From positions 1-32,248 of IMG/VR virus record IMGVR_UViG_3300043427_003151: 32,248 nt of DNA. One strand, written 5' to 3'. Made by a program: the position numbers and the translations under genes. Below the pieces are notes generated by a model. The model did no database searches and was not told the DNA's origin. It saw nothing but the letters and a program-made list of their open reading frames with translations. Position 1 is the first letter of the stretch. Each line of letters begins with the position of its first letter. This stretch comes from a virus. Shown here piece by piece: positions 1-32,248 of this stretch.

Positions 1-15
1 ATTGACGCAGGGCTA

Positions 16-957
16 ATGGCGAGTTGGTTCGACAGCTTCCTGAGCGGAAGCGTGGAGAACCGCATCCTCAAAGTTGAGTACGACAATACAAAGACCTACG
101 GCACCACTTACTACTGGTGGATGTTTACGACTGGAGGGGTGTATCTGCATGTGGCGACAGGCTGGAATGCCACGACGCATGTACCGACCGGCACGCAGTA
201 CCTGGATTATTTCGCTACGACGACGAACACAACCGGTAATCACTGGAACATGCTTAGTGCATCTACAACGAGCACTGTCGAGCTAGTACGCTATACAAGC
301 GGAGCAGACGTTAATCAGAGCTGGTTTGTTGTAAAATACAGCTCGACAAGGCAATCATTTACAATTGCAAATGGAGCTAAAGATACTCAGCCTTGGATGG
401 ATTTAAGCAAGGGATTTTTTAATGGGTATACCAGGATTGAATGTTCAACGGTTGCGATTTCGAATAACAGGGGGTCCGGAGTAATACGTTCTACTAGGGG
501 GCCAGCGCTAAGACGCGATCTTGTCATTGGGTCAGCCCTTAATGGTTCAACAAACCTCAACGATTATGCTAGCTATTCAGCGGACCTGCGACTGGTAACG
601 TATGGCGCCATTGGAGTGCAGTCTAATAATTTTGATGGCAATAGCCGGGCTATGTTTGGCTCACTTGGAAACCTTCCGGGTTCAGCCATACTTCTTCCCG
701 TTAATTTCAGCAGCGCAAACCCTGCCTTCACCAGCAACAGTAATCCCGTATTTCACAGTATGCCGTTCATGCCGTACATCACGGACCCGCTGCCTGCTGA
801 CTTCGGCCTGACCTTCCACTACGCCACCAACACTTTCAGTCCTGGCGATACGTTCGTCGTGAGCGCAGGCACTGAAGAGTGGGAGGTGCTTGACTTCGCC
901 GCCAACACTTCCGCCGTCACAGGCGCCTCTCCGCTGTTCCTGGCGAGGATGGTCTGA
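16..957 (+). CDS. Putative virion/tail-associated protein
   Basis: A 313-residue protein rich in Ser, Thr, Gly, Asn and aromatic residues, with no signal peptide and no membrane segment. This composition is typical of beta-rich phage tail or fibre proteins. I recognise no named domain. It is the first of five closely packed + genes, and its TGA overlaps the ATG of the next gene (TGATG), so the pair is probably translated together. Its place upstream of an F5/8 type C domain protein and a lysin supports a late structural role. The start at 16 has no clear Shine-Dalgarno sequence. The gene could also be a capsid decoration protein. Confidence 0.7.
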   Translation: MASWFDSFLSGSVENRILKVEYDNTKTYGTTYYWWMFTTGGVYLHVATGWNATTHVPTGTQYLDYFATTTNTTGNHWNMLSASTTSTVELVRYTSGADVNQSWFVVKYSSTRQSFTIANGAKDTQPWMDLSKGFFNGYTRIECSTVAISNNRGSGVIRSTRGPALRRDLVIGSALNGSTNLNDYASYSADLRLVTYGAIGVQSNNFDGNSRAMFGSLGNLPGSAILLPVNFSSANPAFTSNSNPVFHSMPFMPYITDPLPADFGLTFHYATNTFSPGDTFVVSAGTEEWEVLDFAANTSAVTGASPLFLARMV

Positions 958-1172
958 TGGCCACCATCAATCAAAGCCCGGCAGGGCAGGCCAGTGTCAC
1001 GCTCTCGGGCATCAGCCTGAATGGCATCACCGCCACTACTTCGCCTTACTGGCAATCCACGAAGATTGTGCAAGGCGGCAGCTTTGCCGTCTCCTTTAGT
1101 GGAGAAACTCCTGCTCCGCCCCCTCTTGCAATTCCCACAACTGGCCAGATCTGGCCGCTTGGATTCGTTTAA
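957..1172 (+). CDS. Small virion-associated protein with GQIWP motif
   Basis: A 71-residue protein, translationally coupled to the upstream gene by a TGATG overlap. It is Ser/Thr/Ala-rich, with a proline-rich stretch followed by a C-terminal GQIWPLG. The next small protein carries GQIWPQG, and the F5/8-type protein three genes on carries GIWPLG, so the three appear to share a short module. Function is unknown. From the motif and the structural neighbours I infer a virion or adhesin accessory part. Confidence 0.6.
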   Translation: MATINQSPAGQASVTLSGISLNGITATTSPYWQSTKIVQGGSFAVSFSGETPAPPPLAIPTTGQIWPLGFV

Positions 1173-1174
1173 TC

Positions 1175-1342
1175 ATGGTCGCCCCCGTCCCATCTTCCGG
1201 GCAGATTTGGCCACAGGGCATTCCAGCCCTGAGATACCTCTACGAAGAACCAGAGGAGCCAGCCCCCGAATTCTGGGATAGCTGGGCGGAGCAAAATTAC
1301 AGTTGGTGGGCAGAGAGCTATCCCGACTGGTGGGGCTCCTAG
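1175..1342 (+). CDS. Small Trp/Pro-rich protein with GQIWP motif
   Basis: A 55-residue protein starting 2 bases after the preceding stop codon. It begins MVAPVPSSGQIWPQG and is then Glu/Pro/Trp-rich, with seven tryptophans, three of them in a short C-terminal tail that ends DWWGS. The GQIWP element repeats the one closing the previous protein. No family is recognised. The tight spacing and shared motif argue that it is real despite its size. It may be a small accessory virion protein. Confidence 0.5.
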   Translation: MVAPVPSSGQIWPQGIPALRYLYEEPEEPAPEFWDSWAEQNYSWWAESYPDWWGS

Positions 1343-1386
1343 AATATTGATAGCAGGTTTCACTCAGCAGTTTAACTGTAAATTTT

Positions 1387-1746
1387 ATGGCCGCCCCCAA
1401 TCTCAAATCGCCAACAACCGTCACAGGTAAAACTGTGGGCTATGCCGTGACGACTTCACTGGCTGCTGCGTTGAGCAATGGTGCCGCATCGGGCAAGGCT
1501 CTAAAAGTGGTGTCGGTGTATTGCGCCAATGTGGATGGTGCAGCAGCGGCAGACATTGACCTGACGCACTACAACGGCACAACGGACTACAGCCTGGCCA
1601 AGATGATCGCAGTGCCGGCGGATGCCACTCAGATGCTGGTGACGCGAGAGGCGCCGATCTACCTGGAGGAAGGGCACAGCCTTAGGGCCAAGGCGAGTGC
1701 TGCTGGTGACCTGGAGCTGGTGATTTGCTACGAGGAGATCGCCTGA
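1387..1746 (+). CDS. Conserved phage structural protein
   Basis: A 119-residue protein beginning MAAPNLKSPTTVTGKT. The pattern of a TGK start, a VYCANVDG segment, an AVPADAT segment and a closing YLEEGHSLRAKASA stretch resembles small virion structural proteins I recall from cyanophages, probably a beta-sandwich. That resemblance is from memory. The stop TGA overlaps the next ATG (TGATG). No Shine-Dalgarno sequence is visible before the start, which follows an AT-rich stretch. Confidence 0.7.
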   Translation: MAAPNLKSPTTVTGKTVGYAVTTSLAAALSNGAASGKALKVVSVYCANVDGAAAADIDLTHYNGTTDYSLAKMIAVPADATQMLVTREAPIYLEEGHSLRAKASAAGDLELVICYEEIA

Positions 1747-2297
1747 TGCTGGGGTTCAATGGCGGGCTGCTTGGGAAGCGCAGGGTGCTGAATCTTGAGG
1801 TGGCATCAGGGCTGTGGTTTCAGAATGAGCAAGGTGTGGCAAAGCGTGAAGGAATTTGGCCTCTGGGCATCACAAACATAAACGTTGCATCTATTGCTTA
1901 TACACAGTCATTAAACTATGGCGCTGGCGTGGCGAATGCTACAAATGCAAACATGACCGATGGTTCGTTTACGAACACAGGCACTGCTACAGGCAACCCT
2001 GGATGGGTGCAAGCGGATTTAGGGCAGCTTTATGTAGTGGGCACCGTCGTCGTGGGAACTGCGACCGCAAACATACCAGGGGGATGGTCAAAGTTCTACA
2101 CAGAGAACTGCATTGTTGAGCACTCTCTTGATGGCAGCTCCTGGACGACTGCGTTCAATACTGGCACTTTCGCCGCAGAAGGCATCTATACCTTTTCTGT
2201 TAACTTCACGGCTCGCTATGTGCGAATCAGGAATCCGAATAGCTGGCTTGCAGTGTCCGAGTTTTACGCGCTTGCGCCAGGACAGTCGTATCCATAA
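1746..2297 (+). CDS. F5/8 type C (discoidin-like) domain adhesion protein
   Basis: A 183-residue protein. The N-terminus carries GIWPLG near residue 40. Residues ~55-178 look like a galactose-binding/F5-8 type C fold: a MTDGSF-like segment, GWVQADLGQLYVVGTVVVG, VEHSLDGSSW, and a closing TARYVRIRNPNSW strand followed by SEFYAL. Such domains bind sugars and are common in phage tail adhesins, so host-surface attachment is likely. The ATG at 1746 overlaps the upstream TGA; an earlier in-frame start would run into the upstream gene. Confidence 0.75.
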   Translation: MLGFNGGLLGKRRVLNLEVASGLWFQNEQGVAKREGIWPLGITNINVASIAYTQSLNYGAGVANATNANMTDGSFTNTGTATGNPGWVQADLGQLYVVGTVVVGTATANIPGGWSKFYTENCIVEHSLDGSSWTTAFNTGTFAAEGIYTFSVNFTARYVRIRNPNSWLAVSEFYALAPGQSYP

Positions 2298-2356
2298 GCC
2301 TTTCAGATCGTTAAGTTTCTTGCCGAGGCTATCCTGTTAGCAGAGGCTGCTTTTTC

Positions 2357-2635
2357 ATGCCTGATTCCGAAAAACCAAAGGAGCAGGGAAAAAGCTTTTC
2401 TCTGATCCAGGTTGCACAGGGAACTTCAGCAACAGTTCTTGCCGCTGCCATTGTCGGTACTGCAACCGGCATGGGCTGGCTGGTCATGAGCCTGCCGGGG
2501 CGGTTGCAACAACTTGAGAACCAAATTACACAGATCCTGAAAAATCAGGATGTATTTGGTGAGCGTTTTCAAAAAATCGAAGAAACCGTTGACCAGCTCG
2601 ACCGTCGAGTTATCAAACTTGAAATCAATCAATGA
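2357..2635 (+). CDS. Small membrane protein with coiled coil (lysis-associated candidate)
   Basis: A 92-residue protein. Residues ~1-20 are polar, ~22-48 form one hydrophobic segment (TVLAAAIVGTATGMGWLV), and ~52-92 form a heptad-like coiled coil (LQQLENQITQIL, IEETVDQLDRRVIKLE). One membrane helix plus a coiled coil just upstream of a lysin fits a holin-like or anchoring protein. Its ATGA overlap with the next gene suggests coupling. Holin activity is inferred from position only. Confidence 0.65.
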   Translation: MPDSEKPKEQGKSFSLIQVAQGTSATVLAAAIVGTATGMGWLVMSLPGRLQQLENQITQILKNQDVFGERFQKIEETVDQLDRRVIKLEINQ

Positions 2636-3123
2636 AAATCCTTCAGTCGCTTTTTAACTCAAACACTGCTGCCTCTGTGCTCAATGGGGCTCAGAACGCA
2701 ATCAGGAGTCAGCCTTCTCTCGCCCCCGTGGCTCTTGGGGGGCCGATCATTGCAGGCGTAGTTTCAATGTTTATCAGCGGCTACAAAATTGTAGACTGCA
2801 TTCGTTATCAAACCGGCTCGGGCCAGTGCGACAAAGTAGTTGAGGCCAACATGAGCGGCCTCATCTCAGGCCCCCTGATTCTGCTGGCTGGATGGGGAGG
2901 CTTTAATACTTATAACGAAAACCTAAGGAAGGAGGAACCTGCAATTCTTCTTCCGCCCCGAGAACTTGTTCTTGACCCGCCCGAGCCCGAAGATGGGCCA
3001 TCGAGGCAGGAGATCCGAGAGCTTTATGCTCAGGGGATGACGCAGAAACAGGTTGCCGAATACTTTCAAATCAGCAGGCATCAAGTTCAAAAAGCTCTGA
3101 AAAATCAAGACAGAGGGCGATGA
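2632..3123 (+). CDS. Membrane protein with C-terminal helix-turn-helix
   Basis: A 163-residue protein. Two hydrophobic segments lie at ~33-52 (VALGGPIIAGVVSMFISGY) and ~75-92 (MSGLISGPLILLAGWGGF). An acidic/proline linker (~100-122) follows, then a resolvase-type helix-turn-helix at ~125-158 (IRELYAQGMTQKQVAEYF, then ISRHQVQKAL). A DNA-binding-like tail on a two-helix membrane protein inside a lysis cassette is unusual. It could be a holin with a tail only resembling an HTH, or a membrane-tethered DNA-binding protein. It starts by ATGA overlap with the upstream gene. Confidence 0.65.
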   Translation: MKILQSLFNSNTAASVLNGAQNAIRSQPSLAPVALGGPIIAGVVSMFISGYKIVDCIRYQTGSGQCDKVVEANMSGLISGPLILLAGWGGFNTYNENLRKEEPAILLPPRELVLDPPEPEDGPSRQEIRELYAQGMTQKQVAEYFQISRHQVQKALKNQDRGR

Positions 3124-3124
3124 A

Positions 3125-4309
3125 ATGACTGGCAAAATCCCCACCAATAACTATGTCGATCATTTCGACAAGAGCAAGTCTCACCATCGAGCATTCTTTC
3201 AAGCCTTGCTCGATCGAGTCGAGGAGCTTGACCCCAAGGCGCTTCAGGAGGGCGGTGAGCTGAGGGATCTGTGGATTGCAGCAGTGGAGACGAAGGCGCC
3301 CACTCTCTCCCTGGTGCCCACCGTGGGGCCGTCTGGCTGGCCTCAGTTCGTCTCCCTGGCCCAGGAGGCCGGGGCGAGGTTCCCTGATCTCGTGGCCGCT
3401 CAGTGGGCTCTGGAGAGCGGCTGGGGCAAGCACACGTCCGGGGTAAACAACTATTTCGGGCTCAAGGGGGCGGGGACAAAAGCAGGGACGAAAGAATTTG
3501 TAAATGGCAAATGGATTACAACTGAAGCCAATTTCCTTGATTTCCCCACGCCCAGTGAATCGGTAAAATATCTGGTCGATAAGTGGTACAAAGACTACAA
3601 GGGATACAAGGGCGTAAATAATGCGCCCACAAAGGAAGATGCGGCAAGAATGCTGGTATCTGAGGGCTATGCAACAGACCCCGACTATGCAGCCAAGCTC
3701 ATTCGACTAATGAATGAGAACGCTTCTTCGCCCTCCTCTGCAAAGCCTGCAATCCCACCTCTTCCGCCCCCAATCCCAACGGTGATCAAAGGGGCAGTTG
3801 GGCCAAAGAAAACACCTCATTGCTTTGATTTCAAGCCAGGTGATAGTCATGTTATTGTTAATGATATTTCTGAAACTGCGCAGGCTTTCTCATTCGCAGG
3901 GACAAGACTCTGGGAAGTTCCCATGCTTGCCAGGGGGCAGGGCTCTGAAATTGATTTCAGAAGCAAGGGATCTGACACGCCCCCAGGTCTTTACAAGATT
4001 GGCGACATCTACAAGGATTATGAAAAAGTTGGCGAATCGCCTCAGTTTGACAGAACTCTGATGTCTTATGGCTGGTACAGCTTTGACCTTGTTGATCTTG
4101 AAAATCAGGAAAGAAGGAATGGGCGGGCCGGTGTAATGATTCACGGGGGCGGATCGGCATGTGGATGGCCCCAGGCATGGGCTCCGATGCAGAAGCTCTA
4201 TCCAACCCTCGGCTGCATTCGTATGCACAACCAGCACTTGAGAGACAGGCTTCTACCGCTGACCAGAATGGGCAGAGTGTTTGTGAGCGTCTATCAAGAG
4301 TCCCCGTGA
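3125..4309 (+). CDS. Lysin: glucosaminidase (GH73-like) fused to L,D-transpeptidase-like domain
   Basis: A 394-residue protein with two domains. Residues ~70-197 resemble FlgJ/GH73-type endo-beta-N-acetylglucosaminidases, with AAQWALESGWGKH carrying the likely catalytic Glu97, then NNYFGLKG. A Pro-rich linker spans ~203-222. Residues ~232-390 resemble an L,D-transpeptidase (YkuD) fold: a His in MIHGGG (His340) and TLGCIRM with candidate nucleophile Cys364. The first domain should cut glycan strands; the second could cut or remodel peptide crosslinks. No signal peptide is seen, so release through a holin would be needed. It starts one base after the upstream stop. Confidence 0.85.
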   Translation: MTGKIPTNNYVDHFDKSKSHHRAFFQALLDRVEELDPKALQEGGELRDLWIAAVETKAPTLSLVPTVGPSGWPQFVSLAQEAGARFPDLVAAQWALESGWGKHTSGVNNYFGLKGAGTKAGTKEFVNGKWITTEANFLDFPTPSESVKYLVDKWYKDYKGYKGVNNAPTKEDAARMLVSEGYATDPDYAAKLIRLMNENASSPSSAKPAIPPLPPPIPTVIKGAVGPKKTPHCFDFKPGDSHVIVNDISETAQAFSFAGTRLWEVPMLARGQGSEIDFRSKGSDTPPGLYKIGDIYKDYEKVGESPQFDRTLMSYGWYSFDLVDLENQERRNGRAGVMIHGGGSACGWPQAWAPMQKLYPTLGCIRMHNQHLRDRLLPLTRMGRVFVSVYQESP

Positions 4310-5166
4310 CAAACCTGACCGCCTCAAGACTTTCAGAACAACTGCTTGAGGTGCGAGTACCTTACGAATGCTCCTCCGGCAAAATAGAAGCCAACTTCTT
4401 GCTGCTTTCTGACATACACCTGGACAACCCCAAGTGCGACAGAAAGCTACTCATTTCGCACCTTGAAAAATGCAAGGAAATGGGCGGAAGTGTGTTGATG
4501 TTTGGGGATGTCTTGTGTTTGATGCAGGGCAAAAAAGATAGAAGAGGCAGTAAGGGGAGCGTCAGGCCAGAGCATATGGGCGATAATTACTTTGATCTTG
4601 TCTTTAGAGAATCCGCTGAGTTTCTCCGCCCCTACGCATCAATGATCTTGATGATGGGCGATGGAAACCATGAAACTGCTGTTATCAATAATCAAGAGAT
4701 CAATCCGCTCGACAATGTTGCACGCCTTATGAAAGAGGACGGCTCAAGGGTCGAGCACATGAATTACCAGGGGTTCGTAAGATTTGTGTTTAGCAAGAAT
4801 GGGGGATCTGTAAGGCGCTGCACTCTCTTTTTCCATCATGGAACTTGGGGAGGGATTATCACGAAGGGCGTAATGGGAGGGGGCAGATATGCGCAAATTG
4901 CCCCGGACGCCGATGTAATTGTAAACGGGCATAACCATGAAAGGTCTATTGTGTCTCACCCTTGCTACAGAGTTGCCGACAATGGCAATGTGTGGATCGA
5001 ACAAAGATGGCATGTTCAATGTGGTACATATAAGAATGAATTCAGCTCTGGTGCTGGATGGGCGACTGAAAAGATTGTGATGCCCAAGTCTCTCGGGGGG
5101 ATTTGGATGCGTCTGCGCCCAAGAAAGAGTGGGGGCGTGGAAATCTCGCTAATGCCAGCCTGCTAG
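4306..5166 (+). CDS. Calcineurin-like metallophosphoesterase
   Basis: A 286-residue protein. The metal-binding motifs appear in order: SDIHLD, GDV, GDGNHE, HHGTWGG and GHNHE. These are the marks of the binuclear metallophosphoesterase superfamily, which hydrolyses phosphate mono- or diesters; the substrate is not evident. I choose the GTG at 4306 because it gives a GTGA overlap with the lysin stop. An upstream ATG at 4159 would overlap the lysin's catalytic-Cys region in another frame. The TAG stop lies in a CTAG shared with the convergent sigma gene. Confidence 0.85.
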   Translation: MTNLTASRLSEQLLEVRVPYECSSGKIEANFLLLSDIHLDNPKCDRKLLISHLEKCKEMGGSVLMFGDVLCLMQGKKDRRGSKGSVRPEHMGDNYFDLVFRESAEFLRPYASMILMMGDGNHETAVINNQEINPLDNVARLMKEDGSRVEHMNYQGFVRFVFSKNGGSVRRCTLFFHHGTWGGIITKGVMGGGRYAQIAPDADVIVNGHNHERSIVSHPCYRVADNGNVWIEQRWHVQCGTYKNEFSSGAGWATEKIVMPKSLGGIWMRLRPRKSGGVEISLMPAC

Positions 5167-6155
5167 TTATCGAAGCCAAGGCCCATGTTTTTGTGAGTTT
5201 CAATCATTACTCTGCACTTCTCAATTGCTTCTCTTTCGATTCTCTGAAGTCTGATCTTGCTCAAACCAGTGGAGACCTCAAGCTCCCTCCAGGCTGTAGG
5301 TGAGGGGCGAGATCTTTCAACAACCACATACCTTGCGACATCATCAAGAAAGTTTTCAAGGGCGAAAAACAGCTCTTCCATCATTACGTCAAACTCAAGA
5401 CTTTCAATGGTATTTACATTGTTCAGGTCTTCGATGCTATCAGTGATAGTAACACTTGACTCTTCGCACTCGATGGAAGCGTCAAGACTCATAATTGCCT
5501 GTGATCTTTGAATTACCAACATCAGCACCTCTGCGCTTAGTCCTAGTTCCTCTGCGATTTCATCGAATGTTGGGCGTCGATTCAATTCTTTCGTCAGCTT
5601 TTCTACTGACCTATTCAGCTTGAAGATTGTATCTCTGAAGCTGGTTGGAAGCCTGATGGGCGAGTCAAGAGAGCCAATTGCTCTTTGCATTGCTTGACGA
5701 ATCCACCAGTAGCAGTAAGTTGAAAATTTATAGCCTCTGCTGTAATCAAACTTTTCTACCGCCCTTATCAAGGCTATATTGCCTTCCTGGATTAAATCTA
5801 CAAGCTCAAGGCTTCTACAGTAATGGTGATAATTTTTGGCTAAGTCAACGACAAGTCTAAGATTTGAATTGACAAATTTTTGCTTTGCTCTTCGCCCCAC
5901 GAAGACCTCTGATTCCTCCTGGACATCGAGGGGCTCCCCTGACTTTATCTTTTCTTCAAGTTCGATCAGCCTCTGGACCTTCCGCCCCAGAACTACCTCC
6001 TCCTCCTGCTTCAGGAGAGGATGCCGCCCGACCTCATTGAGGTAGGCCCTGAGACTCGGATCGGAGTTCCTCACAGCCAGAAGCCAGTCGCATCCAATGG
6101 AGTTTCCATTCTGCTTCTTCTCGGTAGCGGTGTCCGAAAACCATGCCAAGACCAT
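5163..6155 (-). CDS. Phage-encoded sigma-70 factor, cyanobacterial type
   Basis: A 330-residue protein. Region 1.2 lies at ~31-62 (LRAYLNEVGRHPLL), region 2 at ~96-158 (SNLRLVVDLAKNY, DLIQEGNIALIRAVEKFD, YKFSTYCYWWIRQAM), region 3 at ~165-245 (IRLPTS, LNRRPTFDEIAEELGLS, and the SLDASIE finger), and region 4 at ~265-325. Region 4 is divergent: the usual LTPRER/LRLRFG part is absent, while a 4.2-like helix-turn-helix remains (TGLSKIRLQRIEREAIEKC). Recognition of -35 DNA may therefore differ from the host. It probably redirects host RNA polymerase to phage promoters. The N-terminus is short compared with RpoD. It is convergent with the phosphoesterase gene. Confidence 0.93.
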   Translation of the reverse strand: MVLAWFSDTATEKKQNGNSIGCDWLLAVRNSDPSLRAYLNEVGRHPLLKQEEEVVLGRKVQRLIELEEKIKSGEPLDVQEESEVFVGRRAKQKFVNSNLRLVVDLAKNYHHYCRSLELVDLIQEGNIALIRAVEKFDYSRGYKFSTYCYWWIRQAMQRAIGSLDSPIRLPTSFRDTIFKLNRSVEKLTKELNRRPTFDEIAEELGLSAEVLMLVIQRSQAIMSLDASIECEESSVTITDSIEDLNNVNTIESLEFDVMMEELFFALENFLDDVARYVVVERSRPSPTAWRELEVSTGLSKIRLQRIEREAIEKCRVMIETHKNMGLGFDN

Positions 6156-6235
6156 AACATGTCCACTGCCAGCCGTTCTCCTTTTGTGGCGGCTCTAGCC
6201 TCGGAGGGGTATTATTGGGCACACGCCCCCTTGAA

Positions 6236-6496
6236 ATGAATACGTTTCATTATCACGAAGAAGACGGCTTCAGAGAGGAAAGCAACTCAAGGCGGCTGAA
6301 GCAATTATTTGAAGCCAGAGACTATAGAGGGCTTCTTGAATTTGCACTTTTACTTAATCATCAAGCTTCATTCGCCAACAGCAAAATGAAATGGGCGCTG
6401 AGTGAGGCACTCAACGCCGCAAGACCTGGCAATTTCAACTACGAAATCCCAGAAGACCTTAAAGCAGAAATTGACGCGATGGGCTGGGAAGCTTAA
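6236..6496 (+). CDS. Small hypothetical protein
   Basis: An 86-residue protein beginning MNTFHYHEEDGFREESN, acidic and helical, without membrane segments. An isolated + gene divergent from the sigma gene, separated by 80 bases that must hold both starts. Its TAA overlaps the TAA of the convergent deaminase gene in a shared TTAA. No family is recognised. I prefer the ATG at 6236 to an earlier in-frame ATG at 6215, whose extra residues are not convincing. Confidence 0.55.
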   Translation: MNTFHYHEEDGFREESNSRRLKQLFEARDYRGLLEFALLLNHQASFANSKMKWALSEALNAARPGNFNYEIPEDLKAEIDAMGWEA

Positions 6497-7008
6497 CCCT
6501 TGCTGGGCTCAACGGTATCGCAATTGTTATATCGCCCCACCAGGGAATAACTCTTGTGAGGAGGGGCGACCATCGTACCAAATACCATTTGCCCAATAGG
6601 CATGTTATGCCAGATCGGAATTGAATGATACTGGCGAACAGAGTGAAGCTCAAGTGTAAGCCTGCTGTTTCTCCAGCCTGCATCACAGAAGCCTGCAAGT
6701 ACGTGCGAAATTCCTTCACGCCCCCTACTGCTTTTTAGGGCGAAAAAAGCGCAAAGTGTGTCGGGGATGTTGAAAAGTTCAACTGTATGGGCGAGAATGA
6801 ATTGCTGTGGTTTTAGCAGGTATGGATTTTGCTTGGTAGTTCCCCGGATTGAGAAACGCACAAGATCTTGCGAATCTGGTGTTTCCACCATAATTTTTTC
6901 GCCAAGGCGGACATCGAGGGAGCACGGCCCGACGTATTCATCGAGATAGTCTTCGACCATCCCATCTTTGCAGAGCTTTCTGATTTGAGAGTCATGAAGA
7001 AAAGACAT
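6493..7008 (-). CDS. dcd: dCTP deaminase / dUTPase-family protein
   Basis: A 171-residue protein with the family's landmarks: CSLDVRLG (~29-36), FILAHTVELFNIPDTL, ALKSSRGREGISH, AGFCDAGW followed by LTLEL, and IPIGQMVF-like IWHNMPIGQMVF. The SSRGREG and LTLEL blocks correspond to the nucleotide-binding and catalytic region of dCTP deaminases, with the Glu of LTLEL the likely base. It would supply dUMP precursors for thymidylate during replication. The family also includes monofunctional dUTPases, and I cannot tell which reaction applies. It starts 3 bases after the zinc-ribbon gene. Confidence 0.85.
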   Translation of the reverse strand: MSFLHDSQIRKLCKDGMVEDYLDEYVGPCSLDVRLGEKIMVETPDSQDLVRFSIRGTTKQNPYLLKPQQFILAHTVELFNIPDTLCAFFALKSSRGREGISHVLAGFCDAGWRNSRLTLELHSVRQYHSIPIWHNMPIGQMVFGTMVAPPHKSYSLVGRYNNCDTVEPSKG

Positions 7009-7011
7009 TGA

Positions 7012-7371
7012 TTAGCGTCGGTCGTAAAGACTGCATTCCTCGGCAAATCTACCCCCTGCCTCGGGGAAGTCAAAGTCACATCCTCCATTCTTCCATTGAA
7101 CGCAGGAATCACAAGTTACTTGACTGCTGGACTTTGCATTTTTGGCGCCCGAAAAGATTCTTTCGACCGCCCTGGCCTTGTTCAGGAATTGATAATCAGC
7201 AGAGCTGATTTCATAGGTGGTTTCGCGGTGATTGCAGTCTTTATCACCGCAAATCCTCCTCCTTCTCTTGATCCCGTTGACATTGCGAGATTCGGCAACT
7301 CTAAAGAGATGCTCTCCGCATTTTGGACACTTTGAAGACTTTGCGAATCTTGCACTGTCGTCTTCAAACAT
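7012..7371 (-). CDS. NrdR-like zinc-ribbon protein
   Basis: A 119-residue protein. A zinc ribbon at ~15-50 (CPKCG, then RNVNGIKRRRRICG, then CNH and RETTYEI) resembles the N-terminal DNA-binding zinc ribbon of NrdR, the ribonucleotide-reductase repressor. The ATP-cone domain of NrdR is missing. A second cysteine group near the C-terminus (CDSC, GGCDF, ECSLYD) may bind another metal. It lies directly upstream of the deaminase gene, suggesting a link to nucleotide metabolism. The ATG overlaps the previous stop as TGATG. Confidence 0.6.
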   Translation of the reverse strand: MFEDDSARFAKSSKCPKCGEHLFRVAESRNVNGIKRRRRICGDKDCNHRETTYEISSADYQFLNKARAVERIFSGAKNAKSSSQVTCDSCVQWKNGGCDFDFPEAGGRFAEECSLYDRR

Positions 7372-7532
7372 CAATCCTCGCCCATGAAGTCTTCATTTGC
7401 CACAAGGAAGTGTTTCATCACTTCAGTTGCAAAAGCAACATGTGAATCAACAGTGTGATTTGACGGCTTCACCCTTGGGTAGCTGTCAGTGAACCATTCG
7501 TAGAAAAAGTCAGTCAGTTCTTCCTTGTTCAT
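7371..7532 (-). CDS. Small hypothetical protein
   Basis: A 53-residue acidic, helical protein beginning MNKEELTDFFYEWF. It is coupled to both neighbours by TGATG overlaps: its ATG overlaps the upstream stop, and its stop overlaps the zinc-ribbon start. No family is recognised. The perfect double coupling is the main evidence that it is translated. Confidence 0.6.
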   Translation of the reverse strand: MNKEELTDFFYEWFTDSYPRVKPSNHTVDSHVAFATEVMKHFLVANEDFMGED

Positions 7533-7690
7533 CACGCCGCCTCCTGCTCCTGAGAAGCGATGTGAGCCTGATACAGGCCGGTGTAGAGGCCGTGCATGGG
7601 GTGGCCTTTCTCGTGGCGCCCATCGGCTCGATACAGGCTTTCCAGCAGTGCCACCTTGGGGTCTTCCTCTGACGGGTGACAGTTTTTCAT
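7532..7690 (-). CDS. Small conserved phage-type protein
   Basis: A 52-residue protein containing DPKVALLESLYRADGR and HPMHGLYTGLYQAH. I recall similar short sequences from phages and accessory DNA of picocyanobacteria; function is unknown. The start gives an ATGA overlap with the MazG-like gene and the stop a TGATG overlap with the next gene. It may be a small regulator or inhibitor, but nothing shows this. Confidence 0.65.
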   Translation of the reverse strand: MKNCHPSEEDPKVALLESLYRADGRHEKGHPMHGLYTGLYQAHIASQEQEAA

Positions 7691-8088
7691 GAATCGGATT
7701 CGGGGCTATGAAACACCAAATCTAGCAGCTCGGGCGGTTGGTAGTTCGGTCCCTTCAGAACTTTTCCATCTTCTCGCCTCACCGGCTTTCCGTCCTCGCC
7801 CAGCTTGCTCATGTTGCTTTCAAAGACACGAGACATTGCAGTATCGAGATCAATGTTCATGTATGCAGCCATTTGGTAGCAAACAAAAACAAGGTCCGAG
7901 AGTTCCTTCAACAGCTCGATTTTGCTGCCAATGTTAAATTCTTTGTCCTGGCACTCTACGCAAGCGCAGACTACTTCGTAATACTCTTCATTGATCAAGC
8001 GCTTTTGAAGCTGAAATCCAGCAATGCTGAAATGATTACTGAATCCAAAAGCCTCTCTAAATTCGTTGGCCTGCTGAAGAAGGGACAT
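7687..8088 (-). CDS. MazG-like nucleotide pyrophosphohydrolase
   Basis: A 133-residue protein. The metal-binding pattern of all-alpha NTP pyrophosphohydrolases is visible as INEEYYE (~32-38) and LLKELSDLVFVCYQMA (~60-75). The tail GKVLKGPNYQPP is typical of phage MazG-like proteins. Such enzymes remove non-canonical NTPs or shift nucleotide or alarmone pools during infection; the substrate is unknown. I start at the ATG at 8088. The longer in-frame extension would read through the terminator-like hairpin at 8113-8130. Confidence 0.8.
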   Translation of the reverse strand: MSLLQQANEFREAFGFSNHFSIAGFQLQKRLINEEYYEVVCACVECQDKEFNIGSKIELLKELSDLVFVCYQMAAYMNIDLDTAMSRVFESNMSKLGEDGKPVRREDGKVLKGPNYQPPELLDLVFHSPESDS

Positions 8089-8103
8089 GGGGGCAAAAAA
8101 TTG

Positions 8104-8130
8104 TAAAGAAAAGCCCCGACGAATCGGGGC
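8104..8130 (-). terminator. Terminator-like hairpin just upstream of the MazG-like start
   Basis: On the minus strand a GCCCCGATTCGTCGGGGC hairpin is followed by TTTTCTTT. It lies between the cyAbrB-like stop (8158) and the MazG-like ATG (8088), leaving too little room for a normal promoter between hairpin and ATG. It should stop or attenuate transcription from upstream, and so implies read-through or antitermination for the genes beyond. Confidence 0.75.
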
Positions 8131-8157
8131 CAGGAATCTCATGACGAGATCTTTGTA

Positions 8158-8700
8158 TCAGAGTTCCAGTTCGGCGGAAGTGTCGGCAGCTTCAGTGTCA
8201 CCGTCTGCGAACGCGATGATGGTGATACGACCAGGCTCGGCCTTCACTTCAACCTTGGTCTCGGGGGCAAAGCCGGCGACCTCGCTGTGACGGCCTCCGA
8301 CCACGATGCTGCCCTGCTTGCCCAGCTTGATCACCGGGGAACGGTTCTTGCGGGGGGCGTAGGCACGGGTGGCGGGGGCCAGCTCGATGCCGTTGGCGGC
8401 GTTGATGGCCTCGTGGAAGGTCTGCTTCTGGTAGGTGATCTTCTCTTCCCCAGTCTCGGGGTCGATGCGCTTGGAGTAGTAGCCAGCGCCGAACACGACC
8501 TCGTTGCTCGGGAGGCTGCGGTTGGCAAGAACGTAATCAAGCAGGGCTTGACCAACCAGACGCTCGCCCTTGATGATTTTGGGCTTTGCGGTTTCGGTGG
8601 TTGCTTCCATTTCCAGGGTGGCTTCAGCGGTAGGCATTTCGGTTGACTCGGGGGAAGTGGCGGTGTCGGTTTCTTCTGTGGTGGGTTTGCGGCGAGGCAT
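8158..8700 (-). CDS. cyAbrB-like transcriptional regulator
   Basis: A 180-residue protein. After a low-complexity Thr/Glu/Ala-rich N-terminus (~1-40), the core reads IIKGERLVGQALLDYV, an FGAGYYSKRI segment and TYQKQTFHEAINAANGI. It ends in an AbrB-like swapped-hairpin stretch (VIKLGKQGSIVVGGRHSEVA, FAPETKVEVKAEPGRITII). This order matches the cyanobacterial cyAbrB family, which binds DNA as a dimer and affects carbon/nitrogen genes. A phage copy could modify host or phage transcription. A -35/-10 pair lies just upstream and a terminator hairpin just downstream, so it may be a single-gene unit. Confidence 0.75.
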   Translation of the reverse strand: MPRRKPTTEETDTATSPESTEMPTAEATLEMEATTETAKPKIIKGERLVGQALLDYVLANRSLPSNEVVFGAGYYSKRIDPETGEEKITYQKQTFHEAINAANGIELAPATRAYAPRKNRSPVIKLGKQGSIVVGGRHSEVAGFAPETKVEVKAEPGRITIIAFADGDTEAADTSAELEL

Positions 8701-8724
8701 TTGCCTTTTGTTGACTGCCTGCTA

Positions 8725-8753
8725 ATCCTACAGCATGAGGGGCGGGCTTGCAA
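8725..8753 (-). promoter_or_regulatory. Putative sigma-70 promoter for the cyAbrB-like gene
   Basis: Minus strand: TTGCAA, a 17-base spacer, then TAGGAT, about 25 bases upstream of the ATG at 8700. The spacing is canonical and the hexamers are moderate matches. Confidence 0.5.
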
Positions 8754-8761
8754 GTAAAAAG

Positions 8762-9289
8762 TCAGAAGAGCAGAGCTTGGATTTGCCGCGAGGCGGCGAC
8801 CTCATCAAGACGAGTCACAGCGATTCGCGCCCCAGGCCCGTCTTCGCCTGCATAGACCTTGAGGCCAGAGACCGAAACAACCAGGGCGTCGTCGTCGTAA
8901 CAGACTTCTGTTAGAGCGTCGCCAATAGCACGGAGCATCTTATCACAGTCTTTGCGAGATGAGTGAAAAACGGGGGCGCTTGCTCTTACCTCGCCCCTTG
9001 CATCAAGATGGGACTTGGGGCGTGGCATGTAAAATATTGCCGAAACCATAAAAATGCCCTTCCTGTCCCAATCCTTTGGTTTCATTAGTCGCCCCATCTG
9101 AGCAACGGAATATCGCCACTCGTTCAGGCCCTTGTCCTGCTCGACCATGTTCACGATCGCCTTGGGCTTGCCGTCCTTGCCTGGAACCACTCGCCCGAAA
9201 GCGGTTTTGCTGCCCTGAGCAGCAGGGGCGCCAGAAACGAAGAACTCGATCTCGTTAGTCTTCGTCTTCCGAAGGGTCGATGATAACAT
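8762..9289 (-). CDS. RusA-family Holliday-junction resolvase
   Basis: A 175-residue protein. Family signs are IFYMPRPKSH, then HSSRKDCDKMLRAIGDAL and VCYDDDALVVSV, which place the conserved Asp residues of RusA-type endonucleases (DCDKMLRAIGDAL; DDD). It would cut branched DNA during replication and recombination, fitting the SSB, exonuclease and ERF genes nearby. The ATG overlaps the upstream gene by 35 bases; no later ATG keeps the N-terminal strand, so the overlap may be real. Confidence 0.85.
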   Translation of the reverse strand: MLSSTLRKTKTNEIEFFVSGAPAAQGSKTAFGRVVPGKDGKPKAIVNMVEQDKGLNEWRYSVAQMGRLMKPKDWDRKGIFMVSAIFYMPRPKSHLDARGEVRASAPVFHSSRKDCDKMLRAIGDALTEVCYDDDALVVSVSGLKVYAGEDGPGARIAVTRLDEVAASRQIQALLF

Positions 9290-9998
9290 GGTTTTCGACT
9301 GCCTCGTTGATCTTGTAAATCTCGATCAGCTTAGCAATCAAAACTCTGTTTTTTAGCTTGTCAAGCCTTGAGTTCAGCTCCCTGGCCAGGGCCTCGACCT
9401 CCTTGTAGGTGGGGGCGTGAGAAAGCCTAAGTGTCTTTACAGACTTAGCCTCTACAATATATCCTTCTTTTTTGTAAGCTTCTGGAATTGACTGGTATTT
9501 GCGCCCAGGCCCTATGTGAATTAAGATCTCGGGGTGGGTATTATGGATAATTGAAAGCATGTCATAGTATCTCATCCTTCTGTCCTCGCCCCCTTTCATT
9601 TCGGAAATGGCGATCGTCAGTCGCCTAAATTCCCAGTACGAGGGCGGAAAAACAAAAGATTTGGGATCTTCATTTTTGAGCCAGTCAATAAATCTTCTTG
9701 CGTATTTCCGCTTCGATTTATCGGCAAGTTCAAGGTGGGCGCAGTTGCCTAAAAACTCTGGCAAGTTTCTGATGCCAAGCCCATGACGAACATTAAACAA
9801 AAAGTCTTTGATTCCCGAAAGTTTTATTTCCCGCCCCTTGACGTTTTTGTAACCTTTGTAAACTTTTCTTTCTACGATTTCGTTCATCACCTCAAAAAAG
9901 AAAGGTGATTTCTGCCTGTTCATGATGGCAGGAAGATGCAGCTTTGCAGTGGCTACAAGCCTTGCATCGTAGAACTCGTCATTTTTGTCCTTCAGCAT
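9255..9998 (-). CDS. Hypothetical protein in the replication block
   Basis: A 247-residue basic, mostly helical protein without Cys clusters or membrane segments. Visible features are a Lys/Arg-rich middle (KSKRKYARRFIDWL), aromatic-rich VFPPSYWEFRRLTIAI, and a helical C-terminal third with an acidic end (DPSEDED). No family is recognised. It overlaps the kinase gene by 20 bases and RusA by 35 bases, so it probably belongs to the same transcription unit. DNA metabolism is a guess from position. Confidence 0.65.
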   Translation of the reverse strand: MLKDKNDEFYDARLVATAKLHLPAIMNRQKSPFFFEVMNEIVERKVYKGYKNVKGREIKLSGIKDFLFNVRHGLGIRNLPEFLGNCAHLELADKSKRKYARRFIDWLKNEDPKSFVFPPSYWEFRRLTIAISEMKGGEDRRMRYYDMLSIIHNTHPEILIHIGPGRKYQSIPEAYKKEGYIVEAKSVKTLRLSHAPTYKEVEALARELNSRLDKLKNRVLIAKLIEIYKINEAVENHVIIDPSEDED

Positions 9999-10536
9999 TG
10001 ATCAGGAAGCTGCTCAGCTTGTCGTGCAGATCTTGAATTGACCCGTCGTTTACGATAATACGAGAGAAACCATCCCAATGATCAAGCTGGCCCTCGGAGG
10101 AATGATTTTCGCCATTCTCGGTTCCGGGGCGAATAATCTTCCATATTTCCCCGCCCATCTCCTTGATAGCCATTGCTTCATTGAGAAATCTCACATCGTC
10201 TGCTACCACGAAAGAACCAAGAGATTTCACTTTCGCCTCCCAACATTTAATCCAAAATCTTTTTTCGATTTTTTCTCGCCCCCACTCTGTTCCAAGTGTT
10301 TGCATTAGCGTTCTGATTCTTACGCCAAGCTCAGGGACGATATATTCCTTCTTCAGGATCAGCTCTTCCGCTTCGCACATTGAATAGCCGATCTCCATCA
10401 GCATGGCCTTCAACATTCTTTTCAGGGTTGAAGCAAATGGGACAATCTCCCAGCCATAGTCTTCTAGGTAGCTTGCAACAGTTGACTTGCCCGAGCCGGG
10501 GGCGGGGCTGTAAAGACCAATGATTTTGATGCTCAT
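9979..10536 (-). CDS. Deoxynucleoside monophosphate kinase-like P-loop protein
   Basis: A 185-residue protein. The N-terminal GLYSPAPGSGKSTVASYL contains a Walker A loop. Later motifs are MQTLGTEWGREKI, FVVADDVRFLNEA and IIRPG. This matches phage dNMP kinases (T4 gp1-like), which convert dNMPs to dNDPs for phage DNA synthesis. It works beside the deaminase and MazG-like genes in nucleotide supply. A terminator-like hairpin lies about 20 bases upstream of its start, with no room for a promoter between. Confidence 0.82.
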   Translation of the reverse strand: MSIKIIGLYSPAPGSGKSTVASYLEDYGWEIVPFASTLKRMLKAMLMEIGYSMCEAEELILKKEYIVPELGVRIRTLMQTLGTEWGREKIEKRFWIKCWEAKVKSLGSFVVADDVRFLNEAMAIKEMGGEIWKIIRPGTENGENHSSEGQLDHWDGFSRIIVNDGSIQDLHDKLSSFLINAEGQK

Positions 10537-10556
10537 TGCAAAAGTTGATAGTTGAA

Positions 10557-10576
10557 AGCCCCCTGTTACGGGGGCT
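10557..10576 (-). terminator. Terminator-like hairpin before the dNMP kinase start
   Basis: On the minus strand AGCCCCCGTAACAGGGGGCT is followed by TTCAACT, about 20 bases upstream of the kinase ATG. The stem is 7 bp and GC-rich with a short loop. The U-run is weak, so attenuation or mRNA end protection is also possible. The 234 bases upstream to the SSB gene hold only a 16-codon frame (MSRFRTKSGILGGIKE) that I do not call. Confidence 0.55.
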
Positions 10577-10770
10577 ATGCCTGGGCTTACAAGCTTATTC
10601 CTTGATGCCGCCCAGAATACCTGACTTGGTACGGAACCGCGACATTCCCTTCAGAGACCGCTGATTGCATCTTTACCTTTCGCCTGCCACATGGCCCGAG
10701 TAGCAGAGGTTTTGATGCGCGGAGGAAAGCTCCTGCCATGAGTCGAAGCATTCGCTATGCCAGGCTTTCA

Positions 10771-11145
10771 TCAGAACGGCACTTCGTCCTCTTCTTCCTC
10801 GTCAGAGGAACGCAGAGGGCGCAGCGGGGCGGGGGCATCCTTGGAGGGATTGGGCGGGATCGAGAAACCAGATCCGTTCATGTAAACCTGGGAATACTTC
10901 GTCCCATCCTTCTTGGTCTTTTCGATTACAGCAGAAATGGTGCCGCTTAGCGTGACCTGATCCCCATCGTTGATAAACTTTTCGATGGGCGCCATTCGCT
11001 TGCCATAAAACTTGGCGTTCACATAGAAGACATTTTTGCCTCCATCGCCCTTGCAGCGAATGCCAATTGAAATCGAATCCCCATAATCGCTGTTTTCGAT
11101 TCTGGGTTTGCCGGAGACGTAACCGACAGCAGTGAGAGAAAGCAT
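10771..11145 (-). CDS. ssb: Single-stranded DNA-binding protein
   Basis: A 124-residue protein with a short OB-fold (~1-95: ISIGIRCKG, VFYVNAKFYGKR, GDQVTLSGTISAV) and a linker ending in the acidic tip DEEEEDEVPF. That tip matches the SSB C-terminal motif that recruits partner proteins. It would coat single-stranded DNA in replication and ERF-mediated annealing. It is shorter than bacterial SSB (about 170 residues). It follows the exonuclease gene by about 18 bases. Confidence 0.88.
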   Translation of the reverse strand: MLSLTAVGYVSGKPRIENSDYGDSISIGIRCKGDGGKNVFYVNAKFYGKRMAPIEKFINDGDQVTLSGTISAVIEKTKKDGTKYSQVYMNGSGFSIPPNPSKDAPAPLRPLRSSDEEEEDEVPF

Positions 11146-11163
11146 GATTGTTTTGCGAGTGTG

Positions 11164-11949
11164 TTAGATAGAAAGTTCTTCGGCTTCCTCTTGCACCGGG
11201 CGAGGAAGTTTACAGTCAATCAGTTCGCAATAGGCGGAGAACCGCTCAACAAACCCAAGGACTGCCTTCTTCAGCTCGGCTGAATCAAGAATGTGAAGCT
11301 GTGGCTCTCTCCAGTCGTAACAGACGCATATTACACCCTGTTTGATCAAAGTGTCAAGTTCGCCGTTTCTGACCCCGATGTTGTGAGCCAGGGCGTAGGC
11401 CCCGATCTGCAGGAAAGCATCCTTGTACTTTGACTTAGGCTTTGTTTTTTTACCCTTCTCCTCGTTTTCGTATTCCTTGTAAGACCTGACCGTTTTCCAG
11501 TCCCAAATAGAATATTTATCTCTAAACTTAAATCTTGCATCAGCGGTCCCGGCGTATCCCTCAGGGCAAAACAGCACACCCTCAAGAGAGAAATCTTTCC
11601 TGAGTTTTTCGCCCTCGGTATTCTCTCGCTTAATCTCTTCAAGCAGTGGGTTGATGTAAAATAAATACTCGTTAATGTTGTAGTTTACGATTTCCTCATA
11701 AGTTCCTTCGTCTTCGTGACCAGCAGTAGAAATTCCGAGCAAAGTGCTTTCAATCTCTGCGTGAATGATCTTCCCCCTGCGCTGCGCTCTAATTACAATC
11801 TCCTCCCAGTCTGGTTCATTTCTACGCCAAAACTCAAGACCCTTTTGCTTGCTGGGGTCAAACATTTCACTTGTCGCCCCTAGCACAATACTAACAGAAG
11901 CGTACTCCTCGTTGTCTTTGATGTAAAAACCTGAAGTTGGGTGAACCAT
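11164..11949 (-). CDS. PD-(D/E)XK exonuclease (RecB/Cas4-like)
   Basis: A 261-residue protein. RRGKIIHAEIES (~58-69) is the conserved His/Glu helix of RecB-like nucleases. GYAGTADARFKF, then SIWDWKTV (~150-170), give the D...D-x-K active site, and AFLQIGAYALAHN is the following Q-x-x-x-Y helix. It probably resects double-strand ends to give substrate for the ERF annealing protein and SSB. No cysteine cluster typical of Cas4 is seen, so I call it a phage exonuclease rather than Cas4. Confidence 0.82.
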   Translation of the reverse strand: MVHPTSGFYIKDNEEYASVSIVLGATSEMFDPSKQKGLEFWRRNEPDWEEIVIRAQRRGKIIHAEIESTLLGISTAGHEDEGTYEEIVNYNINEYLFYINPLLEEIKRENTEGEKLRKDFSLEGVLFCPEGYAGTADARFKFRDKYSIWDWKTVRSYKEYENEEKGKKTKPKSKYKDAFLQIGAYALAHNIGVRNGELDTLIKQGVICVCYDWREPQLHILDSAELKKAVLGFVERFSAYCELIDCKLPRPVQEEAEELSI

Positions 11950-11988
11950 TTTGAAAACCTGCTAGAATTTAGTAAATGACTGATTCAG

Positions 11989-12294
11989 ATGCAGTCCAGA
12001 ATCGAGGAAACAGTTCTCGTCCACTCTCGCACGGTTCGCTCTCGGTTCAGACAAGACATCTTTGAAAGTTGGGATTACAAGTGTGCTTATTGTGGCGAGC
12101 ACGCTGAAAGCCTTGACCACGTACTGCCAAAAATGAAAGGGGGGCTGACAGTCGCCAAAAACCTTGTTCCCGCATGTTTGCCCTGCAACAGAAAGAAGGG
12201 GCATCGAGAAGTTTTCAGTTGGTGGCGAGAGCAGCCCTACTGGTCTGAAATTGGGCGGGATAAGCTAATTGACTGGCTAGTTAGAGAGGCTTGA
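11989..12294 (+). CDS. HNH endonuclease
   Basis: A 101-residue protein with the complete HNH signature: CAYCG (zinc Cys pair), ESLDHVLPKMKGG (catalytic His), AKNLVPACLPCNRKKG (Asn and the second Cys pair). It is on the strand opposite to its neighbours and overlaps the end of the following minus gene by 18 bases. Small stand-alone HNH genes in phages are often homing endonucleases, or packaging-associated when next to terminase. No terminase is adjacent here, so homing is the likelier role. Confidence 0.88.
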   Translation: MQSRIEETVLVHSRTVRSRFRQDIFESWDYKCAYCGEHAESLDHVLPKMKGGLTVAKNLVPACLPCNRKKGHREVFSWWREQPYWSEIGRDKLIDWLVREA

Positions 12295-12624
12295 TTCCTC
12301 TTTCCACTGGACTTCTGCTGGTTGGCACTTGCGAAGGAGGTACAGAACACGTTGCGCTTGCTTGCCGTTCAGCAACTGAGTTACGTCAACCTGAACTGCA
12401 TGTTCAGTATCAACGATGATTTCAATTGCTGTGGTTTGACTTGGATCAATTCCAAGAATCTCTGACAGCTCTTTTGCAAACCAACCATGCCCCGTAACAA
12501 ATCCAAGCTCGGGCTCGGGCTCGGGCTTTTTCTTTGCGGGGGCGTAAACAAACTGAATTGCGATCAGAGCTGGAAGGGTAAGGATCAGGCAGCAAATTGC
12601 ATACTGAAAAGTATCAATCATCAC
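12277..12624 (-). CDS. Single-pass membrane protein
   Basis: A 115-residue protein. Residues ~6-26 (FQYAICCLILTLPALIAIQF) form one hydrophobic helix, followed by a Lys/Pro/Glu-rich linker and a soluble C-terminal part of ~80 residues. It starts by ATGA overlap with the ERF gene stop. No family is recognised. The cytoplasmic part may be tethered to the membrane; its role beside a recombination gene is unknown. Confidence 0.6.
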   Translation of the reverse strand: MMIDTFQYAICCLILTLPALIAIQFVYAPAKKKPEPEPELGFVTGHGWFAKELSEILGIDPSQTTAIEIIVDTEHAVQVDVTQLLNGKQAQRVLYLLRKCQPAEVQWKEESSLSN

Positions 12625-13397
12625 TCGTCCTCATCGCCCTTGAACAGGCTTTCGGCTGCTTTCTCAAGAGCCTCGATGCTATTGCTCTTGGGCTTGTCAA
12701 CTACGGGGGGTTGAACAATCTGTTCGCCCTTGCTATTTTTTCCAGCGTTCAAGTTTGAGATCAACTTGGAATCTGCAATCTTGTAAGCCTGAGTTGCTTT
12801 GGAGTCAGCAATCTCAGAGAAGTTGCTTGCACTGCAGAGCTTCAGGAAGGTTGTCTGGCCAAATGCCGTCAGCCCAAGCTCCTTCAGCTTCATCTCCAGC
12901 TCCTCCTGGATCGGGGCCTGGCGGGCCGGGGCGACGGAATCCCCTGGGGAGTAGGCGCGGGTCTTCTTGGCGGCCTGAGTGGGCTCCTGGGCGGGGCCTG
13001 GGCCGCTCTTGGGCGCCCCGAGAGTGGCGTCAAGCTCATCGTGCTCAACGATCTCCATTGCCGTTACCCAGAGATAACGACGGAGATATGTTTGCACCGC
13101 CCCAAGGTTTTGAATGTCATGAGCCCCCTTGAGGGCGGCAGAAGACATCGGGCTGTTAATTTGAATCCCAGGGCCTTCGGGGTCTTCCGTATCAAGAATC
13201 GTCAGATTTGCACTTTCCGCCCCATAGCTCACGATTCCGCACAGGCCAACCTGAGCAAAGATTTCTTGAACTGTTGGCAGGAAGTCGCCAAGTTCAAAGT
13301 AGTTGTAACCTGCAAATTTATTGCGCCCGGTCTTTTTCAGCTCACGACGCTGAAGCTCGGTGCGGGCCTGGTTGAGCTTGGAATAGACGTTGGCCAT
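12621..13397 (-). CDS. erf: ERF-family single-strand annealing protein
   Basis: A 258-residue protein. The N-terminal ~130 residues carry the ERF pattern: ARTELQRRELKKTGRNKFAG, YNYFELGDFLPTVQEIF, SSAALKGAHDIQNLGAVQTY and LRRYLWVTAMEIVEHD. ERF proteins anneal complementary single strands, promoting recombination and circularisation of phage DNA. A Pro/Ala/Gln-rich linker (~130-165) leads to a small helical C-terminal domain, then a Lys/Asp/Glu tail. A good -35/-10 pair precedes it, so it heads a minus-strand operon. Confidence 0.92.
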   Translation of the reverse strand: MANVYSKLNQARTELQRRELKKTGRNKFAGYNYFELGDFLPTVQEIFAQVGLCGIVSYGAESANLTILDTEDPEGPGIQINSPMSSAALKGAHDIQNLGAVQTYLRRYLWVTAMEIVEHDELDATLGAPKSGPGPAQEPTQAAKKTRAYSPGDSVAPARQAPIQEELEMKLKELGLTAFGQTTFLKLCSASNFSEIADSKATQAYKIADSKLISNLNAGKNSKGEQIVQPPVVDKPKSNSIEALEKAAESLFKGDEDE

Positions 13398-13447
13398 AGA
13401 TTCTGTCTCTGAGGGGCGTAGGATGGTCGAATCCCCCTTCGGCTAAC

Positions 13448-13476
13448 AAGGTAGGACCATTGGGGCCATTTGTCAA
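13448..13476 (-). promoter_or_regulatory. Putative sigma-70 promoter for the ERF operon
   Basis: Minus strand: consensus TTGACA, a 17-base spacer, then TACCTT, about 50 bases upstream of the ERF ATG. The divergent + gene starts at 13488, so this short region probably serves both directions. Confidence 0.6.
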
Positions 13477-13487
13477 GAACCGGGGCG

Positions 13488-13775
13488 ATGCACACAAGAG
13501 GAAGCACGAACCTGAATCGAATCCTCCGTGTCACCGCGCACCTTCTTTTTGAGAAGGGGCAGGATGTCGGAGAAGTCTACGGTCTGATGCAGGGGTTTGT
13601 TGACAGATATATGCTGCAAAAGTGGTACGAGGCGTACTGCTCTCACAACGGGCTGCCGAATGATGTGAATCGGGCGAAGAATAAATTTCGCCTGCCGATG
13701 CCCCCGATCAACTGGGACGAGATCACCGTGGAGGCATTAGAAGAAAAAACTCAGTCGCATCTTGACTGGCTGTGA
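13488..13775 (+). CDS. Hypothetical protein
   Basis: A 95-residue protein starting MHTRGSTNLNRILR, followed by aromatic-rich VDRYMLQKWYEAYCSHNGLP and a Pro-rich PMPPINWDEIT segment. It is divergent from ERF. I use the ATG at 13488; a TTG 18 bases upstream is possible. No family is recognised. The mix of charged and aromatic residues looks like a genuine soluble protein. Confidence 0.6.
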   Translation: MHTRGSTNLNRILRVTAHLLFEKGQDVGEVYGLMQGFVDRYMLQKWYEAYCSHNGLPNDVNRAKNKFRLPMPPINWDEITVEALEEKTQSHLDWL

Positions 13776-13825
13776 CCCCCTGGCCTGACGGCTAACCTGA
13801 GGGATGCCGATACGCTGCTTCAGTC

Positions 13826-14041
13826 ATGGCATCTGCCCTTGCTTTTTCAAATGGCAACCAGGGCGAAACAGAACAGAAAACCGTACACACCATTCCACCT
13901 ATCATCCGAGATCTGCTCGGTGATCTTGCTGAAATCAGGCGCGTTACTCTGACTGAATCACCTCAAATCCTTCCCTTGATCGCCCCCTCTCTGATCGAGG
14001 CAGAAGTTCACATTCGGCAACTCTGGGCCTCTCAAATGTAA
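13826..14041 (+). CDS. Small hypothetical protein
   Basis: A 71-residue protein, helical in its second half (IIRDLLGDLAEIRRVTL, SLIEAEVHIRQLW). It starts about 50 bases after the preceding gene and ends 5 bases before the next one, so it probably sits in a three-gene + operon. No family is recognised. Confidence 0.5.
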   Translation: MASALAFSNGNQGETEQKTVHTIPPIIRDLLGDLAEIRRVTLTESPQILPLIAPSLIEAEVHIRQLWASQM

Positions 14042-14046
14042 TCATC

Positions 14047-14310
14047 ATGGCTGGTCGCAGCAGGACATCTCGCTACTACGCCTCCAACCCGGAGGCCAGG
14101 CGCAAGAGGAATGCGTATCAGCGCAAATACAATAAAAAGCCCTCGGTGAAAGACGCCTCAGAAGAGAGGTGGACCGAGAGACGGCGGAGGGGGATTGCTG
14201 GCAAAGGGGGGAAAGATCTAAGTCACACCAAAGATGGGAAAATGGTGCTTGAAAGCCCCAAAAGGAATAGGGCGAGAAACGGCAGTAACGGTAAGAGCAC
14301 CAAAAAATAA
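14047..14310 (+). CDS. Conserved basic phage protein
   Basis: An 87-residue, strongly basic protein: SRYYASNPEARRKRNAYQRK, then GKGGKDLSHTKDGKMVLE and a closing KRNRARNGSNGKSTKK. I recall this layout (an ArgLys-rich helix, KDxSHTK, then RNRxRN) from short proteins of cyanophages and other phages. The DxSH / NR spacing loosely recalls an HNH nuclease, but no zinc cysteines are present. Nucleic-acid binding is likely from charge. Its stop lies 3 bases from the convergent minus gene. Confidence 0.6.
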   Translation: MAGRSRTSRYYASNPEARRKRNAYQRKYNKKPSVKDASEERWTERRRRGIAGKGGKDLSHTKDGKMVLESPKRNRARNGSNGKSTKK

Positions 14311-14313
14311 GGG

Positions 14314-14685
14314 CTACGGGATAATACCCAGATAGCCCTGTGTTTCTGCTGCGTTGGCCACAGAAAGCGTTTCGATGCAGTCAAATACAGTTGACCAGCA
14401 AGCTGTCACTGATCTGATTGCTTCTTTTTGCGCCATCATGTCACCGTCTTCCTTGGCCTCGATTTCATCCAAGAAGAAAGCCATCTTTCTTTCGCACCCG
14501 AGAAGAATAACCTGAGCCAGGTAAACCTTCTCCGAGAATGAGATGTTGAGGCTCTCTGCCATGCTCACCACTAGGGCAACTGACGCTGATGGCTTTGCAA
14601 CCTGGGGATCATCCAGTTCGTCTCTGAAGTTATCGTCGTCGTTGAGATAGCTGTTCATCTTGCTCGTGGCAAGTTGCGTAATCAC
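14314..14685 (-). CDS. Hypothetical acidic protein
   Basis: A 123-residue acidic, helical protein (AESLNISFSEKVYLAQVILL, KMAFFLDEIEAKEDGDMM). I use a GTG start one base after the upstream stop, with a GGAGGAGG stretch about 13 bases upstream. An in-frame ATG at 14658 would give 114 residues. No family is recognised. It ends an eight-gene minus operon of mostly small genes. Confidence 0.55.
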   Translation of the reverse strand: MITQLATSKMNSYLNDDDNFRDELDDPQVAKPSASVALVVSMAESLNISFSEKVYLAQVILLGCERKMAFFLDEIEAKEDGDMMAQKEAIRSVTACWSTVFDCIETLSVANAAETQGYLGIIP

Positions 14686-14686
14686 T

Positions 14687-14854
14687 TTAACAGTCTTCCC
14701 TCCTCCTCCAGGTGCGACTGTGACACCAGAACTCTCTGAGCCTTACGCCCTTCCAATGCATTAACGTTTCAGGTTCCTGCTTGCCCCATCTCACCATTCC
14801 ACGGGGATCTGCATCTTCCGCCGTTGGTAGCCTGTCCTTGATCCACTCTGTCAT
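14687..14854 (-). CDS. Small protein with DUF551-like opening
   Basis: A 55-residue protein starting MTEWIKDRLPTAEDADPRG, later EFWCHSRTWRRRED. The WIKDRLPT-x-ED opening is a pattern I know from short phage proteins (DUF551-like), function unknown. The ATG overlaps the upstream gene's TGA (ATGA), which fixes the start. It is too short for many automated callers. Confidence 0.6.
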   Translation of the reverse strand: MTEWIKDRLPTAEDADPRGMVRWGKQEPETLMHWKGVRLREFWCHSRTWRRREDC

Positions 14855-15270
14855 TGATCCTCCCCGATAAGATTGGTGATTTCTTGCATTGTCATTGTTT
14901 TAAGTTCTGACAACTGAATTGTATCGCCCTTCAGTTCGGCAATTGCCTGAGCGCGCCCATGCTCGTAGCCAAGCTTCATTTCAGCCTTGTAACCCTCCTG
15001 GGTGTCGAGTCTCAAATTTCGTAGTGTTCTGTGGGCGTCTATTAGCTTATGAATTGTCAATGTTTCCGGGTGATTGTGGATCTCGATTGAATAGGCTCTT
15101 AGTGCTTGCACCTCAGACGAGATTCGATTGTTTACCCACGAGGCCCCGCAAAATATAAAATCTTCGACAGACCAAAACAAAACAGATGTAGAGGATTCCA
15201 AAATCTCTTTCCATATCTTTCTAATATCATCTTCGTTAGGCAAGATTGAAAGTTTGTTCAAAAAAGTCAT
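14851..15270 (-). CDS. Hypothetical protein
   Basis: A 139-residue protein. The first half has aromatic/hydrophobic content (TSVLFWSVEDFIFCGASW); the second half is helical and charged (HRTLRNLRLDTQEGYKAEM, HGRAQAIAELKGD). There is no signal peptide or known motif. ATGA overlaps at both ends show tight translational coupling. Confidence 0.6.
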   Translation of the reverse strand: MTFLNKLSILPNEDDIRKIWKEILESSTSVLFWSVEDFIFCGASWVNNRISSEVQALRAYSIEIHNHPETLTIHKLIDAHRTLRNLRLDTQEGYKAEMKLGYEHGRAQAIAELKGDTIQLSELKTMTMQEITNLIGEDQ

Positions 15271-15623
15271 TGGTCTCTCTCGTTCATTTTTTGATAAGCA
15301 GTAGCAAGTAGGTCATTAACTGACATTGACTCAGCCGTTCTGAAAAGCCTGTCGGCTTTCTCCTTCGGAATAGACTCATAATTACTGCATCTGATCTCAA
15401 GGCCAATCGCTACAGATGTGCGCCCTGATACCTGCATAGTGTACGGACTGCCATAGGTAGATACATCAAAGCAGTCATGGTCTACGTTAAGAGTTAAGCT
15501 AGTCACCATGAATCCATCACAGAAAATGGAATGACTCCAACTTGGCCACTTAAGACAAAGCCTTTGCCCGTCCGAGAGAAGCAGCGTGCTCCAATCGGAA
15601 TAGTTGCGAGTGAGGGCGGACAT
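15267..15623 (-). CDS. Hypothetical protein
   Basis: A 118-residue protein, beta-rich in the first two thirds (WSTLLLSDGQRLCLKW, MVTSLTLNVDHDCFDVS, TMQVSGRTSVAIGLEI) and helical at the end. It is coupled to its neighbours by TAATG at the start and ATGA at the stop. No family is recognised. Confidence 0.6.
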   Translation of the reverse strand: MSALTRNYSDWSTLLLSDGQRLCLKWPSWSHSIFCDGFMVTSLTLNVDHDCFDVSTYGSPYTMQVSGRTSVAIGLEIRCSNYESIPKEKADRLFRTAESMSVNDLLATAYQKMNERDQ

Positions 15624-15856
15624 TAGTAATTGATCATCAAGATTTCTTCGACGCCCAGTTTCAGGAGCTTGGCGAGATCGGCCTTGGACCTTTCAAGGAG
15701 AATCTCAAGGCGCTTGATTTCGCGCAATCGCTCTTGAATGACTTTCTTGGCGGCAGCTCGCTCTTCAGACTCAAACTCCGCAAGAGCTTCATCAAGAAGT
15801 TGCTGAGTTTCTTCGGAAAGAGAAAGATTGTTGCTGATGGTAGAAAGAGAAGACAT
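15623..15856 (-). CDS. Small coiled-coil protein
   Basis: A 77-residue protein that is almost entirely helical, with leucine-heptad character (TQQLLDEALAEFESEERAAA, LREIKRLEILLERSKADLAK). Oligomerisation or partner binding is likely from the coiled coil; nothing more specific is visible. Its TAA overlaps the next ATG (TAATG). Confidence 0.6.
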   Translation of the reverse strand: MSSLSTISNNLSLSEETQQLLDEALAEFESEERAAAKKVIQERLREIKRLEILLERSKADLAKLLKLGVEEILMINY

Positions 15857-15894
15857 TGCTTTTGTCGATTGATTTGCTGAGTTGTGAGCGTGAG

Positions 15895-16121
<227 letters not shown>

Positions 16122-16122
<1 letters not shown>

Positions 16123-16442
16123 CACAACCCCCACTGATCATTTACCGGCACGCAGAAAATCTCAGCGCCCTCGGGCATGTCCACATCGGCCATTGGGCGA
16201 ATGTCAGCGTTGCTGGGGTCTTCAATAACCTTTGCGAAACCACAGCTTTCCCAGCGAAACACCCACACAGCACGACTGATCTTGATGCGGCCATTTTCGC
16301 GGGTGATGTCACCAGCAAAAATCCAACCACGATCAACAACAATTACAGCGCGATTACCATTGGGCTTGGCGGCAGGAAGAGAATCGGCCCTGACGTATTG
16401 AACGCCATTGACAGAAATGGAGGACAGTTCAGCGGAAGTCAT
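16122..16442 (-). CDS. Conserved phage/plasmid protein (DUF6948-like)
   Basis: A 106-residue protein: VQYVRADSLP, NRAVIVVDRGWIFAGDI, AVWVFRWESCGFAKVIEDP, and a closing EIFCVPVNDQWGL. I recall this arrangement as a small conserved family of phages and mobile DNA (DUF6948-like), function unknown. It is beta-rich and soluble. I start at the ATG at 16442, which is preceded by a pyrimidine-rich leader and no Shine-Dalgarno sequence. Its TGA overlaps the Gly-X gene ATG. Confidence 0.7.
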
Positions 16443-16477
16443 GAGAAAGAGACGATGGAAGGAAGGAAGCGTGCCGT

Positions 16478-16852
16478 CTACCCGTGGGAAGGCGGCAGGC
16501 AAGAGGAGAATAGCCCTTTGATGGTGGACTCGTCAATGCCGGGAGCCTTGCTGAGCCATTGATAGACAGCGCCAAATACCTTATCAGCAGAGCTTTCAAG
16601 GTCAGTGGCGCCCTCGGAATAGCCCTCGATCAATGTACACACTTCTTCATAAACCGACATGGGCTCGTCCCATGGTTCAGTTTGATTGGTTTCTTGCTTT
16701 GCGAGCATGTAACCAAAGGCTGCAGCAGTGCGCTTATCTGCGCATAGGTCAAAGGCTTCAAAACGTTCCTTGAGCCGTTGGAAGTCAGGAGAGGATGCGT
16801 TGTCCATGGCAAGAAAAAGGAGACGGGATTGATGAATGGGAGGTTCAGTCAT
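16478..16852 (-). CDS. Hypothetical protein
   Basis: A 124-residue protein, mainly helical (DFQRLKERFEAFDLC, MSVYEEVCTLIEGYSEG, ADKVFGAVYQWLSKAPG). I place the start at 16852 (MTEPPI), five bases after the upstream stop, because its GCAATGACTGA context matches the start of the gene at 17882. A later ATG at 16807 preceded by a pyrimidine tract is the alternative. No family is recognised. Confidence 0.55.
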   Translation of the reverse strand: MTEPPIHQSRLLFLAMDNASSPDFQRLKERFEAFDLCADKRTAAAFGYMLAKQETNQTEPWDEPMSVYEEVCTLIEGYSEGATDLESSADKVFGAVYQWLSKAPGIDESTIKGLFSSCLPPSHG

Positions 16853-16856
16853 TGCT

Positions 16857-17204
16857 TCACTCCAGCTCGGCGGCGATGGCGAGGAGCTGGCGGCGACAGA
16901 TGGCAGCCGTATGGTCATCCCATACGCGGTCCCCAGGAAGCAGCGGACCATCTTTTCGGCGATCGGTTGACTGATCGGCCGGCACCACCTGATCCGCAGC
17001 AGCTCGCAGGGCGGCGGCAGCATGGGCGCGGGCCATTAACTGTTGCGGTCCGTTCAACTCTTCCAAGTAAAGAGCATCCAGAACCGCCTGCGCGGCGGGC
17101 GATAACGGCTGAGCTGGTCCAGGTGCATGATGGCCTTGTGGACACAACGCATTGAACTCCTCATCACTGAGGTGGCCTAGATCGTTGGGGGTGAGGTTAG
17201 TCAT
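16857..17204 (-). CDS. Picocyanobacterial-type hypothetical protein
   Basis: A 115-residue protein with LSPAAQAVLDALY, AAALRAAADQVVP and a closing RRQLLAIAAELE. I know this set of blocks from many short hypothetical proteins of Synechococcus/Cyanobium and their phages; function is unknown. It is helical and soluble. It overlaps the upstream gene by 8 bases. Confidence 0.65.
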   Translation of the reverse strand: MTNLTPNDLGHLSDEEFNALCPQGHHAPGPAQPLSPAAQAVLDALYLEELNGPQQLMARAHAAAALRAAADQVVPADQSTDRRKDGPLLPGDRVWDDHTAAICRRQLLAIAAELE

Positions 17205-17526
17205 CGAGTTGCTCCAAGGCTCGGCGGATGGTATCGGTAATCTCTGGGATCACGACATCCATTCTTTCAATTGTCCCCAGCATTTCTAGTGCAATGCTGT
17301 TCAGTGTCTGGGGTTTTGGACGGCGGGCGGTGCGGAGTGCGTTTGCACCAATGTTGGGATAGTCATGCTGTAACCACTCACAGCACGCCTCTAGTTCAAT
17401 GTCGGCACCCCAAGCGGCGGCGCGGGTGGCAATATGAAATTCATAAAGCCAATCGCGTTCGTCGTAACATTTTTCAGAAGCCCATTGCTCCATAAGTTCG
17501 CGGGGTGGCACGGCGTAGTCAGTCAT
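17197..17526 (-). CDS. Picocyanobacterial-type hypothetical protein
   Basis: A 109-residue protein: PPRELMEQWASEK, TRAAAWGADIELEACCEWLQ, and RTARRPKPQTL. The A-x-WGAD-x-ELEACCEWL block with RRPKP is one I associate with recurring picocyanobacterial accessory proteins of unknown role. The start overlaps the upstream stop (ATGA). Confidence 0.65.
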   Translation of the reverse strand: MTDYAVPPRELMEQWASEKCYDERDWLYEFHIATRAAAWGADIELEACCEWLQHDYPNIGANALRTARRPKPQTLNSIALEMLGTIERMDVVIPEITDTIRRALEQLDD

Positions 17527-17882
17527 CGCTCAGCCTCCCGCTCCAGTCGCGTGGCCCAGTAGGCCGCCGCGTCGTCGTCTGTGTGCTCGCTGAGCCACGC
17601 CGCCACCTCGCGGATTGCGGCGCGGGCTTCCTTTCCGTACACAGCCGCATAGGCTGTGCAGCCTTCGAAAGCTACGGCCTTTGCCACCCTTTGCACCAAC
17701 CCACCAGGCCGGTCCTCGGTGGTGGTGGGGGCGTGCTGGGCGGCCTCCAGCGCTTCGATGCGAGAGCGCAGTTCAAGGATGGTGTTGTCGTACTCAGGAG
17801 CACTCTGCTCCTCAAGCATTGCCCACTGCTCAGGAGTGGCGCGGTATGGCGTCATGGTGTGTTGGTGGTGTTGATCAGTCAT
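17523..17882 (-). CDS. Picocyanobacterial-type hypothetical protein
   Basis: A 119-residue protein: TPYRATPEQWAMLEEQ, TILELRSRIEALEAAQ (coiled coil), GGLVQRVAKAVA and AAIREVAAWLSEH. The TPEQWA...LELR-x-R-x-EALE layout recurs in picocyanobacteria and their phages; function is unknown. I start at 17882 (MTDQ); an alternative ATG at 17855 removes nine residues. It overlaps the next gene by ATGA. Confidence 0.65.
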   Translation of the reverse strand: MTDQHHQHTMTPYRATPEQWAMLEEQSAPEYDNTILELRSRIEALEAAQHAPTTTEDRPGGLVQRVAKAVAFEGCTAYAAVYGKEARAAIREVAAWLSEHTDDDAAAYWATRLEREAER

Positions 17883-17979
17883 TGCTCTTTGAAGCGTCAA
17901 TCCAACTTTGAATGAGGGCCTTGTCTGTGGTGGTTCTGAGCTTGTAGGGCATGGTTTTCCCTGAGGGCTTGCCCAGCAT
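17875..17979 (-). CDS. Possible small protein
   Basis: A 34-residue frame (MLGKPSGKTMPYKLRTTTDK, then ALIQSWIDASKSND) whose stop overlaps the next gene by 8 bases, as often in this operon. The reading frame stays open upstream as QLRLIDEGRRRL, so a TTG start giving about 45 residues is also possible. No family is recognised. Confidence 0.35.
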   Translation of the reverse strand: MLGKPSGKTMPYKLRTTTDKALIQSWIDASKSND

Positions 17980-18040
17980 AAGCCTTCGCCTGCCCTCGTC
18001 AATCAGTCTCAACTGTCGCTTTGAGACTCACCATTAGCCA

Positions 18041-18283
18041 CTACCAGTCGGGCCAGGAGCCGTCAGAGTCCACTTCCTCCATTGAGCAATGGACGATGGA
18101 GGAAAGGAAGCCCACTTTCTTGGCAAAGTCTGGCTGATAGACGTTGCGAACTTCGGGCTGCAGTTGCTTCAGAAGCTGCGCGACGATTGGTTCTCGACTG
18201 CGCTGCCGAGCAATGGCAATAGACCATACGGCTTCAAAACGAAACGTGGCATGGCATGGATCGGTGCGCTTGCTGCTGGGCAT
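18041..18283 (-). CDS. Hypothetical protein
   Basis: An 80-residue protein with a basic helical middle (IARQRSREPIVAQLLKQLQP) and an acidic end (EEVDSDGSWPDW). It is coupled to the upstream gene by TAATG. GTCTCA/TGAGAC sites lie just beyond its 3' end and around the upstream gene. No family is recognised. Confidence 0.55.
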   Translation of the reverse strand: MPSSKRTDPCHATFRFEAVWSIAIARQRSREPIVAQLLKQLQPEVRNVYQPDFAKKVGFLSSIVHCSMEEVDSDGSWPDW

Positions 18284-18630
18284 TAGAGAAGGGGCAATGG
18301 GGAAAGAAAGGGGCTGTCTCGGTCTTGTCTCAGTTGAGACTGATTTGAGACTGACTTAATGACCACTATTGGCACATCCTGTTTTCTTTTCAGGAAGTAG
18401 GGCCTGGTGCCATTGGCCTTATACAGCCAGCCGAGATCAAGCATAAAAGCCTTTACCAGCGTGTTTTGTTGAGCAGAACGATGCTGCCGCCATCGAGGCA
18501 GTCCTAAACAGTCAAAGGCCTCCCCGGCAGGGAGCTTGTCTGACAAAGCACCTTCCACTAGAGCAGCAAGCCTCTCCTTCCAAGCTGACACTGGCAACAC
18601 GCCCTCTCTTGAGACAGGAATGAGACTCAT
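18283..18630 (-). CDS. Orphan protein resembling the C-terminal end of VapE-type replication helicases
   Basis: A 115-residue protein. SAWKERLAALVEGALS, then FDCLGLPRWRQHRSAQQNTL and AFMLDLGWLYKANGTRPYFL, resemble the small winged-helix-like end of virulence-associated E/primase-helicase proteins. The helicase core is absent and no such gene is upstream. It may be a relic, or a free DNA-binding domain. Four TGAGAC sites overlap and precede its first codons, consistent with self-binding. The family link is a weak resemblance. Confidence 0.5.
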   Translation of the reverse strand: MSLIPVSREGVLPVSAWKERLAALVEGALSDKLPAGEAFDCLGLPRWRQHRSAQQNTLVKAFMLDLGWLYKANGTRPYFLKRKQDVPIVVIKSVSNQSQLRQDRDSPFLSPLPLL

Positions 18631-18820
18631 GAGACTGGCTTTGAGACTGCCTTGCCTTTGGGGCGTGCAGTGTGCGACTGGCTTTTGAGCAATGTAGCCC
18701 CTTATGGCTGTCTCATGGTGAGTCTCACCCTATCTCATGAGAATCCTTGCTAGAATCGCAATAGGCGCGGCGTGCGTGCATGACGCGTCGTCGTGGTGAG
18801 ACGGTTACGAGCAGTTCGTT

Positions 18821-18902
18821 AACCTCCGCGAGCCGCTTCGAGAGGGAGCCCCAAGCGTTCCTGAGCAAGCGGCTCTGCTCAACCACCTCCCCCTCAACTA
18901 CT
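18821..18902 (+). repeat. Covarying hairpin repeat, copy E1
   Basis: Opens with AACCTCCGCGAG. The stem is GAGCCGCTT (18830-18838) with AAGCGGCTC (18867-18875), the loop carries GGAGCCCCAAGCG, and TGCTCAACCACCTCCCCCTC follows. Copy E4 shares the loop and the downstream flank but has a different stem. Confidence 0.8.
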
Positions 18903-18963
18903 TTCTTCTGCCAGCAGCAGAAGGACGCGGCGAGAGGGGAGGAGATGCCGACAGGCATCGTTC

Positions 18964-19017
18964 GGAAGATCGCCACGCGCAAGAGCCCCCAAGGCGATTG
19001 TTCATCAGCGATCTTCC
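18964..19017 (+). repeat. Covarying hairpin repeat, copy E2
   Basis: A perfect 10-bp stem, GGAAGATCGC (18964-18973) with GCGATCTTCC (19008-19017), around a 34-base loop that contains CGCGCAAGAGCCCCCAAGGC and GTTCATCA. The loop matches copy E5 closely although the stem differs. Confidence 0.8.
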
Positions 19018-19069
19018 TCCCCCAAAGCGAACGTTCCTAAGCGTCCTTCTTTACGATGCTTTCCTAAGA

Positions 19070-19126
19070 AACCTTCGCCAGGAGCCGAACGAGCAGAGCC
19101 CCAAGCGACTACGAACATTAGGCTCC
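19070..19126 (+). repeat. Covarying hairpin repeat, copy E3
   Basis: Opens with AACCTTCGCCAG. The stem is GGAGCC (19081-19086) with GGCTCC (19121-19126), around a 34-base loop carrying GAGCAGAGCCCCAAGCG. Confidence 0.75.
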
Positions 19127-19895
19127 CTCTCCACCACTAACCATCAATCTTCTTCTGTGCGAGAGCGATTGAAGCCGCCAGGGGTGTGCTTGCGTGCGGG
19201 AAGGGCGTGTAACAGCAGTTTTCTATGGAAAGTCTTGTTCGTAAAAGCACCTACTGACTGACGCTCTTGGGGAGCTACCCGCTCAAACGGTGCTTCAAAA
19301 GAACAATGGTAAAGAAAAGGCGGAAAGTCAGTACCAACTTCCAGAACAAAGCCTTTTCTCTTATACTTGCATTGCTGATAAATGACACTTACTAAGAATA
19401 CAACTAAAAAAAACCATCTATCGGCCTCTGTCTATAATCGCTAGGGCTCCTTTCGTACGGCCTCCGTTAGCAACAATCTTTCCCCATCGAACAATCTCAG
19501 TGCGCTCACTCATGCTCGTAAACTGCTAGATCGTTCGCGCAGTGGCGACTAGCTTCTGACGTATTGGCAAGTCAGCAAATACCAGGCAAGTATTGGCTCT
19601 TCCCCATTGCCAAATAATACTTCCTAAAGCAGTAAGCCAAGCTCCCTACGCTCAGGCCGATTTGCTTATAGCCGCAAGCCTAAAATACAGTCCTTTCCCA
19701 TGGAAAATAATAGCCTTTTTGTTAAGATAAATGCTAATCGTGGGGATGAACTTTGAAACTCAATTCAAACTACGTCGCCCTTGGGAGGGGATACCCCGCA
19801 CACCAACGCGCTAATTTATAGGCTACTGCGCTGTAATTTTCGGAGGTTAGCTATGCTGAATCGGTGGAAGATTCTCCCTATCGCCGACACAATCC

Positions 19896-19924
19896 TAGGG
19901 AGAGACTAGGTTAGCCTCTCCCTA
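19896..19924. repeat. 9-bp hairpin beyond the Cys-rich gene
   Basis: TAGGGAGAG (19896-19904) pairs with CTCTCCCTA (19916-19924) across an 11-base loop, just past the stop of the gene at 19932. There is no U-run, so it is more likely an mRNA 3' structure than a classic terminator. Confidence 0.6.
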
Positions 19925-19931
19925 TACAGCC

Positions 19932-20624
19932 TCAGCCTAGGCTACTCTCAGCTCGGCGCTTGGCGGAGCCGTGAGCGAGGAATCCGATGATAATACGCTT
20001 GCCACGCTTGTGACAGAGCATACAACTAGAGCATGTTTTCGTATTTTCCCGCTGCGCGGGGCAGACTAGCACTACGTTGCCGGCTGGCGTGTGCCAGGAA
20101 GTGCGCGATTCTCCGGAAGACACTACCATCACCGCCGGCAATCCTGCCGCAATAGCATCATCGGCCGCAGTTTCATTCTCGGTCGAAACATTGATCGTAA
20201 ACCCCTGCCGGTTAGCCTGTTTAATCAGGCTAAGGTTCTCACCTAATGTGAGGCTGTGGTGAGTGTAAGTGTAGGCTTTAAGATGTTTCACGGCGGCGAT
20301 CATGCCGCGCATGAATGCGCGCGAGATTCTGCCTCCAGTGTGCGGCAGATCGCCAGCTTGATTGTGTCGGAGAGGCATCCCTGCAGGAAGTCGCCTGAGA
20401 GCGGCCAGGAAGGCTCTGAAGGGCACGCCACGGCGCCCATCGGTCACCTCCCGCCAGTGGAGCGCGAGAGGCCCACTAGCCGCGTAGCACCCGCCGCCAT
20501 TCTCAGGAGAGAAAGGACATGACGGCGGGCAGGTGGAGCGACTGGAAGTCGTAACCGGCATCGGACCCGTCTTGACGTTGCTAGAAACCGGCGTCAGATG
20601 AAAAAACAGGTCGGAGAGTTTCAT
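19932..20624 (-). CDS. Cys-rich conserved phage/plasmid protein (DUF7227/GP88-like)
   Basis: A 230-residue protein: SSNVKTGPMPVTTSSRSTCP, CPFSPENGGGCYA, LRHNQAGDLPHTGGRIS, TYTHHSLTLGENLSLIK, VVLVCPAQ, TCSSCMLCHKRGKRIIIGF and LAHG. I recall this order from a conserved family on phages and plasmids (DUF7227; resembles phage GP88). Eight or so cysteines in two groups suggest an Fe-S or zinc site. Activity is unknown; a redox or radical-type enzyme is possible but unproved. I start at MKLSDLF (20624), right after a CT tract; the longer frame only translates that tract. It stands alone between two repeat regions. Confidence 0.7.
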   Translation of the reverse strand: MKLSDLFFHLTPVSSNVKTGPMPVTTSSRSTCPPSCPFSPENGGGCYAASGPLALHWREVTDGRRGVPFRAFLAALRRLPAGMPLRHNQAGDLPHTGGRISRAFMRGMIAAVKHLKAYTYTHHSLTLGENLSLIKQANRQGFTINVSTENETAADDAIAAGLPAVMVVSSGESRTSWHTPAGNVVLVCPAQRENTKTCSSCMLCHKRGKRIIIGFLAHGSAKRRAESSLG

Positions 20625-20661
20625 GGAGAGAGAGAGAGAGAGAGGGAGAGGGAGAGAGAGG
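20625..20661. repeat. GA/CT simple-sequence tract as 5' leader
   Basis: On + an almost pure GA/GGGA run; on the minus strand a CT tract ending directly at the ATG of the Cys-rich gene. Length changes here could alter translation. Confidence 0.85.
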
Positions 20662-20721
20662 TCAGTTCTCGAACGGCTCATCCCATACGACCGTCTGACC
20701 GGAAGCGGTCTGGCGCTGCGC

Positions 20722-20752
20722 GGGGCGTGTGGGGCGTGTGGGGCGTGTGGGG
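20722..20752 (+). repeat. Four G4 runs in a 9-bp minisatellite (G-quadruplex motif)
   Basis: GGGG occurs at 20722, 20731, 20740 and 20749, separated each time by CGTGT. This fits the canonical G-quadruplex pattern with four tetrads and 5-base loops. Confidence 0.85.
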
Positions 20753-20875
20753 CTCTGCCAGCGAGGGGACTGAGCGGGCAGACCGTTGGCGCCCATTGGC
20801 CAATACCCCATGAGAGTGGTGTCTTCCATGATGAGAGGGAGAGGGAACAGAGCGGCTCAGAGTCATCTCCGATTC

Positions 20876-20887
20876 GCTGACGTCAGC
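20876..20887. repeat. 12-bp perfect palindrome
   Basis: GCTGACGTCAGC is its own reverse complement. It may be a dimeric protein site; it lies outside any called gene. Confidence 0.7.
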
Positions 20888-21152
20888 TTGCCGTCACACC
20901 GCCACCACGGCGCCGCATCGTAGGACGGTTTCTCGACTGGCACACTAGGCCGCAGAGTGGGCAGGTTCCAGCCATGGCCGCTTGTCTAGCACTGTTTGCA
21001 TCCTGCAGACTATCGGCAGTCAAGAATTGAACAGAGTGGTTAGGCTATCTCACCGCACCACGATCACACGCTCTCAGCATGCCGAACCGTTCGGGCAGGT
21101 AGGCTATCTCAACACACCGATGCGGCACCTAGCACGGATCGACGCCACCGCG

Positions 21153-21171
21153 ACGGATTGTCACAATCCGT
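21153..21171. repeat. 19-bp perfect inverted repeat (operator-like)
   Basis: ACGGATTGT-C-ACAATCCGT: two 9-bp arms around one central base, the usual form of a repressor operator. It lies 27 bases before the 48-bp repeat array. Confidence 0.75.
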
Positions 21172-21197
21172 TGCAAAGGTTTCCCCATCGGCGAACC

Positions 21198-21411
21198 GTA
21201 CTGATCACCATTGCTTGTCGATCAGGATTGCTGATCATTCGGGCAGGATTGATCAGTATTGCTTGTCGATCAGGATTGCTGATGTTTCGACCAGGATTGA
21301 TCAGTATTGCTTATCTGATAAGGGATGGTGATGTTTCGGGCAGGAACGATAAGGATCCCTTATCGATAAGGAATGCTTATGTTTCGGCCGGCAACGATAA
21401 GCTCAGCTTAT
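21198..21411. repeat. Degenerate ~48-bp tandem repeats with changing inverted repeats
   Basis: Units at 21198-21245, 21246-21293, 21294-21342 and 21343-21390, then a partial fifth. Each ends near TTTCGGGCA or a variant. Early units contain GATCAG-GATTG-CTGATC, while later ones contain CTTATC-T-GATAAG, CCTTATCGATAAGG and ATAAGCT-C-AGCTTAT. Both arms change together, so the dyad is kept while the sequence drifts. Confidence 0.85.
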
Positions 21412-21414
21412 GAT

Positions 21415-21530
21415 ACAAACGTACTACAGTACAAACGTACTACAGTACAAGTGTACTATAAGCTCAGCTTATGTTACAGATAAGCCAGGCTTATGTTACG
21501 AAATGTTACGAAATGTTACGAAATGTAACG
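21415..21530. repeat. 16-bp and 10-bp tandem repeats with dyads (iteron-like)
   Basis: ACAAACGTACTACAGT occurs at 21415 and 21431, with a partial third copy. ATAAGCTCAGCTTAT at 21458-21472 repeats the one at 21397-21411, and ATAAGCCAGGCTTAT follows at 21480-21494. GTTACGAAAT occurs at 21495, 21505 and 21515 and closes with GTAACG. Short direct repeats beside palindromes resemble replication-origin iterons or partition sites. Confidence 0.85.
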
Positions 21531-21577
21531 ATTGCGAATGATTCTCAATAGCAAGAAGCCTCTGGCTGGGTGTTTAG

Positions 21578-21664
21578 ATACGCCTCCAGCCGGTTCTCAT
21601 ACGCCTCTAGCCGGTTCTCATACGCCCCTGGCCGGTCCCGGTTTAGGCATCTGGCCGGTTCTTC
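21578..21664. repeat. 21-bp tandem repeats
   Basis: Three units at 21578, 21599 and 21620 built on ATACGCCTCYAGCCGGTTCT, and a degenerate fourth to 21664 that reaches the stop of the gene at 21663. A related CAGCCGGTTCTC / CTGGCCGGTCC pair lies at 26023-26046. Confidence 0.85.
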
Positions 21665-21956
21665 AGTGGCCTCTACGACCCCCAGCGAACCGGCCTACAT
21701 AGGCATTCCACATGCCAATGGGCATGTCACCCGGCCTGTAAAGCACATAGCCTCCATCCTCTACTCCCAGCTCAGCGTCATGAAGCCACATGCCGCTGCA
21801 TTTGCCTTCCCCGCTGAAAAGGCCAATTTGCCTTTCTCTATCACGCATGGACAGGCGAACGTGAAACAACACCTCCCGTAGGAGCACTGCCTGATAGACG
21901 CCTTGCGAGGGAGGAAAATCCTCCCCATTGGGCTGATAGGTGCGGATTGTCACCAT
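21663..21956 (-). CDS. Hypothetical protein
   Basis: A 97-residue protein (VTIRTYQPNGEDFPPSQGV, EVLFHVRLSMRDRERQIGLF). The ATG lies inside the last codons of the upstream gene, overlapping by 7 bases, which supports translation. Its 3' end touches the 21-bp repeats. No family is recognised. Confidence 0.55.
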   Translation of the reverse strand: MVTIRTYQPNGEDFPPSQGVYQAVLLREVLFHVRLSMRDRERQIGLFSGEGKCSGMWLHDAELGVEDGGYVLYRPGDMPIGMWNAYVGRFAGGRRGH

Positions 21957-22102
21957 TGATCATCCCCTTCACTGTCTTCAATTATCTCTACGAAATACGG
22001 CCCCATGGCCGCATAGGCTTCATGAAGCTCAGCTTCTTCGCCCTGGTGAAGAGTGTAGTCTTCAAAGCCTTCTTCGTTCCAGAAGTGCCAACAATCAGAC
22101 AT
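21950..22102 (-). CDS. Small acidic protein
   Basis: A 50-residue, very acidic protein (MSDCWHFWNEEGFEDYTL, IIEDSEGDDQW). It starts 3 bases after the upstream stop and overlaps the next gene, so it is the middle of a three-gene unit. The charge could mimic DNA, as in some phage inhibitors of DNA-binding proteins; this is speculation. Confidence 0.55.
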   Translation of the reverse strand: MSDCWHFWNEEGFEDYTLHQGEEAELHEAYAAMGPYFVEIIEDSEGDDQW

Positions 22103-22105
22103 TGG

Positions 22106-22291
22106 TCAAGCCTCGATGATGCGAAAATCGGGATCATTGTTTCTTTTGATCCATCGACATTGATTGAACTGAGGAAGCACGATGAACAGTTTGTCGTGGT
22201 GATTCTGTTCGACAATGGCAGTGGTGATGGTGGTGCCGATGCGGCTACGACCTCTGTTGCTGATGGCCAGGATGTTAACAATGTCTTGCAT
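22106..22291 (-). CDS. Small hypothetical protein
   Basis: A 61-residue beta-rich protein (MQDIVNILAISNRGRSRIGT, KLFIVLPQFNQCRWIKRN). The ATG at 22291 follows a C-rich 9-bp-repeat leader. It heads a tightly spaced three-gene unit. No family is recognised. Confidence 0.55.
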   Translation of the reverse strand: MQDIVNILAISNRGRSRIGTTITTAIVEQNHHDKLFIVLPQFNQCRWIKRNNDPDFRIIEA

Positions 22292-22302
22292 GGTTCTAGG
22301 AA

Positions 22303-22331
22303 GGGTGCGGAGGGTGTGGAGGGTGCGGAGG
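22303..22331. repeat. 9-bp minisatellite in the leader of the gene at 22291
   Basis: GGGTGCGGA, GGGTGTGGA, GGGTGCGGA on the + strand, ending about 12 bases upstream of the minus-strand ATG. It adjoins the hairpin GGCCGC-CTGA-GCGGCC, which overlaps the upstream gene's stop. Confidence 0.7.
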
Positions 22332-22335
22332 CCGC

Positions 22336-22581
22336 TCAGGCGGCCTGCAGGTCTTCTTTGCTCCACCGAACGATGGTGGCAACAATGTCGTGGCTCAGAG
22401 GCTCCCACAGGGGCATGGGCAGGCTTCCTTGGCGGCTCATGCAGATGCGGCCATCTTCACGCTTGTGGAGGGCTGCCATGGCTGGCAGGAAAAGGGCGTC
22501 ACCGGGCGTGGCTTCCGCGATGAAGCTGGCGATGGCGGACAGGAGCTGGTCTTGGCAGGTCAGTTGATCTTGGCAGGGCAT
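22336..22581 (-). CDS. Hypothetical protein
   Basis: An 81-residue protein (DQLLSAIASFIAEATPGDAL, HKREDGRICMSRQGSLPMPL, HDIVATIVRWSKEDLQ). It starts at 22581 behind bipartite promoter element A1 and its conserved leader. The stop lies in the GGCCGC-CTGA-GCGGCC hairpin. No family is recognised. Confidence 0.6.
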   Translation of the reverse strand: MPCQDQLTCQDQLLSAIASFIAEATPGDALFLPAMAALHKREDGRICMSRQGSLPMPLWEPLSHDIVATIVRWSKEDLQAA

Positions 22582-22621
22582 GGCTGGAAGTAAGTGGTGG
22601 ACCTCTCGGCCCGTTGAACCA

Positions 22622-22670
22622 ACAATACAGACAAAGCCCCCGGCTTTCGGGGGCTGTAACAATTGTTTAC
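22622..22670 (-). promoter_or_regulatory. Bipartite intergenic element A1
   Basis: Minus strand: dyad GTAAACAATTGTTAC (22656-22670), a 28-base gap, then TATTGT (22622-22627), followed by leader TGTATTGTTGGTTCAACGGG and the gene starting at 22581. A terminator hairpin for the upstream gene fills the gap. Confidence 0.65.
22633..22655 (-). terminator. Terminator hairpin downstream of the DUF932-type gene
   Basis: Minus strand: AGCCCCCGAAAGCCGGGGGCT followed by TTGTCTGTATTGTT. It has a strong GC stem with a moderate T-run. Confidence 0.75.
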
Positions 22671-22707
22671 AAAGGGAAGGTGCTCGCTGCACCTTCCCCA
22701 GGTCGCA

Positions 22708-23718
22708 TCAGGCCGCCAAGGCCAGAGCATGGGCCTTGGTGATGGTGGCAGCTCCAGTGCCCCACCATTGGCTCTCCAAGCGCCGCCTGGCGGCTTCCAG
22801 GTCGTTGCCACGGCCTGCTTCATGCGTCACCCACTCCGTCACGGCATTGTAGGCGCCCCAGTAGGTGCCTACAACGCCTTTGATGTCGAAGCCGATGCCG
22901 TCGCCGGCAAACTTGTTCGCCAGGCTGTCCCACTGGGGCAGATCGCCCAACACCTTCGGGCGAGCAGTGGCCTTGTCGCCTCGCTTGTCGTTCACCACGC
23001 CAGCAAGCTGCTGGCTGAACACATCGCGGCAGTATTGAGCGAACTGAGCAGAGGTGCAGGGCTTTGCGGCCATTGCTTCCAGCTCTGCCAAGCCGGCAGT
23101 GAACTGGCGCCGCTTGATGTCGATGATCTCTGGCAGGCGTTCGATCATGGCGTTGCAGTTGAGCGTGTGGCGAATGCTGATGCGCTTGCCCTTAGCGTTG
23201 GCATCGGAACGATCAGCGAGGCCCAAAGCGGCGCTGAGCGTGTTCTGGCACACCACGCGCACTGGCGTGAAGAGAGTTTGGAAGGCGATGGAGCCGTCGT
23301 GGCTGGTGGCTCCCACAATGTATTGCTCTATTTCATCGCCCTTCACCACTTCGCGGGTGCTGTCGTTAATGCGAGCCGTGAAGGTGACTTTCCGGCCTTT
23401 ATCAAGCACGCACACGGCGCTCATTTCTGCATCTTCGTGCAGGGCCTCGGCTAGGCGAATGAGCTGTTCGTTCTGGACGATGGTGTAGCTTTCCTTCTGA
23501 ACGGAGAGCACTTTTCCATTGTCCCCGCGAGTGATGGCCTGGTAGCCCTCGATGGGCTGGCCAGTGGGATCGAGAATGGGCGTGGAAAGCACTTCCCAGT
23601 CAGCCTGGCCGAGAGCGAATGCTTCACGGGCAGGCATGGTGCCGCCTGCTACATGGCCGAGACCGTGCCAGGCGGCTTGACCATGGAAGAAAGCACCGGA
23701 AGAGAATTGATGAGCCAT
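22708..23718 (-). CDS. DUF932 / phage-plasmid-like protein (TIGR03299-like)
   Basis: A 336-residue protein: FFHGQAAWHGLGHV, YQAITRGDNGKVLSVQKESY, RKVTFTARINDS, FTPVRVVCQNTLSAALG, IRHTLNCN and a C-terminal GTYWGAYNAVTEWVTHEAGR. This matches DUF932 proteins of phages and plasmids (TIGR03299). Their role is unknown; some are called LGT_TIGR03299. It is full length for the family. The ATG at 23718 follows a pyrimidine-rich leader and promoter B1. A terminator hairpin follows the gene. Confidence 0.88.
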   Translation of the reverse strand: MAHQFSSGAFFHGQAAWHGLGHVAGGTMPAREAFALGQADWEVLSTPILDPTGQPIEGYQAITRGDNGKVLSVQKESYTIVQNEQLIRLAEALHEDAEMSAVCVLDKGRKVTFTARINDSTREVVKGDEIEQYIVGATSHDGSIAFQTLFTPVRVVCQNTLSAALGLADRSDANAKGKRISIRHTLNCNAMIERLPEIIDIKRRQFTAGLAELEAMAAKPCTSAQFAQYCRDVFSQQLAGVVNDKRGDKATARPKVLGDLPQWDSLANKFAGDGIGFDIKGVVGTYWGAYNAVTEWVTHEAGRGNDLEAARRRLESQWWGTGAATITKAHALALAA

Positions 23719-23743
23719 GGGAAAGAAAAGAGGAAGGGAAAGG

Positions 23744-23796
23744 GCGGGGTCGAGCCGCTTGATGGAGAATTTAGCCTCTATTGCGAGAAAAGTCAA
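23744..23796 (-). promoter_or_regulatory. Promoter and hairpin leader B1 (DUF932-type gene)
   Basis: Minus strand: TTGACT (23791-23796), a 17-base spacer with TTTCTCGCAATAG, TAAATT (23768-23773), then a leader with GCGGCTCGACCCCGC (23744-23758), which is a slightly eroded copy of the B2/B3 hairpin. Confidence 0.75.
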
Positions 23797-23829
23797 ATGG
23801 GGCCGTGGCCGCTTAACGGCCTGTCACAC

Positions 23830-24132
23830 TCAGAAAGTGAGCGTGACGCCAGCGGTGCGCAGGCTCACCACGCGATCAGTGCGGAAGGAGCGCCAGGCGC
23901 CAGCACCCTGCGTGCGAGCGATGCGGAAGTCACGGCAGCGCACCACGTCAGCAGACAGTGCGGCGGTGCCAGTGCCCTTGATCTCCTGGCGGTCGCGGGG
24001 ATTGAACTGCATGGTCCGCAAGGAGCCGTCTTCCTTGCGGAAGGTGACGCTCACCACACGGGAGCCGGCGTTGCGCAGGAAGGTGCGAACGGCCATGGTG
24101 CGGGAGTGAGGGAGAAAAGCAGAAGCGTTCAT
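23830..24132 (-). CDS. DUF2693/SH3-like small protein
   Basis: A 100-residue protein: VVSVTFRKEDGSLRTMQFNP, RQEIKGTGTA, VVRCRDFRIART and SFRTDRVVSLRTAG. The beta pattern VTF-x-K-x-DGS-x-RTM with a closing W-R-x-F-x-x-DRV resembles DUF2693-type SH3-fold proteins of phages and plasmids, function unknown. I start at 24132, behind the B2 leader; an internal ATG at residue 13 is possible. Confidence 0.7.
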   Translation of the reverse strand: MNASAFLPHSRTMAVRTFLRNAGSRVVSVTFRKEDGSLRTMQFNPRDRQEIKGTGTAALSADVVRCRDFRIARTQGAGAWRSFRTDRVVSLRTAGVTLTF

Positions 24133-24150
24133 GGGAAGAAAAGAGAGGGA

Positions 24151-24206
24151 AAGCGGTGTCGAGCCGCTTGAAAGTAAAAGTTAGCCCCTATTGCGAGAAA
24201 AGTCAA
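24151..24206 (-). promoter_or_regulatory. Promoter and hairpin leader B2
   Basis: Minus strand: TTGACT (24201-24206), a 17-base spacer with TTTCTCGCAATAG, TAACTT (24178-24183), then hairpin AAGCGGCTCGACACCGCTT (24151-24169) and a pyrimidine-rich run into the ATG. Confidence 0.75.
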
Positions 24207-24233
24207 ACGCAACAGAGGCCGGTTCGCGCAGCG

Positions 24234-24440
24234 TCACACACGCTGACGGCGGCGGCGAAGCTCGTCCCCGTAGGTGCAAGCCTCGTCGCTGTAGCGACCT
24301 TCCGCGATGGGATTCCAGCCGCGCATGGCGGCCTCTGCCTGGCGACAATCACGAGCCGACCAGAGCAGTTCAGCAACGGTCATGGACCGAGCCTTCTCCT
24401 CCCAGCGAAGGAAGTCGGAAGCGGTGGCGGGGGTGACCAT
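24234..24440 (-). CDS. Small conserved cyanophage-type protein
   Basis: A 68-residue protein: EEKARSMTVAELLWSARDCR, then YSDEACTYGDELRRRR. I recall EKARSM...L-x-WSARDCR-x-A and YSDE-x-x-TY-x-DEL-x-RR from short picocyanobacterial phage proteins of unknown role. It is helical and basic at the end. It starts at 24440 behind the B3 leader. Confidence 0.65.
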   Translation of the reverse strand: MVTPATASDFLRWEEKARSMTVAELLWSARDCRQAEAAMRGWNPIAEGRYSDEACTYGDELRRRRQRV

Positions 24441-24458
24441 GAGAAGGAGATCGAGGGG

Positions 24459-24514
24459 AAGCGGTGTCGAGCCGCTTGAAAGGAAAATTAGACCATGGGA
24501 GGGGAATCGGTCAA
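24459..24514 (-). promoter_or_regulatory. Promoter and hairpin leader B3
   Basis: Minus strand: TTGACC (24509-24514), then TCTAAT (16-base spacer) or TAATTT (18-base spacer) within 24485-24492, then the same AAGCGGCTCGACACCGCTT hairpin (24459-24477). The leader is identical to B2 but the promoter spacer is unrelated, so the leader itself is conserved. Confidence 0.7.
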
Positions 24515-24530
24515 CCCCTCCCCCTTGGCT

Positions 24531-24788
24531 TCACATTTGGTCACAGATGCCCATGAGCATCTCACCCACATAGGTGATGGCGGCATCGAGGCTCTCCATG
24601 GCAGCATCCCGCTCACGGCGAGCCTGGTAGTAGGCATCAGGGCCTTGTGGGTAGAAATCCCTCCCGTGGCACGTTGTAGAGGCGAACGCCTCACGGGCTT
24701 TCAGGAGGGCATCGTAGGCCGCCGCATACTCGTCGCACAGCGTGGTGCGGCCTGTGCCGTTGAGGTGGAGCGTGGGGATGGTGGTCAT
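24531..24788 (-). CDS. Hypothetical helical protein
   Basis: An 85-residue protein: DEYAAAYDALLKAREAFAST, YYQARRERDAAMESLDAA. It is helical and soluble. It starts 2 bases after the upstream stop. No family is recognised. Confidence 0.6.
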   Translation of the reverse strand: MTTIPTLHLNGTGRTTLCDEYAAAYDALLKAREAFASTTCHGRDFYPQGPDAYYQARRERDAAMESLDAAITYVGEMLMGICDQM

Positions 24789-24790
24789 GA

Positions 24791-24994
24791 TCAGGCGAGA
24801 TGGAAGCTGGTGTTGGTGGCCTGGAGGTGGGCGGTGTACTGGTCGTACTGATCCTGCCAGTAAGCAGCCCTTGCGAGCAGCTTCTCGAAGTAGGCAGGGT
24901 CAGGCACGCCAGCGGCGAGGTAGGTATTGGCGGTGTCGGCCCAGAACTTGCGCTGAAGCACAACGTTGTCGCCGTGGTTAAGGGAGGCGGTCAT
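24791..24994 (-). CDS. Hypothetical protein
   Basis: A 67-residue protein: VVLQRKFWADTANTYLAAG, YFEKLLARAAYWQDQYDQYT. It is helical and rich in Tyr and Trp. The ATG at 24994 directly follows a 9-bp minisatellite leader, itself downstream of bipartite element A2. No family is recognised. Confidence 0.6.
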   Translation of the reverse strand: MTASLNHGDNVVLQRKFWADTANTYLAAGVPDPAYFEKLLARAAYWQDQYDQYTAHLQATNTSFHLA

Positions 24995-25031
24995 GGGACG
25001 GAGGGGACGGAGGGGACGGAGGGAACGGAGG
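24995..25031. repeat. 9-bp G-run minisatellite in the leader of the gene at 24994
   Basis: On + four near-copies of GGGGACGGA, giving four runs of three or more G with 5-base spacers, a canonical G-quadruplex motif on the DNA strand opposite to the mRNA. The mRNA leader is correspondingly C-rich and ends at the ATG. Confidence 0.85.
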
Positions 25032-25050
25032 TTCTCGCCTCGTTGAACCA

Positions 25051-25100
25051 ACAATACAGCCTGAGGCCCCCAGGGCAGGGGGCTTGTTACAACGCTTAAC
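25051..25100 (-). promoter_or_regulatory. Bipartite intergenic element A2
   Basis: Minus strand: dyad GTTAAGCGTTGTAAC (25086-25100), a 29-base gap, TATTGT (25051-25056), then TTGGTTCAACGAGGCGAGA. The dyad arms GTTA/TAAC differ from A1 (GTAA/TTAC) yet remain complementary. Confidence 0.65.
25066..25083 (-). terminator. Terminator-like hairpin within element A2
   Basis: Minus strand: GCCCCCTGCCCTGGGGGC, a 6-bp GC stem, followed by CTCAGGCTGTATTGTT. The T-run is weak. Confidence 0.55.
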
Positions 25101-25102
25101 AG

Positions 25103-25465
25103 TCAGCAGAAGGTGGTGCGGCCATTGGTGTAGGCGTACCACTCCTTCTTCCCTGCAGACGCTTCCCGGCGGTTGGCCTCCCACTTGTCGGGCAGCTCTG
25201 CGCTGATGATTTGAGTGCCTGCAGGCACGTTGATGGGGCCGACCCCCATCGAGATGTTGAACTGATCCATCACCGGACCGTTGATGTACCAAGCACGGGA
25301 CACCTTGTAAAGGCCAAAGCCCTCCAGCTCGCGGGTGCCATTGATGGGAAAGGGCTCGTGCCAGTCAGGCAGCACGATGCGAAAGGCAAGCCTTTCAAGC
25401 CCTTCAAAGGCGGTCCAGGAGTCGTCGGTGATGAGCTGATCGACAGTGTGGTTGATGGTGGCCAT
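25103..25465 (-). CDS. Hypothetical protein
   Basis: A 120-residue protein: TINHTVDQLITDDSWTAFEG, LAFRIVLPDWHEPFPINGT, INVPAGTQIISAELPDKW. It is soluble with mixed alpha/beta character. It starts at 25465 behind element A3; the open frame upstream only translates the leader. No family is recognised. Confidence 0.6.
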   Translation of the reverse strand: MATINHTVDQLITDDSWTAFEGLERLAFRIVLPDWHEPFPINGTRELEGFGLYKVSRAWYINGPVMDQFNISMGVGPINVPAGTQIISAELPDKWEANRREASAGKKEWYAYTNGRTTFC

Positions 25466-25508
25466 GGTCTGAAAGAAGGAAGGGTGGACCTCGCGGCCCG
25501 TTGAACCA

Positions 25509-25557
25509 ACAATACAGCCTGAGCCCCCTCCCATCGACCCTTGTTACAACTCTTCAC
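25509..25557 (-). promoter_or_regulatory. Bipartite intergenic element A3
   Basis: Minus strand: GTGAAGAGTTGTAAC (25543-25557), a 28-base gap, TATTGT (25509-25514), then a leader with TTGGTTCAACGGGCCGCGAG and GGTCCACC, almost identical to A1. No clean terminator hairpin fills this gap, so the spacing is not set by a hairpin. Confidence 0.65.
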
Positions 25558-25559
25558 AA

Positions 25560-25763
25560 TCAGAGCATGGGCTTCCACCATGGGGGCTCCTGGCCGTTCA
25601 TCACCACCAGCCGGCGACGCTCCAGCAGGAAGGCCATGCTCTTTGCTTGGCGCTCCAGTTCTTCCCTGTCGGCGCCAGTGTGCAGCAGCGACCAGCGTGG
25701 GCGAGCATTAGGCAGCAAGCAGCTCACCCATAGGGAGTAGCCTGCGGGATCAGCGACTGCCAT
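25560..25763 (-). CDS. Hypothetical protein
   Basis: A 67-residue protein: ADPAGYSLWVSCLLPNARPR, DREELERQAKSMAFLLERRR, ending NGQEPPWWKPML. The ATG lies in the last codons of the upstream gene (14-base overlap). No family is recognised. Confidence 0.55.
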   Translation of the reverse strand: MAVADPAGYSLWVSCLLPNARPRWSLLHTGADREELERQAKSMAFLLERRRLVVMNGQEPPWWKPML

Positions 25764-25947
25764 CCTGCTCTTGGGCGACAGTGGCGGGAAGGTGCTGCAG
25801 GCGGCAGTAGCGTTCGGGGTGGATGTTCCTGCAGTCCCAGTAGTCTGCAGGGCGATCCTGCTGTGGGCCGGTGGCCACCGTGGCGGCGGCAATGATCACG
25901 GCGAGCCAGATGGCTCCCGAGAGAACGAAGGGCAATGGTGAGCGCAT
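25750..25947 (-). CDS. Small membrane or secreted protein
   Basis: A 65-residue protein with an N-terminal hydrophobic helix (LPFVLSGAIWLAVIIAAATV) and a polar tail containing two cysteines (WDCRNIHPERYCRLQ). It is either a single-pass inner-membrane protein or an exported peptide. It starts 26 bases downstream of the TATTGT box of element A4. Confidence 0.6.
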   Translation of the reverse strand: MRSPLPFVLSGAIWLAVIIAAATVATGPQQDRPADYWDCRNIHPERYCRLQHLPATVAQEQDGSR

Positions 25948-25973
25948 GGCGGCAGAAGGGCAACGCTTCCCTC

Positions 25974-26022
25974 ACAATAGGAAAGAAGCCTGCCCTTCCA
26001 GCCTGCTGTCACAATTGTTTAC
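25974..26022 (-). promoter_or_regulatory. Bipartite intergenic element A4
   Basis: Minus strand: GTAAACAATTGTGAC (26008-26022), a 28-base gap, TATTGT (25974-25979). The intervening and downstream bases are unrelated to A1-A3, so the dyad, the hexamer and the gap are what is conserved. Confidence 0.6.
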
Positions 26023-26100
26023 CAGCCGGTTCTCTGCTGGCCGGTCCTAAGCAGCAAGCTCGGTTCACAGTAACCTGCGCTACAGTGCCGCCAAGGCAAG

Positions 26101-26126
26101 AAAAAGGCGCCCCTTACGGAGCGCCC
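26101..26126 (-). terminator. Terminator hairpin downstream of the gene at 26207
   Basis: Minus strand: GGCGCTCCGTAAGGGGCGCC followed by TTTTTCTTGCC, a GC stem with a five-T run. Confidence 0.7.
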
Positions 26127-26206
26127 CGGTTCGTTCTCTCCACCATCTTGCCTGCCCCATTGCCCCTGTGCAGCCTTTGTCAGCAAAGGCGGATAGGTCA
26201 TTGTGC

Positions 26207-26422
26207 TTACGGCTTGAGCGTCTTGATGGAGAACGGAGCGAGCCTGCCCTTACGGAGGCGTTCAGCGCGAACAAACTGCTGCGAGCCGGTTTTCGTGTTG
26301 CGAATCTTAATGAGGCCAGTGTCAGTCTTTTGAGGCACCACCACATAGGCTCCCCGCCATGCCTGAAACAGGATGTCGAATAGATCAACGGCATCACCTG
26401 GCAAGAAAGATGGCTGGTTCAT
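26207..26422 (-). CDS. Small hypothetical protein
   Basis: A 71-residue protein: LPGDAVDLFDILFQAWRGAY, GLIKIRNTKTGSQQFVRAER. The beta-rich middle recalls a small SH3/KOW-like barrel, but this is only a resemblance. The ATG follows directly after a terminator-like hairpin. Confidence 0.55.
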   Translation of the reverse strand: MNQPSFLPGDAVDLFDILFQAWRGAYVVVPQKTDTGLIKIRNTKTGSQQFVRAERLRKGRLAPFSIKTLKP

Positions 26423-26431
26423 GCGGGCAGT

Positions 26432-26453
26432 AAAAAGGGCGCCGATGGCGCCC
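26432..26453 (-). terminator. Terminator hairpin just upstream of the ATG at 26422
   Basis: Minus strand: GGGCGCCATCGGCGCCC followed by TTTTTA, ending about 10 bases before the ATG. It should stop transcripts from the RlpA-like gene, leaving no promoter room for the next gene. Confidence 0.75.
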
Positions 26454-26488
26454 CTGTTGATTGATCCTCACCAGCGAAGCATAGAGCC

Positions 26489-26845
26489 TCAAGCCCTGCT
26501 GAAGCACACCCTGGCCACACCCTGTCCTGGGCTTGCAATGCGAGAGAATGCCCCGTAGCTCAAGTCGAGCACCCTGCCGCCAATGTAAGGGCCTCGATCG
26601 GCCACTACCACTTCAGTGGAGCGGCCGGTGTCTTGATTAACAACGCGCAGGCGTGTGCCGAACGGCAAGGAGCGATGGGCTGTGATGGCAGCATGAGGGT
26701 TCATGGCTTGGCCGTTTGCCATGGTCCGCCCCGCGAAGCCATCACCTTGTCCGTACCAGCTCGCAGAGCCGCAAGTGGCGGCCTGCGCTGGTAAGGAGGC
26801 AATGGAAAGGGAGGAAAGGGAAGCGAGAATGATTGTGCGAAGCAT
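26489..26845 (-). CDS. Secreted RlpA-like double-psi beta-barrel protein
   Basis: A 118-residue protein. Residues 1-22 form a Sec signal peptide (LASLSSLSIASLPAQA, then cleavage near AQA-AT). The rest matches the RlpA-like core: CGSASWYGQGDGFAGRTMAN, LPFGTRLRVVNQDTGRSTEV, VVADRGPYIGGRVLDLSYGA. RlpA is a septal lytic transglycosylase acting on denuded peptidoglycan. This copy lacks a SPOR domain and a lipobox. It may cut or bind the host wall from outside the inner membrane. Two Cys (N- and C-terminal) could form a disulfide. It starts at 26845 after a CT-rich leader. Confidence 0.85.
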   Translation of the reverse strand: MLRTIILASLSSLSIASLPAQAATCGSASWYGQGDGFAGRTMANGQAMNPHAAITAHRSLPFGTRLRVVNQDTGRSTEVVVADRGPYIGGRVLDLSYGAFSRIASPGQGVARVCFSRA

Positions 26846-26927
26846 TTAGAGAGAGAAGTAGTTAGAGAGCCTGCCAGGTCGCCCTGGCAATGCCCACTGT
26901 ATCAGAACGAGCCTGCCCTCTGCCTCG

Positions 26928-27135
26928 TGGTATGATTTGCAAGCAACTCGGCCCTGAGGCTTAACCGCCTCCAGCAATGCTGCCGTGAGGGTGGGCGGGC
27001 TTGATTGGTCTTGTGCTGCCGTAAGGAGCACAGCCGGATGACATGGCCGGTGAGGGCGACCAATCCCTGAGCAGCAGGAGAGAGCTTATCGGAGGGTTGT
27101 AAAGAGGAAGGGGCCGCAAGGCCCCTTTTCTTTTA
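26928..27135 (+). ncRNA. Candidate small RNA
   Basis: An extended -10 (TGGTATGAT, 26928-26936) is followed by a branched fold. GATTGGTC (27003-27010) pairs with GACCAATC (27058-27065), enclosing TGTGCT (27012-27017) with AGCACA (27027-27032) and a CCGG/CCGG arm. It ends with AAGGGGCCGCAAGGCCCCTT (27108-27127) and TTTTCTTTT, a good intrinsic terminator on +. No + gene lies nearby to use this terminator. I recognise no RNA family. No -35 is evident. Confidence 0.45.
27108..27135 (+). terminator. Strong intrinsic terminator
   Basis: AAGGGGCC-GCAA-GGCCCCTT followed by TTCTTTT: an 8-bp stem with a GNRA-type loop. On the minus strand it is also a hairpin, with a CTCTTT run. Confidence 0.8.
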
Positions 27136-27218
27136 TGATGCTGACGGTAGGTAGGCAGATGATCCTTCTCGTCTGTGAGCAATCAGCTCTCGGCTCACCA
27201 GGACTTCTCGTCATAAAG

Positions 27219-27246
27219 AAGGCCCCTTGCGGGGCCTTTTTCTTTA
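27219..27246 (+). terminator. Second strong terminator, possibly bidirectional
   Basis: AAGGCCCC-TTGC-GGGGCCTT followed by TTTCTTT on +. On the minus strand it lies a few bases after the stop of the gene at 27244 and is followed by CTTTATG. Confidence 0.75.
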
Positions 27247-27693
27247 TGAAAACTCTCCAACGATGTAGTCGTAGGTGCCTTCTCCATTGCCTATACAATG
27301 CTGTCCGTCCACTTGATGGCGAAGCAGGAAGTTTGGCCCCCGTTTGCTCCTGTTGAGCTGGTGAAACTGTTCCTCACTGCAATAGCCCCAACCGTCGGGC
27401 CTGCTCCACCAGTCAGACTCCCAGTCAGTCTTTGTAGTAGAGCGCCGTTCAGTGACGGTTTTCACAAAGTCAGGCAAGGCTACGGAGTCTTCGTATTCAT
27501 CAACAATGGACGATCCATCGTTGATGGCTTCAATGATGTGTTGAAGCACGTCCTTCCATGTGTAGATAAACTCCTCTGGATACACATGAAGACTGAAGCA
27601 CCAGCCATAGCTGGACTTGCCCAAGTGTAAGCCTTCTTCTTGATGCCCGCAGTGCGAACATGCAGGCTTGCGGAGGTAGAAGTTGGTTCCCAT
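27244..27693 (-). CDS. Zinc-binding hypothetical phage protein
   Basis: A 149-residue protein: MGTNFYLRKPACSHCGHQEE, HLGKSSYGWCFSLHVYPEE. The MGTN-x-Y start, the C-x-x-C-G pair and LGKSS-x-GW-x-FSL recall a family of short phage proteins, function unknown. The Cys/His residues may hold zinc. It starts by TGATG overlap with the upstream gene, and a strong terminator follows its stop. Confidence 0.7.
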   Translation of the reverse strand: MGTNFYLRKPACSHCGHQEEGLHLGKSSYGWCFSLHVYPEEFIYTWKDVLQHIIEAINDGSSIVDEYEDSVALPDFVKTVTERRSTTKTDWESDWWSRPDGWGYCSEEQFHQLNRSKRGPNFLLRHQVDGQHCIGNGEGTYDYIVGEFS

Positions 27694-28094
27694 CAGACCT
27701 CACCTCCCGAGATGGAAGCAGCGTAAGCGGCAAGGTAGGCCAGTTGATCGTCGCCCGTAGGCGCGTCAGTGACCACTTCAGCGTGCTGCTCTCTGTGCTT
27801 GCCATGAGCAGCATGAAGCTGACAGAGCAGCTCCTTCACCGTGGCCTTGTGCGGGCCGAGGGCTCCGCCCTCAGACAAGACTTCCAGAGTGGTGATCCAC
27901 TCTTCCAGCTTCCTCACTGGAAGCGACCAGGCCACCGTGGGCCTGTTGCTGGACATCACAAGCTGGCCGTTCTTCGTAAAGGCACTGATGCCTTGATTGT
28001 GCTGGTAAACCGTGGAAAAGCTAGACATGGTTGCTGCCTGAGGGACTCCCCCATTGTGGGGACAATGGGAGCACAGGTCAATGGGAATGGCCAT
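27693..28094 (-). CDS. Hypothetical protein
   Basis: A 133-residue protein: VYQHNQGISAFTKNGQLVMS, LPVRKLEEWITTLEVLSEG, ATVKELLCQLHAAHGKH. The ATG at 28094 overlaps the upstream TGA (TGATG). An internal ATG at residue 23 (MSSFSTV) is an alternative; between the two lies an 8-bp hairpin, CCCATTGT-CCCC-ACAATGGG, which could control that second start. No family is recognised. Confidence 0.6.
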   Translation of the reverse strand: MAIPIDLCSHCPHNGGVPQAATMSSFSTVYQHNQGISAFTKNGQLVMSSNRPTVAWSLPVRKLEEWITTLEVLSEGGALGPHKATVKELLCQLHAAHGKHREQHAEVVTDAPTGDDQLAYLAAYAASISGGEV

Positions 28095-28477
28095 CAGCCC
28101 TGCTTATCATTCACCACGGCTCCCTTTCCGCTCACCACCTTCGTCTGTTGAAGCCTCTGCGGACGCCAGCCTGAGGCAATGAAGTGGCACGGTCCCAGCG
28201 GCTCCAGCACGCACCACTGCGCCGTCCTAGCCACTACTGCTTGGTAACCCTGCCGCTCTGCCTTCGTGAGCGGCCTGGGCGGCTCTGCCAGTGCAGCACG
28301 CGCCCAGTCGGCCACTTCTTCCAGATCAGCCAGGTCGTTGGTGGCAATCACGAAGTGACGGCCTCGCCTTTGGAGCTTCTCCCATGCAGGATGCGGGCAC
28401 TCCTTGGCGACGGCTTCAAAGTCGGCCTGCAACACTGGCGGCAGGCAAATGCGAGCCCGTGGCGGCAGGCTACTCAT
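28094..28477 (-). CDS. Hypothetical protein
   Basis: A 127-residue protein: LQADFEAVAKECPHPAWEKL, FVIATNDLADLEEVADWARA, WCVLEPLGPCHFIASGWRP. It has mixed alpha/beta character with four cysteines. It overlaps the upstream stop by 8 bases. No family is recognised. Confidence 0.6.
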   Translation of the reverse strand: MSSLPPRARICLPPVLQADFEAVAKECPHPAWEKLQRRGRHFVIATNDLADLEEVADWARAALAEPPRPLTKAERQGYQAVVARTAQWCVLEPLGPCHFIASGWRPQRLQQTKVVSGKGAVVNDKQG

Positions 28478-28916
28478 CTTCCGACTCTCCTTGGCAGTCC
28501 AGTTCCTCCAAGCCTTCCAGCACGGCCTGTCCCAAGTTGTCTTTCAGCATTTCCCGCCAGTGGGTGTCACCACCAAAGCTCCCCACTTCTGCGGCGGTGC
28601 GAATGGCGTGTCTGATGAGGGAAAGATCCCCGGCAGTGAGAGCAATGGCTTCAGCGTCGCCATGGAACTTCCTCTGCTGCAGCAAGTTGCAATGGAGCTG
28701 AGCCCACTTGCCCAGGCTCCAGAGCGCCACGCTCCGCAACACTTCGTCTCCATACTTCTCAATCAGTTTCTCAATGGTGATGCCCAGTCCTGCTGGAATA
28801 CCAATGGTGTCGGGGTCGTTCAAGTGGTCCGAGATGCCTTCTCGGATGGCCTGCCGTCGTGGGGACTTGGCCTCATGGCAAGCCTTCAGAAAGCTGTCAA
28901 CGCTGTCGTAGTTCAT
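28470..28916 (-). CDS. Hypothetical protein
   Basis: A 148-residue, mostly helical protein: YDSVDSFLKACHEAKSPRRQ, GLGITIEKLIEKYGDEVLRS, WREMLKDNLGQAVLEGLEEL, with an acidic end. I use the ATG at 28916, about 50 bases after the upstream stop. No family is recognised. Confidence 0.6.
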   Translation of the reverse strand: MNYDSVDSFLKACHEAKSPRRQAIREGISDHLNDPDTIGIPAGLGITIEKLIEKYGDEVLRSVALWSLGKWAQLHCNLLQQRKFHGDAEAIALTAGDLSLIRHAIRTAAEVGSFGGDTHWREMLKDNLGQAVLEGLEELDCQGESEDE

Positions 28917-28963
28917 GGACAAGAGAGGGAACTCTGGCAGTCTGTTCGTTCGTGGGCACCCTG

Positions 28964-29770
28964 TCAAGCCTCTTCGTCTTCATCCTCTTCGTCTTCCCCA
29001 TCGTCCTCGTCCCATTGTTGCGCAGGCAACATCGGCCTGCTGTTGCCAATGGGTTCACCATCCTCGTCCAGTTCAACAACGGCTTCAATCGCCCCTGCCC
29101 GATCCTGAGCATTAGTCTCCGCTTGGCTGATCTTCTTCACTTCTTGACTCAACTGGCTCAAGAACTTCTTGTAGCTCTTCTCTTCGCCATCTTGAGACCT
29201 GGGCCTGGTATCAAACAAACCAAGCAGGCGAGCCTGCTGCTCCAAGCAGCCCTTGGCAACAGTAAGGAAGGAGCTTTCACCAGCCAAGGAGTGCTCTTCA
29301 ATGGTGACAATTTCATCCCCATTGCGCTCTTGCACACGCTTCACAACTTTGCGCTTACTGGCCTCAAAGCTCTCCAGAGCCTTTGCCTTTAGAAGATCCT
29401 GTTCATCAAGAAGACGCGCTCTCCATTGGTCAGCAGTGGCAAGGATGCCATCAATGTACGTCTGCCGAATGTGCTGTCTATCTGCATTGACAGTTTCCTT
29501 GCTGAGCTTGAATACCTTGGCAATCTGCGCATTGCTCAAGTTGGCAGCAAGAAGCTCGGCAGTGGCATAACGCCTAATGCGAGTGTTCTCTTTGTCGAAC
29601 ACTTGACCAAGTTCACGACGATTGCGAAGCCTATCCACTTGTTCAATGGATAGGCCCGCTTTCACTAATACTTCCAGGCTGTACTTCAGCAGGCTTTCTT
29701 CGTCCTTGAATTGCTTTTCAGGGACTGTACGTTTCTTCCTGTGATTAACGCCGCCTGGAATGTTTGTCAT
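28964..29770 (-). CDS. Helix-turn-helix protein with acidic tail (terminase-small-subunit-like?)
   Basis: A 268-residue protein. A helix-turn-helix lies at ~70-105 (ELLAANLSNAQIAKVFKLSK, ETVNADRQHIRQTY). It is followed by a helical region (LLDEQDLLKAKALESFEASK, FLTVAKGCLEQQARLLGLFD) and a tail of about 20 mostly Asp/Glu residues. HTH plus oligomerising helices resembles small terminase subunits, but no large terminase is next to it, so a transcriptional role is equally possible. It starts by ATGA overlap. Confidence 0.6.
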   Translation of the reverse strand: MTNIPGGVNHRKKRTVPEKQFKDEESLLKYSLEVLVKAGLSIEQVDRLRNRRELGQVFDKENTRIRRYATAELLAANLSNAQIAKVFKLSKETVNADRQHIRQTYIDGILATADQWRARLLDEQDLLKAKALESFEASKRKVVKRVQERNGDEIVTIEEHSLAGESSFLTVAKGCLEQQARLLGLFDTRPRSQDGEEKSYKKFLSQLSQEVKKISQAETNAQDRAGAIEAVVELDEDGEPIGNSRPMLPAQQWDEDDGEDEEDEDEEA

Positions 29771-30084
29771 TGTGACTTAGGAAGAGAGAATACAAGGCTT
29801 TCCTTCTGGGAGATTATAGTAAAGTCCCCCATGTCATCAGCTAGTTTCTTGCGTTCTTTGAGAGCAATTTCAAGATCCCTCACTTCTTCGCCATAGTCCT
29901 TTTCAGAACGCTTTTGAATGTGAACCTTGGCTTCGTCAGAGTTGATGCTTTCAAGACCCTCGTTTCGCATTGCTTCAAGCAGTTCTGCTTTCAGCTCTTT
30001 CTCAAGAGTCTCAAGCCGCTTCTTGTCTGCAACGACGAGCGCAAGATCGTGCGTCAAGTCAGCGATAGTGTCAGGAAGGTCCAT
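29767..30084 (-). CDS. Coiled-coil protein (Gp157/Gam-like shape)
   Basis: A 105-residue protein: an N-terminal coiled coil (LALVVADKKRLETLEKELKA, ELLEAMRNEGLESINSD), then a small strand region (AKVHIQKRSEKDY) and another helix. Two helices around a short beta segment recall phage Gp157 and similar nuclease-inhibitor shapes, without diagnostic residues. I prefer the ATG at 30084 (pyrimidine-rich leader) to a TTG at 30108. Confidence 0.6.
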   Translation of the reverse strand: MDLPDTIADLTHDLALVVADKKRLETLEKELKAELLEAMRNEGLESINSDEAKVHIQKRSEKDYGEEVRDLEIALKERKKLADDMGDFTIISQKESLVFSLPKSQ

Positions 30085-30104
30085 GGTGAAGGGAAGTGGG
30101 CTCG

Positions 30105-30341
30105 TCAATTGTCGCCAGTATCAAAGCCTTTGTCAATCAATTCCACCATCTCTTCATAGCTTCCCCGCCAGTGGCGTTCCCCATCAGCAGGATTCCTGGC
30201 GCCATAGAGCATTCTGGCTGCAGGCATAGGCCCCTTTGCTGGAATCGAGAAACCATGATGCTGCAGGGCTTCAATGCTGATGCCAGCGTGTTCCAAGGAT
30301 GGGAGCCTGTCAGGAGCCTGTGGGCGACGAGGCTTAAGCAT
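30105..30341 (-). CDS. Hypothetical protein heading the minus operon
   Basis: A 78-residue protein: MLKPRRPQAPDRLPSLEHAG, PAARMLYGARNPADGERHWR, SYEEMVELIDKGFDTGDN. It is the first of seven minus genes running to 27244. Longer in-frame starts read through the hairpin repeats E4/E5 and are not used. No family is recognised. Confidence 0.55.
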   Translation of the reverse strand: MLKPRRPQAPDRLPSLEHAGISIEALQHHGFSIPAKGPMPAARMLYGARNPADGERHWRGSYEEMVELIDKGFDTGDN

Positions 30342-30386
30342 TGTTTCAATGATTCGCCTCAGTAGTTTAGAGGGGAATTGTTGAGA

Positions 30387-30432
30387 AGATCGCTTTGACT
30401 GGAACGCTTGGGGCTCCCTCTCGTAGCGATCT
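30387..30432 (-). repeat. Covarying hairpin repeat, copy E4
   Basis: Stem AGATCGCT (minus, 30425-30432) with AGCGATCT (30387-30394). The loop carries CGAGAGGGAGCCCCAAGCG, identical over that stretch to copy E1. The downstream flank CTCAAC...TCCCC...AACTACT also matches E1. Confidence 0.8.
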
Positions 30433-30469
30433 AGCAAAAGTTGCTTAAGGAAGATCAAGGGTGGTTTAA

Positions 30470-30532
30470 GAAAGCGCCTATGAACAAGCTCGCTTGGGCT
30501 CGCCTGCGCGAAGGCGCTTTCTCGCGGAGGTT
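30470..30532 (-). repeat. Covarying hairpin repeat, copy E5
   Basis: Opens with AACCTCCGCGAG (30521-30532) exactly as E1. Its perfect 9-bp stem is GAAAGCGCC (30513-30521) with GGCGCTTTC (30470-30478). The 34-base loop carries GAGCCCAAGCG and TTGTTCATA. Confidence 0.8.
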
Positions 30533-30775
30533 TTGCAGCCCCCTTTCCCATTGCCCCACCGTCTCGTCAGGAGCGCCGCAGGACGCACTATGCAGCTCGA
30601 TGCGTGACGTTCCGCAATCCCAGGCGCGTTAGATGCGCGAGGGCCTGCTCGGGAAGATTGTAAAGCCCCCGTCAAGCGAAAAAGGACAGTTGAAACAAGT
30701 GGCACATCAAGGGAAGGTCAATGGGCAGAGAAGGCTCTTTGTGGGTATGATGCCAGAGTTGTTTCCTCAACCACC

Positions 30776-30964
30776 ATGTTCACCAAGTCACTGATCGAAG
30801 CGGTGGCTACAGCACTCAAAAGTCACAACGGTGCAGAGAGTGACCCCCATGAGTTCTGGCACGACGATGCCATCGTTGCCATTATCGAGGTAGCTCAATG
30901 GCTCCGCAGTCAAGACCTATGGAGCGCAGCCCATGCCCTCTCACTGGAGATCAACAAGCGATGA
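30776..30964 (+). CDS. Small hypothetical protein
   Basis: A 62-residue helical protein: SLIEAVATALKSHNGAESD, AIVAIIEVAQWLRSQDLWSA. The stop overlaps the next start (ATGA). A TATGAT hexamer about 20 bases upstream could be its -10. No family is recognised. Confidence 0.6.
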   Translation: MFTKSLIEAVATALKSHNGAESDPHEFWHDDAIVAIIEVAQWLRSQDLWSAAHALSLEINKR

Positions 30965-31392
30965 CGCTCACCATGTTTGAAAACCACCAGCCCGGTGAGC
31001 CCTATGTGCTCACCCGCAAGCAGTTCATTCGGTTTGCAGGTTTGCCAGTCAATGCCACCGCCGAAGACGTCAAGGTGGCTATGTGGGCGGCGATTGTCTG
31101 TTGGGAAGCGGGTCGCACCTTCAATCCGCTGTCGAGCCTGTGCCACAGCAGCCTGCGGATGGACACCAGCAATGGCTGGATGGTCTGGGAGTACCAGACC
31201 ACCAGCGGCACGCTGCTCCGCGCCGCTGAGTGCCGGACGTTTCTCACCCAGCCTGAGCCTGGCTATCCAGGTGTCGGGTGCTCGGACCAGTTTCCCGAGC
31301 CTGAGTTCACGGTCATTATCCCAGTGGACCGTGACCAGCCGGGGCGTTACCACTACCAGCAGCTTCGTGAAGGAGGGGCGTTTGATGCCTAA
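30961..31392 (+). CDS. Hypothetical protein
   Basis: A 143-residue protein: YVLTRKQFIRFAGLPVNATA, VKVAMWAAIVCWEAGRTFN, GWMVWEYQTTSGTLLRAAEC. It is soluble, with mixed alpha/beta character, and high-GC compared with the gene-free interval before it. It is coupled upstream by ATGA and overlaps the next gene by 8 bases. No family is recognised. Confidence 0.6.
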   Translation: MTLTMFENHQPGEPYVLTRKQFIRFAGLPVNATAEDVKVAMWAAIVCWEAGRTFNPLSSLCHSSLRMDTSNGWMVWEYQTTSGTLLRAAECRTFLTQPEPGYPGVGCSDQFPEPEFTVIIPVDRDQPGRYHYQQLREGGAFDA

Positions 31393-31612
31393 CAGGCTAT
31401 CGGCCTGCTGCAAGGCAGCCTGCACCATTGCAGGCCGCACCACGCACTACTACGTCTGCGAGGCTTGCAACAAGCCCTGCGACGTAGCGGCAATCACCCG
31501 CCTTCGCCGTAATGGTCCCAAGCCTGGTCAGTCCGTTGAAGCATGGCTCTATGGCAAAGACAAGAACTGCCAAAAAGAGCGTGATGCAAGGCAATGGAAA
31601 AGGGGGCGCTAG
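31385..31612 (+). CDS. Small zinc-finger-like protein
   Basis: A 75-residue basic protein. A Cys cluster at the start (CCKAACTIAG, then YYVCEACNKPCD) suggests a zinc ribbon, followed by a basic tail (RDARQWKRGR). It is likely nucleic-acid binding. Its TAG is shared within CTAG with the convergent minus gene, inside a terminator hairpin. Confidence 0.6.
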   Translation: MPNRLSACCKAACTIAGRTTHYYVCEACNKPCDVAAITRLRRNGPKPGQSVEAWLYGKDKNCQKERDARQWKRGR

Positions 31613-31619
31613 CCCCCTC
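31602..31619. terminator. Bidirectional terminator over two shared stop codons
   Basis: GGGGGC-GCTA-GCCCCC with T-runs on the minus side (CCCTTTTCC) and CTCTCTT on the plus side. Both stop codons (TAG on each strand) lie in its loop/stem junction. Confidence 0.65.
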
Positions 31620-31824
31620 TCTTGAATCGTTCCAGAATGTGCGGCAACGCACTGGGAATGAAAAGCAAGTCGTAGTTCGCAATGGCGCAGAACTCCTGCG
31701 CCTTTTTCATGCTTGGAAAGGGCCAGCTCAGTTGCTCAAGCTCGCCATCATCCAGCATCCTCGCAATCGCCCATCCCTTCTCCGTATTCTTCAGGCATAA
31801 GATTGTCGGGCTCGGGTTCTTCAT
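31609..31824 (-). CDS. Hypothetical protein
   Basis: A 71-residue protein: ILCLKNTEKGWAIARMLDDG, SWPFPSMKKAQEFCAIANYD. It has protein-like composition. The start is uncertain: the ATG at 31824 overlaps the upstream gene by 77 bases in another frame, while an internal ATG at MLDDGEL would remove most of the overlap. No family is recognised. Confidence 0.5.
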   Translation of the reverse strand: MKNPSPTILCLKNTEKGWAIARMLDDGELEQLSWPFPSMKKAQEFCAIANYDLLFIPSALPHILERFKRGG

Positions 31825-31921
31825 TGGATGATGCAGAAGGACATTCAGGGGCTTGCTCCTTAACAAAAGAAGGCCCATCCTCCATGGTCGGGCCTTGCTC
31901 ATCTTGCCAAATGATCCTCAT
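31748..31921 (-). CDS. Small acidic protein
   Basis: A 57-residue, strongly acidic protein: MRIIWQDEQGPTMEDGPSF, then SSNEEPEPDNLMPEEYGEG. It starts 6 bases after the upstream stop, as usual in this genome. It overlaps the gene at 31609-31824 out of frame. No family is recognised. Confidence 0.45.
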   Translation of the reverse strand: MRIIWQDEQGPTMEDGPSFVKEQAPECPSASSNEEPEPDNLMPEEYGEGMGDCEDAG

Positions 31922-31927
31922 GGTGCT

Positions 31928-32218
31928 TCAGAAAAACTCATCATAGTTGATGGACTCTTCTTGTTTCTCAGGTTCAAAGTCAAGAACAGGCACTTCATAA
32001 TCCCATGAATGGTACAGCCTTGTCTTCTGGCCTTCAGGGCCATCTTGGAAACTGCTGGTGATTAGCCCTTGACGCCTTGCCACTTCCAGCAACTTGCCGG
32101 TCGAGCCAGTATCAAAGCTGCCGCACAAGCTCGCCACTTGCTGCTTTGTGAAGCGTTCGCTCTTGCGCATTGTCACGGCATTTACCACCCTGTCCAGTTC
32201 TTCCAGGGAGCCTTCCAT
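31928..32218 (-). CDS. Winged-helix-like hypothetical protein, possibly cut by the window end
   Basis: A 96-residue protein: VNAVTMRKSERFTKQQVASL, TGSTGKLLEVARRQGLITSS. The middle looks like a winged helix (FTKQQVA-x-L...LLE-x-ARRQGLI). The frame stays open to the window edge (LNYGWSYAGP before the Met), so the true start may lie outside. Confidence 0.5.
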   Translation of the reverse strand: MEGSLEELDRVVNAVTMRKSERFTKQQVASLCGSFDTGSTGKLLEVARRQGLITSSFQDGPEGQKTRLYHSWDYEVPVLDFEPEKQEESINYDEFF

Positions 32219-32248
32219 TGGCCCTGCATAGCTCCATCCATAGTTCAG

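Follow-up and report, generated by a model that had tools for sequence, protein, structure and literature searches.

The intergenic DNA of cyanophages carries sites for the host regulator NtcA, and Pho-box searches have been made there too (PMC3037559). In the temperate phage GIL01, host LexA is found at the SOS boxes of promoter P1 (PMC4551915), while arrays of transcription-factor decoy sites have been engineered in E. coli (PMC7826281). Among host elements, PMC13249358, with Bolay et al. 2022 as cited there, describes the operators of RbcR (CbbR) at RuBisCO and CCM genes, with the site ATTA(G/A)-N5-(C/T)TAAT lying ~90 nt upstream of the start site. Here we analyse a locus in the viral IMG/VR record IMGVR_UViG_3300043427_003151, positions 1 to 32,248 (hereafter the window, 32,248 nucleotides), where putative operators of several host regulators are joined in a single array.

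Like the cyanophages with NtcA sites, the window appears to hold intergenic recognition sequences of host global regulators. However, the NtcA sites were scored beside genes as promoters, whereas the window joins at least three putative regulator classes in a single tandem array, for which no promoter was found. With GIL01 it would share host LexA as the intended ligand of phage DNA, but in GIL01 the mapped promoter has one box or two, and the window has three tandem LexA boxes within a multi-regulator array. The likeness to RbcR operators lies in a palindrome with a 5-bp centre and T-N11-A, and in a host element placed ahead of the carboxysome/RuBisCO operon. A single full site was seen in each csoS1 promoter examined, whereas the phage has up to ten, and the phage half-sites read ATAAG or ATCAG instead of the ATTAG of the published operators. 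The E. coli decoys are comparable as sites meant for regulator titration, but they are man-made, whereas a natural phage array would address several regulators at once. No natural phage decoy array was described in the literature searched, most subscription journals lying outside the search. What differs from known systems is the presence of several regulator classes in one tandem array, with many copies of one class.

The window's products include an endolysin, a sigma-70-family factor, a dCTP deaminase, a RusA-like resolvase and an Erf-like annealing protein. The array occupies a ~1-kb non-coding gap with the DUF7227 gene on one side and ORF21663 on the other, the DUF7227 start being ~580-600 bp from the nearest site. 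Site classes were recognised first by eye and tested afterwards: D, the 17-bp dyad GATMAG-N5-CTKATC; L, GTAC-N4-GTAC; H, HLR1-like repeats; F, written as TTGAGAATNNNTCKCAA; and C, AGCCGG repeats. Their order in the window is DDDDDDDD-LLL-DD-HHH-F, followed by the C repeats, so that the feature reaches past position 21530, where the earlier note had ended it.

About 19932..20621, minus strand: DUF7227 protein gene (Pfam PF23872, E = 1.6e-76, and synteny), a conserved flank of the array.
21202..21412, plus strand: D block, eight good 17-bp dyads (starts 21220, 21251, 21268, 21299, 21317, 21348, 21365 and 21396) and one degenerate dyad at 21203; putative operators of host RbcR (LysR-type).
21412..21457, plus strand: L block, three putative LexA boxes 16 bp apart, the one at 21412 degenerate and two intact (AGTACAAACGTACT, 21428-21441; AGTACAAGTGTACT, 21444-21457).
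21457..21495, plus strand: two further D dyads, TATAAGCTCAGCTTATG at 21457 and GATAAGCCAGGCTTATG at 21479.
21495..21532, plus strand: H block, GTTACGAAAT three times (21495-21524) and then GTAACGAT, with a 10-bp period.
21532..21549, minus strand: F, Fur-like box, TTGAGAATCATTCGCAA on that strand.
21578..21663, plus strand: C block, four 21-bp AGCCGG repeats, ATACGCCTCYAGCCGGTTCTC.
21663..21956, minus strand: ORF21663, a small, conserved and syntenic gene with its 3' end towards the array.
22708..23796, minus strand: DUF932 gene, the next conserved neighbour.

Repeats of other kinds were also observed. The hexamer GCCGTA stands in about 29 tandem copies between two ORFs (window 15928-16099, 89% match) and its plus strand could be read as Ala-Val repeats. 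Immediately before the DUF7227 start lie 3.6 copies of GGGGCGTGT and a GA-rich tract (window 20722-20753 and 20626-20660), and in relatives the region upstream of DUF7227 is occupied by GAAAG-rich tracts. A degenerate ~30-bp repeat family (e.g. TTAGCGCGAAACAGTAGGCATCAC), for which we have no candidate regulator, occupies part of the interval from the dyads to DUF7227, both in several relatives (L004:1700-1860, L023:4630-4830, L083:6380-6500) and at 21036-21115 of the window.

The repeats reported in the earlier note are real, comprising a ~48-bp array at 21202-21387, 16-bp repeats at 21414-21445, the three GTTACGAAAT copies, and ATAAGC dyads at 21397, 21458 and 21480. Each 48-bp unit consists of two D dyads, and spacing in the D block alternates between 17-18 and 31 bp, start to start, and the spacer is of the TTCGGGCAGGATT type. 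The three L boxes account for the 16-bp repeat, which is their period. The window has about ten D dyads, and a search for GATMAGN5CTKATC with at most one mismatch returned eight in 21190-21680, where 500 dinucleotide shuffles gave 0.004 on average. They share the palindrome AT(N)AG-N5-CT(N)AT with T-N11-A that characterises RbcR operators. One dyad pair folds better as RNA than its shuffles (z -2.8), but the half-sites show no covariation.

The array had been read as a single one drifting stepwise, with both arms of each dyad changing together. A trend from C/G to A/T does run through the window, but 3 of the 10 units are mixed (GATCAG..CTTATC, GATCAG..CTTGTC and GATAAG..GTGATG), and when 62 distinct dyads of the window and related contigs were pooled, the A or C of the left half-site was independent of the T or G of the right one (24/15/17/6; Fisher p = 0.41). 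Compensated change of the two arms is therefore not supported. A dimeric binder that accepts either A or C at one position would permit such a mixture, and the units do look like putative sites for a dimeric binder, as had been suggested. Instead of one drifting array, the locus appears to be a composite of operator classes in a conserved order, and the comparative evidence agrees with the further suggestion that different units may serve different proteins.

The D class has a candidate counterpart in host promoters. We rejected the exact sequence GATAAG-N5-CTTATC as a common host site, its frequency being near chance in Cyanobacteriota and in the alpha-cyanobacterial family. One exact D match in a host precedes csoS1, which opens the carboxysome/RuBisCO operon, by 128 bp, and a D-like site is present in all 12 of the csoS1 promoters taken from alpha-carboxysome genomes, at -125 to -129 apart from one at -88; one of these promoter 17-mers is identical to window 21396-21412. 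Since random 350-bp windows score at least 10 of 12 in 4.9% of cases and at least 11 in 0.3%, single csoS1 cases are modest, and the weight comes from the presence of the site in all 12 promoters and from its constant position, though the genomes are related. A symmetric dyad profile, whether derived from the window's own dyads or from those of relatives with the window excluded, ranked the csoS1 promoter site first in G140, a 2.27-Mb alpha-cyanobacterial genome and the sole host genome scanned whole; a site upstream of psbA came 7th or 3rd with the same two profiles. BLAST of the array against the host genome likewise placed the csoS1 promoter first (43 nt, 77%, spacer included), with a weak E of 0.16, and the second-best match was dismissed as lying within a coding region. 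Both the dyad geometry and the position of the csoS1 site are those of the published RbcR motif. RbcR-like dyads were also noticed ~140-165 bp upstream of psbA in two cyanobacterial genomes (L092; G140, position 1411695).

For the L class, the boxes at 21428 and 21444 fit RGTACNNNDGTWCB, and the class matches the published cyanobacterial LexA consensus, AGTACWNWTGTACT (PMC3091678). AGTACAAATGTACT occurs in many relatives. With the LexA-class profile, recA ranked 5th, lexA 6th and a umuD-like gene 8th in G140, and lexA promoters bear GGTACAAATGTATT or near variants. We consider it very probable that the D sites are RbcR operators and the L sites LexA operators. The host itself is presumably cyanobacterial, as suggested by the csoS1 match and by the window's sigma factor, which on our own reading of its sequence we take to be cyanobacteria-like.

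Assignments for the remaining classes are less firm. The H block tentatively resembles the HLR1 (RpaB) box, (G/T)TTACA(T/A)(T/A) repeated with a 2-bp gap; at position 6 the window carries G where the box has A, and the exact box occurs in relatives L022 and L081 (GTTACAAAATGTTACAAA in the latter). In Cyanobiaceae genomes HLR1 was without enrichment, with fewer matches than the reversed control, and the H class had zero matches in G140. Strict HLR1 matches in the phylum-wide set were discounted as support, since they fall mainly in genomes of 1.7-2.0 Mb, which, judging from their genes and general knowledge of the phylum, we presume may be non-photosynthetic Cyanobacteriota. In such small genomes (L134, L137, L141, L142 and similar; 1.7-2.0 Mb), a sequence that matches the phage L022 H repeat exactly, GTTACATTTCGTTACATT, is repeatedly found 60-100 bp ahead of the genes for related proteins of ~480 aa.

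The F box matches the Fur-family 7-1-7 palindrome TGAGAATNATTCTCA with one mismatch, and the perfect Fur-type TGAGAATCATTCTCA occurs in relatives L004, L022 and L081. Phylum-wide the palindrome was found 27 times versus 5 for the reversed control, several of the sites lying upstream of what we take, from our own reading of the sequences, to be COG0523-type GTPases. In G140 an unsymmetrised profile placed a ZnuA-like gene first and a symmetric profile gave no sensible matches; with a strict box in 1 of 101 host-family genomes, host support for the Fur class in the likely family appears weak. The C class was rejected as a host site because G140 holds no match. Its last copy forms one arm of a terminator-like hairpin in folds of relatives L022 and L023, and in the window the AGCCGG block folds no better than shuffles (z -0.95).

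The arrangement of ORF21663, array and DUF7227 is syntenic across dozens of viral contigs, while array composition varies. The viral relatives with a composite array are all metagenomic contigs. Contigs with relatives of DUF7227 and DUF932 share the gene order RlpA-like, ORF23830, DUF932, ORF21663, array and DUF7227, and the array order D, then L/H, then F, then C. ORF21663 relatives were found by tblastn on the relatives' loci (38-50% identity, syntenic), and a pattern search for them found none. Every syntenic contig has the array on the 5' side of the DUF7227 gene, 600-1190 bp from its start. No similarity was found between the array DNA and named phages.

A scan for D pairs only, blind to the other classes, recovered 55 viral stretches, compared with an estimated one or so by chance; these are mostly non-coding and at the array locus, and most are beside L boxes. 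After clustering of near-identical arrays, an L box lay within 200 bp in 27 of 43 D-array clusters, and L density on the same contigs was 1.99 per kb near dyad arrays versus 0.011 per kb elsewhere. A de novo count of gapped palindromes ranked GTAC-N4-GTAC first (37 of 73 arrays against 0.9 expected) and TAAG-N5-CTTA second; the 73 arrays had been picked with the D, L and F patterns, so this count is not independent, unlike the D-only scan. For the earlier note, relatives without the array or its dyads would have counted against its reading. The syntenic array and symmetric sites are kept, but the class of site is swappable: in L060, whose DUF932 is 88% identical to that of the window, the slot is filled with seven to eight tandem Fur/Zur-type boxes only (L060:5139-5410; TGAGAATCATTCTCA variants).

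As the best explanation, to which we give roughly even chances of being right as a whole, we propose that the locus is a composite array of host global-regulator operators that fills non-coding space flanked by two conserved phage genes. Read from the left, the array would offer about ten RbcR/CbbR (carbon-fixation regulator) sites, three LexA boxes, a row of RpaB/HLR1-like half-sites and one Fur-family box, before AGCCGG repeats of no assigned role. As infection multiplies the phage DNA, these promoter-less sites would bind and titrate the host regulators, lowering RbcR-activated transcription of carboxysome and RuBisCO genes and relieving LexA- and Fur-type repression. If the titration is quantitatively sufficient, the cell would be reprogrammed without a phage protein, to the benefit of the phage.

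The main rival is control in cis, a possible though rather doubtful reading in which the same host regulators drive or silence a phage transcript, either that of the leftward DUF7227 operon or a short RNA running to the right across the AGCCGG repeats, and the phage thereby reads carbon, DNA-damage, light and metal status. The position of the array 5' of DUF7227 is consistent with it, as are the precedents of cyanophage NtcA sites (PMC3037559) and of LexA at GIL01 P1 (PMC4551915) and the terminator arm formed by the last AGCCGG repeat in L022 and L023. In the isolated cyanomyovirus DSL-LC03 (OR003938; L347:4955-5075), two adjacent RbcR-like dyads stand directly before promoter-like sequence and upstream of a small unannotated ORF starting ATGACCCGC, beside the DUF7227 gene, and therefore regulation is favoured over titration at least in that phage. 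For the window, titration is favoured over promoter control because no sigma-70-like promoter was found in 20600-22000, because the distance to the DUF7227 start is large and variable, and because the two longest array-bearing records examined (74 kb and 69 kb) each confine their exact dyads to a single cluster. As many as ten sites of a single class also exceed the usual needs of a promoter.

It is improbable that the sites serve phage-encoded regulators and merely resemble host operators. The HLR1-like and AGCCGG classes are without a convincing host counterpart, and among the window's products are a sigma-70-family factor and a small protein that matches an HTH weakly; however, no LysR, LexA or Fur homologue was found among the window proteins scanned, and such regulators would leave unexplained why a phage-dyad profile ranks the csoS1 promoter first and a LexA-class profile ranks recA and lexA highly. 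The origin, partition site or hairpin-DNA element initially proposed is very improbable. It would suit the iteron-like look of the tandem repeats, their position in a non-coding gap of ~1 kb, the AT-rich stretch that follows the H repeats in L080 and L083, and the single such locus per ~70-kb record, but the dyads and LexA-type sites match host promoters, the dyads are unlike iterons or parS, the half-sites vary independently, L060 carries Fur-type boxes only, the adjacent genes are DUF7227 and ORF21663 and not an initiator gene, and the GC skew fluctuates in the window with no convincing switch at the array and a sign change about 1 kb away.

Beyond this window, we suggest, with somewhat less than even confidence, that syntenic arrays of operators for several regulators (RbcR, LexA, Fur/Zur and perhaps RpaB) are widespread cyanophage DNA sponges with a lineage-dependent mix, which, once amplified by replication, would reduce carbon fixation and release the regulons for repair and metal uptake, with no phage protein involved. 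Cyanophages lower host CO2 fixation while the light reactions are kept running, which is usually explained by phage proteins such as CP12. If the window holds an RbcR operator array, it would provide a protein-free route to lower host CO2 fixation, and several regulators would be addressed at a single locus that is recognisable in metagenomes from its sequence alone. Whether sponge or sensor, such an array would make predictions directly open to test and would help to infer the host circuits that a phage targets.
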